Source: Sphingomonas sp. Leaf17
Lineage (GTDB): Bacteria; Pseudomonadota; Alphaproteobacteria; Sphingomonadales; Sphingomonadaceae
DNA: 64,000 bases
NCBI RefSeq assembly: GCF_001421505.1
Contig: NZ_LMKL01000001.1
Location: forward strand, 310,001-374,000
Direction of reading: 5' to 3'
The position numbers and the translations under genes were made by a program. Within the stretch, counting starts at the first letter, position 1. Each line of letters starts with the position of its first letter. Below the pieces are notes generated by a model. The model saw nothing but the letters and a program-made list of their open reading frames with translations. It ran no database searches and was not told the origin of the DNA. Of the stretch, positions 1-64,000 are shown in pieces.

Positions 1-1
1 G

Positions 2-2197
2 CGGTCCGGGCTGAGCGTGTCGTATGACCGGCTGCTGATCGCGACCGGGTCCGATCCGTTCATCATCCCCGTCCCCGGCAAGGACCTCCCCGGCGTGATC
101 TCGTTCCGCGACATGGCCGATGTCGACCACATGCTGGAGGCGGCCGGAAAGGGTGGCGCTGCGGTCGTCATCGGTGGCGGGCTGCTCGGACTTGAGGCCG
201 CGCACGGGCTCACGTTGCGGGGCATGAAGGTCACGGTGATCCACCTGATGCCGACGCTAATGGAGCGGCAGCTCGACGAGGCGGCGGGCTGGTTGCTCAA
301 GTCGGCGCTGGAGGCGCGCGGTCAGGTCATCCTGACCGAGGCGAACACGGCCGAGATCGTCGGCGATACCCGCGTCGAGGGCGTGCTGCTGAAAGACGGT
401 ACGCTGATCCCAGCCAGCCTAGTCGTCATGGCGGTCGGCATCCGTCCCTCCGTCGCCCTCGCGCGCGAAGCCGGGCTGGAGATCGGGCGCGGGATCAAGG
501 TCGACGACCATATGGTCACCAGCGACCCGTCGATCCTCGCGGTCGGCGAATGCGTCGAGCATGACGGCAACGTCTACGGCCTCGTCGCGCCCCTGTGGGA
601 CATGTGCCGCGCGCTCGCCGACGGGCTCACCGACAGTCACAGCGGCTATCGCGGATCGGTGACCTCGACCAAGCTGAAGGTCGCCGGGCTCGACGTGTTT
701 TCGGCGGGCGACTTCTCGGGCGGTGCCGGCGCGGAGGATATCGTCCTGCGCGATGCGTCGCGCGGCATCTACAAGCGCGTGGTGGTCAAGGATGACCGGA
801 TCGTCGGCGCGGTGCTGTACGGCGACACCAGCGACGGCGGCTGGTATTTCGACCTGCTCAAGCGCGGCGAGGACATCGCCCCCATCCGCGACATGCTGAT
901 CTTCGGCCAATCCTTCGCTTCGGGAGGGGCGCAAGCGGACCCTAAGGCGGCCGTTGCGGCGCTCTCCGACGATGCGGAGATTTGCGGCTGCAACGGCGTC
1001 ACGAAGGGCAAGGTCGTGGCGTGCATCGGCGCGGGCAACGCGACGCTCGACGCGGTCCGCGCGACCTGCAAGGCGTCCGCATCGTGCGGGTCGTGCACGG
1101 GTCTTGTCGAGACGTTGCTCGCGGTCACGCTCGGCGACGAGTATTCGGGCGAACGTGCGGTGAAGACGGTGTGCAAATGCACCAGCTTCGGCCACGACGA
1201 CGTCCGCCGCGAGATCGTCGCGCAGGGCATGCGATCGATTCCCGAAGTGATGCAGAAGATGAGCTGGTCGACGCCCGATGGGTGTTCGTCGTGCCGCCCT
1301 GCGCTCAACTACTATCTGCTCTGCGCGCTGCCCGGCGAGTACAAGGACGACCAGCAGAGCCGGTTCGTCAACGAACGGCTGCACGCCAACATCCAGAAGG
1401 ACGGCACCTATTCGGTCGTGCCGCGGATGTGGGGCGGCGTGACCAACCCTCGCGAACTGCGCGCGATCGCCGATGTCGTCGAGAAATACGACGCGCCGAT
1501 GGTCAAGGTGACGGGCGGCCAGCGGCTCGACATCTTCGGGATCAGGAAGGAGGATCTGCCCGCGGTTTGGGCCGATCTCAACGCCGCGGGGATGGTCAGC
1601 GGCCATGCGTATGGCAAGAGCTTGCGCACCGTGAAGACGTGCGTCGGGTCCGACTGGTGCCGGTTCGGGACGCAGGATTCGACCGGTCTCGGCGTCAAGG
1701 TCGAGCGGATGACCTGGGGCTCGTGGATGCCGCACAAGTTCAAGATCGCGGTCAGCGGCTGCCCGCGCAACTGCGCCGAGGCGACGATCAAGGATTTCGG
1801 CGTGGTCTGCGTCGACAGCGGCTACGAGCTGTCGGTCGGCGGCAATGGCGGGATCAAGGTCCGCGCGACCGACTTCCTGTGCAAGGTCGCGACCGAGGAC
1901 GAGGCGATGCAGTATTGCGCCGCGTTCATCCAGTTGTACCGCGAGGAAGCGCGCTATCTGGAGCGCACCGCGCCGTGGATCGAACGCGTCGGGGTGGAGT
2001 ATATCCGCGAGCGCATAGCCGAGGATGCGGAGGGGCGCGATGCGCTGGCGGCGCGGTTCCTGTTCTCGCAAACGTTCATGCAGGACGATCCCTGGGCGGC
2101 ACGCGCCGCGGGCGAGCACCGCGAACAGCACGCCCCGATGGCGCGCTTCACCCCCATCGACGGAACGTCCGTCGCTCTCGCGAAGGAAATGGCATGA
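2..2197 (+). CDS. nirB: Nitrite reductase [NAD(P)H] large subunit, 5' end outside window
   Basis: Cytoplasmic assimilatory nitrite reductase that reduces nitrite to ammonium with NAD(P)H, FAD, Fe-S and siroheme. The frame is open to the window edge, and the first part of the FAD domain is missing (family length is about 800-850 residues, about 730 are present). Visible in order: an NAD-binding GGGLLGLEAAHGL segment, BFD-like [2Fe-2S] cysteines (CGCNG and CGSC, then CKC and SSCRP), a ferredoxin-reductase half domain, and the siroheme/4Fe-4S motifs TCVGSDWCRFG and SGCPRNCAEA. It overlaps nirD by 4 bases (ATGA), so translational coupling is likely. A GTG at 17 is only an internal codon. Confidence 0.96.
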   Translation, partial: RSGLSVSYDRLLIATGSDPFIIPVPGKDLPGVISFRDMADVDHMLEAAGKGGAAVVIGGGLLGLEAAHGLTLRGMKVTVIHLMPTLMERQLDEAAGWLLKSALEARGQVILTEANTAEIVGDTRVEGVLLKDGTLIPASLVVMAVGIRPSVALAREAGLEIGRGIKVDDHMVTSDPSILAVGECVEHDGNVYGLVAPLWDMCRALADGLTDSHSGYRGSVTSTKLKVAGLDVFSAGDFSGGAGAEDIVLRDASRGIYKRVVVKDDRIVGAVLYGDTSDGGWYFDLLKRGEDIAPIRDMLIFGQSFASGGAQADPKAAVAALSDDAEICGCNGVTKGKVVACIGAGNATLDAVRATCKASASCGSCTGLVETLLAVTLGDEYSGERAVKTVCKCTSFGHDDVRREIVAQGMRSIPEVMQKMSWSTPDGCSSCRPALNYYLLCALPGEYKDDQQSRFVNERLHANIQKDGTYSVVPRMWGGVTNPRELRAIADVVEKYDAPMVKVTGGQRLDIFGIRKEDLPAVWADLNAAGMVSGHAYGKSLRTVKTCVGSDWCRFGTQDSTGLGVKVERMTWGSWMPHKFKIAVSGCPRNCAEATIKDFGVVCVDSGYELSVGGNGGIKVRATDFLCKVATEDEAMQYCAAFIQLYREEARYLERTAPWIERVGVEYIRERIAEDAEGRDALAARFLFSQTFMQDDPWAARAAGEHREQHAPMARFTPIDGTSVALAKEMA

Positions 2198-2547
2198 CCC
2201 CTGATTTTCTGGCAGGCGAATGGCTCGATATCGGCTGGGTCGACGAGATTCCGGTGCGCGGCAGCCGCACGGTGCAGGTCACCGGCGGCGACGACATCGC
2301 GGTGTTCCGCACCGGCGAGGGCAAGGTGTTCGCGCTCGCCGATCGCTGCCCGCACAAGGGCGGGCGGCTGTCGCAGGGGATCGTTCATGGCGGCGCGGTG
2401 GCATGCCCACTGCACAATTGGCGGATCGCACTGGATACGGGCGAGGCGCTGGGCGAGGACAAGGGCTGTACGCCGGTGATCCCGGTCAAGGTGTCGGGCG
2501 GCAGGGTGCTGATCTGCCGCACTGCAACGATGAAGGCGGCGGCGTGA
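2194..2547 (+). CDS. nirD: Nitrite reductase [NAD(P)H] small subunit (Rieske-type)
   Basis: Protein of 117 residues and of normal length for NirD, the small partner of NirB in nitrite reduction. It has a Rieske-like fold with CPHKGG and CPLHNW, so both Cys-His pairs are kept, which is not the case in every NirD. The start ATG overlaps the nirB stop by four bases. It is followed by a GC-rich palindromic repeat and then nasA, so nirB, nirD, nasA and cobA probably form one nitrogen-assimilation transcript. Confidence 0.95.
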   Translation: MTPDFLAGEWLDIGWVDEIPVRGSRTVQVTGGDDIAVFRTGEGKVFALADRCPHKGGRLSQGIVHGGAVACPLHNWRIALDTGEALGEDKGCTPVIPVKVSGGRVLICRTATMKAAA

Positions 2548-2568
2548 AGGACGCGCTTCACACGACTC

Positions 2569-2684
2569 AAGCCCCTCCCCTTCAGGGGAGGGGTTGGGGG
2601 TGGGGCGTCTCCGCCTCGCAGAGACAATCGAACGTCTGCGCGGCACGCCCCCACCCCAACCCCTCCCCTGAAGGGGAGGGGCTT
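2569..2684. repeat. Long inverted repeat (40-bp arms) between nirD and nasA
   Basis: The left arm 2569-2608 and right arm 2645-2684 are near-perfect reverse complements, and each arm is itself a CCCCTCCCC-TTCA-GGGGAGGGG hairpin. This is the style of dispersed palindromic repeats common in sphingomonad genomes. The right arm ends on the first base of the nasA TTG start and supplies its only purine-rich ribosome-binding sequence. Confidence 0.9.
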
Positions 2685-5281
2685 TGAGCGCGCCCGTCCG
2701 CACGACCTGCGCCTATTGCGGAGTCGGCTGCGGCATCCTCGCGACGCCGACCGGTGAGCGCAGCGTTACGATCAAGGGCGACCCCGACCACCCCGCGAAC
2801 ACCGGCAAGCTCTGTTCGAAGGGCACGCATCTCGGCGAGACGATCGGGCTCGAAGGCCGCCTGCTCCACCCGATGATCGGCCAGCGCCGCGCCACCTGGG
2901 ACAAGGCGCTCGACCTCGTCGCCAGACGCTTCCGCGACACCATCGCGCAGCACGGTCCGAACGGCGTCGCCTTCTATGTCTCCGGCCAGTTGCTGACCGA
3001 GGATTATTACGTCGCCAACAAGCTGATGAAGGGATTCATCGGATCGGCCAATATCGACACCAATTCGCGGCTGTGCATGGCCAGCGCGGTCGCCGGGCAC
3101 ACGCGCGCATTCGGCGAGGATATCGTGCCCGCCGGCTATGAGGATCTCGACGCCGCCGATCTGATCGTGCTGGTCGGGTCGAACACCGCCTGGTGCCACC
3201 CGATCGTCTATCAGCGCATCCGTGCCCGCTGCGATGCCGGCGCGAAGCTGGTCGTGATCGACCCGCGTCGCACCGAAACCGCGGACGAGGCCGACTTCCA
3301 CCTGCCAATCCGCTCCGGCACCGACATCGCGCTGATGAACGGGCTGCTCGCCTGGTGCCGCGACGCGGGTGTGGTCGATCACGACTATCTCGCGCGCCAC
3401 GTCGCGACGCCCGACGGTTTCTGGGACCATCTCGATGAAGGCAGCGACCTGTGGTCGGTGGCGCGCCTCTGCGACGTCCCCCTGCCCGACCTCCGGCGCT
3501 TCTACGAACTTTTCGCCGCTACGCCAAAGACGGTGACGATGTTCAGCCAGGGCGTGAACCAGTCGTTGTCGGGCACCGATCAGGTCAACGCGATCACCAA
3601 CCTCCACCTCGCCACCGGCCGCATCGGCAAGCCCGGCGCGGCCCCCTTCTCGATCACCGGCCAGCCCAATGCGATGGGGGGTCGCGAAGTCGGCGGCCTT
3701 GCCTCTGCCCTCGCCGCGCACATGGATTTCGCGCCCGGCAATGTCGCGCGCGTCGGCCGCTTCTGGGCCGCGCCGAACATGGCGACCAAGCCGGGGCTGA
3801 AGGCGGTCGACCTGTTCCGCGAACTCGGCCACGGCCGCATCAAGGCGATCTGGATCATGGCGACCAACCCCGCCGTGTCGATGCCCGACGCGGCGCGCGT
3901 CCGCGCGGCGCTGGCCGATTGCCCGTTCGTCGTCGTCTCCGACGTGATCGAAACCACCGACACGTCGGTCCACGCGCATGTCCGCCTGCCCGCCGCGGCC
4001 TGGGGCGAGAAGGACGGCACCGTCACCAATTCCGACCGCACGATCAGCCGCCAGCGCGCGTTCATGGCCGCGCCGGGCGAAGCGAAACCCGATTGGTGGA
4101 TCGTGTCGCAGGTCGCGCGACGGATGGGGTGGAAAACCGCGTTCGCCTATGACCGCCCGGCCGAAATCTGGCGCGAGCATTGCCGCCTGTCGGCTTATGA
4201 GAACAACGGCACGCGGCTGTTCGCGCTGCCCGGCCATGCCGCCCGGGGCAATGCCGACTATGACGCGATGGCACCGTTCCGCTGGGGCGGCACGCCATTC
4301 GCGGACGGCCGTTTCCCGACACCCGACGGCCGCGCGCGGCTGGTGCCGGTCGTGCAGAAGCCGGTGGCGGCACCGCTGACCCAATGGCCGATGACGCTCA
4401 ACACCGGGCGCTACCGCGACCAGTGGCACACCATGACCCGCACCGGCCTGTCGCCGAAACTTGCGCGCCACCGCGAGGAACCTCTGGTCGAGATCCACCC
4501 CGATGATGCCGCGCGGCTGGGGATCGTCGAGGGCGGCCTGGCGCGCGTGACGACGCCGCAGGGCGACAGCCTGTTCCGCGCGCACGTCGTCGCGACCCAG
4601 CGGACCGGCGAATTGTTCGTGCCCATCCACTGGACCGACCGGACCGCGACCGGCGGCCGCACCGGGCTGCTCCCCCGCCCGCTCGCCGATCCGGTGTCGG
4701 GCCAGCCGGGCTTCAAGTCGACCCCCGTGCGGATTGAACCGGTCGTCAGCGAATGGCGCGGCTTCGTCGTCATGCGCGGCGAACTGGACCGCCGCCCGGA
4801 CTGCCTGTGGGCAACGCGCGTCGCGGTCCCATGCGGCACCGCATGGGATATGGCGGGCAACGGCGACGCCGCCGCGCTGGACGCGCTGCTGCCGAAGGGC
4901 CAGCGGATCGAGGCGATCGACGCCGCGCGCGGCAGTCGCCGGATCGCGATCCTCCAGGACGGACGGCTGTCCGCCGCGCTGTTCGTCACGCGCGACGGCA
5001 CGCTCCCGCCCCGCGACTGGCTGGTCACGCAACTGGCACAGGCGGTTGCCGCCCCGACGGTGCTCGCGGGGCGAGGACCGGGCGTGCAGGTCGATCGCGG
5101 ACCGATCGTCTGCACCTGTTTCGACGTCGGGCTGACGACCATCCTCGCCGCGATCGCCGACCAGCAGCTGGCCGACGTGCCAGCGATCGGCGCGGCGCTG
5201 GGGGCCGGCACGAATTGCGGTTCCTGCCGCCCCGCCCTCGCCAAACTCCTCGCTACCGAAGGATTGACCGATGTCGCATGA
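2684..5281 (+). CDS. nasA: Assimilatory nitrate reductase catalytic subunit
   Basis: Molybdopterin-guanine-dinucleotide enzyme of 865 residues that reduces nitrate to nitrite for the NirBD step encoded just upstream. The N-terminal 4Fe-4S motif is CAYCGVGCG (Cys9, 12, 16) with the fourth Cys in GKLCSKG. The molybdopterin oxidoreductase core and dinucleotide-binding domain follow. The C-terminus carries a BFD-like [2Fe-2S] domain (CTCF near residue 810 and NCGSCRPA near 845), as in NasA/NarB-type enzymes with an extra cluster. The start is a TTG at 2684, because homologues begin only a few residues before the first Cys. The Shine-Dalgarno is the GGGGAGGGG of the inverted repeat. It overlaps cobA by 11 bases. 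Confidence 0.95.
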   Translation: MSAPVRTTCAYCGVGCGILATPTGERSVTIKGDPDHPANTGKLCSKGTHLGETIGLEGRLLHPMIGQRRATWDKALDLVARRFRDTIAQHGPNGVAFYVSGQLLTEDYYVANKLMKGFIGSANIDTNSRLCMASAVAGHTRAFGEDIVPAGYEDLDAADLIVLVGSNTAWCHPIVYQRIRARCDAGAKLVVIDPRRTETADEADFHLPIRSGTDIALMNGLLAWCRDAGVVDHDYLARHVATPDGFWDHLDEGSDLWSVARLCDVPLPDLRRFYELFAATPKTVTMFSQGVNQSLSGTDQVNAITNLHLATGRIGKPGAAPFSITGQPNAMGGREVGGLASALAAHMDFAPGNVARVGRFWAAPNMATKPGLKAVDLFRELGHGRIKAIWIMATNPAVSMPDAARVRAALADCPFVVVSDVIETTDTSVHAHVRLPAAAWGEKDGTVTNSDRTISRQRAFMAAPGEAKPDWWIVSQVARRMGWKTAFAYDRPAEIWREHCRLSAYENNGTRLFALPGHAARGNADYDAMAPFRWGGTPFADGRFPTPDGRARLVPVVQKPVAAPLTQWPMTLNTGRYRDQWHTMTRTGLSPKLARHREEPLVEIHPDDAARLGIVEGGLARVTTPQGDSLFRAHVVATQRTGELFVPIHWTDRTATGGRTGLLPRPLADPVSGQPGFKSTPVRIEPVVSEWRGFVVMRGELDRRPDCLWATRVAVPCGTAWDMAGNGDAAALDALLPKGQRIEAIDAARGSRRIAILQDGRLSAALFVTRDGTLPPRDWLVTQLAQAVAAPTVLAGRGPGVQVDRGPIVCTCFDVGLTTILAAIADQQLADVPAIGAALGAGTNCGSCRPALAKLLATEGLTDVA

Positions 5282-6068
5282 CTTTCAACCCGGCACGGTA
5301 TGGCTGGTCGGTGCCGGCCCCGGCGATCCCGATCTGCTGACGCGGAAAGCCGAAAGACTGCTCGCCGCGGCCGACATCGTGTTCTTCGACGCGCTGGTCG
5401 GTCCAGCGATCCTCGCGCTCGTTTCCCCTGCCACGAAACTGGTCGGCGTTGGCAAGCGATCCGGCCGGCATTCAAAGGACCAGGGGTCGATCAATGCGCT
5501 GCTGGCCGCCGCCGCGAAGGCCGGCAAGCGGGTCGTGCGCCTGAAGGGCGGCGACCCCTCGATCTTCGGCCGCTCTACCGAGGAGATCGACCACCTCGCC
5601 GCCAACGGCATCCCGGTCCGGATCTGTCCCGGCATCACCGCCGCCAGCGCCGCTGCGGCCTCCGCCGGTGCCTCGCTGACGCTGCGCGGGCTGGCCCGCA
5701 AACTCACCTTCGTCACCGCGCACGCCCGCGCCGGCGAGGCGCTCGACCTCGACTGGACCGCGCTGGCCGCATCCGACGCGACGCTTGCCATCTACATGGG
5801 CCGCGCCGCCGCCGCCGAGATCGCGCGCAACCTGATCGCCGCCGGCCGCGCGCCCGACACCGCCGTGATGGTGGCGGTCAACGTCTCCCTCCCCGACGAG
5901 CGAATCATCCGTGGCCGATTGTCCGCGCTCGCGTTCCTGGTCGAAACGATCAGCGACAGCGATCCATCGTTGCTGCTGATCGGCGAAGCCGTTGCCGCCG
6001 CTGGTAATGAACGCACGGTCTATTCCGGCGAGGGGGCGATGCGGGTCGCGCTCGCGGATCGGATCTGA
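5271..6068 (+). CDS. cobA: Uroporphyrinogen-III C-methyltransferase
   Basis: SUMT of 265 residues. It methylates uroporphyrinogen III twice with S-adenosylmethionine to precorrin-2, the precursor of siroheme (needed by NirB) and cobalamin. The tetrapyrrole methylase signature VGAGPGDPDLLT is at residues 11-22, followed by RLKGGDPSIFGR and the GITAASAAAA loop. It is the single-domain form without the CysG oxidase/chelatase half, so siroheme completion must be encoded elsewhere. An AAGGA lies 8 bases before the ATG inside the nasA end, and it is the last gene of the operon. Confidence 0.95.
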   Translation: MSHDFQPGTVWLVGAGPGDPDLLTRKAERLLAAADIVFFDALVGPAILALVSPATKLVGVGKRSGRHSKDQGSINALLAAAAKAGKRVVRLKGGDPSIFGRSTEEIDHLAANGIPVRICPGITAASAAAASAGASLTLRGLARKLTFVTAHARAGEALDLDWTALAASDATLAIYMGRAAAAEIARNLIAAGRAPDTAVMVAVNVSLPDERIIRGRLSALAFLVETISDSDPSLLLIGEAVAAAGNERTVYSGEGAMRVALADRI

Positions 6069-6206
6069 CGCAGGTCCGGCCTGCACCAGCACCGATCAAT
6101 GGCCTCCAGCGATCGGAAGCGCGGGATGGGCAATCGACCAACAATGGTCCGGCTATTCGCACCCGCGCGAACGGCGTCCCGTGAGACGCCGGCAGTGCCC
6201 GAATAC

Positions 6207-6246
6207 AAAAAAGCCTCAGCAACGCGACGCGTTACCAAGGCTTTTT
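6207..6246 (-). terminator. Intrinsic terminator after tRNA-Val
   Basis: An AAAAAGCCT ... AGGCTTTTTT hairpin lies immediately downstream of the tRNA on the minus strand. The A/T flanks on both sides make it usable in both directions, so it could also stop read-through from cobA. Confidence 0.8.
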
Positions 6247-6247
6247 A

Positions 6248-6322
6248 TGGTGGGCGTGGCAAGGATTGAACTTGCGACCCCTGCGATGTCAACACAGTGC
6301 TCTACCACTGAGCTACACGCCC
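6248..6322 (-). tRNA. tRNA-Val (anticodon GAC)
   Basis: The 75-nt cloverleaf on the minus strand has acceptor GGGCGTG/CACGCCC, D arm GCTC...GAGC, anticodon stem CTGTG/CGCAG with loop TTGACAT (anticodon GAC), a 5-nt variable loop, T arm GCAAG-TTCAATC-CTTGC and an encoded CCA end. Confidence 0.97.
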
Positions 6323-6355
6323 TCAAAGGTCAGACCCTGCGGCCTGAGGTTGGGG

Positions 6356-6384
6356 GCTTTAGACGTCGGATTTTTTCCGCGCAA
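6356..6384 (-). promoter_or_regulatory. Probable sigma-70 promoter of tRNA-Val
   Basis: On the minus strand TTGCGC (6384-6379), a 17-bp spacer and TAAAGC (6361-6356) stand about 35 bases before the mature tRNA 5' end. The match to consensus is moderate. Confidence 0.4.
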
Positions 6385-6400
6385 GCCCCCAAATCACAAA

Positions 6401-6778
6401 TCAGCTCAGGCCGGTCGCCGTCCCCACCTCGAACATGCGATCGACCTCCAGCACCAGGTCGCGCAGGTGGAAGGGCTTGGACAGCACGCGGGCCTGCGGC
6501 ATCGCCTTGCCCGCCTTCAGCGTGACCGCGGCAAAGCCGGTGATGAACATCACGCGCAGGTCGGCGCACATCTCGCCGGCCTTCTGCGCCAGTTCGATGC
6601 CGTCCATTTCGGGCATGACGATATCGGTCAGCAACAGGTCGAACCGCTCCGTTTCCAGCAGCGGAATGGCGGCGGTGCCCCGGTCGACCGCACTGACACT
6701 GTAGCCGGAGCGTTCGAGCGCGCGCGTCAGATATTCGCGCATCACCTGGTCGTCCTCGGCAAGAAGGATCTTTATCAT
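6401..6778 (-). CDS. cpdR: CpdR-like single-domain response regulator
   Basis: Stand-alone receiver domain of about 125 residues. It closely resembles Caulobacter CpdR, which in its unphosphorylated form primes ClpXP for regulated proteolysis in the cell cycle. Visible: acidic pocket AEDD, phospho-acceptor Asp52 in LLLTDIVMPEMDGIEL, switch region MFITGFAAV and the conserved tail SKPFHLRDLV. No output domain is present. Two adjacent ATGs (6781 and 6778) follow an AGGA. The second gives the canonical MIKILLAEDD start, and a longer form from 6805 lacks support. It is divergent from the amidohydrolase gene. Confidence 0.88.
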   Translation of the reverse strand: MIKILLAEDDQVMREYLTRALERSGYSVSAVDRGTAAIPLLETERFDLLLTDIVMPEMDGIELAQKAGEMCADLRVMFITGFAAVTLKAGKAMPQARVLSKPFHLRDLVLEVDRMFEVGTATGLS

Positions 6779-6882
6779 CATCGGTCCTGTAGTTCGCGAA
6801 GCCATGCGTACCCCGGCAGCGGTTAAGATTTCCAGTCCGCACGTTGCCCGACGACGCCGCCACGCCTACGCTTCGTCGCATA

Positions 6883-7731
6883 ATGGCACGCAATTTCGAT
6901 CAGTTGGGCGATGCGGTTCCGGCCAGTCCGGTCGTCCTGTCGGTGCCGCACGCGGGGCGCGACTATCCCCCGGCGCTCACCGACCTGCTGCGGGTGCCGG
7001 TGGCGGCGTTGCTGCCGCTGGAGGATCGCCATGTCGATGCGGTCGCGCGTGCGGCGCGTACCACGCAGACCCTGCTGGTGCAGCGCACGCCGCGCGCCTG
7101 GATCGACCTGAACCGGGGCGAGGATGATCGCGACCCGATGATCGACGATGGGGCCGCGCCGGTCGCCTTGCCCCTGCGGTCCGTCAAGGTGCGCAGCGGC
7201 CTTGGGCTGGTGCCGCGCCGCGTCGCGGGGGCAGGAGAGGTGTGGCGCAGGCGGCTGTCCGCGCCCGAGGTGATGACGCGGATCGTCGACGACCACCGCC
7301 CCTATCATCAGGCCGTGTCGGCGGCGCTGGCCGCGGCGTGGCGACGGTTCGGGATCGCCGTGCTGCTCGACATCCATTCGATGCCGCCGCTGGGCGCACC
7401 GGACGATGCCCCGCGCGTGGTGCTGGGCGACCGCTTCGGCCGGTCGGCGGCGAACCGGCTGGTGCGCGCCGCCGCCGGCGTGATTCGCGAAACCGGCCTG
7501 AAGCCGGCGTTCAACGCGCCCTATGCCGGTGGCCATATGCTCGATCGCCATGCCCGACCGCGTCTGGGGGTTCACGGGATCCAGCTGGAGCTGGATCGCG
7601 GACTCTATCTCGATGCGGCGCTGGACGGGATCGGCCCCGGGCTGGCGGCGACTGCTACGCTGGTCGGGCGGATCATCGTCGCGCTGGAGGATGCGGCGCT
7701 GGGCCTCGCCCTGCCCCACGCCGCGGAATAG
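6883..7731 (+). CDS. N-formylglutamate amidohydrolase family protein
   Basis: Cytoplasmic metal-dependent amidohydrolase of the FGase family, which releases glutamate and formate from N-formyl-L-glutamate at the end of one histidine degradation route. About 282 residues. Family motifs seen: VPHAGRDYP, EDRHVDAV, WIDLNRGEDDRDP, LLDIHSMPP and GGHMLDRH. The ATG at 6883 is preferred; an upstream in-frame TTG at 6844 would run into the divergent promoter region. No other hut genes are nearby, so a role in another N-formyl or N-acyl amino-acid reaction is possible. Confidence 0.85.
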   Translation: MARNFDQLGDAVPASPVVLSVPHAGRDYPPALTDLLRVPVAALLPLEDRHVDAVARAARTTQTLLVQRTPRAWIDLNRGEDDRDPMIDDGAAPVALPLRSVKVRSGLGLVPRRVAGAGEVWRRRLSAPEVMTRIVDDHRPYHQAVSAALAAAWRRFGIAVLLDIHSMPPLGAPDDAPRVVLGDRFGRSAANRLVRAAAGVIRETGLKPAFNAPYAGGHMLDRHARPRLGVHGIQLELDRGLYLDAALDGIGPGLAATATLVGRIIVALEDAALGLALPHAAE

Positions 7732-7749
7732 CCCGCCGCATCCACGCAT

Positions 7750-7781
7750 AAAAAACCACCCCGTACCGAAGTACGGAGTGG
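7750..7781 (-). terminator. UUCG-loop intrinsic terminator
   Basis: CCACTCCGTAC-TTCG-GTACGGGGTGG followed by TTTTTT on the minus strand, with one G-T wobble in the stem. It ends the candidate sRNA and would also terminate read-through from the cytochrome b561 gene. Confidence 0.85.
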
Positions 7782-7855
7782 CCAAGGTTCAGGGAGGAGA
7801 TACGCCCGGAGGCGTATCATACGGGTCGCGAAAGGGGGGGACACGACGCCGTACG
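7750..7855 (-). ncRNA. Candidate small RNA with anti-Shine-Dalgarno loop
   Basis: Minus-strand transcript of about 105 nt inferred from its own promoter and terminator. Elements in order: a C-rich 5' part (seven C near 7840-7834), an 8-bp hairpin GATACGCC-TCCG-GGCGTATC (7818-7799), a single-stranded CTCCTCCCT (7799-7791), and a terminator hairpin with an 11-bp stem and TTCG loop (7781-7756) ending in six T. CU-rich single-stranded loops of this kind pair with ribosome-binding sites in known alphaproteobacterial sRNAs. The function is inferred and the transcript has not been seen. Confidence 0.6.
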
Positions 7856-7860
7856 CATCA

Positions 7861-7888
7861 AATATAGGCCGGCTATTTTTGGCTTCAA
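7861..7888 (-). promoter_or_regulatory. Sigma-70-like promoter of the candidate sRNA
   Basis: On the minus strand TTGAAG (7888-7883), a 16-bp spacer and TATATT (7866-7861). The predicted start is near 7855. It is unusually AT-rich for this window and lies just after the cytochrome b561 stop. Confidence 0.6.
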
Positions 7889-7909
7889 CCAGAATGCGAC
7901 GAAAAAATA

Positions 7910-8461
7910 TCAGGGCTGACGACGCGCCGGCATCATCCGCGACAACACCCCATCGCGCAGGATGAAATGGTGGCGCAAAGCCGCTGCGACATGCAGACCG
8001 ACAAGGGCCAGCATCAGCCAGCCGAGCACCTCATGCGCCTCGTGCCCGACCCCGGACAGGTTCGGCGCGATCGGCAGATACGGCACATCGAACAGCCCGA
8101 ACCAGTCCAGCCCACGCCGCTGCGCCCCCGACACCATCATCCACCCGGTGACCGGCATCACGATCAGCAATGCATACAGCACCCAGTGCGTGAGATGGGC
8201 GATCCCGCGTTCGATGGCGGACAGCGCGGCGGGCAGCGGCGGCGGGCGATGCGCCAGCCGCCACACGACCCGCCCGGCGGTCAGCACCAGCACCGTCAGA
8301 CCGATCGACTTGTGCAGGCCCATGGCCCCGGCCAGCCCGGACAGCAGCGATTCGTGCAGCAGGCCGATCGCCAGATTGGCGATCACGAGCACCGCGATGG
8401 TCCAGTGAAATGCAATCGCGACGTGTGAATAGCGTGCGTTCCGGTCCATCGGGATGCTCAT
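7910..8461 (-). CDS. Cytochrome b561 family protein
   Basis: Inner-membrane di-heme electron carrier of the bacterial CybB type, 183 residues with about four membrane helices. Candidate heme ligands are His in HVAIAFHW, GLHKSIG, HLTHWVL, GVGHEAHE and GLHVAAALRHH. It probably oxidises quinol and passes electrons to superoxide or periplasmic acceptors; the partner is unknown. The ATG at 8461 follows a GAGG-containing leader, and an internal ATG at 8449 is possible. It follows the SapC gene in the same direction by 27 bases, so co-transcription is possible. Confidence 0.88.
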   Translation of the reverse strand: MSIPMDRNARYSHVAIAFHWTIAVLVIANLAIGLLHESLLSGLAGAMGLHKSIGLTVLVLTAGRVVWRLAHRPPPLPAALSAIERGIAHLTHWVLYALLIVMPVTGWMMVSGAQRRGLDWFGLFDVPYLPIAPNLSGVGHEAHEVLGWLMLALVGLHVAAALRHHFILRDGVLSRMMPARRQP

Positions 8462-8488
8462 GGTCGTTGCCTCGTCGATGCCGGTGAA

Positions 8489-9262
8489 TCAGACGTTGAG
8501 CTGCGGAACCTGCTGCGGCGTCTTGCCCTGCTGTGCCTGGCGACCGAAGATGTCGCGCATCAGCGACAGCGAGAACAGATGCGCGTGGATGAGCGGCAGC
8601 ATCCCCGACTTCATCATCTTGCGCAGCTGGTCGCCGCGCAGGTCGTTCAGCTTTTCCTCGTTGATCATCTGGAAACCGCGATAGATGAACGGCTGGTCCG
8701 CGCCCTCGGGCTGGATCGACACTTCGCCGTCCATCAGCAGCTCCATCTGGCGCAGTTCGGCCATGAACCCCTGCGTCCGCGCGCCGGCCTGCTCGAACGT
8801 CTCGTTGAACGCCAGCACCGCCTTGGTCAGCTCGGTCGGCTGGCCATTCTCGAACAGGCGCTCGCCATCCTCGAACGGGCCGATCGAATCCGCGGTCGGG
8901 TCGAAACAGAGTGACAGTTCCTGCGCGTCGGGGCGCAGGCGGGCGAGCATGTAGGGATAGCGGCGGATATAGGCCGGGACGTAGACCGCCGGTTCCAGCA
9001 GCTTGCCGTCGTCGCCGATGAAGACGTTCACGCCCTCGTTCAGGCCCATCAGCGCCAGCGGCACGCTGTCCTCACCGATCGAGAACACGATCGGCATGTG
9101 ACGCTGCACCAGCGGAAACTCGTCGACGGTGACGGGGATCGCATGCTGGCCGACCAGGAACGGCGCGCTGTCCTGCGTGCGGATCCGGTAGTCGGCGTGC
9201 TGCTCGCTCGAAAGCGGTTCCAGGCCATTGTAGAAAAGCGGAAGCTGCGGCGCGCTGGCCAT
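8489..9262 (-). CDS. SapC family protein
   Basis: Protein of 257 residues with the SapC domain over nearly its whole length (YRIRTQDSAPFLVGQHAIPVT region and the PAYIRRYPYML segment). The family is widespread in proteobacteria and named after an S-layer-associated gene; its biochemical role is not settled. No signal peptide or membrane span is visible. GGAG lies 8 bases before the ATG. A Gln-rich C-terminus ends the protein. Confidence 0.85.
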   Translation of the reverse strand: MASAPQLPLFYNGLEPLSSEQHADYRIRTQDSAPFLVGQHAIPVTVDEFPLVQRHMPIVFSIGEDSVPLALMGLNEGVNVFIGDDGKLLEPAVYVPAYIRRYPYMLARLRPDAQELSLCFDPTADSIGPFEDGERLFENGQPTELTKAVLAFNETFEQAGARTQGFMAELRQMELLMDGEVSIQPEGADQPFIYRGFQMINEEKLNDLRGDQLRKMMKSGMLPLIHAHLFSLSLMRDIFGRQAQQGKTPQQVPQLNV

Positions 9263-9328
9263 CGGAAAATCTCCAGTCGATACGGAACAAAAGCGCCGGC
9301 GCGAAATGCCGGATACTGGCGCGAGGCT

Positions 9329-10777
9329 TTATGGTGCGGGAGGGGACGGCGCAAGCGCGACGAGTTTGCCGGGGTTCAGGATCCCCAGCGGGTCGAGCGC
9401 CGCCTTGATCCCGCGCAATGCCGCCATCCGCGCCGGCGACGACAGGCGGGCCAGTTCGTCGCGCTTCATCTGGCCGATGCCGTGTTCGGCCGAAATCGAC
9501 CCGCCGACGCCGACGACCAAGTCGTGGACGAAGCGGGTGACGACCGGCGCATGCTCGGCATACCAGACCGCCGGGTCCATGCCGGCGGGCGCCCGGACAT
9601 GGAAATGGACGTTGCCGTCGCCCAGATGGCCAAAGCCACTGGCGTGCGTGCCGGGGAAGCGCGCGTCGCAGGTGCGGGCGGCGTCGATCATGAAATCGGG
9701 CATGGCATCGATCGGCACCGAAATGTCGTGCTGTGTCGCCGGTCCCTTCGCGCGCTCGGACGCCGAAATGGAGTCGCGGATCCGCCAGAAGGCGTCGGCC
9801 TGCCCCTCGCTGGCGGCGATGACGACGTCACGGACCAGACTGTGGTCCAGCGCGTCGGCCAGCAGATCCTCCAGCACCGCGGCCGGCGGCCGCTGCGCCG
9901 GATCGGTCGCGGTCGCCTCGATCAGGACATGCCAGGGGTGCGCGCCCTCCAGCGGCGCGCGGGCATCGGCCACATGCGCCAGCACGGCCTTCAGCGATTC
10001 GTCGGGCAGCAGTTCGAAACTCTCGATCGTCGGCGTCGCGGCTTCCATCCGGCGCAACAGGCGCAAGGCGACCTGCGGGCTGTCGACGCCGACCCACGCC
10101 ACCGCCCGCGCAACGATCGCCGGCACCAGCCGCAACGCCGCCGCGGTGACGATGCCCAGCGTCCCCTCCGCGCCGACCAGCATCTGCGTCAGGTCGTAAC
10201 CGCGATTATCCTTGCGCAGCACCGACAGGCCATCATGGACCGATCCATCAGCCAGCACCGCCTCGACCCCCGCCACCAGCCCGCGCATCGTCCCGAAGCG
10301 CAGCACCTGCGTGCCCCCCGCATTGGTCGACACCAGCCCGCCGATCGTGGCCGTGCCGCGCGCGCCCAGCGTGAGCGGAAACCGTCGGCCGACCGCGAGT
10401 GCGGCATCGTTCAGCGTCTGCAGGATCACCCCGCCCTCGGCCACCGCGATATTGGCGTCGGCATCGACGCTGCGGATCCGGTTCAGCCGGCGCAGCGACA
10501 GGATGAAGGCGGATCCGTCACCTGGCGGCGTCGCCCCGCCGACCATCGAGGTATTACCCCCTTGCGGCACCAGCGCGACGCCGTGCTCGGCCGCCGCCGC
10601 CACGATCAGCGCGACGTCCGCCGTGGTCGCGGGCGACAGGATGGCGGGCGTCGCGCCGTGAAACCGGTCGCGCCAGTCGACCAGCCACGGCGCGATCAGG
10701 TCGGGGTCCGTCACGATCGCCCTGGCATCCAGGCGGGGGGTGATCGCATCGAGCAGGCGGGATTGGGCGGTCAGCAT
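9329..10777 (-). CDS. FAD-binding oxidoreductase (GlcD / D-2-hydroxyglutarate dehydrogenase type)
   Basis: Flavoprotein of about 482 residues with an N-terminal FAD-binding-4 domain (PAILSPATTADV, VPQGGNTSMVGGATP) and a C-terminal FAD-oxidase domain (HGIGQMKRDEL, LDPLGILNPGKL). Members oxidise D-2-hydroxy acids such as D-lactate, glycolate or D-2-hydroxyglutarate; the substrate cannot be fixed from sequence alone. The ATG at 10777 is chosen because it begins MLTAQSRLLDAI, close to family N-termini. Longer starts (10831, 10867) would invade the divergent gene's leader. Confidence 0.88.
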   Translation of the reverse strand: MLTAQSRLLDAITPRLDARAIVTDPDLIAPWLVDWRDRFHGATPAILSPATTADVALIVAAAAEHGVALVPQGGNTSMVGGATPPGDGSAFILSLRRLNRIRSVDADANIAVAEGGVILQTLNDAALAVGRRFPLTLGARGTATIGGLVSTNAGGTQVLRFGTMRGLVAGVEAVLADGSVHDGLSVLRKDNRGYDLTQMLVGAEGTLGIVTAAALRLVPAIVARAVAWVGVDSPQVALRLLRRMEAATPTIESFELLPDESLKAVLAHVADARAPLEGAHPWHVLIEATATDPAQRPPAAVLEDLLADALDHSLVRDVVIAASEGQADAFWRIRDSISASERAKGPATQHDISVPIDAMPDFMIDAARTCDARFPGTHASGFGHLGDGNVHFHVRAPAGMDPAVWYAEHAPVVTRFVHDLVVGVGGSISAEHGIGQMKRDELARLSSPARMAALRGIKAALDPLGILNPGKLVALAPSPPAP

Positions 10778-10866
10778 GGTGGCAGGCCTATCACGCCCAA
10801 ACCTGTCACGCGACACCGGACAATTCATCATCCGTTCAACGTCGCGCGGTAACGACGGAACCTCCA

Positions 10867-11349
10867 ATGCTGCATTCCACCCTCCCCCTCGCGCTGCTGG
10901 CGCTGTCGACGCCGCTTGCCGCCGCCCTCGACCCCGCCATCGCGCAGGATCTGGATGGCGTCGAGGTCGCGCAGGTGACGATCCGTGAACGCATGATTAT
11001 CCGGGTGCCGCGCATGCCGGTGCGCACGCGGACGCCGATCGGCGCGCGTGTATCGCTGCCGCCGGTCGAGCAACGCTGGAAGGAAAAGCGCGGCCCCAAA
11101 TGCATTCCGGCGCAGGCGATGGCCGGGGCGCTGGTGCGCGGCCCCGATACGATCGACCTCATCATGGCCGGCGGAAAGCGCCTGCGCGCGCGGCTGGACG
11201 ACGACTGCAAGCCGCTCGACTTCTATTCGGGGTTCTATCTGCGCCCGTCGGCGGACGGGCAGGTCTGCATCGGCCGGGACTCGGTGCAGGCCCGATCGGG
11301 CGCGATGTGCATGATTACCCGGTTCCGGCGACTGGAGCCGAAGAACTGA
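10867..11349 (+). CDS. Secreted hypothetical protein
   Basis: Protein of 160 residues with an N-terminal signal peptide (hydrophobic LPLALLALSTPLAAA, cleavage near residue 20). The mature part is basic and has four Cys (KCIPA, DDDCKPL, QVCIG, AMCMI) that could form two disulfides in the periplasm. I recognise no domain with certainty. Similar short secreted proteins are common in sphingomonads, but I cannot name a family. It stands alone, 118 bases before the helicase gene. Confidence 0.75.
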   Translation: MLHSTLPLALLALSTPLAAALDPAIAQDLDGVEVAQVTIRERMIIRVPRMPVRTRTPIGARVSLPPVEQRWKEKRGPKCIPAQAMAGALVRGPDTIDLIMAGGKRLRARLDDDCKPLDFYSGFYLRPSADGQVCIGRDSVQARSGAMCMITRFRRLEPKN

Positions 11350-11467
11350 AGAGTCGCGGCCAACCGCCCCGATTCTTGACAATAGTGGTGAAATCGGCGA
11401 GCGCCATCGGACCTGTACCGTCCGCGTCCTGAAGCATCCATGCGCGGCCCATTTTGCGGACACCTGC

Positions 11468-13117
11468 ATGAGCTTTGCCGATCTCGGCCTTTCCGATGAA
11501 CTGCTGAAGGCGGTCAACGACGCCGGCTATACCGAGCCGACACCGATTCAGGCGGGCGCGATCCCGCCGGTGCTGATGATGCGCGACATCATCGGCATCG
11601 CCCAGACCGGCACCGGCAAGACCGCGTCGTTCGTCCTGCCGATGATCGACATCCTCGCCCATGGCCGCAGCCGCGCGCGGATGCCGCGCAGCCTGATCCT
11701 GGAACCGACGCGCGAACTCGCCGCGCAGGTCGCCGAGAACTTCGACAAATACGGCGCGAACTCGAACCTTTCGATGGCGCTGCTGATCGGCGGCGTGTCG
11801 ATGGGCGATCAGCTGGCCGCGCTGGAAAAGGGCGTCGACGTGCTGATCGCGACGCCGGGCCGCCTGATGGACCTGTTCGGTCGCGGCAAGATCATGCTCA
11901 ACGGCTGTTCGCTGCTGGTGATCGACGAGGCCGACCGGATGCTCGACATGGGGTTCATCCCCGACATCGAGGAAATCTGCACCAAGCTGCCCAAGCAGCG
12001 CCAGACCCTGCTGTTCTCGGCGACCATGCCGCCGCCGATCAAGAAGCTGGCGGACAAGTTCCTCGACAACCCGAAGATGATCGAGGTGTCGCGCCCGGCG
12101 TCGACCAACCTGAACATCACCCAGTACATCGTTTCGGTCGCGTCGCAGTCGGCCAAGCGTGACCGGCTGAAAAGCCTGCTGGAGCAGGTCGAAGTGACCA
12201 ACGCCATCATCTTCTGCAACCGCAAGACGACGGTGCGCGAGTTGAACAAGACGTTGCGCCAGGCCGGTTACAAGTCGGGTGAGATCCACGGCGACATCGA
12301 CCAGAACCAGCGCCTCGCCGAACTGGAACTGTTCAAGAGCGGTGCGGTCAACGTACTGGTCGCCAGCGACGTCGCCGCGCGCGGGCTGGATATCAAGGGC
12401 GTCAGCACGGTCATCAACTATGACGCGCCGTGGCACCCGGACGATTACGTCCACCGCATCGGCCGCACCGGCCGCGCGGGGGCCACCGGCACCGCCTATA
12501 CCTTCGTCACGCCGGACGACGCCGAGAATCTGACCAACATCGAAAAGCTGACCGGACAGAAGATCGAACGGCTTGACGCAGCGAAGGCCGTGTCCACGCC
12601 AGCCGCCGAGGAAGATACGGCACCCGCCGGTGACCGCCGTCGCGCACGCAGCGCCCGGCCGGACGCGACCGATACCCGCGCCGCCGAAACCGAAGGCCGC
12701 GGCCGACGCCCGCGACGCGACCGCGACGAGCCTCGCGCGACGCGGGTCGAGACACCGGCCATCGCCGCCACCGACATCGACGTCGCCGAACAGCCCGCGC
12801 CTACCCCTGTCGACCGGCGTCCCGCACGCGACGACGACGGCCGGCGGTCGCGCGGCGGCGGTCGCCGACCCGATCGCGACGCACCGATCGCGGCCGAACC
12901 GGCGGTCATCGAAGCCGATGTCGCCGAGCGTCCGCAGCCGTCGCGCCTGCCAGCGCAGCGCAGCGCGCCGACCTGGCCCGACGCACCGCGTTCGGGTCGC
13001 GACGACGACACCCGGCGTTCACGCGGCGGCGGTCGTCGGCAGGATCGCGACGACGGTCCCGACGATGGCTGGAACGGGCCGATCCCCGAGTTCCTGAAGG
13101 CCGTCATCGGCGTCTGA
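11468..13117 (+). CDS. DEAD-box RNA helicase (RhlE-like)
   Basis: ATP-dependent RNA helicase of 549 residues. Core motifs in order: Q motif EPTPIQ, motif I AQTGTGKT, Ia PTRELAAQ, Ib TPGRL, II DEAD (VIDEADRMLDMGF), III SAT, IV IIFCN, V ASDVAARGLDI and VI HRIGRTGRAG. After about residue 375 comes a long disordered tail rich in Arg, Asp and Pro with several RRSRGGGRR-type repeats, typical of RhlE-group RNA-binding extensions used in ribosome assembly and cold adaptation. It is followed after 5 bases by the DUF1289 gene. Confidence 0.93.
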   Translation: MSFADLGLSDELLKAVNDAGYTEPTPIQAGAIPPVLMMRDIIGIAQTGTGKTASFVLPMIDILAHGRSRARMPRSLILEPTRELAAQVAENFDKYGANSNLSMALLIGGVSMGDQLAALEKGVDVLIATPGRLMDLFGRGKIMLNGCSLLVIDEADRMLDMGFIPDIEEICTKLPKQRQTLLFSATMPPPIKKLADKFLDNPKMIEVSRPASTNLNITQYIVSVASQSAKRDRLKSLLEQVEVTNAIIFCNRKTTVRELNKTLRQAGYKSGEIHGDIDQNQRLAELELFKSGAVNVLVASDVAARGLDIKGVSTVINYDAPWHPDDYVHRIGRTGRAGATGTAYTFVTPDDAENLTNIEKLTGQKIERLDAAKAVSTPAAEEDTAPAGDRRRARSARPDATDTRAAETEGRGRRPRRDRDEPRATRVETPAIAATDIDVAEQPAPTPVDRRPARDDDGRRSRGGGRRPDRDAPIAAEPAVIEADVAERPQPSRLPAQRSAPTWPDAPRSGRDDDTRRSRGGGRRQDRDDGPDDGWNGPIPEFLKAVIGV

Positions 13118-13122
13118 ACCCG

Positions 13123-13332
13123 GTGAGCGGTATCGTCACCATCGTGCCGCCGGAGCCAGCCGACACGGCCTCCCCGTGCACCCTGGTGTGCACGATGGAT
13201 GGCAGAACCGGCTGGTGCTACGGCTGTGGCCGGACCATCGACGAGATCGCCGGCTGGAGCAGCCTGTCGTTCGACGCCCGCCGCGCGGTGCGGGCGCAAC
13301 TACCGGCGCGGATGGCGATGTTCGGGCAGTAG
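13123..13332 (+). CDS. DUF1289 domain protein
   Basis: Small protein of 69 residues with the DUF1289 pattern: CTLVC, then WCYGCGRT, DEIAGW and a short helix. The four Cys could bind a metal. Start GTG at 13123, five bases after the helicase stop, so the two are probably co-transcribed. Family function is unknown. Confidence 0.85.
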   Translation: MSGIVTIVPPEPADTASPCTLVCTMDGRTGWCYGCGRTIDEIAGWSSLSFDARRAVRAQLPARMAMFGQ

Positions 13333-13354
13333 GAATTCAGGGGGACGGCTGACT

Positions 13355-14137
13355 TTACTGCGGCAATGTCCAGTTGACCTTCTTTTCGTCCCACGCGATC
13401 ACCGGCGCGCCATCCTTATCCTTTGCTGGCGTATAACGCGCGCGCCGCAGGAAGGCGCGACAGGTTGCGGAATCGAGCGATTCACTGCCTGACGTCTGGA
13501 TTACACGGCAATCGGTGATGGCTCCGGTCACACCGATGGTCAAAAGCATGGCGGTGGTACCTTCCTTGCCGGCACGAACGGCATCCGTCGGATAATCATC
13601 GGTCGAAATCCAGCTTGCCGGCGCAATTGCCTCCGCCGGCGTCGCGGTTTTCGCCACGGTCGCCAGGTCGACCCCCCATTTGGTCATTTGCGCCTCGCGG
13701 CAGCTTTTTAGAGCTTTGACCGTCTTCGGCGTTGCATTCAGCGCCAGCGGCGGCAGGACGGCATCTTCAAGAGATATGCTGATGTTCGTGGCCATTAGCA
13801 TGCCTACGAACGCCTTATCCTCAACGTCGATCCGCACCGCACGTCCTTGCTCGTCAGCTAGCGTCTTGCTTGCATATGCCCCTTCGAACCGCTCCCCCGA
13901 AGGCAAGGTGATCGCCGCCGTCCCGAACGGCATTTTGATCGCCATCCCTTGCGGCAGAAGCAGAATTACCACACCGTAACCGTTCATCAGCGATGGTTGC
14001 AGGCCCATGGAGAGGGTCTTTCCTCCACCGGCATAGGCGTGGGACAGAACGCACCGTGATGCGCCGTAATCCAGTGCCCATTTGCCCACTGGATCCAGCG
14101 GCGCTGGCGGCCCTGCTACCGTCGACACTGCGGCCAA
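13355..14137 (-). CDS. TonB C-terminal-domain-like secreted protein, start uncertain
   Basis: About 260 residues. The last 85 residues resemble a TonB C-terminal domain used as an envelope module (AMLLTIGVTGAITDCRVIQ and the following CRAFLRRARYTPA). There is no N-terminal membrane anchor, no Pro-rich spacer, and no exbB/exbD nearby. The 14137 TTG has no ribosome-binding site. The frame stays open further upstream, where GGGGGAGG is followed six bases later by an in-frame ATA (14158). Reading from there gives a convincing signal peptide (TAWATILAAVSTVAG), so the true start may be a rare ATA or a mutated ATG. Convergent with DUF1289. Confidence 0.65.
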   Translation of the reverse strand: MAAVSTVAGPPAPLDPVGKWALDYGASRCVLSHAYAGGGKTLSMGLQPSLMNGYGVVILLLPQGMAIKMPFGTAAITLPSGERFEGAYASKTLADEQGRAVRIDVEDKAFVGMLMATNISISLEDAVLPPLALNATPKTVKALKSCREAQMTKWGVDLATVAKTATPAEAIAPASWISTDDYPTDAVRAGKEGTTAMLLTIGVTGAITDCRVIQTSGSESLDSATCRAFLRRARYTPAKDKDGAPVIAWDEKKVNWTLPQ

Positions 14138-14235
14138 AATAGTCGCCCAGGCTGTTATGCTATGCCTCCCCCAATCGCCTGTAAAAAATCACGCCGTTGT
14201 CGGTCGCACTGAACTGCCGGGGAGCAAACGGCGTA

Positions 14236-14847
14236 TCAGCCCGCCAGCAACCCGTTGTCGATCGCCGCCGCGCGCGCATAGGCCGGACGCGACGTCAGCC
14301 GGTCCAGATAGGCCATGAACGCATCCCGCTTCGGCAGCGTCCCGAACTGCGTGCCCCACATCACCTGGCTGCCGGCATAGACGTCAGCAGCGGTGAATCG
14401 ATCGCCGGCAATATAGGAGCGCGCGGACACCGCCTGTTCCAGCACGTCGACCATCGTGTCATAGATGCCATAACCGGCCATCCGGCTCTGATCGGCGGTC
14501 GGGGTGAAGCCCATCGACCGGTTGGTGACCGCCTGCTCGACCGGCCCGGCGGCGAAGAACAGCCAGCGGTAATAGTCGGCGCGCTCATCGGCGCGCGGGG
14601 CCAGGCCGGCGTCGGGAAACGCGTCGGCCAGATAGGCGCAGATCGCCGCGCATTCCGTCACGACCCGGCCGCGGTGAACGATTGCCGGCACCTTGCCCAT
14701 CGGGTTGACCGCGACGAAGGCGGGTTCCTTCATCACGGCATAATTGACGACAACGGTGTCATAGGCCGCGCCGACCTCCTCCAGCATCCAGCGGGCGATG
14801 CGCCCGCGCGACATCGGGTTGGTGTAGAAAACCAGATCGGCTGCCAT
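14236..14847 (-). CDS. Glutathione S-transferase family protein
   Basis: Cytosolic GST of 203 residues. The N-terminal thioredoxin-like half includes NPMSRGRIARWMLEE, the cis-Pro in MGKVPAI and the glutathione gamma-Glu contact VTECAAICAYL; the C-terminal half is all-helical. Ser13 in the MSRGR motif is the likely catalytic residue, as in beta/zeta-like GSTs. It stands between two minus-strand genes with gaps of about 50-100 bases. The substrate is unknown; conjugation of electrophiles is the family role. Confidence 0.88.
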   Translation of the reverse strand: MAADLVFYTNPMSRGRIARWMLEEVGAAYDTVVVNYAVMKEPAFVAVNPMGKVPAIVHRGRVVTECAAICAYLADAFPDAGLAPRADERADYYRWLFFAAGPVEQAVTNRSMGFTPTADQSRMAGYGIYDTMVDVLEQAVSARSYIAGDRFTAADVYAGSQVMWGTQFGTLPKRDAFMAYLDRLTSRPAYARAAAIDNGLLAG

Positions 14848-14893
14848 CGTCCGTTACTCCCAAAAAGACCGCCGCTATCGACCGCGACCCGGC

Positions 14894-15775
14894 TCAGCCG
14901 TCAAGCATCGTGTGCAGGAACGCGGTGGTCCGTCCCCAGGCCAGATCGGCCGCCGCCTTGTCGTACCGCTCGACCGAGGTGTCGTTGTTGAATGCGTGGT
15001 CGACCCCGTCATAGGTGAACGCCGTGACGGTCTTGCCCGCCGCCGCCAGCGCCGCGGCCCAGGGCAGGCCGGTCGCGTTCACCCGCGCGTCCTTGCCGGC
15101 ATAGTGCAGCATCAAGGCCGCCTGCACCTTTGCCGCCTCCGCCGGCGCGGGGGCCGGTCCGTAATAGGGTACGCCGGCGGTCAGCACATCGCCCGCCGCC
15201 ACCGCCAGCCGGTTCACCAGACCGCCGCCCCAGCAGAAGCCGACCGCGCCCGCCTTCCCCGTCGTCGATCGCAGGCCCCTCAGCCGGTCCAGCGTCGCCA
15301 CGCCCTGCGCCACGACCGCATCATAATCCGCCTTGCCGATCAGCGTGCGGGCGGCATCCTCGTCGGCCGGCGTTCCGCCCTGCGCGGACAGGAAGTCGGG
15401 CGCGACGACGAAGAACCCCGCCAGCGCCATCCGCCGGGCGACATCCTCGATATGCGGAGTCAGCCCGCGATTTTCGTGAATCACCATCACCGCGCCAAGC
15501 TTGCCTGGCCGATCGGTCGGCCGTGCGAAATAGCCGGTCATCGTCCCGCGTCCCGCGCCCAGACCGTAGCTCCCTTTACGCGTGCGCAGGCGCGGATCGT
15601 CGGGCACGACAACGGCTGCGGCGGCCGGCGATGCGGCGATGCCGAGGATCAGGGCCTCCGCCGCCGCGACCGATCCGGCCAGTGCCGTCATCTGCCGCAA
15701 CAGCGTGCGGCGGTCGTGGTGCTCGTGGGTGAAGGCGTCATACAACTGGACGGCCCGGTCGCGCAGATCCGACAT
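14894..15775 (-). CDS. Dienelactone hydrolase family protein
   Basis: Alpha/beta hydrolase of 293 residues. After about 55 residues holding a signal- or anchor-like segment (LAGSVAAAEALILGIAASPAAA), the DLH domain shows the Cys nucleophile in GFCWGGG, an Asp in GKDARVN and the His in GVDHAFNN, the complete Cys-Asp-His triad. YafA/DLH-type enzymes of this size often carry a twin-Arg-like N-terminus; here RRTLLRQM precedes the hydrophobic stretch. It probably acts on lactones or esters in the envelope, with substrate unknown. Confidence 0.87.
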   Translation of the reverse strand: MSDLRDRAVQLYDAFTHEHHDRRTLLRQMTALAGSVAAAEALILGIAASPAAAAVVVPDDPRLRTRKGSYGLGAGRGTMTGYFARPTDRPGKLGAVMVIHENRGLTPHIEDVARRMALAGFFVVAPDFLSAQGGTPADEDAARTLIGKADYDAVVAQGVATLDRLRGLRSTTGKAGAVGFCWGGGLVNRLAVAAGDVLTAGVPYYGPAPAPAEAAKVQAALMLHYAGKDARVNATGLPWAAALAAAGKTVTAFTYDGVDHAFNNDTSVERYDKAAADLAWGRTTAFLHTMLDG

Positions 15776-15877
15776 TACACTCTCCCGATCGGCCCCTCAC
15801 GGACCTGCCCGATGCTAGACCAGCGCGGGCGGTCCGTCACCCTTGCCCGCGCCGGTCGCGGGTGCGAAACAGGGCAA

Positions 15878-16294
15878 ATGCACCAATCCACCACGCGCAT
15901 CGCCGTCCAGACCCCCGGTCCGGGCATGCTGGAGGTCACCGACCCGGTGGTCCGCTGGGTCGCGGCCCAGCGGATAAATACCGGCCTGCTGACGATCCTG
16001 TGCCAGCATACCTCCGCATCGCTGCTGATCCACGAGAACGCGGCCCCCGCCGCGCGCCGCGATACCGAGGCGTATTTCGCCCGGATCGCCCCCGAGAGCG
16101 ACGCGTACGAGCATGACGACGAGGGACCGGACGACATGCCCGCGCACCTGCGCGCGGCACTGACCCAGCCCAGCCTGTCGATCCCGCTGATCGACGGCGC
16201 ACTGGCGCTTGGTACCTGGCAGGGCCTGTACCTGTTCGAGCATCGCCGGCGGCCGCATCGACGCACGCTCGCGCTCCACCTGATCGGCGCGTGA
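15878..16294 (+). CDS. YjbQ (UPF0047) family protein
   Basis: 138 residues with the UPF0047 signature CQHTSASLLIHENAAP, two conserved His (HDDEGPDDMPAH) and WQGLYLFEHR. Some members show weak thiamine-phosphate synthase activity, but the physiological role is open. The ATG at 15878 follows AGGG. The stop overlaps the start of the tryptophan dioxygenase gene (TGATG), which indicates translational coupling. Confidence 0.88.
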   Translation: MHQSTTRIAVQTPGPGMLEVTDPVVRWVAAQRINTGLLTILCQHTSASLLIHENAAPAARRDTEAYFARIAPESDAYEHDDEGPDDMPAHLRAALTQPSLSIPLIDGALALGTWQGLYLFEHRRRPHRRTLALHLIGA

Positions 16295-17082
16295 TGGGTG
16301 GCCCGACCTATCGCAGCTATCTGCGCCTGCCCGAACTGCTCGACGTACAATCGCCGGTATCGGGCACGCATGACGAACTGCTGTTCATCACCATCCACCA
16401 GGCATCGGAACTGTGGCTGAAGCTGTGCCTGCACGAACTGTGCGAGGCGCGGCGGCGGATCGCGGCCGACGACCTGTCCCCTGCCCTGAAGATGATGGCG
16501 CGGGTCAGCCGGATCCAGGCGCAGATGATCCAGTCGTGGGAGGTGCTGGCGACCATGACGCCGGCCGAATACGGGACGATGCGCGGGTCGCTCGGCGGAT
16601 CGTCGGGGTTTCAGTCGGACCAGTACCGGATGCTGGAGTTCGTGCTCGGCAACCGGTCGCCGGCGATGGCCGCAATGTTCGACGACGAGCCAGCGGTCGC
16701 CGACGCGCTGCGCGCCGAACTGGCCCGTCCCAGCCTGTATGACGAGGCGTTGCGGCTGCTGGCCCGGCGCGGCCTGCCGGTCCCGCCCGCACGGCTCGAC
16801 CGCGACCTGTCGATAGCGGTCCCCGCCGACCGCGCGGTGGAGGCGTGCTGGGCGACCGTTTACGGCGATCCGGATGCCTATTGGGATCTGTACGCGCTGG
16901 CCGAAAAGCTGGTCGATCTGGAATATCACGTCCAGCTCTGGCGGTTCGGCCACCTGAAGACGGTGGAACGGGTGATCGGGTTCAAGACCGGGACCGGCGG
17001 CACCGCCGGCGCGGCCTATCTGGCCCGCGTCCTCGAACAGCGGTTCTTCCCCGAATTGCTGAACGTCCGCACCAGCCTGTGA
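16294..17082 (+). CDS. kynA: Tryptophan 2,3-dioxygenase
   Basis: Cytosolic heme enzyme of 262 residues that opens the indole ring of L-tryptophan to N-formylkynurenine, the first step of the kynurenine pathway. Diagnostic segments: ELLFITIHQASELWLKL near residue 30, FQSDQYRMLE (heme edge), the heme-ligand region LVDLEYHVQLWRFGHLKT, and the substrate loop GFKTGTGGTAG. Start ATG 16294 shares a base with the YjbQ stop; a GTG three bases earlier is less likely. kynU and kynB are not in the window. Confidence 0.95.
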   Translation: MGGPTYRSYLRLPELLDVQSPVSGTHDELLFITIHQASELWLKLCLHELCEARRRIAADDLSPALKMMARVSRIQAQMIQSWEVLATMTPAEYGTMRGSLGGSSGFQSDQYRMLEFVLGNRSPAMAAMFDDEPAVADALRAELARPSLYDEALRLLARRGLPVPPARLDRDLSIAVPADRAVEACWATVYGDPDAYWDLYALAEKLVDLEYHVQLWRFGHLKTVERVIGFKTGTGGTAGAAYLARVLEQRFFPELLNVRTSL

Positions 17083-17115
17083 CCGGGGTGACGACCAGAT
17101 GACAGAAACATCATT

Positions 17116-17133
17116 TGATATAACGTAACATTC
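17116..17133 (+). promoter_or_regulatory. Zur-like operator
   Basis: The reverse complement reads ATGTTACGTTATATCA, close to the alphaproteobacterial Zur consensus ATGTTATAWTATAACAT as I recall it (about 13 of 17 positions). It lies 40-60 bases before the receptor ATG, where a zinc repressor would block transcription. Confidence 0.45.
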
Positions 17134-17174
17134 GGATTACGGCACCGCACCATAAGGTTCACGCGGAGTCGTTC

Positions 17175-19289
17175 ATGTCCAAAATCGCTTTCCTGTCCGG
17201 TGTCGCCGCCATCGTCCTCGTCCAGCCCGCCGCCGCGCAGACGACGCGCAGCGCGCAACCGGCCGAGATCATCGTGACCGCGCCGATCCAGCAGAGCGAG
17301 ACGGACGTTTTGCAGGGTACGTCGGTGCTGACCGGTGAGGAACTGGCGCGCGACCTGCGCCCGACTATCGGCGAGACGCTGGCCCGTCAGCCGGGCGTGT
17401 CCGCCACCTCGTTCGGCCCCAACGCCTCCCGCCCGGTCCTGCGCGGGTTCCAGGGCGAGCGTATCCGCGTGCTGTCCGACGGCATCGGCTCGATCGACGT
17501 GTCGAACACCTCGGTCGATCACGCGGTGGCGATCAACCCGCTGCTGGCCGAGCGGGTCGAGGTGCTGCGCGGACCATCGGCGCTACTGTTCGGATCGTCG
17601 GCGGTCGGCGGTGTCGTCAACGTGGTCGACACGCGCATCCCGCGCACGGTGCCGGAAAACGGATACCGGCTGAGCGGCATCGCCGGCTATGGGTCGGCGG
17701 CCAACGAACGGTCGATCGCCAGCGCCGGCGACGTAGCCGTGACCGACAAGATCGTTCTCCACGCCGACGGCTCCTATGCCAAGACCGACGACCTGCGGAT
17801 CGGCGGGTTCGCGCTGAGCCGTGCGCAGCGGGCGCAGGCGCTGGCGACCGCCGCCACCGGCGCGGTGGGTGAGGACGGCATCGACTTCGCCGCCAATGCC
17901 GCGATCCGCGACCGCCTGCCCAACACCGCCAGCGAGACGTGGACCGCGGGCGTCGGCGCGTCGATCATCACCGACACCGGCAATCTCGGCATCGCCTACA
18001 GCCATTATGACAGCCTGTACGGCGTGCCGATCCGCTATGCGACGCAAGAGGGGCAGGAACAGGAAGCCCCGCGACTGGACATCGTCCAGAACCGCATCGA
18101 CCTGCGCGGCGAGGTCGAAACCGGCGGCGGCTTCCTCGACAGGATCCGCGTGCGCGCCGGTGCCGCCGAATATCGCCATTTCGAGCTGGAGCCGGACAAT
18201 GCGATCGGCACCGCCTTCTACAACAAGGGTCTGGAGGGCCGGCTGGAGCTGGTGCAGGCCAAGCGCGGCGTGTGGCAGGGGGCATCGGGCGTCCAGTATT
18301 TTTCGCGCGACTTCAATGTCGTCGGCGACGAAGCCTTCCTGCCGCGCAATTCGACCGAGCAGGTCGGGCTGTTCACGTTGCAGCAGGTCAATCTCGGCGC
18401 GATCCGTGCCGAGGCCGGGGTGCGCTACGAACGCTCGTCGCTGTCGGCCAAGACGCCCACCGACGACGCCCGCTTCTTCCGCGGCGACCGGCAGTTCGAT
18501 GCGTTCTCCGGGTCCGCCGGCGCATCCTATGGCCTGAGCGATCAGTGGCGGGTCGGCGTCAACGTGTCGCACACCGAACGCGCGCCATCGGCGGAGGAAC
18601 TGTTCGCCAACGGGCCGCATGCCGGCACCCAGGCCTATGAACTGGGCAATCCCGACTTCAAGCTGGAGAAGTCGTGGGGGGTCGAGGGCACCGTCCACGG
18701 GCACGGCGACGGCTACAGCTTCGACGCGTCGGCCTATTACAACTGGTTCTCCAACTACATCTTCGAGAATCAGGTCGCACCCGCCGCGTGCGTTGCCGCC
18801 GCATCGCCATCGGGGCGCGACGTCGACCTGCCCTGCTTCCAGTATGCGCAGGCCGATGCCCGCTATTACGGGCTTGAGGCGCAGGCCTCGGTCCGGCTGG
18901 CACGGATCGGCGGCTACACGCTCAATGCCGACCTGCTGGGCGACTGGGTCCATGCCACCGTCGTCGATCAGGGTCCGGTGCCGCGCATCCCGCCAGTACG
19001 CCTGCTCGGCGGGCTGGAGGCGCAGTCGGACCGCATCACCGCCCGCGCCGAGGTCGAGCACAGCTTCGACCAGAACCGCGTCAGCACCTTCGAGACGGCG
19101 ACCAACGGCTTCACGCTGGTCAATGCCTCGGTCGCACTGAAGCCGTTCGGCGTCGCCAATCCGACCAGCCTGATCCTGAGCGCGAACAACATCTTCGACG
19201 TGGAGGCGCGCCGCCACGCCAGCGTGCTGAAGGATTTCGCCCCGCTGGCCGGACGCGACCTGCGCGCGACGCTCAGCTTCAAGCTGTAA
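17175..19289 (+). CDS. TonB-dependent receptor, ZnuD-like
   Basis: Outer-membrane receptor of 704 residues with a signal peptide (LSGVAAIVLVQPAAA), a plug at about 35-150 (RPVLRGFQGERIRVLSDG, ERVEVLRGPSALLFGSSA) and a 22-strand barrel ending in Phe-Lys-Leu. Plug features and the barrel segment AYELGNPDFKLE match the ZnuD zinc/heme receptor group. The His-rich external loop of neisserial ZnuD is not seen; a Cys pair in a loop (near 540-560) may substitute. GGAG lies 6 bases before the ATG. The Zur-like box upstream supports zinc, but the ligand is inferred. Confidence 0.8.
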   Translation: MSKIAFLSGVAAIVLVQPAAAQTTRSAQPAEIIVTAPIQQSETDVLQGTSVLTGEELARDLRPTIGETLARQPGVSATSFGPNASRPVLRGFQGERIRVLSDGIGSIDVSNTSVDHAVAINPLLAERVEVLRGPSALLFGSSAVGGVVNVVDTRIPRTVPENGYRLSGIAGYGSAANERSIASAGDVAVTDKIVLHADGSYAKTDDLRIGGFALSRAQRAQALATAATGAVGEDGIDFAANAAIRDRLPNTASETWTAGVGASIITDTGNLGIAYSHYDSLYGVPIRYATQEGQEQEAPRLDIVQNRIDLRGEVETGGGFLDRIRVRAGAAEYRHFELEPDNAIGTAFYNKGLEGRLELVQAKRGVWQGASGVQYFSRDFNVVGDEAFLPRNSTEQVGLFTLQQVNLGAIRAEAGVRYERSSLSAKTPTDDARFFRGDRQFDAFSGSAGASYGLSDQWRVGVNVSHTERAPSAEELFANGPHAGTQAYELGNPDFKLEKSWGVEGTVHGHGDGYSFDASAYYNWFSNYIFENQVAPAACVAAASPSGRDVDLPCFQYAQADARYYGLEAQASVRLARIGGYTLNADLLGDWVHATVVDQGPVPRIPPVRLLGGLEAQSDRITARAEVEHSFDQNRVSTFETATNGFTLVNASVALKPFGVANPTSLILSANNIFDVEARRHASVLKDFAPLAGRDLRATLSFKL

Positions 19290-19294
19290 TATCC

Positions 19295-19325
19295 ATGGCG
19301 GGGGCGGTTCGGCCGCCCCCGCCAT
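19295..19325 (+). terminator. Strong hairpin after the ZnuD-like gene
   Basis: A 13-bp stem ATGGCGGGGGCGG / CCGCCCCCGCCAT with a TTCGG loop, six bases after the stop. There is no T run, so it may act as a 3'-end stabiliser rather than a full intrinsic terminator. Confidence 0.6.
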
Positions 19326-19388
19326 ACCCAAAACTCTGGACCTTTGCGATCCAGCCCGGCAGAGCGTGTTTTCCAAAGGAGACACGAT

Positions 19389-20573
19389 ATGGCAGGCATG
19401 GGCCGGTTCGACTGGGAAGACCCCTTCCTTCTCGACGATCAGCTGACCGAGGACGAGCGGATGGTGCGCGATACCGCGCGCGGCTACGCCCGCGACAAGC
19501 TGCTCCCGCGCATCGTCGATGCGTTCGCGAACGAACATACCGATCCAACGATCTTTCGCGAAATGGGTGAACTCGGCCTGCTCGGGCCGACCGTACCGGA
19601 GGAATATGGCGGCGTCGGCGCGTCCTATGTCGCCTATGGTCTGGTCGCGCGCGAGGTCGAGGCGATCGACAGCGGCTATCGCTCGATGATGAGCGTGCAG
19701 TCGAGCCTGGTTATGTACCCCATCCTGACCTTCGGGTCGGAGGCGCAGAAGCGCAAATACCTGCCCAAGCTGGCGACCGGCGAATGGATCGGCTGTTTCG
19801 GCCTGACCGAACCCGACGCCGGATCCGACCCCGGCAGCATGACGACGCGCGCCCGGAAGGTCGATGGCGGCTATGTGATCTCGGGTGCCAAGACCTGGAT
19901 CAGCAATTCGCCGATCGCCGACGTCTTCGTCGTCTGGGCCAAGTCCGATGCGCATGACGACCAGATCCGCGGGTTCGTGCTGGAACGGGGCATGAAGGGG
20001 CTGGTGACGCCCAAGATCGAGGGCAAGCTGAGCCTGCGCGCGTCGATCACCGGCATGATCATGATGGACGATGTCGAGGTCGGCGACGACGCGCTGCTGC
20101 CCGACGTGCAGGGATTGAAGGGGCCGTTCGGGTGTCTGAACCGCGCGCGCTACGGCATCAGCTGGGGCGCGCTGGGCGCGGCGGAGTTCTGCTTCCACGC
20201 GGCGCGGCAATATGGGCTGGACCGCAAGCAGTTCGGCACGCCGCTGGCCGGGCGTCAGCTCTACCAGAAGAAACTGGCCGACATGGAGACCGAGATCGCG
20301 CTCGGGCTACAGGCATCCCTGCGCGTCGGTCGGCTGATGGACGAGGGACGGTTCGCGCCCGAGATGGTCAGCCTGGTGAAGCGCAACAATGTCGGCAAGG
20401 CGCTGGATATCGCGCGGATGGCGCGCGACATGCACGGCGGCAACGGTATCTCCGGCGAATATCACGTGATGCGCCACGCGATGAACCTGGAAACGGTCAA
20501 CACCTATGAGGGCGCGCATGACGTTCATGCGCTGATCCTGGGCCGGGCGATCACGGGGATTGCCGCGTTCTGA
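19389..20573 (+). CDS. gcdH: Glutaryl-CoA dehydrogenase
   Basis: Acyl-CoA dehydrogenase of 394 residues. The family-specific segments point to GcdH, which oxidises and decarboxylates glutaryl-CoA to crotonyl-CoA in lysine and tryptophan catabolism: N-terminal [28 protein letters not shown], the [13 protein letters not shown] region and the catalytic Glu in [23 protein letters not shown] 19389 has AAGGAG nine bases upstream; the upstream in-frame ATG at 19344 lacks one. It stands alone and ends just before a palindromic repeat. Confidence 0.93.
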
Positions 20574-20580
20574 AGCCAGG

Positions 20581-20662
20581 CCCGTCATTGCGAGCGTAGC
20601 CAAGCAATCCAGAGCGTCTTGCCTATGGCCCTGGATTGCTTCGCTACGCGCGCAATGACGGG
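20581..20662. repeat. 82-bp palindromic repeat (GTCATTGCGAGCG type)
   Basis: Arms 20581-20612 and 20631-20662 are 32-bp reverse complements with two mismatches and an 18-nt loop. The core CGTCATTGCGAGCG...AAGCAATCC is a dispersed extragenic palindrome found in many bacterial genomes. It lies between converging genes and may double as a transcription stop. Confidence 0.9.
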
Positions 20663-20667
20663 CTGGG

Positions 20668-20693
20668 AAAAAGCCCCCGGCTGTCACCGGGGA
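20668..20693 (-). terminator. Terminator of the FucP-type transporter gene
   Basis: On the minus strand CCCCGG-tgacag-CCGGGG followed by GCTTTTT, ten bases after the stop codon. Confidence 0.8.
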
Positions 20694-20703
20694 CCAAACC
20701 ACG

Positions 20704-21996
20704 TCAGGCCGTAACCGACCGGCGGGCGTACAAGCCGTACGCGGCGATGATCGCGTAGCAGATTGCCGGCAGGATCAGCGAGAAGTGCAGGCTGCCCGAG
20801 CTGTCGGCCAGCACGCCGGTCAGGTACGGGATCACCGCGCCGCCGACGATCGCGGTGGCGATGACGCCCGACCCCTCGGCCGCGCGCTTGCCCAGACCTT
20901 CTGACGCCAGCGCGAAGATGGTCGGGAACATCACCGAGTTCATCAGGCCGATCGCCAGCAGCGACCAGGCCGACACGCCGCCTGTGGTGTTGGCGGAAAT
21001 CAGGATCAGCGTGATCGTGCCCGCCGCGACGGCCGCCAGCAGCTTGCCCGGCGATACCTTCTGCAACACATAGGCGCCGATGAACCGGCCGACCAGCGCG
21101 CCGCCCCAGTAGAACGGCACATGCTTGCCCGCCGCGACGTCGGTCAGCGCCAGGACGCTCGGCTGCATCAGGTAATTGACGATCAGCGAGCCGATCGCGA
21201 CTTCCGCGCCGACGTACAGGAAGATGCACAACGCGCCCATGGCGAAGCGCGGACGCTTCAGCAGGGTGAAGGCGTGGAACATGCTGCCGGCCGTCTCCTG
21301 CTCCTCGTTCAGGCGGTTGCGCCGCGTCCAGACGACGCCCGCGACGATCAGCAGCGCGGCGGCCAGGCCCATATAGGTGTGGACGACGGTGCGCGAGGAT
21401 TCGGCGCGGTACGCATCGAGCGCCGCGCCGGTCAGCGTCGAGGAATCGACGGTCGCCAGACCGCCGAGGATCAGTGCCGACCCGACATAGGGAAAGATGG
21501 TCGTGCCAAGCGAGTTGAACGCCTGTGCGAAGGTCAGCCGGCTCGACGCGGTGCGCGGGTGGCCAAGCGCCGAGATCAGCGGGTTGGCGACCACCTGCAC
21601 GATGGTGATGCCCGCCCCCAGCACGAACAGCGCGAACAGGAACAGGCCGAACGTCGCGGTCGACGAGGCGGGAATGAACAGCAGGCAGCCCGCCGTCATC
21701 GTGACCAGACCGATCGACGCGGTGCGCATGTAACCGGCCTTGCGGACGATGGCCGCGGCCGGAATCGAGAACAGGGCATAGGCAAGGAAGAACGCCGACT
21801 GGACCAGCATCGACGTCGCGTGATCGAGCGTGAACAGCTCCTTCAGCTTCGGGATGATAATGTCGTTCAGCGACGTGATGCCGCCGAAGATGAAGAACAG
21901 CGCGAACACGAAGACGCGCAGGTCGGGCGCATCATACCCGTGCGCGGCATCGCCGCTGGCGGCGTCGGCGGACGCCTTTGACATATCGACGTGCAT
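20704..21996 (-). CDS. MFS sugar transporter (FucP/GluP family)
   Basis: Inner-membrane proton symporter of about 430 residues with 12 predicted helices. Family features: FALFFIFGGITSLNDIIIP in helix 1, the GAGITIVQVVANPLISALG loop, SRLTFAQAFNSLGT and the cytoplasmic linker before TM7. FucP/GluP members carry fucose, glucose or galactose; galactose would fit the two alpha-galactosidases elsewhere in the window, but this is inference. ATG 21996 has GGAGAGGA upstream. It is divergent from the aldolase gene. Confidence 0.88.
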   Translation of the reverse strand: MHVDMSKASADAASGDAAHGYDAPDLRVFVFALFFIFGGITSLNDIIIPKLKELFTLDHATSMLVQSAFFLAYALFSIPAAAIVRKAGYMRTASIGLVTMTAGCLLFIPASSTATFGLFLFALFVLGAGITIVQVVANPLISALGHPRTASSRLTFAQAFNSLGTTIFPYVGSALILGGLATVDSSTLTGAALDAYRAESSRTVVHTYMGLAAALLIVAGVVWTRRNRLNEEQETAGSMFHAFTLLKRPRFAMGALCIFLYVGAEVAIGSLIVNYLMQPSVLALTDVAAGKHVPFYWGGALVGRFIGAYVLQKVSPGKLLAAVAAGTITLILISANTTGGVSAWSLLAIGLMNSVMFPTIFALASEGLGKRAAEGSGVIATAIVGGAVIPYLTGVLADSSGSLHFSLILPAICYAIIAAYGLYARRSVTA

Positions 21997-22151
21997 TGCG
22001 TGTCCTCTCCTCCCCGGCCTACCCCGCCGGACCGCGCTCATACAGACGTTCCCGCTCCAAATGGCAATCCGTCTTCAAGCAGGTTTGCGGTGTTCCTGTG
22101 CTTGCGATAGCACCGGGTAGCAGAACGAAACCAATAATCGGGAGAGAGTCG

Positions 22152-22913
22152 ATGGCGACCGCAATCCTTCGCGAGGCCGAGCCTACCCAGGCTGAAGTCG
22201 AGGCGCGCCAGCAACTTGCCGCCTGCTACCGCGTGTTCGACATGCTCGGCTGGTCCGAGATGATCTACAACCACATCACGCTAAAGGTGCCGGGCGAGGA
22301 GGGCGCGTTCCTCATCAACCCGTTCGGCCTGCATTTCAGCGAAGTGACCGCGTCGAGCCTGGTCAAGATCGACATCGACGGCAACAAGCTGGACGACAGC
22401 CCCTATCCGGTCAATCTGGCCGGCTTCACCCAGCATGCGCTGTTCCACCGCAAATTGCCTGACGCGCATTGCATCATGCACACGCACACGACGGCGGGCA
22501 TGGCGGTCAGCTCGGTGGAGGGTGGCCTGCGTCCCACCAATTTCTACGCCTGCAACTTCGCGGGCCAGATCGCCTATCATGATTTCGAGGGCGTGACGGT
22601 GCGGTCGGAGGAAGGCGAACGGCTGATCGCGCATCTCGGCGAAAAGCGGGTCATGCTGCTGAAGAACCACGGCATATTGGTGATGGGCCGCACCCTGCCC
22701 GAGGCGTTCCTGAAACACTGGTCGCTGCAACGCGCCTGCGAGATCCAGGTCGCCACCGCGTCGATGGGCACCCCGATCGAGGTGCCACCCGACGTCGTCG
22801 CGGTCCACCAGCGCGATCTCGGCAAGGTGGCAATTCCGGGCGGCGTGGGACAGGCGGACTTCGCGGCGATGGTCCGGTTGGTCGACCGCCAGGATCGCAG
22901 CTGGCGGGATTGA
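22152..22913 (+). CDS. Class II aldolase/adducin family protein
   Basis: 253 residues with the class II aldolase/adducin domain. The zinc-binding His residues are seen in MHTHTTAG and in KNHGILVMG; NHITLKVP and GLHFSEVTASSL form the phosphate-binding side. Relatives without an acidic catalytic residue at the usual position are common and of unknown activity. GGAGAGAG lies a few bases before the ATG. It stands alone and is followed by a repeat-rich gap. Confidence 0.88.
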   Translation: MATAILREAEPTQAEVEARQQLAACYRVFDMLGWSEMIYNHITLKVPGEEGAFLINPFGLHFSEVTASSLVKIDIDGNKLDDSPYPVNLAGFTQHALFHRKLPDAHCIMHTHTTAGMAVSSVEGGLRPTNFYACNFAGQIAYHDFEGVTVRSEEGERLIAHLGEKRVMLLKNHGILVMGRTLPEAFLKHWSLQRACEIQVATASMGTPIEVPPDVVAVHQRDLGKVAIPGGVGQADFAAMVRLVDRQDRSWRD

Positions 22914-22938
22914 GCCGGCGGCGACCGGTCTGCCCCTA

Positions 22939-23030
22939 CCACCCCGGCGGAGGCCGGGGCCCAATTGGGGTAAGGCTGGTAATAACGCACTACCGCGTAC
23001 CGACTTGGGCCCCGGCCTTCGACGGGCTGG
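22939..23030. repeat. Inverted repeat in intergenic region, first pair
   Basis: CCACCCCGGCGGAGGCCGGG (continuing to 22964) faces TTGGGCCCCGGCCTTCGACG (from 23005), about 25 bp per arm with mismatches. It belongs to a 445-base gene-free stretch (22914-23359) that otherwise shows only this and the next repeat. Confidence 0.75.
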
Positions 23031-23064
23031 TAAGGGGGAATCTGAGGCCGTCCCATCCCGTTTT

Positions 23065-23139
23065 CCCGCAAAGGCGGGGTTCCAGAACCACACAAGACAA
23101 CGGCTGTTTGCAGTCGCGACCCTGGCCCCCCGCCTTCGC
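23065..23139. repeat. Inverted repeat in intergenic region, second pair
   Basis: CCCGCAAAGGCGGGGTTCCAG-type arm (23065-23084, ending CCAG) pairs with CTGGCCCCCCGCCTTCGC (23122-23139). It is the same GC-rich dispersed-repeat style as the first pair. The remaining 220 bases to the next gene show no convincing feature. Confidence 0.7.
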
Positions 23140-23359
23140 AGCGGAACGGCCCCGAAGTTGACGACCTGCATCAGAGACGGTGTCGGTTTGAAAACTTCGG
23201 GGGCGATGGCGCAGGCAAAAGCGGGGCGATAGATCGGGTACGGCGAAGATAGGGGCGGCGTCATCCACCAGTCTGTGTCATTCGATTTCCAACATTGCCA
23301 CCCCGTTGTAGCGGCGGGCCACGCACACCACCGAACACGATGCCGGAACCGCAGTCCCG

Positions 23360-23905
23360 ATGACCAGCTTCACCGTCAACAACCAGCCCGTCCGATACCG
23401 CCTGTCGCCCGACACGCCGCTGTTATGGGCGCTGCGCGATGCGTCGAACCTGACCGGCACCAAATATGGCTGCGGCACCGGCCATTGCGGGGCCTGTACG
23501 GTCGAGATCGACGGCCGGGCGGCGCGGTCGTGCCAGGTGCCGATCGGCAGCATCGAGGGCAGCGACGTCACGACGATCGAGGGGCTGTCGCGCGACCGCA
23601 CCCATCCGGTGCAACTGGCCTTCATCGCTGACAATGTCGGGCAATGCGGGTTCTGCATCCCCGGGCTGGTGATGGCCGCATCGGTCCTGCTGAAACGCAA
23701 TCCCGACCCGGACGAGGCGACGATCCGCGCCAGCCTGTCCAACCTGTGCCGGTGCGGCATCCATCCCCGGATCGTCGAGGCGGTGCGCCACGCGGCACGG
23801 GTGGCGCGTGGCGAGGAGACCATCGCCGCCGGCCCGCGTCCCGGCATTGACCCGGCGGATTCCGCGCGGATCGTCCCCGCCCTGACTCCGCCGCCGCGCC
23901 CCTGA
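23360..23905 (+). CDS. (2Fe-2S)-binding small subunit of a xanthine oxidase-family dehydrogenase
   Basis: 181 residues. The N-terminal plant-ferredoxin-type cluster has CGTGHCGACTVEID and a fourth Cys in ARSCQVP. The second all-helical cluster domain has GQCGFCIPG and NLCRCGIH. Such subunits (IorA, CoxS type) pass electrons from a molybdopterin large subunit such as isoquinoline 1-oxidoreductase or an aldehyde dehydrogenase. No large subunit is adjacent: the next gene downstream is an unrelated secreted protein, and upstream is a repeat region. About 25 extra Pro/Ala-rich residues end the protein. Confidence 0.87.
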   Translation: MTSFTVNNQPVRYRLSPDTPLLWALRDASNLTGTKYGCGTGHCGACTVEIDGRAARSCQVPIGSIEGSDVTTIEGLSRDRTHPVQLAFIADNVGQCGFCIPGLVMAASVLLKRNPDPDEATIRASLSNLCRCGIHPRIVEAVRHAARVARGEETIAAGPRPGIDPADSARIVPALTPPPRP

Positions 23906-24032
23906 TCCGCAACGGATCGCCTCAATGCTTTCGGATTGCTGACATACGGGTTCAGTTTCGGCTCAGCGCCGGCCGCGCATACCGGCATCATCGAAGGGGT
24001 CGGCAGTGCGCCGGCACATTGGGACGCTTGCC

Positions 24033-25001
24033 ATGACGAAGACACTGATGGGACTGCTGCTCGCCGCGACCGCACTGGTGCCCGGCATGGCCAGCGCGCA
24101 GGACGCCGGCGTCCAGGATGGGCGCCAGCGCCCCGACATGCGGCAGGTCCGCGAACGCGCCCTGCGCGTGGATGGTGACGGCGATCGCCAGCCGCGTCGT
24201 TTCGAGCAACGCAGGGCCGAACAGCCTCGCGCCGACGTGCAGGTGAATACGCCGGTGACCGGTGATCGCGGGGACTGGCGCGGCGGGGATCGTCGCGGCG
24301 TCCGTCAGGATCGACAGGACCGACAGGAGGGGCGCCCGACCTGGGCCGAGAACCGCGCGCAGCAGCCACAGGGCGAGACCACCCGTCAACCCTTCGCCGA
24401 TCGCCGTGATGACCGGCGCGACGACCGGGCCGATCGGCGTGACGACCGCCGAACCGACCGGGCCGATCGGCGCGGTGATCGCCGGGACGACATCCGGTCG
24501 AACGGCGGTCGCCCGGACATCCGCACATGGCAGAGTGGTCAGAACGGGCAGAATGTCCGGCGCTGGCAGGGCGACGGTGGCGATCAGCGCCGGATCTACG
24601 ACCGTGCCCGTGCCCAGCAGCAGTGGAGCCGCAATGGTGCCGACTGGCGCGACAACGACCGCAACCGGAACGGCTTCGATGATCGGCGCAGCTGGAACCG
24701 CAGCTGGCGCAACGACGATCGCTACGACTGGAACGGGTACCGCGCGCAGAACCGGGGGCAGTACCGTCTGCCGCGCTATTACGCGCCGCAGGGGTGGGGC
24801 AATGGCTATCGCCGCTTCTCGGTCGGGCTGCGGCTGGAATCGATCCTGTTCAACCAGAATTACTGGATCCAGGATCCGTGGACGTACCGGCTGCCCGAAG
24901 CGTACGGCCCGTATCGGTGGGTGCGGTATTATGACGATGCGCTGCTCGTCGATCTGGACAGCGGCCGGGTGATCGACACCGTCTACGGCATCTTCTGGTA
25001 G
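24033..25001 (+). CDS. RcnB-like periplasmic protein with Arg/Asp repeat
   Basis: 322 residues. Signal peptide MTKTLMGLLLAATALVPGMASA, then a very polar, Arg/Asp/Gln-rich region with a tandem DRRDDR / DRADRR low-complexity block at about residues 125-160, then Trp/Asn/Tyr-rich segments. A C-terminal RcnB-like domain follows (LPRYYAPQGWGNGYRRFSVG and WVRYYDDALLVDLDSGRV). RcnB proteins influence nickel/cobalt homeostasis in enterobacteria; many alphaproteobacterial versions are uncharacterised. ATG 24033 is preferred over an upstream GTG because it starts the signal peptide. Confidence 0.8.
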   Translation: MTKTLMGLLLAATALVPGMASAQDAGVQDGRQRPDMRQVRERALRVDGDGDRQPRRFEQRRAEQPRADVQVNTPVTGDRGDWRGGDRRGVRQDRQDRQEGRPTWAENRAQQPQGETTRQPFADRRDDRRDDRADRRDDRRTDRADRRGDRRDDIRSNGGRPDIRTWQSGQNGQNVRRWQGDGGDQRRIYDRARAQQQWSRNGADWRDNDRNRNGFDDRRSWNRSWRNDDRYDWNGYRAQNRGQYRLPRYYAPQGWGNGYRRFSVGLRLESILFNQNYWIQDPWTYRLPEAYGPYRWVRYYDDALLVDLDSGRVIDTVYGIFW

Positions 25002-25079
25002 GTGCCTCTTGGAGAGGCCGGAGGCATCACGCCGCCGGCCCCTCTTGTGTTTCACACATCAAACCGCGAAATCACGCCC

Positions 25080-25760
25080 ATGTCGCTGTTCGCCCGCAAG
25101 AAGAAGACCGCCGTCTCGCCCGTCCGCGCCGAGTTCGGCCGCACCGTCGCCGCCGCGCTGGATGCCGCCCCCGGTGTCGAGCGGGTCGCGGTCGACGCGG
25201 CGCAGGTCTATCACATGGTCGATTTTCTCACCCCCGACCAGTGCGACGCGATCATCCGGCTGATCGACATCGGCCGCCGCCCCTCCACCCTGCTGTCGGA
25301 CAACCCGGAAAAGAACTTCCGCACGTCGGAAAGCTGCGACATGGACCGGTGGTCACCCGACGTGCAGCCGATCGACGAGGCGATCGCGCATCTGCTGGGC
25401 ATCGAACCCCGTTTCGGCGAGACGATGCAGGGCCAGCGTTATGCGCCCGGCCAGCAATTCCGCGCGCATCATGACTATTTCCACGAAGGCGAAAGCTATT
25501 GGGAAAAGATGCAGGCGCAAGGTGGCCAGCGGACGTGGACCGCGATGATCTATCTGAACGACGTCGAGGAGGGCGGCGCGACGTGGTTTCCGCTGTCGGG
25601 CATCAAGGTCGCGCCGCGGCGCGGCCTGTTGCTAGCCTGGAACAACATGAACCCGGACGGCAGCCCGAACGAGCGTACCGTGCATGAGGGCATGCCGGTG
25701 GTCGAGGGTACGAAGTACGTCGTGACGAAATGGTTTCGCGAGCGCCCGTGGATCAGGTAA
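25080..25760 (+). CDS. Prolyl 4-hydroxylase-type 2OG-Fe(II) oxygenase
   Basis: 226 residues with a P4H alpha-subunit catalytic domain. Fe ligands are His and Asp of HHDYFHEG and the distal His in RTVHEGMPV; the 2-oxoglutarate-binding Lys is in YVVTKWFRERPW. It hydroxylates prolines, or a related residue, in a target protein or peptide; the substrate is unknown. The short basic N-terminus (FARKKKTAV) has no signal. It is ten bases before recJ and may be co-transcribed. Confidence 0.9.
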   Translation: MSLFARKKKTAVSPVRAEFGRTVAAALDAAPGVERVAVDAAQVYHMVDFLTPDQCDAIIRLIDIGRRPSTLLSDNPEKNFRTSESCDMDRWSPDVQPIDEAIAHLLGIEPRFGETMQGQRYAPGQQFRAHHDYFHEGESYWEKMQAQGGQRTWTAMIYLNDVEEGGATWFPLSGIKVAPRRGLLLAWNNMNPDGSPNERTVHEGMPVVEGTKYVVTKWFRERPWIR

Positions 25761-25770
25761 CCCGCGCGGC

Positions 25771-27540
25771 GTGACCTCCATTCTCGGTATCGACCGCTCC
25801 ATTCTCGGCCAACCGTGGCGCTGGCGCTCACTTGCCGCCGATGCGCGCGACCCCGGCTTTACGCCCGACGATCTCGTGACGCAGCTGCTGCTGGCCAGGG
25901 GCTGCGCGCGCGAAGACCTCGCCGCGTACCGGGTGCCGAGCATTCGCGGATTCATGCCCGACCCGTCGATCTTCCGCGACATGGACCGCGCCGCCGAACG
26001 GCTGGCCGATGCGGTGGCGGCGGGCGAACAGGTGGCGATCTTCGGCGACTACGACGTCGATGGCGCGACCTCGGCCGCGTTGCTGCTGCTGGTGCTGCGC
26101 GCCTTGGGGATCGAGGCACGCCCCTATATTCCCGACCGGATGCTGGAGGGGTACGGCCCGACCGGTACGGCGATGGTCGCACTGGCCGGTGCCGGCGCCA
26201 CGCTGATCGTCACCGTCGATTGCGGCGCGCAGGCGTTTGCCGCGCTGGACGAGGCGCGCGCGGTCGGGGTCGACGTGATCGTGGTCGATCACCACAAATG
26301 CGCCGCCGCCCTGCCCCACGCGCTGGCGCTGGTGAACCCGAACCGGCTGGATGAGGGCGAGGGCGCGGCGCACGGGCATCTGGCGGCGGTCGGCGTCGCG
26401 TTCCTGCTGGCCGCCGCGCTGGTGCGGACGTTGCGCGCACGGGGCTTCTTTGCGGGGCGTGCGGAGCCGAAGCTGATCGACCTGCTCGATCTGGTCGCAC
26501 TGGGCACGGTCGCCGACGTGGCCCAGTTGCGCGGGCTGAACCGTGCGTTCGTCGCACAGGGGCTGAAGGTGATGGCCGCGCGGCGCAACATTGGCATCAA
26601 CGCGCTGATCGAGGCGTCGCGGCTGACGCGCAGTCCGGTCGCGAGCGATCTTGGCTTTGCACTCGGGCCGCGCATCAACGCCGGCGGGCGGGTCGGCCAG
26701 TCGGACCTGGGCGTGCGCCTGCTGACCACGCAGGATCCGGTCGAGGCGAAGGCCATCGCCACCGAACTCGACCGGCTGAACGCCGAGCGCCGGGTGATCG
26801 AGGGCGGCGTGCAGGAGGAAGCCGACGGCCTGGCCCGCGCGGCGGTCGATGCGGGGCGGCGGGTCGTCGTCGTGGCCGGGCGGGGCTGGCATGCGGGCGT
26901 CATCGGCATCGTCGCCGGGCGGCTGAAGGAGAAGTTCGGGCGGCCCGCCGTCGTCATCGCCATCGACGAGCACGGCGTCGGCAAGGGGTCGGCGCGGTCG
27001 GTGTCGGGCGTCGATCTGGGCGCGGCGATCCTGGCGGCCAGGGAGCACGACCTGATCGTCGCCGGCGGCGGCCACGCGATGGCCGCCGGACTGACCATCG
27101 CCGAGGATGCGATCCCCGCGCTGGCCGATTTTCTGGAGGACCGGCTGGCCGAGGGCGTCGACCGGTCGAGCGGTGACCGCGCGCTGCTGGTCGATGCGAT
27201 CCTCGCGCCCGGCGGCGTCACCCCGACGCTGGTCGAGGCGATGGAGGCCGGCGGCCCCTACGGCATGGGCTGGCCCGCGCCGCGCATCGCCGCCGGGCCG
27301 GTCCGCGTCGTGCGCTGCGACGTCGTCGGCACCGATCATGTCCGCGCGATCGTGGCCGGCGACGATGGACGGTCCCTGAAGACCGTGGCGTTCCGCCAGG
27401 CGGAGACGGCGCTGGGCCAGGCCCTGCTGGGTGCGGCTCCGCATCGCCGGCTGTGGCTGGCGGGCCGGGTGAAGATCGACGACTGGGGATCGAAGCCGGC
27501 CGCGGAGCTGCATGTCGAGGACGCCGCCTGGGCCGACTGA
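25771..27540 (+). CDS. recJ: Single-stranded-DNA-specific exonuclease RecJ
   Basis: 589-residue 5'-3' ssDNA exonuclease for recombination and mismatch repair. DHH phosphoesterase motifs: FGDYDVDGATSAALL (motif I), TVDCGAQAF (II), VVDHHKCAAALPHA (III) and LGTVADV (IV). The DHHA1 domain shows GRGWHAGVIGIVAGRLKEKF and GGGHAMAAG, followed by an OB-like C-terminus. The start is a GTG at 25771, with homologous residues beginning right after. Confidence 0.95.
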   Translation: MTSILGIDRSILGQPWRWRSLAADARDPGFTPDDLVTQLLLARGCAREDLAAYRVPSIRGFMPDPSIFRDMDRAAERLADAVAAGEQVAIFGDYDVDGATSAALLLLVLRALGIEARPYIPDRMLEGYGPTGTAMVALAGAGATLIVTVDCGAQAFAALDEARAVGVDVIVVDHHKCAAALPHALALVNPNRLDEGEGAAHGHLAAVGVAFLLAAALVRTLRARGFFAGRAEPKLIDLLDLVALGTVADVAQLRGLNRAFVAQGLKVMAARRNIGINALIEASRLTRSPVASDLGFALGPRINAGGRVGQSDLGVRLLTTQDPVEAKAIATELDRLNAERRVIEGGVQEEADGLARAAVDAGRRVVVVAGRGWHAGVIGIVAGRLKEKFGRPAVVIAIDEHGVGKGSARSVSGVDLGAAILAAREHDLIVAGGGHAMAAGLTIAEDAIPALADFLEDRLAEGVDRSSGDRALLVDAILAPGGVTPTLVEAMEAGGPYGMGWPAPRIAAGPVRVVRCDVVGTDHVRAIVAGDDGRSLKTVAFRQAETALGQALLGAAPHRRLWLAGRVKIDDWGSKPAAELHVEDAAWAD

Positions 27541-27559
27541 CGTTTTGGCAAAACAGGCC

Positions 27560-27588
27560 TTGACGCCTACCCGATCCCGGCGTAATCG
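27560..27588 (+). promoter_or_regulatory. Sigma-70 promoter of tRNA-Glu
   Basis: TTGACG (27560-27565), a 17-bp spacer and TAATCG (27583-27588), 15 bases before the mature tRNA. Good consensus and spacing. Confidence 0.75.
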
Positions 27589-27603
27589 CGCCCCTCACCG
27601 CAC

Positions 27604-27678
27604 GGCCCCTTCGTCTAGCGGTTAGGACGCGGCCCTTTCACGGCTGAAGCACGGGTTCGATTCCCGTAGGGGTCACCA
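27604..27678 (+). tRNA. tRNA-Glu (anticodon TTC)
   Basis: 75-nt cloverleaf with acceptor GGCCCCT/AGGGGTC, D arm GTC...GAC, anticodon stem CGGCC/GGCTG with loop CTTTCAC (anticodon TTC), T arm ACGGG-TTCGATT-CCCGT and encoded CCA. Confidence 0.97.
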
Positions 27679-27680
27679 TC

Positions 27681-27699
27681 CTTTGCCACATCGGCAAAG
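27681..27699 (+). terminator. Hairpin after tRNA-Glu
   Basis: CTTTGCC-acatc-GGCAAAG starts two bases after the CCA end. The following sequence is only weakly T-rich (TCTTGC). Confidence 0.55.
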
Positions 27700-28398
27700 T
27701 CTTGCGGTCGCTGGCGAATTACGGACGCTTTCGCCATTTCTGGGTCAACGGAATGCGGCAAGGCGATCTGCATGGCCGCCCCCTTCAAAGATTGTCGCAC
27801 TGGCATTTGCCACTTTCGACGGATGATCCCTGCGGCGCTGTGCCCGTTCCTCGACAGTATTGCGAGCGAGTATACGCGGACGCTCGATACCAGCGATCCC
27901 GACCAGGCTCGTCAGTACCATCGTCTGCTCGTGACCATCGCCGGTCGGCACGCGTGATGATCGACGCCGATCCTGAGGGTAGCAGCGATCATCCGTTTCA
28001 GGGCATGGCGCGGAAACTGGCTACGATCGGACTGGAAGTGCCTGTGGCTTGACGGATCATGATCCGCGTCGCGCGCGACGACCCCAGCCCGCTCCCACGG
28101 CTTGAGAGGCAGCGGCGTTGCATCTCGTTGAGAGGCAGCGGCGTGGCGTCTCGAACGTGGGCGACCTTGGTCCGGTCGCCTGCGGCAACCACATCGCCTT
28201 CCCGATAGGATCAGCTTTGGACGACGCGATCGCCCGAACGTGCCGCAATGGGTGGTGCGCGGCATACGCGCCGGGAACAGATCCGGTACGAGCCGATCAG
28301 CGGCCAGTTCCCGATGCCGACGTGAGACCGATATGGTTTGTGGCAAATGGATCGCGCTCGAATTTACTGAGGCCAAACGATCGTCCCGGGTCCGATCG
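27700..28398 (+). other. Gene-poor stretch downstream of tRNA-Glu
   Basis: About 700 bases with no confident gene. The best candidates are two short, possibly coupled reading frames: 27823-27957 (44 codons, starting MIPAALCPFLDSI) and 27957-28052 (31 codons), joined by a TGATG-type overlap, but neither has a clear ribosome-binding site. A tandem repeat follows at 28102-28153. No integrase or attachment duplication of the tRNA end is visible. It could be decayed DNA next to a tRNA integration site. Confidence 0.4.
28102..28153. repeat. 26-bp tandem repeat, two copies
   Basis: Units 28102-28127 and 28128-28153 begin TTGAGAGGCAGCGGCGT and differ at two positions. It lies in the gene-poor stretch after tRNA-Glu. 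Confidence 0.85.
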
Positions 28399-28992
28399 TC
28401 AACCTGACTGGCAAATGCCACGCTCCTGACAGGCGCGCGCGACATGTATCTGCTCGCGGCAGACGTCCAGAATCTCGTCCGCCAGCGGCGATCCGTCGGG
28501 GCAGGCGCGTGACAGCACAACCGCACCTAGCAAATGCGCGAACAGATCAATCGCTTGCGCGCGGACCTTGTGCCGATCCCCGTCGCCCGGCGATCTTCCA
28601 CGTTCGACCGCGTCCAGCATGTTTTCGATTCCTGCGGCGAACGTCTCCTTGATGTCCGTTGATTGACGCGCCGCGTCACCGGACAGCGCCGCCATCGTGC
28701 AGCCGTCGCCTCGCCCGTCCCGATGTGCCCGCGACAGATAGAAATCGATGAATGCGTGGACATCAACCTGCTCGGCCTCGCCAAGGAACTGGGCGATCCC
28801 GCGCTCGGCCGTCTCGGCCATCAGATCCGCTTTGGATTCGAAGTGCTTGTAGAACCCGCCATGGGTCAGCCCGGCAGCGGCCATCAGGTCCGCCACGCTG
28901 AGGCCGTCATAGCCACGTTCGCGAAACAGCGCCGAGGCTGTCTCGACGATGCGCGCCCGATTTTCCTGCGATTGCGCCTTGGTGATCTTCAT
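28399..28992 (-). CDS. TetR family transcriptional regulator
   Basis: 197-residue repressor. The N-terminal HTH (RARIVETASALFRERGYDGL, DLMAAAGLTHGGFYKHF) and the helical ligand domain include a Cys in GDGCTMAALSGDAARQ and RACPDGSPLADEIL. It is closely related to the second TetR protein at 54.8 kb, sharing the GC-M-A-L segment and AVVLSRA. Start ATG 28992 follows AGAGG. It is divergent from the SDR-quinone reductase pair and separated by a 23-bp inverted repeat, so it probably represses both directions. Confidence 0.9.
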   Translation of the reverse strand: MKITKAQSQENRARIVETASALFRERGYDGLSVADLMAAAGLTHGGFYKHFESKADLMAETAERGIAQFLGEAEQVDVHAFIDFYLSRAHRDGRGDGCTMAALSGDAARQSTDIKETFAAGIENMLDAVERGRSPGDGDRHKVRAQAIDLFAHLLGAVVLSRACPDGSPLADEILDVCREQIHVARACQERGICQSG

Positions 28993-29021
28993 CCCGCACC
29001 TCTTTATCCGATCGCCTCCAT

Positions 29022-29081
29022 ACATTGATGCCATTCATAATCAAAGCACTTGACGTTATTGATTATGAATGACATCAATGT
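29022..29081. promoter_or_regulatory. TetR operator: inverted repeat of 23-bp arms
   Basis: Arms 29022-29044 and 29059-29081 are reverse complements with one mismatch, 14 bases apart. Each contains a 20-mer TTGATGCCATTCATAATCAA (or its mirror) that is itself a TTGAT...ATCAA dyad. A TTGACG in the spacer may be a -35 box for the rightward genes. Confidence 0.8.
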
Positions 29082-29141
29082 GCCTCGTTGGTCGGGATGG
29101 CAGGGCGGTCATTCCCCACAACTTTCGGTACCGGCGCCCTG

Positions 29142-29963
29142 ATGGACAATGACATGACGACAGAAAAACCCGTGGCGCTCGTAACCGGCGCATCTTCAGG
29201 AATAGGCGAAGCGGCCGCCAACAACCTCCTGGCGGCAGGCTATACGGTCTACGGCACGAGCAGGCGCAGCGCGGCGGCGGGTGAGCGGCCGTTCCCGCTG
29301 CTGGCGCTCGACGTGACGCAGGATGCGTCCGTGACGGCCGCGATCGCCGACGTGCAGCGCCGCGAAGGGCGCATCGACCTGCTGGTAAACAACGCAGGCA
29401 TCAGCATCATGGGCGCGGCCGAGGAGAGTTCCATCGAGCAGGTCCGCACGGTGTTCGAGACCAACTTCCACGGCGTCGTCCGCGTGACCAATGCGGTCCT
29501 GCCGATCATGCGACGGCAGGGTCGCGGGCGCATCCTCAATATCGGCTCCGGCCTGGGCCTCATTCCCGCGCCGTTCAACGCCTATTACGCGGCGACCAAA
29601 CACGCGCTGGAGGGATATTCGGAATCCCTCGACCATGAAGTTCGCGGGTTCGGCGTGCGCGTCGTGGTGATCGAACCCGGCACCACGCGGACACCGTTCG
29701 AGACGAACACGGCTTCGTCGGACCGGCCGCTTGCCGATTACGATGCGCTGCGTGCGAAATATTTCGCCGCCTATGACGCGGCGTTGGCCGGCGGGGCAAC
29801 CGCGCAAAGCGTCGCGACGACGATCGTTCTGGCAGCGCGCGCCGCAAAACCCGCACTGCGCTACACGTCCGGCAAGGATGCGAAGCAGGGTGCCTTCGCC
29901 CGAAGGTTTCTGCCCCGCGCGATGTTCGACCGGATCCTGCACAAGCAATTCGGGCTTGCGTGA
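29142..29963 (+). CDS. SDR family oxidoreductase
   Basis: Classical short-chain dehydrogenase of about 273 residues: cofactor loop TGASSGIG (with ALVTG before it), LLVNNAGIS and the catalytic YYAATK with the upstream Ser in IGSGLGLI. The fold and C-terminal half (IEPGTTRTPFE) resemble carbonyl or ketone reductases. Starts at 29142 or 29154 are both possible. It is followed after 39 bases by a quinone reductase gene, and both probably answer to the divergent TetR. Confidence 0.88.
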   Translation: MDNDMTTEKPVALVTGASSGIGEAAANNLLAAGYTVYGTSRRSAAAGERPFPLLALDVTQDASVTAAIADVQRREGRIDLLVNNAGISIMGAAEESSIEQVRTVFETNFHGVVRVTNAVLPIMRRQGRGRILNIGSGLGLIPAPFNAYYAATKHALEGYSESLDHEVRGFGVRVVVIEPGTTRTPFETNTASSDRPLADYDALRAKYFAAYDAALAGGATAQSVATTIVLAARAAKPALRYTSGKDAKQGAFARRFLPRAMFDRILHKQFGLA

Positions 29964-30002
29964 ATCCCCCCGTTTTCCAGTTTGTTACAGCAAGGATATG
30001 AC

Positions 30003-30992
30003 ATGAAAGCCGTTCGGTTCCATGAGACAGGCGACGCAAATGTCCTCACCTGCGAGGACGTTCCCGACCCGGTACCCCAGGATCATGAAGTCCTGATCCG
30101 GGTCGAGGCGACGGGCGTAAATTTCGCGGACGTCATGCGTCGGCGAGGAGACGATTATCCCGAGGCGACGCCCCTGCCCTTCACGCTGGGCGCGGAGATT
30201 GCCGGAACGATTGTCGCGACAGGCAAGGCGGTGACCTCGCTTCAGGTCGGAATGTCGGTGCTGGCAGTGCCGGGGGCGGGAGGATATGCGCAGTATATCT
30301 GCGTGCCCGAGGCGATCGTCGTGCCCTTGCCGGATGGCGTGGCGCCCGTTCATGCCGCCGCCATCGTCGCCAACGGACTGACCGCCGCGCTGGTCCTGCG
30401 CAACGCCGCCCGTCTGGTGGCGGGGGAAACCATATTGATCGAAGCCGCCGCCGGGGGCCTTGGCTCGTTCGCGGTCCAGCTGGCCAAACACTACGGTGCC
30501 GGAAAGGTCATCGCCGCAGCCAGCACACCGGAAAAACGCGCCCTCGCCGAGCGTCTCGGAGCGGACGCGACCGTCGATTATGCCGCCCCCGACTGGGCCG
30601 ATCAGGTGCTGGCCCTGACCGATGGAAAAGGCGTCGACATCATCCTGGAAACCGCAGGTGGGGATAATGTTGCCGAGGCATTCAAGGCGCTGGCGACATT
30701 CGGCCGCATGATCTTCATCGGCCAGTCCAGCGGCGAGACGAGCCTGATCGACCCGTGGGCGCTGACCGTTTCCAACCACACGCTCACAAGCTTCTATGTG
30801 GGAGCCTATCTGGCGTTCCCGGCGCTCATCCAGTCGACCATAGCCGAAATCGTCGGACTGATCGTCTCCGGACATATCGCATTGCAGGTGAATACCGTCC
30901 TGCCGCTCGCAAAGGCCGCCGAAGCCCATCGCCTGCTGGAAAGCCGCCGGACTTCAGGAAAAGTCGTATTGCAGCCGTGGGGCGACGCGTAA
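30003..30992 (+). CDS. NADPH:quinone reductase-type zinc-independent MDR
   Basis: 329-residue medium-chain dehydrogenase/reductase of the quinone oxidoreductase group: N-terminal GroES-like domain (VRVEATGVNFADVMRRRG type), Rossmann loop EAAAGGLGSFAVQLAKHYGA, and no zinc Cys cluster. It reduces quinones or enones with NADPH. AAGGA lies 6 bases before the ATG. It is the second gene behind the TetR operator and is terminated by the hairpin at 31100. Confidence 0.88.
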   Translation: MKAVRFHETGDANVLTCEDVPDPVPQDHEVLIRVEATGVNFADVMRRRGDDYPEATPLPFTLGAEIAGTIVATGKAVTSLQVGMSVLAVPGAGGYAQYICVPEAIVVPLPDGVAPVHAAAIVANGLTAALVLRNAARLVAGETILIEAAAGGLGSFAVQLAKHYGAGKVIAAASTPEKRALAERLGADATVDYAAPDWADQVLALTDGKGVDIILETAGGDNVAEAFKALATFGRMIFIGQSSGETSLIDPWALTVSNHTLTSFYVGAYLAFPALIQSTIAEIVGLIVSGHIALQVNTVLPLAKAAEAHRLLESRRTSGKVVLQPWGDA

Positions 30993-31099
30993 CGAACTGC
31001 GTCGGATTTGTCGGGGCCGTGACCTCCTGAAAAAAGAGAACCGTGACGGGCAAGACGACGACCACGTCTGCCCCCTCCGGTCGCGAGCGCGCGGGGGAA

Positions 31100-31134
31100 G
31101 CAACGGGCAAGTTCAAACCCGCCCGTTGCTTTTC
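31100..31134 (+). terminator. Terminator after the SDR-quinone reductase pair
   Basis: GCAACGGGC-(12 nt)-GCCCGTTGC followed by TTTTC. It lies in the 435-base gap 30993-31427, where I see no gene; the remainder holds the leader of the GH27 gene. Confidence 0.75.
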
Positions 31135-31427
31135 ATTTCGGCAGCAAAAACTGCCCGCGCGGCGTCGCCGAGCTGCGGGTACGGCCGCTCAGTGCCGTAA
31201 TCGTCGAGCCGCGGGTTGCGCCTGCGAGCGTTGAAGCTTTGGAACGATCCGTTCGCCGCCAGGCTTCCTTCAGGATGCCGATGATCCGCTCTTGCGAAAA
31301 CCGCGCTTCATCTGTCCGGTCCTCTGCTTCTCCCGACCAGCGGCGGTAGTTTGCGATAGGTCCGGGCACCGGGTGGTCGTAAGCTGAGGTTCGTGCTCCT
31401 GGATCCGGCGGGCAAAACGAGAGGCAG

Positions 31428-32786
31428 ATGATGGACGAACCGCAAGTCAATCGCCGGGACATACTGACCTCCGCGCTTGCCGCGACGGCTGTGACGATGG
31501 TGCCGCCGGCGATTGCCGAGGCGCATGCGCCGGGTGCCGGGTTGCTTGCTCCGCGGCCTCCGATGGGCTGGAACAGCTGGAACAGTTTCGCGACCACGAT
31601 CACCGAGGCGCAGGCGCGTGAGACGGCCGCGATCATGGCAAGCAAGCTGCTGCCGTTCGGCTACGACATCTTTACCGTCGACATCCAGTGGTACGAGCCG
31701 GAAGCGTCGAGTTACGCCTATAGCGGTAATCCGGTGCCGGCGATGGACGGGTATGGCCGGCTGGTCCCGGCACCAAACCGCTTCCCGTCGAGCGCCGACG
31801 GGTCCGGCTTCACGACGCTGGCCGCCGACGTCCACCGCATGGGCATGAAGTTCGGCATCCACCTGATGCGCGGTATCCCACGGTTGGCGGTGAAGAGGAA
31901 TCTGCCCGTCCTCGGCACGACGTATCGCGCCGGCGATATCGCCGATACGACCAGCATCTGTTCGTGGAATCCCGACATGTACGGCGTCGACATGACGAAG
32001 CCGGGCGCGCAGGCCTATTACGACAGCGTGTTTAGGCTGTATGCCGACTGGGGCGTCGATTTCGTCAAGATGGACGACATGAGCCGCCCCTATGACGCGC
32101 ACGCGCCCGAGATCGAGGGCGCGCACAGGGCGATCGTCAACACCGGTCGCCCGATGATGCTCAGCCTGTCCCCCGGCGAAACGCCGGTGATCCGTGGCGA
32201 TCACGTTCGCCGATATGCGCAGATGTGGCGGATCAGCGATGATTTCTGGGACGAATGGGCGATGCTGGAGGCGCAGTTCACCCGGCTGGAGAACTGGAAC
32301 ACCTGGCGTCGCCCCGGCGCATGGCCCGATGCCGATATGCTGCCGCTGGGCCGGCTGGCACTGGGCCAGCGCGATACGAAGTTCACGCCCGACGAACAGC
32401 GCACGCTGATGACCCTGTGGTCGATCGCCCGCTCGCCGCTCATTATGGGGGGTGACCTGCGCCATCTCGATGCGCCGACGCTGGCGCTGCTGACCAACCG
32501 CGAGGTGCTGGCGGTCAATCAGGCGAGCACCGACAACCGTCCGCATTTCGTGCAGGACGGCACCCGCATCTGGTCCGCCCGGCCGGAGGGGAGCCAGGAC
32601 CGCTACCTTGCGATGTTCAACACCACCGACAAGCCCATGGACGTGACGATCCCCCTGCGCGATCTCGGCAAGTCCGGATCGGTGGCCGTCCGCGACCTGT
32701 GGTCCGGTCGGGCCGTCGGCACCGCCCGCGACCATATCACGCGGATGGTATCGCCGCATGGTGCCGGGCTGTATCGACTGACCTGA
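31428..32786 (+). CDS. Glycoside hydrolase family 27 (alpha-galactosidase-like)
   Basis: 452 residues. The N-terminus has a twin-Arg-like signal (NRRDILTSALAATAVTMVPP), so it is probably periplasmic. GH27 barrel motifs: PPMGWNSWNSF, the nucleophile Asp in VDFVKMDDM and the acid/base region RISDDFWDEW, with GGDLRHLD at the barrel end and a C-terminal beta domain. The residues around the active site (DIQWYEPE instead of DDGW) differ from classical alpha-galactosidases, so another alpha-linked sugar is possible. It stands alone, with no receptor or regulator beside it. Confidence 0.87.
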   Translation: MMDEPQVNRRDILTSALAATAVTMVPPAIAEAHAPGAGLLAPRPPMGWNSWNSFATTITEAQARETAAIMASKLLPFGYDIFTVDIQWYEPEASSYAYSGNPVPAMDGYGRLVPAPNRFPSSADGSGFTTLAADVHRMGMKFGIHLMRGIPRLAVKRNLPVLGTTYRAGDIADTTSICSWNPDMYGVDMTKPGAQAYYDSVFRLYADWGVDFVKMDDMSRPYDAHAPEIEGAHRAIVNTGRPMMLSLSPGETPVIRGDHVRRYAQMWRISDDFWDEWAMLEAQFTRLENWNTWRRPGAWPDADMLPLGRLALGQRDTKFTPDEQRTLMTLWSIARSPLIMGGDLRHLDAPTLALLTNREVLAVNQASTDNRPHFVQDGTRIWSARPEGSQDRYLAMFNTTDKPMDVTIPLRDLGKSGSVAVRDLWSGRAVGTARDHITRMVSPHGAGLYRLT

Positions 32787-32812
32787 CGCCTCCATGCGCT
32801 GATGATGCGTCG

Positions 32813-34036
32813 TCAGGGTGAGGGCGTGGCCATCGGCCGCATCGTCATGCTGACCGGGCCGGACGAGCGACGGGCAGCCAGACGACGCCGCCAGTGGAGC
32901 AGGCCGGTCACGAACAGCAGCGTCGGCATGATACCGATCAGAACGACAAGGCCGCGAACGGCCATGCCGATGATCAAGCCGCGACCACCACTCGAACCGC
33001 CACCAATCGAACCGCCGCCAATCGAACCATCGTGCAGCGGACGGACCCAGGCATTGATTCTGGCACCGATATTTCCCTTGCTGACGTCGTGGATCGCCAG
33101 CACCCGGCCGGAATAGCGGTCGACAAACACATAGCTGCCGGGAAAGCGCCGGTGCGGGTCGCCAGCCACCTGCATGCGGATCCGCAGCGGCGCATCGACG
33201 GTGCCGGACACATCGACAAAGGCCAGCTGCGTATCCGGCATCACCCGACGTGCCACAGCCAGCGCGCGGGCGATGGATATCGGCTTCCCCGCCCGCGCGG
33301 ATGCCCAGGCGGATGATCTTGGATCGGGTACCGCATCGGGGGCCAGCAGCGCGGCCTTCACCGTTGGCAGGGCAAGGATGACGCCGGTCGCCACCAGCAC
33401 GATGAGCAGTCCGGCGCTCCACACACCCGTCAGCTTGTGCAGGTCGCGCAGACGACGCAGCGGCACCGCGTCGCGCTTGAACGCGATCGCCTTGCTCCAG
33501 CGCCCGCGCGGCCACCAGGTAACGATCCCCGTCAGCAGCAGCAGCAGCAGGACGACGCCCGACCAGCCGACAACCTGCATGCCGACCGGCCCGGCCAGCA
33601 ATTCCATATGCAGTTCATACAGCCAGCTCATCAGATAACCGCCCCACGGTGCGACGCGCAGGATCCGGCTGCCGTCGGCGGTAAACCAGACCATCTGCCG
33701 GGGCACCGGATGACCGCCGCCGGCGACGGCGGGGTAGTAGCGCGCCGGGATCGCGCCCCCCTCACCCGTCACCTCGAACGACCATTTGCCGGCGGGATCG
33801 AATCCGCTTGCCCGCGCGGTCGCCAGCGCGCGGTCCCAGACCGGTGACGTCCAGCCCGGCGCGGGCATCGCCGGCTCGCTCCGCGCGACCGGGTGCAGCG
33901 CCTCGTCGATGCCGACATAGAACACCAGCGCCGACCCCGTCAGCCCGATCACGACGAACAGCAGCCCGAGCGACAGCCCGAGCCACAGGTGGATGCGCCG
34001 CATGATGACGCGCCATGACGGTCCCCGCGCCGCCAT
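32813..34036 (-). CDS. PepSY-associated TM protein (iron-regulated reductase type)
   Basis: Inner-membrane protein of 407 residues with four predicted helices: RIHLWLGLSLGLLFVVIGL, VVGWSGVVLLLLLLTGIVTWW, LTGVWSAGLLIVLVATGVI and a helix near residue 360. It has large periplasmic PepSY-like parts and ends in a short cytoplasmic tail. PiuB/FpvG-type members reduce or release metal from siderophores in the periplasm. It starts two bases after the TonB receptor stop and is the last gene of the DUF2946-receptor-PepSY cluster. A Gly/Ser-rich stretch of five IGGGS-like units lies near residue 340. Confidence 0.87.
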   Translation of the reverse strand: MAARGPSWRVIMRRIHLWLGLSLGLLFVVIGLTGSALVFYVGIDEALHPVARSEPAMPAPGWTSPVWDRALATARASGFDPAGKWSFEVTGEGGAIPARYYPAVAGGGHPVPRQMVWFTADGSRILRVAPWGGYLMSWLYELHMELLAGPVGMQVVGWSGVVLLLLLLTGIVTWWPRGRWSKAIAFKRDAVPLRRLRDLHKLTGVWSAGLLIVLVATGVILALPTVKAALLAPDAVPDPRSSAWASARAGKPISIARALAVARRVMPDTQLAFVDVSGTVDAPLRIRMQVAGDPHRRFPGSYVFVDRYSGRVLAIHDVSKGNIGARINAWVRPLHDGSIGGGSIGGGSSGGRGLIIGMAVRGLVVLIGIMPTLLFVTGLLHWRRRLAARRSSGPVSMTMRPMATPSP

Positions 34037-34038
34037 CG

Positions 34039-36072
34039 TCAGAATCGCGCCCTGATCGCGGCGAAGGCGCTGCGCGGGTCGGCGGGCGCGTGCAGCCGCT
34101 GTGTGCCGTCGAACCAGACATATTCGTAGCGATCGTTGGTCAGGTTGCGAACCTGCGCCGACATCTCGATCGCCCGCGTCAGCCGCCAGGCCAGTTCGCC
34201 GGTGACCTGGAAATACCCGCCGTACCGCCCCTGATCGTTGGCGGTGTTCAGGTCATAAGCCGACTGGCCGTTGCCCCATAGCGATACCCGCCACGGCAGC
34301 GCGGCCGGCGTCCATTCGATCCCGGTGGTGTAGACGTTGCGGGGAACGTGGTCGATCGCATTCCCCGCGGTCAGCGGGGCGGCGGGATCGGCGACGCGGA
34401 TCACCGCTTTCTGGCGCGACCAGCTTGCCCAGGCCGACAGTCCGACGACCGGCCTTACGCTGGCCTCGACATCGAAGCCGCGACGGCGCGTCTCGCCCAG
34501 ATTGTCGAACTCACCCGACGGATCGTTGAGGCGACGGCGCAACTCGCCACTGGCGGTCTGCTGCCACGCCGCCGCGCGGGCGGTCAGCCAGCGCCCCTGC
34601 GACAGCTTGATCCCCGCCTCATACCCCTCGTTGATCGACGGCTCGACATCGCGCACGCGCGGCGGAACGACGAACGCGCCCGACCCGGCCCCGATCTGGA
34701 ACGTGCGACCGAAATTGCCGTAGGCGGTGACACCCGCAACCGGAGTCAGCGCGACCGACAGTTTCGGCTGGCTGATCGTACCATAGTCGTTGAGCGGATA
34801 GCGGATGCCGTTCAACCGGTTGGTATAGCGGCCACCGACCCGGTCGATCCGCCACGCCGGGGTCACCGTCAGCCAGCGCACCGGCGTCACGATCGCCTGC
34901 ACATAGCCGCCGCCCACGGTCAGGTCGAAATCCTGATCGCGCGTCGCCGCGACGATCGTGCGACGGTTGGTCGTCCAGCGCAGGCTGCGGTTGTGCTGCC
35001 ACTGCACGTCGCCGCCGACCTCCGCCATCAGCCAGTCCGCCGCGTGCCAGTGCAGTCCGGTCACGACGCCGTATTGCCGTTCGTCGGTCAGCCGCTGCTG
35101 CTGCGCGACCCCTGCCGAAAAGCGGACGTAGCGATTGTCGTCGATGCTGTTGGCGTAGCCGACAGCGGTCAGCGACAGGCGGGACGCAAGATCGGCATCC
35201 AGATGCAGGCTGTACTGTGACAACCGCCGGGTGCCGCCGTCGGTTTCCGACACCGCATAGGACCGCCGCCGGTCGGTGTAGGCGTCGGCATCGGTCAGAT
35301 ACCCCGGCTCCGCCGCTGTCGCCCGGCCATGGCGGACGATCAGCCCGAGCTTTGCAGCCCCGAAATCGTAGAACCACTTGCCCGCAAGGTTCAGCCGGTC
35401 GAGATCGGCATGGTCGCGATATCCGTCGCTGCGACGATACCCGATCAGGTAATTCTGGCTGAGCCGACCCGTTTCCACGCCCGCCGACAGCTGCGCGTCC
35501 TGGGTGCCGAACGCACCCGCGATGGCGCGCGTGTCGAGATAGGTGCCGCCGGTGCGCGTCTGGATATTGGCACTGCCGGCGATGGCGTGCAGCCCCCAGC
35601 GCGGGTCCGACGTGCCCCGCACCAGTTCGACCGACGCGATATCCAGCGGCGATATCAGGTCGATGAAGTCCATCCGCCCGGCATTGTCGTTGGACGGCAC
35701 CCCGTCGATCGTCAGCTTGACCGCATTGATCTCGCCCTCGCCGTTGAACCCGCGGATCGAGAAGCGGCCCGACGTCGTGCCCTGATTGAAATCGGTCAGG
35801 ACGACACCGGGCAGGCGCGCGAACAGTTCCCATGCATTGTCGACATTCTGGCGCTGTGCCACGTCGCCACCCAGCACATCGACCGAGGTCAGGACGTTGG
35901 CGGCGGATCGCGCCATCGCGCCTGCGGTGACGACGATATCCGCGCCGCCGATCGCGACCTGCGTGTCGGGCTGTCGGCGTTGCGTTGCGGTTTCGTCCGC
36001 ATCCTGCGCCAGGGCAGGTGTCGACAGCAGCAGGCACGATACCGTGCCCGCCAGACAATATTTCCGAATCAT
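34039..36072 (-). CDS. TonB-dependent receptor (metal chelate type)
   Basis: Outer-membrane receptor of 677 residues. Signal peptide (CLAGTVSCLLLSTPALAQ), a plug of about 45-170 with RFSIRGFNGEGEINAVKLTI and VELVRGTSDPRWGLHAIAG, a barrel, and terminal Phe in IRARF. AAGGA precedes the ATG at 36072. Its neighbours (DUF2946 protein upstream, PepSY reductase downstream) are typical of iron-siderophore or copper uptake loci; the ligand cannot be told from sequence. A Fur box was not found in the 36073-36248 gap. Confidence 0.88.
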   Translation of the reverse strand: MIRKYCLAGTVSCLLLSTPALAQDADETATQRRQPDTQVAIGGADIVVTAGAMARSAANVLTSVDVLGGDVAQRQNVDNAWELFARLPGVVLTDFNQGTTSGRFSIRGFNGEGEINAVKLTIDGVPSNDNAGRMDFIDLISPLDIASVELVRGTSDPRWGLHAIAGSANIQTRTGGTYLDTRAIAGAFGTQDAQLSAGVETGRLSQNYLIGYRRSDGYRDHADLDRLNLAGKWFYDFGAAKLGLIVRHGRATAAEPGYLTDADAYTDRRRSYAVSETDGGTRRLSQYSLHLDADLASRLSLTAVGYANSIDDNRYVRFSAGVAQQQRLTDERQYGVVTGLHWHAADWLMAEVGGDVQWQHNRSLRWTTNRRTIVAATRDQDFDLTVGGGYVQAIVTPVRWLTVTPAWRIDRVGGRYTNRLNGIRYPLNDYGTISQPKLSVALTPVAGVTAYGNFGRTFQIGAGSGAFVVPPRVRDVEPSINEGYEAGIKLSQGRWLTARAAAWQQTASGELRRRLNDPSGEFDNLGETRRRGFDVEASVRPVVGLSAWASWSRQKAVIRVADPAAPLTAGNAIDHVPRNVYTTGIEWTPAALPWRVSLWGNGQSAYDLNTANDQGRYGGYFQVTGELAWRLTRAIEMSAQVRNLTNDRYEYVWFDGTQRLHAPADPRSAFAAIRARF

Positions 36073-36248
36073 GATGAAATCCTTCCGGCTGAAGGCACCA
36101 CCGGACCACCTATCCGCACCAGGGTGACCGCGCCGTCGCGGACATCCGGGCGCAGTCGATGGATCCGACAGCCCCTGTGGCGCATCCGATCGACGGATCG
36201 GCGCGCAGGACGACAGGATCGGCGGGCCGGCGGCCCGGCTCCGTCCGA

Positions 36249-36701
36249 TCAGGTCAGCGGGACAGGTGGACCGCGCAGCGGCGGACGCAGATGGGGTGCC
36301 GGCTTCGGTGCGGACAACGGCACGGCAGTCCGTGCAAGCGCGGCCACGATCGCCAGCGCGATCGCGAGCATCACCGGATCGACCGCACCCAGAAGCTGCG
36401 CCGACAACCCGGCATAGGCGCACGGCATTTCGGTCTTGCCGTGATCGCGCGGCTGGCCGTGATCGGGCATCGCCTCGTGCAGTTGGCCGGACACGCCGTG
36501 CATCGACATTCCACCGGCCATGCCGGACATCGGCGCAGCGGCGGCCGTGGGGCCGGTGCCGGGGCAGATCACGATGGCGGGCACGCCATGATCGTTGCCG
36601 ATCATATACCCCGTCGGCACCAGCAGCTTGAGCATCAGCGCCGCCGCGCAGATCAGCACGGCAAGATGACGTTGCGCGAGAAGATGCCGGAAGGTCTGCA
36701 C
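36249..36701 (-). CDS. DUF2946-like membrane protein
   Basis: 150 residues from a GTG start. Hydrophobic helix LAVLICAAALMLKLLVPTGYM, then a Met/His-rich periplasmic loop (MSGMAGGMSMHG, HEAMPDHGQPRDHG, EMPC), then a second helix (MLAIALAIVAALA). A small two-helix protein with a Met/His loop next to a TonB receptor and PepSY protein suggests copper or iron handling. Family function is unknown. It is the first gene of the cluster. Confidence 0.8.
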   Translation of the reverse strand: MQTFRHLLAQRHLAVLICAAALMLKLLVPTGYMIGNDHGVPAIVICPGTGPTAAAAPMSGMAGGMSMHGVSGQLHEAMPDHGQPRDHGKTEMPCAYAGLSAQLLGAVDPVMLAIALAIVAALARTAVPLSAPKPAPHLRPPLRGPPVPLT

Positions 36702-36870
36702 CGGCCGGGCGTATCGACCGCGGGACGGGGTGTCACCCGGTCATTTTGCCATAGCCCGCAGCGATGGCGTCCAGGTCATGCCGTTGTGCCCCTTGCGGAT
36801 GTTTCGCCATGCGCGGAGATTTTTCGTGGCCGGATCGTTCAGACGTCTCCCCGCCGACAGGAGCATTTGC

Positions 36871-37317
36871 ATGAGCAACGACACCGACATTTCCGTACTG
36901 AACGGTCTCATCAAGACGACGCTCGACAGCATGAAGGGCTATGAAGACGCCGCCAAGGACGCCGAGAGCACGCAATATGCCACGATGTTCGCCGACTTCG
37001 CCCGCGACCGGGCGCAGGTCGCGACGGACCTGCAGGACCAGGTTCGCGCACTGGGCGGCGAGCCGGAAATGGATTCGAGCATGCTGGCCGCCGCGCACCG
37101 CCTGTTCTCCGACCTGAAGCAGGCGATCACCGGCAAGGACGACAAGGCGATCATCGTCGAGGTCGAGCGTGGCGAAGATCACATCAAGGCCAAGTATGAC
37201 GAGGCTATGAAAAACAGCGACCTGTCGTCCGCGACCCAGGCCGCGATCACCAAGGGCTATGCCTCGGTTCGGGAAGGTCACGACCGGATGAGCGCCCTGA
37301 AGCACAGCATGGCCTGA
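36871..37317 (+). CDS. PA2169/DUF2383 family four-helix-bundle protein
   Basis: 148 residues, all alpha-helical and ferritin-like in pattern, with Glu/Asp/His positions (GYEDAAKDAES, EVERGEDHIKAKYDEA) spaced as in the PA2169 family. Many family members are stress or stationary-phase proteins; some are predicted to bind metal. AGGAG lies 7 bases before the ATG. It sits next to the stress and sensor block and converges with the LOV kinase gene. Confidence 0.85.
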   Translation: MSNDTDISVLNGLIKTTLDSMKGYEDAAKDAESTQYATMFADFARDRAQVATDLQDQVRALGGEPEMDSSMLAAAHRLFSDLKQAITGKDDKAIIVEVERGEDHIKAKYDEAMKNSDLSSATQAAITKGYASVREGHDRMSALKHSMA

Positions 37318-37326
37318 GACGGCCAA

Positions 37327-37355
37327 GGGGCGGCGGAACCGGATTCCGCCGCCCC
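37327..37355. terminator. Bidirectional terminator between converging genes
   Basis: Perfect 12-bp stem GGGGCGGCGGAA / TTCCGCCGCCCC with a 5-nt loop, between the DUF2383 and LOV kinase stops. Confidence 0.75.
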
Positions 37356-37372
37356 GATCTGTGTCATTTACG

Positions 37373-39940
37373 CTAACCGGCGACCTTGCGCAGGATGCGC
37401 GACAGCTGCTCCACCGAATAGGGTTTGTGCAGCAGCTCGAACCCATGGGTTCCATCCTGCGCCAACACATTGCTGTACCCCGACGTCAGCACGACGGGCA
37501 GATCGGGATATGTTTCCCTGACGACTTTGCCCAGATCGATGCCGTTCATGCCCGGCATCACGACATCCGAGAACACGATGTCGAACCGCGACGCATCGCG
37601 CTCCAGTTCGGCAAGCGCCTCCTGCGCGTTGGATGCCCATACCGTTACATAGCCAAGCTCCGCCAGCGACTGGGTGGTGAAGGTGCCGACGTCCTTGTTG
37701 TCCTCGACCACCAGCACGCAGGTGCCATGGCCGTCGGCGAGCGTTTCGACGATATCACCGGCGACGGGGACGTCGCGCTGCTCGACCTCGGGCAGGTACA
37801 ATGTGAAGGTCGTGCCACGGCCGACCTCGCTCGTGACGGTGATGTCACCGTCGGATTGCTTGGCGAACCCGAATACCTGGCTCAGCCCCAGTCCGGTTCC
37901 CTGCCCGACACCCTTGGTCGTGAAGAACGGTTCGAAGATCCGCTCCAGCTTGTCTGCGGCGATGCCGGATCCGGTGTCCGTCATCGAAATGGCGACATAG
38001 CGCCCCGGCATCGCCGGGTGCCCGCGGACCGCCGGAATCTGCGACACCGCGCGCACGGCGACGTCGATCCGCCCGGCCCCGTCCATGGCATCCCGCGCGT
38101 TCACCGCCATGTTGACGAGCGCGGTATCGAGCTGGCTGGGATCGACATGGATGAAACACGGCGTTTCCGGCAGGTCGATGCCGATGACGATCCGCGACCC
38201 GGTCAGCGTTGCCAGCATGTCCGAAATCACGCGCAGGCCCTGCCCGACGTCGATGACTTCCGGCTTCAGCGCCTGTCGCCGCGCGAAGGCGAGCAACTGC
38301 CCGGTCAGCTTGGCCGCGCGATCGGCGGTATCGGAGATCGCGTCGATATAGCGGTGGCGACGCTCGGCGCTCAGGTCCGGGCGCTTCAAAAGGTCGGTCG
38401 CCGACCGGATGACGGTCAGCAGATTGTTGAAGTCGTGCGCGACGCCGCCGGTAAGCTGGCCCACCGCCTCCATCTTCTGCGACTGGCGCAGCGCATCCTC
38501 GGCCTGCTGAAGCTCACCCGTCCGCGCGACAACCTGTTGTTCCAGCGAGGCCGCCAGCGCCGCCAGAGCCTGTTCGCTGCGCCGCCGTTCGGTCGCGATC
38601 CGTGTCCGGTCGGCCACTTCGCGCAGGAACATCACTTCGTCCGGACGCCATTTCCGTGTCGAGACGCTGGTCGAATAGAACATCGCGACCAGCCGGCCAT
38701 TTTCCATGATCGGGATGTTGATGATCGCCCGGGCATCGACCGCCTCCAGGGCGTCGGCCTTCGCCCGCGTCCGCTCGTCGTCGCGGACATCGGCGATGCA
38801 CACCTCTTCGCCGCGCTTCATGTCCTCGACATAGGATCCGAACTTGTGCAGCGCGAACGTCCCCGATAGCGGCGTGATGCCGGCCGCGGTCCAGTCGCGC
38901 ACGATCGTGATGGTTTCGGCGTCGGGGTCGATTTCGCCATAGCCGACGCGGCTGGTCTCGATCGAACGCCCGATGATCTGCGCCGCCGAAAAGGCGATGT
39001 CGTCGGGGTTTTCCGTGTCGCGGAACATGTCGCCCAGCTCGACCAGGGCGGCCCGCGTGATTTCGCTGCGCCGCTGGTCGGTGATGTCGGTGGACACGCC
39101 GGCGATCCGCAACGCCCGCCCGCTGGCGTTGAAGAAGGGCTGCCCGCGCGAGCCGATCCATCGCAGTTCGCCATCGAGGCGATAGACCCGGTAGACGACA
39201 TGATAGTCGGTCCCGTCCGCGACGCAGCGCGCCATCTCAGCCTCGCTGCGCTCGCGGTCGTCGGGGTGGATCGCTGCCTGCCGGTCCTCATAGGTGAAGG
39301 GCTGATCGGCGGGCCGGCCGAAGATTTCCTTGCAGGTTTCGGACGCGGTCAACTGCCGGGTGTCGACCTCCAGGCTCCAGGTGCCGAACCGCGCGGCCTT
39401 CAGCGTGAAGGCCAATTCCTGCTCCTGCTCCTGCTGCGCGCGGAGACGGTCGGTCAGCTCGGCCATCAACGACGCGTTGCTGGACTCCAGCCCCTTCAAC
39501 CGCTCCCGCTCCAGCGTCACGTCGACCTGACTGGCGAAAAAATAGGCCAGCACGCCCTCGGTATCGAAGACCGGGGCCATCAGCAGGCGGTTCCAGAACG
39601 TCTCCCCGTCCTTGCGATGGTTCTGGACGTCGATCTCCAGCGATTCGACCCGGCGCACGGCGGCGCGGATCGTGTCGACGGTGGCCCTGTCGGTCTTCGG
39701 TCCTTGCAGGAAACGACAGTTCCGCCCGAGGATCTCCTCGCGCGAATAACCAGTCAGGCGACAAAACGCATTGTTCGTGAAGACGACGGGATTATCGGGC
39801 AGTCGCGGATTGGTGATGATCATCGGCATGCGCGTCGCGCGAACGGCCGCGACGAACGGATCGGTGCCGAGATCCTGCCCGATCAGTTCGGCGGCAATCC
39901 GTTCCGCATCCGCCGTATTCTTCGGCGTGCGGTCGGTCAT
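37373..39940 (-). CDS. LOV-PAS-GAF hybrid histidine kinase
   Basis: Cytoplasmic blue-light-type sensor kinase of about 855 residues. LOV domain at about 30-145 with flavin-binding [10 protein letters not shown] and GRNCRFLQG (adduct Cys75). A second PAS domain at about 175-290, a GAF-like domain at about 300-450, HisKA with His502 in [13 protein letters not shown], HATPase with GSGIA and TGLGLS, and a C-terminal receiver ([14 protein letters not shown]). No membrane span. The ATG at 39940 is preferred over an upstream TTG (39961). It is head to head with a paralogous kinase, and the two C-terminal halves are clearly homologous. Confidence 0.92.
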
Positions 39941-40283
39941 CTGACCGGTCGCGTCTTTCAAATCCGTGATCCTACCATCTCACAAGCCGCAACATTTAGG
40001 ATACGGAACGACTTATCGCAATGACAACACGGGATGACCGGGATTAGCCTTGACCGCGCCGCACCGGGCCGATCGACCTGATTCGACACAGATTCCGGCG
40101 GCGCGTGGCAACCCCCGACCGCGACCGGCGTTGGAACGCTGAAGGTCTGACGACATGGTTCGTGCCTAGCCGGACTATCGAATCGGGCAAGCAGACGACG
40201 GCGACGGTGGGCCAGCGGTAACCGGCGTGCAACAGTAGCGGATCACGCCGGGGAGGGATAAGACCGCTCCCCCGACAAAAGGC
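39941..40283. other. Divergent promoter region of the two kinases
   Basis: 343 bases without a gene between the LOV kinase and the PAS-GAF kinase. It must hold both promoters. A GGAAC/GTT pair at 40133 and 40158 has a 20-base spacer and is too wide for an EcfG site. I see no strong dyad. Confidence 0.5.
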
Positions 40284-42545
40284 ATGACGACATTCAGGGT
40301 GAAGGCAATGCCGGCATTTTTCGGCTCTAATGGCGCGCTTGGGGCCATGATCGCGGCAAAGGACTGGTCGGCGACGCCGATCGGCGCGATGGATGGCTGG
40401 CCGCTTCCGCTCCGGACGGCGACGGCGGTGATCCTTCAGTCGCCCTTGCCGATGGCCCTGCTCTGGGGGCCGGAGGGAATCCTGATCTACAACGACAGCT
40501 ATGCGACGATCGCCGGCCCCCTGCATCCCACCATTTTGGGGATGCCGGTGCGGGAGGCCTGGCCGGAAGCGGCGGCGTTCAACGACGGCGTCCTGCGCGC
40601 CGGATTGTCGGGCCGGTCGCTGACCTTTTCGCGTCAGGACATCACGCTGTACCGTGGCGGCGCGCCCGAGCGTGTGTTTCTCGACCTGAACTACTCGCCG
40701 GTCCCGGGCGCGGACGGTCAGCCCGCCGGCGTCATGGCCGTCGTCATCGACGTGACGGCGACGGTCCGCATGGAGGAGGATCTGCGCGCGGAAACGCTGA
40801 CGCTGGAAACGTTGAACCGTACCGGCGCGGCGCTCACCTCGATCCTCGACCTCGAACCGCTGGTGCAGATGGTGACGGATGCCGGCGTCGCCCTGACCGG
40901 CGCGGAGTTCGGCGCCTATTTCCACAATCTGATGGACGAGACGGGCGAGCGGCTGCACCTGTTCACCCTGTCCGGTGCGAGGCGGTCGGACTTCGAATCG
41001 CTGGGCCGGCCGCGCGCCACCGCGGTCTTTGCCCCCACCTTCCGCAACGAGGGCGTCATCCGCTCCGACGACATTCTCGCCGACGTGCGGTACGGTCGCA
41101 ACGCGCCGCATGCGGGTATGCCGACCGGTCATCTGCCGGTTCGCAGCTATCTGGCGGTGTCGGTGGTTTCGCGATCGGGCGAGGTGCTCGGCGGGCTGCT
41201 GTTCGGTCATTCCGCGACGCACCAGTTCAGCGAGCGCCACGAACGGCTGATCGTCGGCATCGCCGCGCAGGCCGCGATCGGCATCGACAACGCCCGGCTG
41301 TTCGCCGCCGCGCAGGACGCGAACGCCACGCTGGAGCGTCGCGTCGAGGAACGGACCGAGGAACTGACCCGCGTGCACGACGCGCTGCGGCAGGCGCAGA
41401 AGATGGAGACGCTGGGTCAGCTGACCGGCGGGATCGCCCATGATTTCAACAATCTGCTGACCGTCATCCGTGGGTCGACCGACCTGTTGCGCCGCCCCGG
41501 CCTGAACGACGCACGACGCGAACGCTATGTCGATGCGATCGCCCAGACGGCCGACCGCGCCGCCACGCTGACCAGCCAGTTGCTGGCCTTTGCCCGCCGG
41601 TCGTCGCTGACGCCGCGCGTGTTCGATGTCGGCGATACCATCCGCGGCCTGAACGAGATGATGGCGATGCTGTCGGGCGCGGTGATCGACGTCGACCTGT
41701 GCCTGTCGGATACGGTCTGCCTCGCCAACACCGATGTCAGCCAGTTCGAGACGGCGGTGGTGAACCTGGCGGTGAATGCGCGTGACGCCATCGTGCAGCA
41801 GAACACCCATCAGGCGAACGGACAGGAAGGGCGGATCACGATCACCGTCGAACCGCGCGATCACATCCCGCCCGTTCGCGGCCATGGCGCACGTCGGGGC
41901 GACTTCGTGGCGATCGCGATCGCGGATACGGGGTCCGGCATCGCGCCCGAGCATATGGAGCATATCTTCGAACCCTTCTTCACGTCGAAGGGTGTCGGCC
42001 ACGGAACGGGCCTTGGCCTGTCGCAGGTGTTCGGCTTCGTCAAACAGGCCGGCGGCGACGTCACGGTGACCAGCGAGGTCGGTCGCGGATCGACCTTCAC
42101 GCTGTTCCTGCCGCGCGAACCGGATGCGCATCCACTGGCCGCGTCGCCTGCCGCCGCGGTGCCCGCATCGGCGGCCGGCAAGGCGCTGCGCGTGCTGGTG
42201 GTCGAGGACAATCCCGAGGTCGGCGCGTTCGCCGTTTCCGCGCTGGCCGATCTGGGCCATGATCCCGTGCTGGCCCGCCACGCGCAGGAGGCGCTGGTCG
42301 CGCTGGGGGACAAAAGCCATGGTTTCGACGTGGTGTTTTCGGACGTGATGATGCCCGGCATGAACGGGATCGACCTGGCCCACGCGATCCGGCGTCGCTT
42401 TCCGACCCTCAGGATCCTGCTCACCAGCGGCTACAGCGAGGTTCTGTCGCGGGAGGGGGCGGGCGATTTCGCGCTGCTGCAGAAACCCTATTCGATCGAC
42501 GGCCTCGCCGATGTCTTCGCCGGTCCGGAACCAGCCGGGGTCTGA
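40284..42545 (+). CDS. PAS-GAF hybrid histidine kinase
   Basis: 753 residues, soluble. A PAS-like domain at about 30-165 without a LOV Cys, GAF at about 180-345, a short coiled linker (ERRVEERTEELTRVHDALRQ), HisKA with His386 in [13 protein letters not shown], HATPase ([16 protein letters not shown]), and a C-terminal receiver with Asp in DVVFSDVMMPGMNG. Its signal is unknown. ATG at 40284 or 40308. It is divergent from the LOV kinase, with a homologous kinase-receiver half, so the pair probably arose by duplication and may share a phosphorelay. Confidence 0.92.
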   Translation: MTTFRVKAMPAFFGSNGALGAMIAAKDWSATPIGAMDGWPLPLRTATAVILQSPLPMALLWGPEGILIYNDSYATIAGPLHPTILGMPVREAWPEAAAFNDGVLRAGLSGRSLTFSRQDITLYRGGAPERVFLDLNYSPVPGADGQPAGVMAVVIDVTATVRMEEDLRAETLTLETLNRTGAALTSILDLEPLVQMVTDAGVALTGAEFGAYFHNLMDETGERLHLFTLSGARRSDFESLGRPRATAVFAPTFRNEGVIRSDDILADVRYGRNAPHAGMPTGHLPVRSYLAVSVVSRSGEVLGGLLFGHSATHQFSERHERLIVGIAAQAAIGIDNARLFAAAQDANATLERRVEERTEELTRVHDALRQAQKMETLGQLTGGIAHDFNNLLTVIRGSTDLLRRPGLNDARRERYVDAIAQTADRAATLTSQLLAFARRSSLTPRVFDVGDTIRGLNEMMAMLSGAVIDVDLCLSDTVCLANTDVSQFETAVVNLAVNARDAIVQQNTHQANGQEGRITITVEPRDHIPPVRGHGARRGDFVAIAIADTGSGIAPEHMEHIFEPFFTSKGVGHGTGLGLSQVFGFVKQAGGDVTVTSEVGRGSTFTLFLPREPDAHPLAASPAAAVPASAAGKALRVLVVEDNPEVGAFAVSALADLGHDPVLARHAQEALVALGDKSHGFDVVFSDVMMPGMNGIDLAHAIRRRFPTLRILLTSGYSEVLSREGAGDFALLQKPYSIDGLADVFAGPEPAGV

Positions 42546-42670
42546 TGCAATAGCGGCCACCGCGCCGCCGACCGTCCTGCCTTATATACCCATCGGACTG
42601 GTATTTTTCGATCACGCACGCCTTCGGCGGCTGGTCTATGCCTCCGGCGTAAACCAGCACGGGACCGACA

Positions 42671-42865
42671 ATGGCGGATGCAAAGGATTTCGGTGGTCAT
42701 GGCGACGACGCCGGACTGATCGAGGATAACAGGCAGTATTTTCAGGAACGGGCAGACTGGCACCGGGAACGGGCGCGGGTCGCACCGGATTCGAGCACGC
42801 GCCTGCTGCACGAACGATTTGCCACGATTTACGACGCCCGCTCGGTCGGCGATATCGTTGAATAA
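42671..42865 (+). CDS. Small hypothetical protein
   Basis: 64 residues, hydrophilic, with a helical REYFQ-ERADWHRERA-type segment and LLHERFATIYDARSVG. No signal peptide or known domain. GGGACC lies before the ATG. It precedes the EcfG-controlled lipoprotein gene and may belong to the same stress group. Confidence 0.6.
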   Translation: MADAKDFGGHGDDAGLIEDNRQYFQERADWHRERARVAPDSSTRLLHERFATIYDARSVGDIVE

Positions 42866-42922
42866 CAACCGATTGCCGCTCTTTTAGTATATGTGACATA
42901 GTATTTAATAGCAGAAATACCA

Positions 42923-42947
42923 GGAACCTTCGGTTGGTCGCACGGTT
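42923..42947 (+). promoter_or_regulatory. EcfG-type general stress promoter
   Basis: GGAACC (42923-42928) and GTT (42945-42947) with 17 bases between GGAAC and GTT, matching the alphaproteobacterial EcfG consensus. It starts the transcript of the lipoprotein gene 53 bases downstream, probably with the CsbD-like and PAS-LuxR genes. Confidence 0.75.
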
Positions 42948-42999
42948 GATGCGTCCTGTCCGAACCGCATGATGCGGTCGGCCCGTCCGGAGTGTCCCG

Positions 43000-43329
43000 A
43001 TGAACCGTGCCGTCATAGCCCTGATGCCGCTGACCCTGATCGCGGGACTGTCGGCCTGCGCCGCGCCGGCCACCCGGATCTCGACCGGACTGCAACGCTA
43101 CGGCCTTGATGCCCAGCGCGCCGACTGTGTCGGCCAGCGCCTGCAGTCGAATCTCTCGCTCGGACAATTGCAGCGACTGGGCAAGGCGGCCGCCGCCTAT
43201 CGGCAGGGCGATACGACGCCGGGCGTGTTGACCCCGTCGGATCTGGTGCGCGTCGCCGGCGAACTGCGCGATCCCAAGATCGTGCTTGAGGTCGGCAAGG
43301 CCGCCGCCGGTTGCGGCGTGACCCCCTGA
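43000..43329 (+). CDS. Small putative lipoprotein
   Basis: 109 residues with lipobox LSAC (Cys20) after a short signal (MNRAVIALMPLTLIAG), so probably lipid-anchored. The mature part has two further Cys (RADCVGQRL, AAGCGVT) and no domain I recognise. It lies 50 bases behind an EcfG-type promoter, and GGAG precedes the ATG. Confidence 0.75.
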   Translation: MNRAVIALMPLTLIAGLSACAAPATRISTGLQRYGLDAQRADCVGQRLQSNLSLGQLQRLGKAAAAYRQGDTTPGVLTPSDLVRVAGELRDPKIVLEVGKAAAGCGVTP

Positions 43330-43360
43330 CCTCCCCATCACGACACCGAAGGATACCGAT

Positions 43361-43726
43361 ATGAACAAGGACGAGCTTCAGGGCGGCCTGCGCTATGTTG
43401 GCGGCAAGGTCGAAAAGGCGATTGGCGACACGGTGAAAAGCCGTGACTGGCAGGTCGACGGCGTCGTCGATCAGGTTGCGGGCGCGGCGCAGAATCTGTA
43501 CGGCCGCGCCAGGTCGGCGATCGAGGACGCGGTCGATGGCGCGCCCGAACTGGGCGAGAAGATCGCGCGCGAAGCCCGGCATGCGGGTGAGCAGGCGACA
43601 GACGCCGCGCGTCGCGCATCGACCGCCGCAAAGGACTCCGCGACCAACGCCCCCGAATTATGGGCGCTTGGCGCGATTGCGCTTGGCTATGGCGTGGCCT
43701 GGCTGATCCACGCACGGCGCGGCTGA
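43361..43726 (+). CDS. CsbD-like stress protein with C-terminal membrane helix
   Basis: 121 residues. The first 60 match CsbD pattern (MNKDELQGGLRYVGGKVEKA, VVDQVAGAAQNLYG), then an Ala-rich amphipathic helix (ATDAARRASTAAKDSATN) and a C-terminal anchor (LWALGAIALGYGVAWLIHARRG) as in DUF883/ElaB-type proteins. Likely inner-membrane. AAGGA precedes the ATG. It is co-directional and closely spaced with the lipoprotein and PAS-LuxR genes. Confidence 0.8.
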   Translation: MNKDELQGGLRYVGGKVEKAIGDTVKSRDWQVDGVVDQVAGAAQNLYGRARSAIEDAVDGAPELGEKIAREARHAGEQATDAARRASTAAKDSATNAPELWALGAIALGYGVAWLIHARRG

Positions 43727-43736
43727 AGGACCAACG

Positions 43737-45290
43737 ATGTCCCCGCCCCTGGATTCCGAATCGGTCCCGGCCCTGAAGTCGCTGCGCGACTCGGCGGATC
43801 TGCGCCACCTGCGCCAGATCATCGCCGGGCTGGACGAAGGCGTGATCCTGATCGACCCCGACCAGTCCATCCTGTGGGCCAACGACGCGGCACTGGGCAT
43901 GCACGGCGTCACGTCGGTCGACGATCTGGGCACCACGGTCGATGACTATCGCGCGCGCTTCCGGCTGACCTACCGCAACAATCATCAGGTGTCGGGCGAC
44001 GACTATCCGATCGAACGGGTCGTCTCCGGCGAGGCCTTTTCGCAGGTCGTGGTCGAGGTCGCGGTCGCCGACGAGGACAAGCCCCGCTGGGTTCATCAGG
44101 TCCGCAGCCTGGTGCTGACCGACGATGCGGACGAGCCGGAATGTCTGGTGATGATTATCCAGGACGTGTCGGCGCGGTTCGAGGCGGAGGATCGTTTTGA
44201 ACAGTCGTTCAACGCCAATCCCGCGCCGGCCGTCATCTGCCGACTGTGCGACCTGCGATTCGTGAAGGTCAATCAGGGTTTTGTCGACATGACCGGGCAC
44301 GATCGCGCGCGCGTGTTGTCGTCCACCGTCTACGACATCGACGTGCTCGAACGCGGTGACAAGCGCGACCTGGCCAAGGCGCGGCTGGCCGAGGGCCGGA
44401 CCATTCCGCAGATGGAGGCCGAGCTGAGCCTGCCCGACGGCACGACCCGGCTGGTGATCGTCGCTGGCCAGCCGATCGACATGGGTGACCAGCCCTGCAT
44501 GCTGTTCACCTTCGCCGATCTGGAGCCGCGCCGGGTTGCCGAAACCGCGTTGCGCCAGAGCGAGGACCGGTTCATGCGGACCTTCTCGCTGGCACCTGTC
44601 GCGCTGGCGATCGGCGCGCTGGACGGGCATCGGCTGTGCGACGTCAACGAGGCGTTCGCCGCGATGACCGGCTATGCGGAATCTGAACTTGTCGGACGCC
44701 CGCTGGACGAAATCGGCCTGTGGGAAACCCCGGCGCTGCGCGATGCGATCGAGGCCGATGTCTGCGCGGGACAGCCGATCCGCGACCATGAAGTCCGCAT
44801 CCGCCTGAAAAATGGCGACGTCATCGACGCGATCGTATCGACCGAGCCGATCCGGCTTGGCGACGACGATTGCGTCCTGTGGGCGATGCGCGACATCTCC
44901 ACGCGAAAGGCGTCCGAACGCGAGCTGGTTCACGCCATCGAGGCGGTGATGAAGGATACCAGCTGGCTCAGCCGGTCGATCATGGAAAAGCTGGCGCGCA
45001 TCCGCACGCCACAGGTCGAACCGGCAGGGGTCGGGCTGGACGAACTCACCCACCGCGAGCGCGAGGTGCTGTCGCTCATCTGCCGCGGGCTGGACGACAA
45101 GTCCATCGCCCGGACACTGGGTGTGTCGGGCAACACCGTGCGCAACCACGTCGCCCGGATCTATTCCAAGATCGGCGTCAATCGCCGCAACGCCGCCGCC
45201 GCCTGGGCGCGGGCGCGTGGCTTCGATGGCGATTCGATGGTCCCCTCTCCCGCCACCGGCGGCGCAGCGACGACGGACGTGACCGCATGA
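43737..45290 (+). CDS. Triple-PAS LuxR-type transcriptional regulator
   Basis: 517 residues, soluble. PAS domains at about 25-145, 150-265 and 280-395 (ASERELV ends the third), and a C-terminal LuxR HTH at about 430-495 (LTHREREVLSLICRGLDDKS, GVSGNTVRNHVARIYSKI). No receiver or kinase domain, so it senses a small molecule or redox state through PAS and binds DNA directly. It is in line with EcfG-promoted small stress genes and overlaps the next gene by four bases (ATGA), so it probably regulates this block. Confidence 0.9.
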   Translation: MSPPLDSESVPALKSLRDSADLRHLRQIIAGLDEGVILIDPDQSILWANDAALGMHGVTSVDDLGTTVDDYRARFRLTYRNNHQVSGDDYPIERVVSGEAFSQVVVEVAVADEDKPRWVHQVRSLVLTDDADEPECLVMIIQDVSARFEAEDRFEQSFNANPAPAVICRLCDLRFVKVNQGFVDMTGHDRARVLSSTVYDIDVLERGDKRDLAKARLAEGRTIPQMEAELSLPDGTTRLVIVAGQPIDMGDQPCMLFTFADLEPRRVAETALRQSEDRFMRTFSLAPVALAIGALDGHRLCDVNEAFAAMTGYAESELVGRPLDEIGLWETPALRDAIEADVCAGQPIRDHEVRIRLKNGDVIDAIVSTEPIRLGDDDCVLWAMRDISTRKASERELVHAIEAVMKDTSWLSRSIMEKLARIRTPQVEPAGVGLDELTHREREVLSLICRGLDDKSIARTLGVSGNTVRNHVARIYSKIGVNRRNAAAAWARARGFDGDSMVPSPATGGAATTDVTA

Positions 45291-45520
45291 CCCGCAGCAA
45301 GAACGATTCATCGGTCGACCCGTTGGTCGAGCGCGCACGCCGGGCCAAGGGTTCGGTCGAAAACGCGATCGGCAAGATCACCGGTGATATTTCGGTCGGA
45401 CACAGCGGAGCGGCTGGGTCAGCCGACCGCTCGTCCCACGCTCGCCCGGCTCCCGCTCGCCCGACGCCCGACGGCGCGGGCGATGCCGACACCCCATCCG
45501 ACGCGGGCGACAAAAACTAG
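45287..45520 (+). CDS. Small CsbD-like protein with disordered tail
   Basis: 77 residues. A short helical segment (VERARRAKGSVENAIGKITG) resembles half a CsbD domain; the rest is Ala/Pro/Asp-rich and probably disordered. ATGA overlap with the PAS-LuxR stop. Confidence 0.6.
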   Translation: MTRSKNDSSVDPLVERARRAKGSVENAIGKITGDISVGHSGAAGSADRSSHARPAPARPTPDGAGDADTPSDAGDKN

Positions 45521-45562
45521 GTCGCCGCGCTTCGTCGATACCATCATCCAACAGGAGTTATC

Positions 45563-46441
45563 ATGGCTGTTCATTCGACCCCCGGCGTTTCGCCGGCCCA
45601 CGACACGTCCCTGCTTCGCCCGGCGAAGCGCATTTCCTGGGGTGCGATTTTCGCCGGCGTCGTGCTGGCGATCGCGGTCCAGCTCGTGCTGGGCATCCTT
45701 GGCACCGGCATCGGCCTGACCCTGGTCGATCCGGTCGAGGGCACGACGCCGGGCGCCGCCGGGTTCGGCATCGGCGCCGGCATCTACTGGCTGGTGACGA
45801 CGGTCGTCGCGCTGGGCGCGGGCGGCTATGTCGCGGCGCGTGGGGCCGGCGTTCATGACCGGTTCGACGGCCTGCTGCACGGCTTGGTCGTGTGGGGCGT
45901 CACGCTGATCCTGACGCTGTACCTGCTGACCTCGGCGGTCGGTGGCATCATCGGCGGCGCATTCCGCACCGTCGGTTCGGTCGCCAGCGCAGCCGGCACC
46001 GGCATCAGCGCCGCGGCCCCGAAGGTGGCGGATGCCGCCAATCTGGACGTCGGCGACGTGCGCGAGGAGGCATCGGCCTATCTGTCGACCGCCCCGTCCG
46101 ACCCCGCGCAGATGACGCCGGAGCAGGCGCAGAAGGAAATCGCCGAGGAACTGCCGGCGCTCGCACGCGGCGGTCAGGATGGCGCGCAGGCTGAAAACCG
46201 CATCGTCGACATCGTCGCCGCCCAGCGCAAGATCAGCCGTCCCGAAGCCCAGGCCCAGGTAAACCGCGCCAAGGCGCAGTTCGAGCAGACCAAGAACAAG
46301 GCCGTTGCAACCGCCAAGTCGGCAACCGACGCCGCCGCCGGTGCGGCTGCGGGCACGTCGTTCATCGTCGTCGTCGCGCTGCTGATCGGTGCCGCCGCCG
46401 CTGGCTTCGGGGCCATCACGGCCACCCGCCGCCGCGTCTGA
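45563..46441 (+). CDS. Membrane protein with long coiled region
   Basis: 292 residues. N-terminal helix (WGAIFAGVVLAIAVQLVLGI), two more (GAGIYWLVTTVVALGAGGYV, GLVVWGVTLILTLYLLTSAV), a soluble Ala/Glu-rich coiled part of about 120 residues, and a C-terminal helix (SFIVVVALLIGAAAAGFGAI). No named domain; small membrane proteins of this layout occur in stress clusters. CAGGAG precedes the ATG. Terminated by the hairpin at 46449. Confidence 0.75.
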   Translation: MAVHSTPGVSPAHDTSLLRPAKRISWGAIFAGVVLAIAVQLVLGILGTGIGLTLVDPVEGTTPGAAGFGIGAGIYWLVTTVVALGAGGYVAARGAGVHDRFDGLLHGLVVWGVTLILTLYLLTSAVGGIIGGAFRTVGSVASAAGTGISAAAPKVADAANLDVGDVREEASAYLSTAPSDPAQMTPEQAQKEIAEELPALARGGQDGAQAENRIVDIVAAQRKISRPEAQAQVNRAKAQFEQTKNKAVATAKSATDAAAGAAAGTSFIVVVALLIGAAAAGFGAITATRRRV

Positions 46442-46448
46442 ACCGACA

Positions 46449-46477
46449 GAAGGGGAGTGTGACCCGCACTCCCCTTC
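46449..46477 (+). terminator. Hairpin after membrane protein gene
   Basis: 11-bp stem GAAGGGGAGTG / CACTCCCCTTC with a 7-nt loop; no T run. Confidence 0.6.
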
Positions 46478-46596
46478 ACCACGCGTCACGGCACAGGATG
46501 GCAAAGGTCGTTGATGCTGCCGGACTATCCGGCACCTTGCCGACACCCCTCTCTTCATCTGGTACTTTTGTCGCATTTTTTAGCGCAACGATACCA

Positions 46597-46621
46597 GGAA
46601 CACGCAGTCCTTGCGTCCGTT
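46597..46621 (+). promoter_or_regulatory. EcfG-type general stress promoter
   Basis: GGAAC (46597-46601), 17-bp spacer, GTT (46619-46621). It also shares an ATACCAGGAAC stretch with the promoter at 42923. It precedes the entericidin-like gene. Confidence 0.75.
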
Positions 46622-46672
46622 GAGGGGTTCGATCGTGTCTGGTCGCGATCGCGACAACGAAGGATCACCATC

Positions 46673-46816
46673 ATGAAGACCATGCTGACGCTGGCCATTC
46701 TCGGCTCCAGTCTGGCACTTGCCGGATGCAACACCGTCAATGGCGCGGGCAAGGACGTGAAGTCCGCCGGATCCACGCTGGAAAAGGTTTCCGGTCAGGG
46801 CGACACGTCCAAGTGA
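46673..46816 (+). CDS. Entericidin-like small lipoprotein
   Basis: 47 residues: signal with lipobox LAGC, then a short Gly/Lys-rich mature part (NTVNGAGKDVKSAGSTLEKV) typical of the EcnA/EcnB family. Entericidins are small envelope lipoproteins linked to stationary-phase lysis control. A perfect 14-bp GTCGCGATCGCGAC palindrome lies before it, and the EcfG promoter is 52 bases upstream. Confidence 0.8.
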   Translation: MKTMLTLAILGSSLALAGCNTVNGAGKDVKSAGSTLEKVSGQGDTSK

Positions 46817-46910
46817 CCTGCTCCTGATCCGGCCCGTAGCCGGATCTTGCGACCCTGAAACATGGTCGCACGCCATCTTCAACCCATTTTCAAACCACAG
46901 GAGATTCATC

Positions 46911-47195
46911 ATGAACACCGACACCCTGAGCGGCACGGCCACCAACATCGGCGGCAAGATCAAGGAAACCCTGGGCGCGGCAACCGGCGACCAGTCGCTG
47001 CGCAGCGAGGGTGCCGCCGATCAGCTGGGCGGCACCGTCCAGAAGACCGTCGGCCAGGCCAAGGACGCGGTCGAGGAGGGCATCCGCCCGGTCATCGACT
47101 ATGTCCGTCAGTTCTCGCGCGAGCGGCCGTTCACGGCCGCGGCCGTTGCCGGCGTGCTGGGCATTGCCGTCATCAACACGCTGCGCGGCAAATAA
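46911..47195 (+). CDS. CsbD family stress protein with membrane helix
   Basis: 94 residues. CsbD-type repeat ([36 protein letters not shown]), a short link and a C-terminal helix ([18 protein letters not shown]) ending RGK. CAGGAG before the ATG. It follows the entericidin gene by 94 bases and is likely co-regulated. Confidence 0.85.
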
Positions 47196-47209
47196 TTCCG
47201 TAATGGATA

Positions 47210-47251
47210 CCGTCACGGACCGGGCCGGTTCGTTGCCCCCGTCCGTGACGG
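47210..47251 (+). terminator. Hairpin before aquaporin gene
   Basis: 11-bp stem CCGTCACGGAC / GTCCGTGACGG with a 20-nt loop, then CCTTGTTAT. Confidence 0.65.
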
Positions 47252-47286
47252 GCCTTGTTATCACTGCTGTATCGAGGTCCCCGCCC

Positions 47287-48144
47287 ATGCCCACGCTGTC
47301 CACGCCCAACGTCACGGATGGAACCGCCGGTCGCGTCATGCCCCGGCCCCGTCCGATCGCCACCGCCCGCCGCCTGGCCGCAGAGGCGATCGGCACGTTC
47401 TGGCTCGTACTGGGCGGCTGCGGCGCGGCCGTGCTGGCCGCCGGCGCGGGTGTGCCGGGATCAATCGGCATGGCCGGCGTCGCGCTGGCCTTTGGCCTTA
47501 CCGTTTTCACCATGGCGTTTGCCGTGGGTTTCATTTCCGGCGGGCATTTCAACCCGGCCGTCAGCGTCGGCCTTGCCGTCGCCGGCCGTTTTCCCGTGCG
47601 TGACCTGCCCGGCTACATCGTCGCGCAGCTGGTCGGCGGCATCGTCGCCAGCGCCGCGCTGGCGGCCCTCGCCTCCGGCATGCCGGGGTTCGATCTGGTC
47701 GCAAGCGGGTTCGCCGCCAACGGCTATGGCGCGCATTCGCCGGGCGGCTACGGCATGGTCACCGCGTTTCTCGCCGAGGCGCTCCTGACCGCCGGATTCC
47801 TGACCGTCATTCTGGGCGCGACCGATGAGCGGTCCCCGGCCGCCTTCGCGCCACTGGCGATCGGCCTTGCGCTGACGCTGATCCACCTCATCTCGATCCC
47901 GATTGACAACACCTCGGTCAACCCGGCACGCAGCACCGGCCCGGCACTGTTCGTCGGCGGCTGGGCGCTGTCGCAGCTGTGGCTGTTCTGGCTTGCCCCG
48001 TTGAGCGGCGCGGCCGTGGCCGGCCTTGTCGGACGCTGGCTGTTCGCCCACCGCGATGAGGATCAGTCGCCCGGTCCGATCGGCGATACCCCGGTCGAAC
48101 TGATGATCGACCCCGATCGGGGAACCGACGTCACACGCCCCTGA
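47287..48144 (+). CDS. Aquaporin / glycerol facilitator family channel
   Basis: About 285 residues with six helices and the two NPA half-helices ([13 protein letters not shown] and [15 protein letters not shown]). The selectivity-filter region (Phe in the TFWLV helix, His in LIHLISIP, Arg in NPAR) points to a water channel, AqpZ type. A C-terminal tail of about 40 charged residues is longer than in AqpZ. ATG 47287 is chosen; an internal ATG at 47338 starts nearer to conserved sequence. It overlaps the converging gene by 14 bases. Confidence 0.85.
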
Positions 48145-48628
48145 ACGTCTGTCGCCTGCCACCCCGCCCCGCCGGCGCGTCTTCCAGCAGACGCGCCGGT
48201 TCTTGTATGACGGGCGGCGATACCGACCGGTTACGTCCCCGGACGCGCCGATCCTGCGCCGGTTTGGCCGCGTTCAGGAAATCGGTCAGGGCCTGAAACC
48301 ACATGACAGCGACAAAATCGCCGGAGATGACCAGTTCCTTGCCGGGTAGCGCCTGAAGAAACGCGCTTTTTCCGTCCCTGGCGGACAGGATACGGAAGCC
48401 CGTCGATGCATCGGCAAAGGTCAGCGTGAACGCCGGGCCGGGGTGGATGCCGGCCGTCGACGCGACCCTGCCATTGGCGACGTGATAGAAACGGCCGGTC
48501 CCGTCGACCGTCCTGATCTGGAAAACCAGATCCTTGCCGGCAACATGGGCCGCCGCATCCGGATTCCGGCGGATCGCGCGGTTGAGCAGCTTTTGCAGCA
48601 TCCACAACAGCAGCTTGAACTTCAGCAT
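48131..48628 (-). CDS. SCP2-like sterol-binding domain protein
   Basis: 165 residues. The central part ([53 protein letters not shown]) has the SCP2-like lipid-binding pattern; a basic disordered C-terminus follows. ATG 48628 starts with [10 protein letters not shown]. It is the last gene of a leftward operon of reductases and hydrolases. Its 3' end overlaps the aquaporin gene by 14 bases. Confidence 0.7.
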
Positions 48629-48674
48629 GGGGTCGGACCTTTTCGTATCGGGCGGACGTCGCGGCTGCCGGCGA

Positions 48675-49520
48675 TCATTCGTCGAGGAACTGCACCGCGT
48701 GGCGCAGGAACCGTTCGGGATACTGGAACTGGGCACCGTGGCCTGCATCCGGGTAGACGACCAGCTGCGCGCCGGGAATGTTGCGGACCATTTCCCACGA
48801 ATTGATCGTCGGGATCATCACGTCGTCGACGCCGTTCAGGATGAAGGTCGGTTGCGTGATCGTGCGGAGATGCGCGAACGGATCGTTCACATCCAGCTTG
48901 GGCAGGAAATACAGGTTCGCCTCGATCTGCGCCTGCGTCACCGCGGGCGAGCTGGGCGGATCCTGATCGACGCGCTGGTGACGGCGTTCCCAGAAGGCGC
49001 GACCGGCCTGTCGTGCCGCGTCCGATCGGCCGAAGAACAGAAACAGGAAATCGTCCAGCGTCGGCACCGGGCGTGGTGCCGCCTCCGCAACGCCGCGCGC
49101 CATGTCGGGATTGCCACCGCGCGGCCCGGTCCCGAGCAGCATCAGCTTGCGGACCAGATCGGGATGACGGCGGGTAAGATCCTGCGCCTGATAGCCGCCG
49201 AGGGAGAACCCCAGCACGTCCACCTTCGCCAGACCGAGCGCCCGGATCACCGCAGCGGCATCGTCGGCCATGTCCTCGATCCGGGTGCGCGGCGCGCCGG
49301 TCGACGACGCCACGCCGCGGCCGTTGTACAGGATGACCTCCCGTCCCGCGGCAAGGCCATCGGTCATCAGCGGATCCCAATGATCCATGCCACCGCGAAA
49401 ATGCTGGAGCAGGAACACGGGTGGCTGGCCGCTGGCCGCGTTTCCCCACCGGCGATAGGCGAAACGATCGCCATCGACCGTGACGAACCGGGTCGGTGCA
49501 GTGAGATGCGAGACGGTCAT
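48675..49520 (-). CDS. Alpha/beta hydrolase
   Basis: 281 residues, soluble. Nucleophile elbow GFSLGG (with VDVL before it), Asp in NGVDDVMIP, His in DAGHGAQFQ. Clearly paralogous to the hydrolase at 50938. Haloalkane-, epoxide- or ester-hydrolase-like; the substrate is unknown. It sits in the TetR-divergent operon with two OYE-type flavoproteins, suggesting detoxification. Confidence 0.87.
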   Translation of the reverse strand: MTVSHLTAPTRFVTVDGDRFAYRRWGNAASGQPPVFLLQHFRGGMDHWDPLMTDGLAAGREVILYNGRGVASSTGAPRTRIEDMADDAAAVIRALGLAKVDVLGFSLGGYQAQDLTRRHPDLVRKLMLLGTGPRGGNPDMARGVAEAAPRPVPTLDDFLFLFFGRSDAARQAGRAFWERRHQRVDQDPPSSPAVTQAQIEANLYFLPKLDVNDPFAHLRTITQPTFILNGVDDVMIPTINSWEMVRNIPGAQLVVYPDAGHGAQFQYPERFLRHAVQFLDE

Positions 49521-49551
49521 GTCCTGTCCTTCGATCTGTTCGACGTCGCGC

Positions 49552-50814
49552 TCACGATCGCGCCCGACGGGTTCGGAACGCGCCCCAGCCGCTGTGCAGG
49601 ACGGCGCGAAGGAACGCGCGCAGCCCGCTCTCGGCAGGCCGTGGCGCGCGCCCGCGCGCGATCCGCTTCAGCTGTGCGGCGTACCAGAATATCTCCATCA
49701 CCCCCATCCGGTCGATCTTGGCGATACCGGTCCTGATCGGTCGCACCTGCTGGGCGCTGTCGCGTCCCTCCAGCAGGGCCCTGGGGGCGTCGGGGTCGAT
49801 CGCAAGCAGACGGGCCAGCCCGACGATATCCAGCGCGCCCGAGCGCAGGGCGGCCGTCATGCCGGCCACGGTGCGAAAGCCGCCGGTCACCATCAGCGGC
49901 ACCGAAACGGCCGCGCGCACCGTCTCTGCGAACTCGATGAAATAGGCTTCGCGGGCCACGGTCGAGGCTTTCCGCCCATCGTCCAGACCACCGCTCATCG
50001 CCGGCGCTTCATAGGTGCCGCCGGAAATCTCGATCATGTCGATCCCCGCTTCAGCCAGCGCCTGGATCGTCGCGAGCGACTCCTCGGCCGTGAAGCCGCC
50101 TCGCTGGAAGTCGGCCGAATTCAGCTTGATGCCGACGGGAAAGTCGGGACCGACCTGACGGCGGACTTCGGCCTGGACCGCCAGTACGAACCGTCGGCGT
50201 TTCTCCGCCGTCCCGCCCCAGTCATCGGTGCGTCGATTGTGATGGGGGGAGAGGAACTGGTTGATGAGATAGCCATGCGCGCCGTGGATTTGCACGCCGC
50301 TGAAACCGGCGGCCTTGCAGATCGCCGCGCTGCGCCCGAACCGGACGATCGCGTCCTGGATTTCGTCCACCGTCATGGCGCGCGGCGTCGCGAACAGCCC
50401 CGCCATGTCGTCGCGGAATGGCACGGCCGATGGCGCGATCGTCTCCGCATTCAGGCCCTTGGTCGCCTGCTTGCCGGGATGGTTGAGCTGCACCCAGATC
50501 GCCGCCCCCTGCGACGTCGCAGCCTGTGCCCAGCGACGCAGGATCGGCAGATCGGTCTCGTCCTCGATCACGACGTTGCCCGGCTCGCCGAGCGCGCGGC
50601 GATCAATCATCACGTTGCCGGTGACGATCAGGCCCAGTCCGGATGCGGCCCAACGACGATAAAGCGCGACCAGCGCCGGTGTCGGGCGATTGGCGTAGGT
50701 GCCCAGCGCCTCGCTCATCGCCGCCTTGGCAAGCCGGTTGCGCAGGACGACTCCATTGGCGAGTGTCAGCGGCTGCGCCAGCGGATTGCCCGGCATCGTG
50801 GCGGTATCAGCCAT
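49552..50814 (-). CDS. NADH:flavin oxidoreductase (OYE family)
   Basis: 420-residue FMN enzyme with an OYE-like barrel: RNRLAKAAMSEALGT, WVQLNHPGKQA, GFSGVQIHGAHGYLINQFL with SPHHNRRTD, and FMN-phosphate region LMVTGGFRT. It reduces activated C=C or nitro groups with NADH or NADPH. It lies in the middle of the operon, 31 bases before the next gene, and lacks the second Fe-S half of 2,4-dienoyl-CoA reductase. Confidence 0.88.
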   Translation of the reverse strand: MADTATMPGNPLAQPLTLANGVVLRNRLAKAAMSEALGTYANRPTPALVALYRRWAASGLGLIVTGNVMIDRRALGEPGNVVIEDETDLPILRRWAQAATSQGAAIWVQLNHPGKQATKGLNAETIAPSAVPFRDDMAGLFATPRAMTVDEIQDAIVRFGRSAAICKAAGFSGVQIHGAHGYLINQFLSPHHNRRTDDWGGTAEKRRRFVLAVQAEVRRQVGPDFPVGIKLNSADFQRGGFTAEESLATIQALAEAGIDMIEISGGTYEAPAMSGGLDDGRKASTVAREAYFIEFAETVRAAVSVPLMVTGGFRTVAGMTAALRSGALDIVGLARLLAIDPDAPRALLEGRDSAQQVRPIRTGIAKIDRMGVMEIFWYAAQLKRIARGRAPRPAESGLRAFLRAVLHSGWGAFRTRRARS

Positions 50815-50937
50815 CGTTCAGGCCGATGCGCTGATGTGGGAGCGACGCGTGATCGCATCGAACAAACGCGGGCGGGTGTTGCGTTGAAATAGGGCGGGCA
50901 TCGCGACGGTCTTTCGGAACGGAGGCGGACGAAGGGT

Positions 50938-51792
50938 TCAGGCGTCGAGGAACGCGATCGCCCGGTCGGCGAAAAGGTCGTGGTACTGGAAGATGCCGCC
51001 ATGCCCCGCATCGGGATACAGGACGAGGTCGGCCCCCGGGATGCGGCGCGCGAGATCCCGCGAGTTTTCGCTGGGAACCATGATGTCGTGGTCTCCATTG
51101 GCGACGAGCACCGGCTGGCGGATGACGCCCAGATCCTGCGGCGGCTGAGTCCCCCAGGACCTGATCGCCTTGAGCTGGCGCAGGAAGACCGTGGGCGTGA
51201 CGGTGGCGTCGCGGTCGACCTTGCGGATCTTCAGGCGCGCGAGGAACGCTTTGGCCGCGTCACGGCCGGTCTTGCTGCCCGTGAAGAACAGGAACGTCTT
51301 CGGGTCGCGGAACGTCAGCATGCCCTTGACGATCAGCGGCCAGGATACCGAACCGACGTTCGCGATGCCGTCGCCGCCCGCCGGCCCGGTACCGGCCAGG
51401 ATCAGCCGGCGGATCAGGTCGGGTGCCTTCAACGTCATGTCCTGCGCGACGAAACCCCCGAGCGAAAATCCGATCAGGTCGATCCTGTCCAGCCCGAGCG
51501 CCCGGATCGCCGCGAGCATGTCGTCCGCCATGTCCGGGACCGTGACCGGCGCATCGCCGGCCGAGGCACCGACCCCGCGATAGTTGAACGCAAACACCGG
51601 CCGCCCGGCGGCCAGCGCCTCGACAATCGACGGATCGAAATTGTCGAGGTTCGCCCCCCAGTGGTTGAGCAGCACGACGGGAACGCCGCGCCCCGCACCA
51701 AGCTGTCGATAGGCAAGGCGGGTTCCCGCTGCCGCCACCGTGCGGGTGGCGACGGTGGACCAGCCACCACGGGCCGATTGCGTCTCAGTCAT
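50938..51792 (-). CDS. Alpha/beta hydrolase
   Basis: 284 residues. Nucleophile GFSLGGFVAQD, Asp in NGDHDIMVP, His in DAGHGGIFQ. Similar along its whole length to the hydrolase at 48675 (GTGP and YPDAGHG repeated), so the operon carries two copies. A cap region is intact. Substrate unknown. Confidence 0.88.
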   Translation of the reverse strand: MTETQSARGGWSTVATRTVAAAGTRLAYRQLGAGRGVPVVLLNHWGANLDNFDPSIVEALAAGRPVFAFNYRGVGASAGDAPVTVPDMADDMLAAIRALGLDRIDLIGFSLGGFVAQDMTLKAPDLIRRLILAGTGPAGGDGIANVGSVSWPLIVKGMLTFRDPKTFLFFTGSKTGRDAAKAFLARLKIRKVDRDATVTPTVFLRQLKAIRSWGTQPPQDLGVIRQPVLVANGDHDIMVPSENSRDLARRIPGADLVLYPDAGHGGIFQYHDLFADRAIAFLDA

Positions 51793-51807
51793 CGCGGGAT
51801 CCTTGGA

Positions 51808-52827
51808 TTAACGGGCGGACGCGGATTGGCGTAGTGTCACGACGACCTTGCCCTTGGCGCGGCCGGAATCGACATGGTCCACCGCGTCGTTCAGGTTTTC
51901 GAACGGAAAGATGCGATCGACGACAGGCTTGATCGTACCCTGGTCGATCAGTGCGCCGAGCTGGCCCAGCTGTCCGCCATCCGCCTGCATGAACAGGAAC
52001 GAATAGTCGACGCCGTGACGCTTCGCCTTGCGCCGGATTCCGGCGCTCATCAGGCGCAGGACCAGCCGTATCACCGGGTTCAGCCCCTGCGCCGTGGCAA
52101 AGGCCGGGTCGGGCGGTCCCGATATCGAGATCAGCTTGCCACCCGGCTTCAAGACCTTGAGCGACTTCTCCAGCGTCTTGCCATCCAGGCTGTTGAGGAC
52201 GACGTCGTAGCCGGACAGCAGTTCGGAGAAATCCTGCGTCCTGTAATCAATGACGACGTCGGCACCGAGGCGTTTGACCAGGTCGGCGTTGGCCGCGCTC
52301 GCCGTGGTCGCGACCGTCGCGCCCAGATGCCTGGCAAGCTGGATCGCGATCGTGCCGACGCCGCCCGTGCCGGCGTGGATCAGGATCTTCTGGCCGCGTT
52401 TCAGGCCGGCGCGTTCGACCAGCACCTGCCATGCGGTCAGACCGACGAGCGGGATGGAGGCCGCCTCCGCCATCGACAGGCCGGCGGGCTTGGCGGCCAC
52501 GTCCGCCTCGTTGACGGCGATGCGTTCGGCGAAGGTGCCGATCCGTCCGTCGCGCGGACGGGCATAGACCGCATCGCCGACCTTGAAGCGGCGTACGTTC
52601 GCACCGACGGCCGTCACGATGCCGGCCAGATCATGGCCAAGGATCACGGGCGGTTTGTACGGCAGGATCGGCTTGAACGCGCCGTCGCGGATCTTGCCGT
52701 CGAGCTGGTTGATCGCCGTCGCATGGATCTCGACCAGCACCTCGCCGGACGCGGGCACGGGATCGGGCAGTTCGGTCAGGGCCAGCCGCTGCCCCTTGCC
52801 GTACCGTTCGAGTTGGTAAGCCTTCAT
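51808..52827 (-). CDS. NADP-dependent MDR oxidoreductase (quinone reductase type)
   Basis: 339 residues: GroES-like N-terminal domain (ILGHDLAGIVTAVGANVRRF), Rossmann loop IHAGTGGVGTIAIQLARHLG, no structural zinc cluster. Related to zeta-crystallin-type quinone or enone reductases. Its start overlaps the stop of the alkene reductase gene by four bases (ATGA), so the two are translationally coupled. Confidence 0.88.
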   Translation of the reverse strand: MKAYQLERYGKGQRLALTELPDPVPASGEVLVEIHATAINQLDGKIRDGAFKPILPYKPPVILGHDLAGIVTAVGANVRRFKVGDAVYARPRDGRIGTFAERIAVNEADVAAKPAGLSMAEAASIPLVGLTAWQVLVERAGLKRGQKILIHAGTGGVGTIAIQLARHLGATVATTASAANADLVKRLGADVVIDYRTQDFSELLSGYDVVLNSLDGKTLEKSLKVLKPGGKLISISGPPDPAFATAQGLNPVIRLVLRLMSAGIRRKAKRHGVDYSFLFMQADGGQLGQLGALIDQGTIKPVVDRIFPFENLNDAVDHVDSGRAKGKVVVTLRQSASAR

Positions 52828-53924
52828 GCTGCGCTCTCCTGCGTGGCCGCCGCGACAGGATAATCGGTATAGCCCCTGGCGCCACCACCATAGAGCGTCT
52901 GCGGATCGACCTGCGCCAGTGGCGCGCCCGTCTTCATGCGCTCGACCAGGTCGGGATTGGCGATGAAGGGGCGGCCGAACGCGATCAGGTCGGCCTTGCC
53001 GTCCGCCAGATGCGCTTCGGCAAACGTCTGGTCGAACCCGTTATTGGCGATGTAGGCACCACGGAAACGGCTGCGCAGCGCGGCATAGTCGAACGGCGCG
53101 GCATCGCGCGGGCCGCCGGTCGCGCCCTCCACGACATGGATATAGGCGATGCCGAGCGCGTCGAGCTGCTCCACGATATGGTCGAACAGCGGTTGCGGAT
53201 CGCTGGTCGCGATACCGTTGGCGGGCGAAACGGGCGACAGGCGGATGCCGGTGCGCGCCGGCCCGACCGCATCGGCGACCGCCGCGGTCACCGCGATCAT
53301 CAGGCGGGCGCGGTTCGCGATGCTGCCGCCATAGGCATCGGTGCGATGGTTCGCGCCGTCCTTGGCGAACTGGTCGAGCAGATAGCCGTTCGCGCCGTGC
53401 ACCTCGACCCCGTCGAAGCCCGCCGCGATCGCGTTGGCCGCGCCCCGGCGGAAATCGTCGACGATGCCCGGTATTTCATCCAGGCCGAGCGCGCGCGGTT
53501 CGGAAACATCGACGAAGCCGTTGTTGACCACCGTCTTGGTTTCGGCCCGGATGGCCGAGGGCGCGACGGGAGCCGCACCGTTCTCCTGCAGGTCGACATG
53601 GCTGACGCGACCGACATGCCAGAGCTGCAGATAGATCTTCCCGCCCTTCGCATGGACCGCATCGGTCACCGTGCGCCAGCCCGCAACCTGCGCGTCGGTG
53701 TAGATGCCCGGCGTATCCTGATACCCCTGTCCCTGTCGCGACACCTGCGATGCCTCGGTGATGATAAGGCCCGCCGAGGCGCGCTGGCCGTAATATTCCG
53801 CCATCAGGTCGGTCGGCACCAGGCCGGCACCGGCGCGGTTGCGGGTCAGCGGTGCCATGACCAGGCGGTTGGCAAGCGTGATGGATCCCAGATCATAAGA
53901 CGAGAAAAGGCTGGATTCGGACAT
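52824..53924 (-). CDS. Alkene reductase (OYE family, NemA-like)
   Basis: 366-residue FMN enzyme. Motifs: NRLVMAPLTRNRAG, QLWHVGRVSH, GFDGVEVHGANGYLLDQF (Asn and His of the substrate site), FGRPFIANPDLVERM and YGGGARGYTDYP. This is the N-ethylmaleimide/glycerol-trinitrate reductase subgroup, which reduces electrophilic enones and nitro esters with NADPH. It stands second behind the TetR-divergent promoter, as nemA follows nemR in E. coli. Confidence 0.92.
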   Translation of the reverse strand: MSESSLFSSYDLGSITLANRLVMAPLTRNRAGAGLVPTDLMAEYYGQRASAGLIITEASQVSRQGQGYQDTPGIYTDAQVAGWRTVTDAVHAKGGKIYLQLWHVGRVSHVDLQENGAAPVAPSAIRAETKTVVNNGFVDVSEPRALGLDEIPGIVDDFRRGAANAIAAGFDGVEVHGANGYLLDQFAKDGANHRTDAYGGSIANRARLMIAVTAAVADAVGPARTGIRLSPVSPANGIATSDPQPLFDHIVEQLDALGIAYIHVVEGATGGPRDAAPFDYAALRSRFRGAYIANNGFDQTFAEAHLADGKADLIAFGRPFIANPDLVERMKTGAPLAQVDPQTLYGGGARGYTDYPVAAATQESAA

Positions 53925-53960
53925 TTTGCGTATTCTTTCGGATGGCGCGTCTGGAGACGA

Positions 53961-54740
53961 TCAGGCGGTGTAGCGCGGTGCGGGGTGGATCTCGCCAAAG
54001 CCCGGCAACATCGACCGTCGCGCATCCTGGAATGCATCCCACAGGCCGCCATCGTGCAGCGGCGGGATCGTCACCGGTTCGCGCGCGTCGTAGCCGGCAA
54101 GCGCCGCGTCGACCATGTCGCCGACCTCCATCATCGGCGGCAGCGACGCCTCGTCGGCACCGGCGCGGCCCCAAAGCTCGGTGCGGGTCGCGGCTGGCAG
54201 GACGGCCTGCACATAGACGCCCTTCGGCCCCAGTTCGATGGCCAGTCCCTGTGACAGGAACAGCACGAACGCCTTGGTCGCACCATAGACGCTCATGCCA
54301 TATTCCGGCGCCAGCCCCACGACCGAGCCGATATTGATGATGGCACCATCCCCGCGTGCGGCAAGGCGCGGTGCCACCGCGCTCGCAAGCCGTGCGACCG
54401 AGGTGGTGTTGAGCGCGATCAGGCGGTCGACGGCCTCGGTCGGCTGGTCGACGAAGCTGCCCCCCAACCCGGCACCCGCGTTGTTGATGAGAATCCCGAT
54501 GCGATCGTCGTCGCGCAACCGCGCCTCGACGACGGCCATCTGGTCGAGGCGCGTCAGGTCGGCTTGCAGCACATCGACCGCGACCCCCGTCTCCCCGTTC
54601 AGCTTCGCCGCCAGCGCCGCGAGACGGTCGGCATCGCGCGCCACCAGAACCAGGTCATGGCCACGGCGGGCGAAGCGATCGGCATAGGTGGCACCGATGC
54701 CGGTGGAGGCACCGGTAATGAGAACGGCAGGCTTGGTCAT
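53961..54740 (-). CDS. SDR family oxidoreductase
   Basis: 259-residue classical SDR: TGASTGIGATYAD, ILINNAGAG, Ser in NIGSVVG and catalytic YGATK. The C-terminal part (PPLHDGGLWDAF) is close to SDRs in similar TetR-linked clusters. It is the first gene of the leftward operon, which starts at the operator region at 54771. Confidence 0.9.
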   Translation of the reverse strand: MTKPAVLITGASTGIGATYADRFARRGHDLVLVARDADRLAALAAKLNGETGVAVDVLQADLTRLDQMAVVEARLRDDDRIGILINNAGAGLGGSFVDQPTEAVDRLIALNTTSVARLASAVAPRLAARGDGAIINIGSVVGLAPEYGMSVYGATKAFVLFLSQGLAIELGPKGVYVQAVLPAATRTELWGRAGADEASLPPMMEVGDMVDAALAGYDAREPVTIPPLHDGGLWDAFQDARRSMLPGFGEIHPAPRYTA

Positions 54741-54770
54741 CGGATTGCCCTTTCGAAACGCAGCGTTATA

Positions 54771-54816
54771 TTGATGACAGTCATCATGAATTGCTAAATG
54801 TGATAGCCATCATGAA
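54771..54816. promoter_or_regulatory. TetR operator region (shared 20-mer)
   Basis: A dyad TTGATGACAGTCATCATGAA at 54771-54790 matches 16 of 20 bases of the operator at 29025. A weaker direct copy (TGATA..GCCATCATGAA) follows at 54801. It lies between the divergent SDR and TetR genes. Confidence 0.7.
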
Positions 54817-54845
54817 ACGTCAACGGTCAGACGGAGATTATTTCG

Positions 54846-55460
54846 ATGAAGGTCAGTCGCGAGCAGATGGTGGAGAACCGTCGCCGCATCCTCCAGGAGG
54901 CCAGCCGGCTGTTTCGCGATCGCGGATTCGCCGCGGTGACGGTCGCCGACGTCATGAAGGCGGCCGGGCAGACGCATGGCGGCTTTTACGGCCACTTCGC
55001 GTCCAAGGACGCGCTGATCGCCGCGACGATCGCCGATACGCTGGCGGGGGAGAGCGCCGGCATGACCGACATTGATGCATGGACAGACGCCTATCTGTCG
55101 CCGCTGCACCGGGAAAATCCGGACCGGGGATGCCCGATGGCCAGCCTTGCCGGATTGATGCGGCACCAGACGCCAGAGGCGCGTACCGCCATGGCGCGCG
55201 GGCTGGATGCGCATATCGGCCACCTCGCGCGCGGTCTGCCGGGTGATGACGAAGCCGAACGACGCCAGGCGGCGATCGGCCGGTGGGCGGCGATGGTCGG
55301 TGCCGTCGTGCTGTCACGCGCCATCGACGACAGCGCCCTGTCGGACGAGGTGTTGCGGGAAACCCGGGCATGGATCGCGGCGGCGCGACCCGCGGTACAG
55401 CCAGATCGGGGTGGGCCGGATCAGGATGGGCCAGATCAGAAAGGAGATGCCCGCGCATGA
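54846..55460 (+). CDS. TetR family transcriptional regulator
   Basis: 204 residues. HTH with RRRILQEASRLFRDRGFAAV and DVMKAAGQTHGGFYGHFASK; the ligand domain has one conserved Cys in DRGCPMASLAGL, matching the Cys of the TetR protein at 28.4 kb (GDGCTMAAL). The pair are paralogues. A single Cys beside electrophile-reducing enzymes resembles NemR-type reactive-electrophile sensing (inference). It is coupled to a thioesterase gene by an ATGA overlap. Confidence 0.9.
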   Translation: MKVSREQMVENRRRILQEASRLFRDRGFAAVTVADVMKAAGQTHGGFYGHFASKDALIAATIADTLAGESAGMTDIDAWTDAYLSPLHRENPDRGCPMASLAGLMRHQTPEARTAMARGLDAHIGHLARGLPGDDEAERRQAAIGRWAAMVGAVVLSRAIDDSALSDEVLRETRAWIAAARPAVQPDRGGPDQDGPDQKGDARA

Positions 55461-55918
55461 ACATATTGACCGACCATGTGGACCTTGATGGCCACGACCA
55501 GCTGGCGGCTCTGATGGCGAGCAACCGCAATCCGCCGATCGGCGATACGCTGGAGTTCGCGCTGGTCGAACTGGAGCGCGGTCGCGTCGTCTTCGAAGGG
55601 TCGCCGTCGCGCAGGGTCTTCAATCCCATCGGATCGGTGCATGGCGGCTATGCCGCGACCCTGTTGGACAGCGCCTGCGGATGCGCCGTCCATTCCAGCC
55701 TGCCCCCAGGACAGGGCTTTACGACGCTGGAACTCAAGGTATCGTATCACCGGGCGCTGACCGACACGAGCGGTCCCGTCCGGGCCGAAGGCAAGATCAT
55801 ATCCATCGGGCGGCGTGTCGGCTTTTCGGAAGCAAGGCTGATCGATGCGCAAGGCCGGCTATGCGCGTCGGCGACGTCGACCCTGCTGATCTTTCCCCTT
55901 CGTGCCGCCGATGGCTGA
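55457..55918 (+). CDS. PaaI-type thioesterase
   Basis: 153 residues, hot-dog fold: NPIGSVHGGYAATLLDSACG with the HGG motif, and LELKVSYHRALTD. It hydrolyses acyl-CoA thioesters, commonly aromatic or short-chain ones; the substrate is unknown. The start overlaps the TetR stop (ATGA). Confidence 0.9.
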   Translation: MNILTDHVDLDGHDQLAALMASNRNPPIGDTLEFALVELERGRVVFEGSPSRRVFNPIGSVHGGYAATLLDSACGCAVHSSLPPGQGFTTLELKVSYHRALTDTSGPVRAEGKIISIGRRVGFSEARLIDAQGRLCASATSTLLIFPLRAADG

Positions 55919-56037
55919 CACGGGCGGACGGCCACGCCGATATGCCCCGCCGCCTCCCGGGTGCCGCGCCTGCCCCGCGATGATCGCGATGGCGCATTGC
56001 ATTTGCCCGGTGTCTGCGGACGGCCATATACAGGCCC

Positions 56038-57090
56038 ATGAGCGACATCACCCCAGACGGTAACCGGCACGAGTCCACCCGACCGCGCACCATCAGCGAC
56101 ATCGCGCGACTGGCGGGTGTCCACGCGGGAACCGTATCGCGCGCGCTTGCGGACAATCCGCTGGTGAATGCCGAGACGCGCGCGCGGATCCAGGCGCTGG
56201 CCGACGAGCATGGATTTCGGCCCAACCAGATGGCCAGCCGCCTTCGCACGCAGAAGACGCATGTCGTCGGGGTCGTCGTTCCACTCGGCCACGAGCGCCG
56301 CCAGCATCTGTCCGACCCGTTCTTCATGACTATCCTCGGTCATCTCGCCGATGCCCTGACTGAGGGCGGCTACGACATCATGCTCTCCCGCGTCATTCCC
56401 GACGCGCACGACTGGCTGGAGCGCATCGTCGATTCCGGCATGCTCGACGGCGTGCTCCTGATCGGCCAGTCGGACCAGTTCGACGCGATCGAACGGGTTG
56501 CGGCGCGCTATCGCCCGCTGGTGGTCTGGGGCGATCATGTCGATGGCCAGCATCACTGCGCGGTCGGTGTCGACAACAGGCTGGGCGGCCTGCTGGCGGG
56601 ACGACGGCTGATCGAGCGGGGCTGTCGGCAACTGGCGTTCTTCGGCGAAATCCGGACGCTGGAACTGGCTCACCGTTACGATGGGCTGATCCAGGCGGCT
56701 CGGGAGGCGGACATCGCCGACCCTGTCCAGTGCGATACCCATCTGGCGTCCGATGTGATGGCAGCGGAGATTTCGGATCACCTTGATCGACTGTCGGGCA
56801 GGATAGACGGCATCGCTGCGGCATCGGACGTCATCGCGATGCGCAGCGTGCGGGTGCTGGCCGATCGCGGCATCGCCGTGCCGGGCGATGTTCCCGTGGT
56901 CGGGTTCGACGACCTGCCGCTTGCCAGCCAGATCATTCCGCGGCTGACGACGATCCGTCAGGATGTCGAACGTGGTGCCGCCGAAATGATTCGCGCGTTG
57001 TTCGCGCGGATGCAGGGGGCGGAGATGCCGGGGGCGGATGCGCCGTCGGTCATCATGACGCCCGAGCTTGTGGTGCGCGATTCAGCCTGA
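56038..57090 (+). CDS. LacI family transcriptional regulator
   Basis: 350 residues. N-terminal HTH with hinge (TISDIARLAGVHAGTVSRAL, NPLVNAETRARIQALADEHG), and a periplasmic-binding-protein-like core (VVGVVVPLGH, VPVVGFDDLPLASQIIPRLT). It probably represses the following carbohydrate genes and releases on binding a sugar. It is first in the locus, 170 bases before the TonB receptor gene, whose leader holds repeated TTGCAATCG motifs. Confidence 0.92.
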   Translation: MSDITPDGNRHESTRPRTISDIARLAGVHAGTVSRALADNPLVNAETRARIQALADEHGFRPNQMASRLRTQKTHVVGVVVPLGHERRQHLSDPFFMTILGHLADALTEGGYDIMLSRVIPDAHDWLERIVDSGMLDGVLLIGQSDQFDAIERVAARYRPLVVWGDHVDGQHHCAVGVDNRLGGLLAGRRLIERGCRQLAFFGEIRTLELAHRYDGLIQAAREADIADPVQCDTHLASDVMAAEISDHLDRLSGRIDGIAAASDVIAMRSVRVLADRGIAVPGDVPVVGFDDLPLASQIIPRLTTIRQDVERGAAEMIRALFARMQGAEMPGADAPSVIMTPELVVRDSA

Positions 57091-57160
57091 ACTCCAGGCA
57101 TCTGTTTTTGCTAGGTTTTATAACCATCGCGAGACCGTATGAATGCACATTGCGCGGCCT

Positions 57161-57202
57161 TTGCAATCGTTTGTTGCAATGGCCTGCAATCGTCTGCATA
57201 GT
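57161..57202 (+). promoter_or_regulatory. Promoter with candidate LacI operators
   Basis: TTGCAA (57174-57179), 17-bp spacer and CATAGT (57197-57202) form a sigma-70-like promoter. TTGCAA occurs twice around a 7-base core (57161-57179), and CTGCAATCGTCTGCA at 57184-57198 repeats the TGCAATCGT element. A repressor bound here would overlap the -35/-10 boxes. Confidence 0.55.
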
Positions 57203-57260
57203 GACACGACAAACAGATAAACAGGCTGTCGATCACGGCGGTTGATTCAGGAGGGGTTCC

Positions 57261-59771
57261 ATGAGGAAGGCATCGTTTTGGCTTGCTGGCGTCACGCTGG
57301 CGGCATTCCAGCCGTTCGTCGCTTCGGCGCAGACCGCACCGGCGCAGGCCACGCCCCAGGCCGATACGGCACCGGGCGACGCCGCCGCCGATCCGGCGAA
57401 TGACCCGAACGATCGCGCCAACGACATCGTCGTCACCGGCACTTCCCGCCCCGAACGCCGCCTGACGACCAGCATCTCGGTCAGCGCGCTGGACGCCACC
57501 CAGATCGCGCGCGCGGCACCACTGGGCAGCGCCGATCTGATCCGCAACGTGCCCGGCCTCCGGTCGGAGGCCTCGGGTGGCGAAGGCAATGCCAACATCG
57601 CCGTGCGCGGCCTGCCCGTTGCCAGCGGCGGCGCCAAGTTCGTCCAGTTCCAGGAGGACGGCCTGCCCGTTCTCAACTTCGGTGACATCGCCTTCGCGAC
57701 CGCCGACGCCTTTGTCCGGCCCGACAACAACGTGCAGCGCGTCGAAGTCGTGCGCGGCGGTTCGGCATCGACGTTCACGAGCAATGCGCCGGGCGCGATC
57801 ATCAACTTCATCAGCAAGACCGGCAAGACCGCGGGCGGCAACGTCGCGCTGACCCGGGGCCTCGATTTCGATCGCACGCGCATCGACGCCGATTACGGCG
57901 CGCCGATCGGCGACGACTGGAACTTTCATATCGGCGGATTCTACCGGATCGGCGACGGTGTGAAGAAGATCGGCTACAACGCCGAGAAGGGTGGCCAGAT
58001 CAAGGCCAACATCACGCGCAATTTCGCCAACGGTTTCCTGCGGATCACCGGCAAGTTTCTCGACGACCGCGCGCCGGCCTATATCCCCGTGCCGATCCGC
58101 AACACCGGCACCAACAGCGATCCCAAGTTCAGCAACCTGCCCGGCTTCGACGCGAGGAAGGATCCGCTCCAGTCGCCGTATTTCCGTTCCGATCTGGCGA
58201 TCGGCGCGAACGGCCAGCGCATCCGCACCGACGTGGCCGACGGCTATCGCACCAAGGCCCGCGCGATCGGTGGCGAGGCGTCGTTTGACCTGGGCGGTGG
58301 CTGGAACATCGACGACAAGTTCAACTATGCCAAGAACTCCGGTGGCTTCACCACGCCCTACGCGGCCAATGTCCAGACCGCGGCGTCGTTCGCATCCTCG
58401 CTGGGCGGTGCCGGTGCGACGCTGCGCTATGCGAACGGCCCCAATGCCGGTCAGACGATCGCCAACCCGGCGACACTCAACGGCAACGGCCTTGCGACCA
58501 ACGCGCTGCTGTTCAACGTGACGCTCGACGATTTCACCAACATCACCAACGTGCTGACGCTGGCCAAGGAAGTCGATGGCGGGTCGCTCGGGTCGGGTTC
58601 GGTAACGCTGGGCTATTTCAAGTCGCGCCAGGCGGTCAAGATGGACTGGCACTGGAACAGCTATCTGCAGGAAGTCAGCGGCAACAGGCCCGCCCTGCTC
58701 GACGTCTTCAACGCCGCCGGACAGCCGGTCACCCAGAACGGCCTGATCGCGTATGGCGAACCGGTGTTCGGCAATTGCTGCCAGCGATTCTATGACGTCG
58801 ACTACACCATCGACGCGCCCTATCTCGCCGCGACGTGGAAGACCGGCCGGCTGAACATCGACGGCAGCGTGCGCTGGAACAGCTCGAAGGCGGATGGTAT
58901 CTACGCCACCAACACCGGGCTGAGCACGATCGACGTCAATCAGGACGGCGTCATCCAGAACGTCGAGCGTGCGGTGCCGGTGGTCAATCTCGCGGCGGCC
59001 CAGTCGGTGAACTACCGCAAGTCCTACTTCACCTGGTCGATCGGTGCCAATTACGAGATCCAGACCGATCTGGCGATGTTTGCCCGCGTCAGCCGCGGCG
59101 CGCGCTTCAACGCGGATCGCGTGCTGTTCGGCGGCGGCGTCCGCACCGATGGCAGCATCGCCGACGAGATCGCGGTGAACTTCGTCAACCAGCAGGAAGC
59201 CGGCGTGAAGTATCGCGCGGGTCCGTTCTTTGCCAACGTCACCGCATTCCGCGCGACGACGGCCGAGACGAACGAGATCGTCATCCCGCGCCAGATGCTC
59301 ATCAGCAACAAGTACCGGTCCTACGGACTCGAGCTTGAAGCCGGGCTGGATTACGACGTGTTCCACCTGACCGGCGGCGCGACCTATACGCATGCGCGGA
59401 TCACCGAAAGCGAAGTGACGCCGGCCTTCAACGGCAACACGCCGTACCGTCAGGCGGCGCTGATCTTCCAGGCATCGCCGTCGATCGAGCTGGATCGTTT
59501 CTCGATCGGGGCGAATATCATCGGCACGACCTCGTCCTATGCGTCGGACCTCAACCAGCTGAAGATCCCGGGCTATGTCCTGACCGGCGCGTTCGCGTCG
59601 TTCGCGGTCACCCCGGCCCTGCGCCTGTCGGTCAACGCGCAGAACATCTTCAACACGCTGGCGATCACCGAACTCGGCCAGTCGACCGACACGCTGCCGA
59701 CCAGCGGCATCAACACCGCACGCGCCTTTCCGGGCCGCAACATCAGTGCGACGATCGCCCTTCGGTTCTGA
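57261..59771 (+). CDS. TonB-dependent receptor, carbohydrate type
   Basis: Outer-membrane receptor of 836 residues: signal peptide (MRKASFWLAGVTLAAFQPFVASA), TonB box region near DIVVTGTS, a plug at about 70-180 (IRNVPGLRSEASGG, VEVVRGGSASTFTSNAPGAI), a large barrel, and terminal Phe (IALRF). Position after LacI and before a GH27 and a GH13 gene points to oligosaccharide uptake, as SuxB does for sucrose in Xanthomonas. GGAGG precedes the ATG. Confidence 0.88.
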   Translation: MRKASFWLAGVTLAAFQPFVASAQTAPAQATPQADTAPGDAAADPANDPNDRANDIVVTGTSRPERRLTTSISVSALDATQIARAAPLGSADLIRNVPGLRSEASGGEGNANIAVRGLPVASGGAKFVQFQEDGLPVLNFGDIAFATADAFVRPDNNVQRVEVVRGGSASTFTSNAPGAIINFISKTGKTAGGNVALTRGLDFDRTRIDADYGAPIGDDWNFHIGGFYRIGDGVKKIGYNAEKGGQIKANITRNFANGFLRITGKFLDDRAPAYIPVPIRNTGTNSDPKFSNLPGFDARKDPLQSPYFRSDLAIGANGQRIRTDVADGYRTKARAIGGEASFDLGGGWNIDDKFNYAKNSGGFTTPYAANVQTAASFASSLGGAGATLRYANGPNAGQTIANPATLNGNGLATNALLFNVTLDDFTNITNVLTLAKEVDGGSLGSGSVTLGYFKSRQAVKMDWHWNSYLQEVSGNRPALLDVFNAAGQPVTQNGLIAYGEPVFGNCCQRFYDVDYTIDAPYLAATWKTGRLNIDGSVRWNSSKADGIYATNTGLSTIDVNQDGVIQNVERAVPVVNLAAAQSVNYRKSYFTWSIGANYEIQTDLAMFARVSRGARFNADRVLFGGGVRTDGSIADEIAVNFVNQQEAGVKYRAGPFFANVTAFRATTAETNEIVIPRQMLISNKYRSYGLELEAGLDYDVFHLTGGATYTHARITESEVTPAFNGNTPYRQAALIFQASPSIELDRFSIGANIIGTTSSYASDLNQLKIPGYVLTGAFASFAVTPALRLSVNAQNIFNTLAITELGQSTDTLPTSGINTARAFPGRNISATIALRF

Positions 59772-59852
59772 CGACGGCGGCAGGTCACGGCGGCGGGTCG
59801 CGGCATCCACGAGCGGGTGCTGCGACCGGCCGATCAACAGGGGATGACAGGG

Positions 59853-61457
59853 ATGCGTATGCGTAAGGTGCTTGGCGCGATCGGTATCGCGGCGGTCGGC
59901 GGACTGATCGGCGTCACAGCGCCGATGGGCATGTCGCCTGCCGTGGCGCAGGCGGCGGCAACGCCACAGCCGCTGGCAAGCCTCGACGGCAGTTGGCTGG
60001 TCGTTCCCCGCCGGACGCCGGGGTCGGTCGCCATCGGCGGCATCCCCCGGTCGTTCGTCCTGTCGAGCGATGGCAGGACGGTGACGGGCGAGTTCCGCTT
60101 CAATGGCTGGGTCTATCCGATCGCGAACATGGTCGCGCGGCCCGACGGCTTCGCCTTCGACCTGACCGGCAAGCCGCCCTTCGTGAAGATGCGCGCAAAA
60201 CTGTCTGCGGGCGGCCGCTTCCTCGATGTCTGGATCGGCGACGAGGTGGTCGGCGTTGCCCCCTTCCTCGCGCGGCGCGTGACGCCCGCCGAACTGGCGA
60301 CGGTCGAACGCGATGCACCGCGCCCCGACAACATGACCAAGCTCCCCCTGCCCGCGCTGCACGACGTCGGCGTGAAGAACCTGGCACCGACCCCGCCGAT
60401 GGGCTGGAACAGCTGGAACGTCTTCCGCGAGGCGGTCGACGACGCCGCGGTGCGCGCGATGGCCGACCGGCTCGTTGCCACCGGTCTGCGCGACGCCGGG
60501 TATCGCTATGTCACGATCGACGACGGCTGGCAGGGCAAGCGCGATGCGGCGGGCGTGCTGCATCCCAACGCCAAGTTCCCCGACATGAAGGGACTGGTCG
60601 ACTATATCCATGCACGCGGCCTGAAGGTCGGCATCTACAGTTCGCCGGGACCGGTCACCTGCACCGGGTACATCGGCAGCCACGGCCATGAGAAACAGGA
60701 TGCGAAGACCTATGCCGCATGGGGCGTCGACCTGCTGAAATACGACTGGTGCAGCGCGTCCAACATCTACGACACCAAGACGGAGATGCAGGCGCAGTAC
60801 CAGAAGATGGGCGACGCGCTTGCCGAAACCGGTCGGGCGATCGTCTACAGCCTGTGTCAGTACGGCCTGTTCGACGTCGGCAGCTGGGGCAACCGCGTCG
60901 GCGGCCATTTGTGGCGGACCGGCGGTGACAGCATCGAAGGCGATCTGTGGCACGCGATCGATTTCCGTTTCGATCATAACGGCAACGCGGCGCATGCTGG
61001 GCCGAGCGCCTGGAACGACGCCGACATGATGCTGGTCGGCATCGACGGGCTGACGCCCGAGGAATATCGGACGCACTACACATTGTGGACGATGGCCGCA
61101 TCGCCGATCATCCTCGGCAACGACCTGCGCACGATGACGCCTGCCACCAAGGCGCTGGTCGCCAATCGCGAGGTCATCGCGATCGACCAGGATCCGCTCG
61201 GCATTCAGGGCCGGCGCGTCTCGCAGGACGGCAAGACCGAGATCTGGACCAAGCGTCTCGCCGACGGATCGACCGCGGTCGCCCTGTTCAACCGGGGCGA
61301 CGCCCCGGCCGCGATGACGGTGCGCTGGGGCGGCGCGGTCGGCGTCGCGCAGCCGAAAATGCTCCGCGACGTATGGCGCGGCGCCGACCTGCCGGTCCGG
61401 CCGAGCTACACGACCACCGTCCCGCGTCACGGCGCCATCCTTCTGCGGGCGTTCTGA
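59853..61457 (+). CDS. GH27 alpha-galactosidase
   Basis: About 534 residues. Signal peptide (IGIAAVGGLIGVTAPMGMSPAVA), an N-terminal beta domain of about 130 residues, and a GH27 barrel with PPMGWNSWNVF, TIDDGWQG, nucleophile Asp in DLLKYDWCSASN, and acid/base region RTGGDSIEGDLW with SAWNDADMM. It removes terminal alpha-galactose, for example from raffinose or melibiose, in the periplasm. The start is uncertain between ATGs at 59844, 59853 and 59859. The gap to the next gene is 5 bases. Confidence 0.92.
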   Translation: MRMRKVLGAIGIAAVGGLIGVTAPMGMSPAVAQAAATPQPLASLDGSWLVVPRRTPGSVAIGGIPRSFVLSSDGRTVTGEFRFNGWVYPIANMVARPDGFAFDLTGKPPFVKMRAKLSAGGRFLDVWIGDEVVGVAPFLARRVTPAELATVERDAPRPDNMTKLPLPALHDVGVKNLAPTPPMGWNSWNVFREAVDDAAVRAMADRLVATGLRDAGYRYVTIDDGWQGKRDAAGVLHPNAKFPDMKGLVDYIHARGLKVGIYSSPGPVTCTGYIGSHGHEKQDAKTYAAWGVDLLKYDWCSASNIYDTKTEMQAQYQKMGDALAETGRAIVYSLCQYGLFDVGSWGNRVGGHLWRTGGDSIEGDLWHAIDFRFDHNGNAAHAGPSAWNDADMMLVGIDGLTPEEYRTHYTLWTMAASPIILGNDLRTMTPATKALVANREVIAIDQDPLGIQGRRVSQDGKTEIWTKRLADGSTAVALFNRGDAPAAMTVRWGGAVGVAQPKMLRDVWRGADLPVRPSYTTTVPRHGAILLRAF

Positions 61458-61462
61458 CCGTC

Positions 61463-63268
61463 ATGGCGCACGACCATTCCGCCCACCCGGATTTCGACGA
61501 TCGCCTGAACCGCCACGGCGCGACGCTGCGCCGGCAGATCGCGCGATTGTACGGCGCGGATCACGATCTCGACGCGCTGTGGTCGCGGATCGAGGCGATG
61601 TTGCGCGAGCGGATGGCGACACGGCCGGCGGTGATGCAGGGATTGGACAACGCCCGGATCGCCGACCCGGACTGGTTCGTCGCGCCCGACATGATCGGCT
61701 ATTCGACCTATGTCGATCGGTTCGCCGATACCGTGACCGGCCTGACCGCGCATGTCGATCATCTCGAAACGCTGGGCGTCCGCTATCTGCATCTGCTCGC
61801 GCTGCTCAAGGCCCGCGCCGGCGACAGCGACGGCGGCTTCGCGGTGGCGGACTATCTCAGCGTCGAACCCGCGCTCGGCACGATGGCCGAGGTCGAGGCG
61901 CTGTGCGACAGGTTGCGCGCGAGCCGCATCAGCCTGTGTGTCGACCTGGCGCTCAACCATACCGCGGACGATCACGTCTGGGCGCTGGCCGCCAGGGCGG
62001 GCGATCCGCACTATCGCGATTTCTACATCGTGGTCGACGAGGCCGAGGCGGCAGCGCGCGAGGCCCTGTTGCCACAGGTGTTCCCGACGACCGCGCCGGG
62101 CAACTTCACCGTCGTGCCCGCGATGGGCGGCAGCGTATGGACGACCTTCTACCCGTTCCAGTGGGATCTGAACTGGGCGAATCCAGAGGTCATGTTGGCG
62201 ATGATCGACACGATGCTGCGGCTCGCCAATCACGGATTCGAGGCGTTCCGCCTCGATTCCACCGCGTTCCTCTGGAAACAGGCGGGGACCGATTGTCGCA
62301 ACCTGCCTCAGGCGCACCATATCGTGCGGGCGCTCCGGGCCGCGCTCGATATCGTCGCGCCGGCGACGCTGCTGAAGGCGGAGGCGATTGTGCCGACGGC
62401 GTTCGTGCCGCCCTATTTCGGGGCGGATGACGGCGACGGGTTCGAACCCGAATGTCATCTGGTCTACAATAATTCGCTGATGGTGGCGGGCTGGGTCGCG
62501 CTGGCCGAACAGTCGGCGGCGCTGCCCGCGGCGATCGTCGCTGCCAGCGGCGGTCTGCCGCGCGGTGCCAACTGGCTGACCTATGCACGGTGTCACGACG
62601 ATATCGGCTGGGGTGCGGTGCTCGGCGATCTGCGCGGAATCGACGCCGCCCCCGAAGACCGGCTGACGGTTGCCGCCCGCTTCCTCGAAGGAGCCGGCGA
62701 CAGCTGGGCGCGTGGCGAGCCGTTCCAGTCGGATGGGTCGGTGCTTCACGGGACCAACGGCACGTTCGCCTCGCTCGCCGGCCTGGAAATCGCCGGCACC
62801 GAGGCCGAGCGTGAGGACGCGCTGCGCCGGATCATGCTGCTGAATGCCCTTGCGATCGCCAGCGGTGGCCTTGCAACGACCTATATGGGCGACGAGGCCG
62901 GCATGACGAACGACCAGAGCTACCGCACCGACCCCGACAAGGCGCATGAAGGTCGCTGGGTGCACCGCCCGGCGATGGACTGGTCGTCGCTGGATGGCAC
63001 CGATGCCGCCCGGATATCCGGCGATCTCGCCCGTTTGCGCGCGGCGAGGATCGCCAGCGGCGGTGCGGGGTCGCCGACATGTCTCGCATCGGACGCGGCC
63101 TTTGCGGCACTGCTGGGGATCGGCTGCGGCAAGGACCGCGTGTTCCTCAACTTCTCGGCCCGGCCCGTGCCGGTCGCCGGCGGCGGGGTCGACCGCCTGA
63201 CCGGGCAGCCTGCCCCCGCAATCCTCGAACCATGGCAGGTCATCTGGTTGTCGGGAGCAGACGCATGA
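61463..63268 (+). CDS. Amylosucrase-family GH13_4 enzyme (sucrose-active)
   Basis: 601 residues, no signal peptide, so cytoplasmic. Residues line up with amylosucrase: YVDRFADTVTGLTAHVDHLE, DLALNHT, nucleophile Asp in EAFRLDSTAFLWKQ, acid/base Glu in LLKAEAIV, and Asp in CHDDIGW; GDEAGMTNDQSYRTDPDKAH closes the site. It splits sucrose and moves glucose to glucan or water (SuxA-like). The polymer-elongation loop cannot be judged here, so hydrolase or transferase is open. Start 61463. ATGA overlap with the transporter gene. Confidence 0.88.
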   Translation: MAHDHSAHPDFDDRLNRHGATLRRQIARLYGADHDLDALWSRIEAMLRERMATRPAVMQGLDNARIADPDWFVAPDMIGYSTYVDRFADTVTGLTAHVDHLETLGVRYLHLLALLKARAGDSDGGFAVADYLSVEPALGTMAEVEALCDRLRASRISLCVDLALNHTADDHVWALAARAGDPHYRDFYIVVDEAEAAAREALLPQVFPTTAPGNFTVVPAMGGSVWTTFYPFQWDLNWANPEVMLAMIDTMLRLANHGFEAFRLDSTAFLWKQAGTDCRNLPQAHHIVRALRAALDIVAPATLLKAEAIVPTAFVPPYFGADDGDGFEPECHLVYNNSLMVAGWVALAEQSAALPAAIVAASGGLPRGANWLTYARCHDDIGWGAVLGDLRGIDAAPEDRLTVAARFLEGAGDSWARGEPFQSDGSVLHGTNGTFASLAGLEIAGTEAEREDALRRIMLLNALAIASGGLATTYMGDEAGMTNDQSYRTDPDKAHEGRWVHRPAMDWSSLDGTDAARISGDLARLRAARIASGGAGSPTCLASDAAFAALLGIGCGKDRVFLNFSARPVPVAGGGVDRLTGQPAPAILEPWQVIWLSGADA

Positions 63269-64000
63269 AACCCCGGCTGTCACTGGCGCGCATCATCGAG
63301 ATGAACCTGGGGTTCCTCGGGTTGCAATTCTCGTTCGGGCTGCAACAGGCGAACATGGCGCCGATCTACGGCTATCTCGGCGCTGACGAGGCATCGCTGC
63401 CGCTGCTGTGGCTGGCGGGACCGATGACCGGGCTGCTCGTCCAGCCGCTGATCGGCGCGTTGTCCGACAAGACCACCAGTCGCCTCGGCCGGCGGACGCC
63501 GTATTTCCTGGTCGGTGCTGTGCTGTGCAGCCTGTGCCTGCTGGCGATGCCGTACAGCCCGACGCTGTGGGTTGCGGCCAGCCTGTTGTGGATCCTCGAC
63601 GCCGCCAACAACGTCACCATGGAACCCTATCGCGCCTATGTCGGCGACCGGCTGTCGGAGGATCAGCGACCGACCGGGTTCCTGACGCAGGCCGCCTTTA
63701 CCGGGCTTGCCCAGACGCTGTCGTACCTGTCACCGTCGCTGCTCGTTTGGTGGGGCATGGACAAGGACGCGGTGGACGCGAACGGCATTCCCGACATCAC
63801 CCGGATCGCGTTCGTCGTCGGGGCGATCCTGTCGCTGTCGACGATCCTGTGGTCGGTCCTGCGCGTGCCCGAACTGCCGCTGACGCCCGAAGAACGCGCG
63901 GCAATGAACGCCGACACGCTGACTCTTGGCGGAGCATTGCGCGACGTCGTCGCGGCGATCCGCGACATGCCCAAGCCGATGCGGCAGCTTGGGGTCGCGA
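63265..64000 (+). CDS. MFS sugar transporter (SLC45/SuxC-like), 3' end outside window
   Basis: The first 245 residues with six visible helices: NMLGFLGLQFSFGLQQANMA-type helix 1, GPMTGLLVQPLIGALSDKTT loop, LGRRTPYFLVGAVLCSLCLL, and LSYLSPSLLVWWGM later. It resembles the SLC45/GPH-like sucrose-proton symporters used in the Xanthomonas sux locus. It overlaps the GH13 gene by four bases. The gene runs past the window edge. Confidence 0.85.
   Translation, partial: MKPRLSLARIIEMNLGFLGLQFSFGLQQANMAPIYGYLGADEASLPLLWLAGPMTGLLVQPLIGALSDKTTSRLGRRTPYFLVGAVLCSLCLLAMPYSPTLWVAASLLWILDAANNVTMEPYRAYVGDRLSEDQRPTGFLTQAAFTGLAQTLSYLSPSLLVWWGMDKDAVDANGIPDITRIAFVVGAILSLSTILWSVLRVPELPLTPEERAAMNADTLTLGGALRDVVAAIRDMPKPMRQLGVA

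Follow-up and report, generated by a model that had tools for sequence, protein, structure and literature searches.

Raffinose-family sugars occur widely in plants (PMC3458588), and their use by way of an alpha-galactosidase and a sucrose enzyme is already well known (PMC3458588, PMC11501099). For sucrose itself, the sux CUT locus of Xanthomonas campestris comprises four genes (suxR, suxC, suxA, and suxB) whose role in sucrose use was shown experimentally (PMC1790865). Like the Sphingomonas sp. Leaf17 locus described here, it has a LacI-type repressor, a TonB receptor and an amylosucrase-type enzyme as an operon, and an MFS transporter. In contrast, as far as the four X. campestris genes are described there (PMC1790865), neither an alpha-galactosidase nor an esterase is among them, whereas the Sphingomonas locus has a gene of each family. 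In the literature searched, no published description of this combination of GH27 and sux genes was found. Among the papers listed for sucrose esters and amylosucrase, none but PMC1790865 looked relevant, and the alpha-galactosidases of PMC9123166, in the relevant part of that paper, belong to a Rhizobium and not to its Sphingomonas.

Results

The window (the whole stretch of 64,000 nucleotides analysed) ends within the following locus:

56038..57090, + strand: LacI-family regulator, 350 aa (PF00356 and PF13377 over cut-off)
57162..57180, + strand: operator-like site TGCAATCGTTTGTTGCAAT, 19 bp, 80 bases 5' of the receptor ATG
57261..59771, + strand: TonB-dependent outer-membrane receptor, 836 aa (PF00593 and PF07715)
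59853..61457, + strand: GH27 alpha-galactosidase-family enzyme, 534 aa (PF16499)
61463..63268, + strand: GH13_4 sucrose hydrolase/amylosucrase-type enzyme, 601 aa (PDB sequence matches, catalytic motifs)
63265..64000, + strand: MFS sugar symporter, first part (PF07690/PF13347 over cut-off)
64631-65581, outside the window: alpha/beta hydrolase (BD-FAE/Abhydrolase_3), 316 aa, sixth gene of the locus

The MFS gene leaves the window and ends at window-equivalent position 64569 (434 aa in all), 61 bases before the downstream alpha/beta hydrolase (esterase-family) gene. The LacI-receptor-GH27-GH13_4-MFS order proposed by the sequence-only reading was borne out, with all five genes on the + strand, as were the close junctions: the GH27 stop (61455-61457) is followed after 5 bases by the GH13_4 ATG at 61463, and the GH13_4 stop and MFS start overlap as ATGA (63265-63268). 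Gene order and junctions fit an alpha-galactosidase, a sucrose enzyme, and uptake genes forming a single transcription unit. A scan for promoters and terminators did no better than shuffles (1 promoter-like element, 1.0 expected; 2 terminator-like elements, 3.4 expected). A LacI-type regulator, a TonB receptor, a GH13_4 enzyme, and an MFS transporter are all present, which is the gene complement expected of a sux-type CUT locus. The claimed match to the Xanthomonas gene order failed, since the MFS gene there lies on the opposite strand between the LacI and receptor genes (L041, L044); an exact Xanthomonas sux order was therefore rejected, and Pseudoxanthomonas (L049) has its MFS gene in the same inverted place. 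Leaving GH27 aside, the genes are ordered as in plain sphingomonad and Oxalobacteraceae loci.

The best PDB sequence matches of the GH27 protein were the alpha-galactosidases 6F4C and 1UAS. Its AlphaFold model (pLDDT 91) was closest in fold to the rice alpha-galactosidase 1UAS, with a TM(target) of 0.93, and D298 and D359 were invariant in an alignment of 50 rows; from the GH27 literature, we take these to be the two catalytic Asp. By its predicted fold and these two residues, the protein fits an alpha-galactosidase. The GH27 family also includes enzymes for other sugars, and arabinopyranosidases and isomaltodextranase were among the fold matches of the model, which counts against a raffinose reading. 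The N-terminus is signal-peptide-like, with an extra N-terminal domain, and there are three start candidates (GTG 59817, ATG 59844, and ATG 59853).

The enzyme at 61463-63268, presumably of GH13 subfamily GH13_4, matched amylosucrase 9R8I and the Xanthomonas sucrose hydrolase 3CZE best among PDB sequences, nearly equally. Its catalytic motifs RLDS, KAEAI, and CHDD (catalytic D, E, and D) are the same as in 3CZE, and hydropathy gave no visible signal peptide. Judged from its sequence, it could be a transferase and not a hydrolase. That it is an amylosucrase making glucan from sucrose, so that the locus serves sugar breakdown less than the formation of a storage or surface polymer, strikes us as very improbable: the top single PDB match (9R8I) does carry the name amylosucrase, but 3CZE matches nearly as well, uptake genes stand in the operon, and several relatives carry a fructokinase inside their sux-type operon. 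Among PDB sequences, the MFS protein matched SUC1 (8BB6), a sucrose transporter of plants, best. In the four proteins scanned, every NCBIfam model stayed below its curated cut-off.

The TGCAATCGTTTGTTGCAAT site was the sole match at ≤3 mismatches both in the window (0.01 expected) and in the whole 3.2-Mb genome. It is exact in L017, L119, and L121 and has one mismatch in L120. LacI identity was 80-81% in L017, L120, and L121 and 78% over the partial L118 sequence. We infer that the LacI protein may bind this putative operator at 57162..57180.

Of a GH13_4 scan, the best 80 matches were kept. The same gene order, sought in other sphingomonads, was found in L017 (= L117, Sphingomonas sp. UBA978), where all six genes follow one another as in the window at 75-90% identity and the 5-base GH27/GH13_4 junction is also present. 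Because the six-gene order occurs in this second species, with traces in L118, L119, and L121, chance neighbours were rejected as an explanation.

Among the 295 genomes of the genus, GH13_4 was present in 52, in 32 of which it directly followed the receptor, and GH27 was common (85/295). An intact GH27 adjoined GH13_4 in 2/52 GH13_4 genomes, a rarity that counts against use of galactosyl-sucroses by the locus; in a third genome, GH27 was truncated. In six other genomes of the genus, the slot between receptor and GH13_4 was occupied by a gene of the esterase family (5) or by a GH97 gene (1), and the GH27 combination belongs to this broader pattern. The GH97 protein of L137 was rejected as a second alpha-galactosidase, because its scores to GH97 alpha-glucosidase entries (up to 581 bits) were far higher than those to GH97 alpha-galactosidases (181-183 bits). 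In a class-level search, in which only two genomes of this genus were seen at the heads of the GH13_4 and GH27 lists, GH13_4 was found in 5/385 genomes and GH27 in 1/385 (the host itself). A Caulobacterales metagenome-assembled genome (L037) pairs a different GH27 (45% identity, 413 aa) with GH13_4, MFS, LacI, and fructokinase genes. S. faeni has a GH27 (P0002) that is 85% identical to that of the window.

The close relatives L120 and L121 have the sucrose core without GH27. In L121, whose sister L017 carries a complete GH27, the gap between receptor and GH13_4 retains pieces from both ends of the gene. The 5' piece scored 48 (0/500 simple letter shuffles as high) and the 3' piece 32 (1/500). 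With remnants of both GH27 ends in this gap, a recent insertion of GH27 into an empty sux locus was rejected for L121. For the L120 gap, the scores against the GH27 ends were 23 (147/500 shuffles as high) and 29 (9/500), which did not establish a loss of GH27 in this relative. GH27 is truncated in L118, with GH13_4 and MFS retained. L119 (G902) has the reverse: receptor, GH27, and esterase are intact and GH13_4 and MFS decayed, no LacI gene was seen within the 17 kb read, and no further GH13_4 was found in the genome. Since L120 and L121 keep the core alone and L119 keeps GH27 beside decayed GH13_4 and MFS genes, the two parts are separable, and GH27 does not always accompany the sucrose core. 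The sequence-only reading was partly borne out: sequence, fold, and comparison favour its family assignments, its comparison with sux, and raffinose-type sugars as the putative substrate.

This separability counts against galactosyl-sucroses as the joint substrate. The loss of GH27 in L121 and its truncation in L118, with GH13_4 and MFS retained, and the reverse in L119 favour two jobs in one operon, with receptor, MFS, and GH13_4 serving sucrose use and GH27 separately scavenging galactose from alpha-galactosides of any kind (melibiose, the ends of galactomannan, or galactolipids). Two further GH27 genes in the host genome, both outside sux-type loci, also speak for this. We nevertheless consider such a division of labour unlikely: GH27 lies between receptor and hydrolase with the 5-base junction in both the window and L017, other trimming-type enzymes occupy the same slot in other sux-type loci, and L037 combines sux genes with another GH27.

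In the receptor tree, the window receptor fell among those of esterase-type sux loci (100/100), apart from plain sux receptors, and we therefore classed the locus as a sux variant and not as a plain sux locus. Loci with related receptors have a signal-peptide-bearing Abhydrolase_3 between receptor and GH13_4. An esterase-family gene follows MFS, or its remnant, in the window, L017, L121, and L119, and an MFS gene is likewise paired with an esterase gene in L015, L067, and L128. These observations speak for a more heavily decorated sucrose as the substrate, one that carries acyl groups or both acyl groups and galactose, with the esterase as key enzyme and GH27 as accessory. We regard this as quite improbable, as the esterase gene is missing from L120 and the solved relatives of the downstream alpha/beta hydrolase are various esterases, which makes acyl sucrose a guess.

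Within the locus, no fructokinase or galactose-use genes were found, which counts against the galactosyl-sucrose reading. In the host genome, a galactokinase was not found (PF10509, which detects 10/14 controls). Outside the locus, the genome encodes a De Ley-Doudoroff kinase (DGOK) and two fructokinase-like ROK kinases, the latter ~50% identical to the fructokinase in the sux locus of L013.

Discussion

Most probably, this is a locus of the sux type in which a trimming enzyme of the periplasm has widened the range to galactosyl-sucroses. This reading draws on order and junctions, the GH27 fold and catalytic residues, the GH13_4 motifs, and an MFS closest to SUC1; on the six-gene order in L017, its traces in three relatives, and the GH27-sux pairing in L037; on the one operator-like site in the genome, kept in the clade; and on DGOK and two ROK kinases in a genome in which no galactokinase was found. 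It also draws on the experimental link of the four-gene Xanthomonas locus to sucrose, as described in PMC1790865.

From gene order, families, catalytic motifs, predicted fold, site uniqueness, and the pattern of conservation and loss, we infer substrate, transport, regulation, and cell compartment as follows. The TonB receptor would bring the oligosaccharide into the periplasm, where GH27, predicted to be secreted, would remove galactose. The SUC1-like MFS symporter would import the freed sucrose, and GH13_4, predicted to be cytoplasmic, would split it into glucose and fructose. From the one operator-like site 5' of the receptor gene, LacI would keep the operon off until a sugar binds. The De Ley-Doudoroff route would receive the galactose, and fructose would pass to one of the two fructokinase-like ROK kinases, encoded elsewhere, and the esterase-family enzyme after MFS may take acyl groups off the same sugars. 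The locus would thus likely permit galactose removal from raffinose-type plant sugars ahead of sucrose uptake. Natural loci with, without, and losing GH27 offer a direct test of this by strain comparison.

More tentatively, and with some doubt on our part, sphingomonad sux loci may be a modular platform for decorated sucroses, in which the slot between receptor and GH13_4 takes one secreted trimming enzyme that fits the receptor and has been exchanged during evolution. Because enzyme and receptor would be matched, the slot would predict which derivative is imported: under this still conjectural scheme, GH27 would go with galactosyl-sucrose, GH97 with glucosyl-sucrose, and esterases with acyl-sucrose. 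Acylated sucroses also occur in plants. If true, this would give a simple rule for the importable sucrose derivative in plant-associated bacteria, and the window locus would encode a TonB-dependent importer for sugars of the raffinose type, its receptor being a candidate.

The enterobacterial plasmid raf operon has the same list of jobs as the window locus: LacI regulator, alpha-galactosidase, MFS permease, sucrose hydrolase, and outer-membrane channel. Its enzymes are GH36 and GH32, with a porin and cytoplasmic cleavage, whereas the window locus has GH27 and GH13. The raffinose routes described for lactobacilli likewise use an alpha-galactosidase and then a sucrose enzyme on the leftover sucrose, but import raffinose itself and rely on MelA (GH36) and the sucrose phosphorylase ScrP/GtfA (PMC3458588). 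In Bacteroides thetaiotaomicron raffinose use (BT1871), the alpha-galactosidase is periplasmic too in the authors' model; as reported there, the genes lie in two loci, the sucrases are periplasmic GH32 enzymes, and the outer-membrane transporter is called unknown (PMC11501099). The window receptor falls in a different group of the receptor tree from the Xanthomonas sux receptor. Plain Sphingomonas sux loci (L018, S. aurantiaca; L024, S. citricola) have the same LacI, receptor, GH13_4, and MFS order, without GH27 and in some cases with a ROK fructokinase; compared with the window, their GH13_4 is 72-75% and their MFS 76-80% identical, but their receptor only 44-47%.

Organization of the locus and its predicted proteins

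The window spans bases 310001-374000 of contig C1 in a 3.2-Mb, 11-contig genome of the same genus as Sphingomonas sp. UBA978 (locus L017, also listed as L117). The sequence-only reading had placed five genes here, with a 5-base gap between GH27 and GH13_4 and an ATGA overlap of GH13_4 with the MFS gene; the coordinates of all five genes, which share one strand, and the sequence at both junctions bear this out.

Features of the locus (window coordinates)
56038-57090, +, LacI (gene calls, Pfam)
57261-59771, +, TonB receptor (gene calls, Pfam)
GTG 59817, ATG 59844 or ATG 59853 to stop at 61457, +, GH27 (PF16499)
61463-63268, +, GH13_4 (gene calls, Pfam)
63265 to window-equivalent 64569 (beyond the window), +, MFS
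64631-65581 (outside the window), 61 bases after MFS, alpha/beta hydrolase of 316 aa

The GH27 start is uncertain; the 534-aa form in the protein collection (P0001) begins at 59853. The protein matched PF16499 above the cut-off, its closest PDB sequences were the plant alpha-galactosidases 6F4C and 1UAS, and its AlphaFold model (mean pLDDT of 91.3, 50-row alignment) had rice alpha-galactosidase 1UAS as top fold match (TM-score of 0.93 by target length). D298 (KYDW) and D359 (GGDS), which we take to be the nucleophile and acid/base, were invariant in 50/50 alignment rows. The N terminus resembled a signal peptide, and ∼140 additional residues preceded the catalytic domain; over 100 residues of this N-terminal part (59964-60332) formed a confident, mostly beta domain that is common to relatives and matched no Pfam family. 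The genome encodes two further GH27 proteins: one in the window ∼28 kb upstream (31428-32786, +; 452 aa, stand-alone, Tat-like start), and one on contig C6 (L102 9687-11015, −) where neither a TonB receptor nor a glycosidase is evident alongside.

The closest PDB sequences to GH13_4 were an amylosucrase (9R8I, 521 bits) and the Xanthomonas sucrose hydrolase (3CZE, 518 bits), which share its RLDS, KAEAI, and CHDD motifs; hydropathy gave no hydrophobic start. Among PDB sequences, the MFS protein was closest to SUC1, a sucrose transporter of plants (8BB6; E = 1.2e-19). The downstream hydrolase belongs to BD-FAE/Abhydrolase_3, whose solved relatives are chiefly esterases, and has a signal-peptide-like N terminus. 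Signal-peptide calls were made from hydropathy and an AxA-type motif rather than a dedicated program.

Enzymes between receptor and GH13_4

GH13_4 was detected in 5/397 genomes of the family and 52/295 genomes of the genus (E up to 1e-60), and GH27 in 85/295 genomes of the genus (E up to 1e-40). Neighborhoods of all 52 genus GH13_4 genes, one of which (in genome G868) has an internal stop, were examined with a simple gene finder and tblastn queries, which could miss small or unusual genes. The slot between receptor and GH13_4 was filled in 8 loci.

Slot classes among the 52 genus GH13_4 loci (8 + 1 + 32 + 2 + 9)
GH27: 2/52 (window, L117)
Abhydrolase_3: 3/52 (L124, L125, L129; L125 receptor gene split across two frames)
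Carboxylesterase: 2/52 (L127, L128)
GH97: 1/52 (L137; receptor just 30% identical, LacI on opposite strand)
Truncated GH27: 1/52 (L118; last third of GH27 left, receptor as scraps only; draft genome rated 88% complete)
Receptor directly followed by GH13_4: 32/52 (30 with plain-type receptor, plus L120 and L121)
Window-type receptor in opposite orientation: 2/52 (L148, L158)
No receptor found nearby on the GH13_4 strand: 9/52 (in L126 and L130, a frame resembling a TonB receptor lies far off on the opposite strand)

The receptor-GH27-GH13_4 order, proposed earlier as something to seek in other sphingomonads, was found again in UBA978, giving 2/52 loci including the window. A trimming-type enzyme filled the slot in 5/9 genus loci with a window-type receptor versus 0/30 with a plain receptor (Fisher p = 0.0002, overstated since the loci are related by descent). 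The loci with Abhydrolase_3 in the slot, namely, L124, L125, L129, and L016 (same family, other genus), are candidate acyl-sucrose loci; the Pfam scan covered the enzymes of L016 and L124, and the signal peptide was checked in L124. L124 also carries a GH27 (46% identity) ∼13 kb away from its GH13_4 gene and separated from it by other genes. In L137 (2329-10879), receptor, alpha-glucosidase-type GH97, GH13_4, fructokinase, and MFS lie in a row, possibly a glucosyl-sucrose locus.

L148 and L158 combine a window-type receptor and LacI divergent from GH13_4 and MFS, and no trimming enzyme was seen there. Past the MFS gene, on the opposite strand and not counted in the locus, lay an esterase-like match in eight plain loci (L139, L146, L155, L157, L162, L163, L164, and L166) and a carboxylesterase-like match in L137 and L148. 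In L015, L127, and L128, GH13_4 is accompanied by esterases of several families (Abhydrolase_3, PF00756) and a receptor of another type; L127 and L128 have a carboxylesterase and L015 a tannase.

Outside the genus, named genomes were scanned with the GH13_4 alignment. Among the best 80 loci, two had a GH27 match within the DNA examined: L017 and L037, the latter from an uncultured Caulobacterales MAG. The L037 GH27 is a different one (45% identity, 413 aa) that adjoins MFS, the pair being divergent from LacI, GH13_4, and fructokinase. In L015 (same family), esterases surround the slot rather than fill it. L103 and L104, from another family of the class, have two lipoprotein-like genes ahead of a receptor-GH13_4-fructokinase row; of these, the L103 pair was scanned, and a cytochrome c-like domain was identified in one of its products, the second matching no Pfam family.

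Probable mosaic ancestry and gene loss

In the receptor tree (29 rows), the window, L017, L119, L120, and L121 formed a clade (98/98) that joined the esterase-type L016, L124, L125, and L129 (100/100), apart from plain sphingomonad receptors. In the GH13_4 tree (37 rows), the window, L017, L118, L120, and L121 (93/91) instead grouped with plain sphingomonad enzymes (100/99), far from L016, L124, L125, and L129, and the MFS tree agreed (100/98). For the receptor tree, the program warned of possibly false deeper joins among long branches. Because the receptor tree places the window clade differently from the GH13_4 and MFS trees, the locus looks like a mosaic, with a receptor of esterase-type descent next to a hydrolase and symporter of plain descent. 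In the tree of LacI proteins, those of the window clade formed a group of their own (100/100), allied with neither side.

L017 and L121 were sisters in the receptor (100/100), GH13_4 (100/100), and MFS (100/98) trees, but LacI sequences separated them, at a weakly supported fork (82/37). L121 has no GH27; since short pieces of both GH27 ends are left there though its sister L017 has the gene, the comparison speaks for loss of GH27. L120 has neither GH27 nor esterase and no clear remnant. L119 kept site (see below), receptor, GH27, and esterase, with just fragments of GH13_4 and MFS (L119 11280-12330), and its genome, G902, gave no GH13_4 match in the search of 295 genus genomes.

A conserved operator-like site

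Comparison with the closest relatives revealed one conserved site, TGCAAWCGWTTGTTGCAAT, in the LacI-receptor gap (57162-57180). At ≤3 mismatches, it matched once in the window (0.01 expected) and once in the whole genome. Exact copies precede the receptor in L017, L119, and L121; exact matches occurred in 5/132 loci, these three plus L006 (the window) and L117 (L017 again), and L120 has the site with one mismatch. The pattern was derived from these relatives, so that its conservation among them is descriptive, which does not apply to its uniqueness in the genome. LacI of the locus would bind TGCAAWCGWTTGTTGCAAT. L119 retains the site, although the 17 kb examined around it showed no LacI gene.

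Predicted fate of the released sugars

The window locus has no fructokinase, whereas several related sux-type loci carry one; of five ROK matches in the genome, two are ∼50% identical to the L013 sux-locus fructokinase. Galactokinase (PF10509) was not found in the genome by a search that was positive in 10/14 control genomes. DGOK gave one match, with neighbors resembling KDPGal aldolase, an SSS symporter, GH53 and GH2 enzymes, and a TonB receptor (labels by eye from sequence). This gene set would fit the De Ley-Doudoroff route for galactose. Near the DGOK, KDPGal-aldolase-like, and SSS symporter genes lies a likely galactan locus (L113 41-12887; GH53-like, GH2-like, and TonB receptor, by eye).

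Comparison with known systems

The sux locus has been shown experimentally to serve sucrose in Xanthomonas, and it varies to some degree among bacteria (PMC1790865). The exact combination had been put forward as possibly undescribed. A literature search found no publication on GH27 with a sux-type locus, which is weak support since it ran chiefly without subscription papers. Raffinose use by an alpha-galactosidase plus a sucrose enzyme is already known in other bacteria (PMC3458588). The slot pattern, with its predicted enzyme activities, goes beyond the original raffinose-locus observation.

We propose that substrate would enter through the TonB receptor and be trimmed by GH27 in the periplasm, and that sucrose would then be taken up by symport and cleaved by GH13_4 in the cytoplasm, under control of LacI. 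In the Bacteroides thetaiotaomicron model, galactose removal is likewise periplasmic; there, in contrast, sucrose too is split in the periplasm, by sucrases of family GH32, and the authors describe the transporter of the outer membrane as unknown (PMC11501099).
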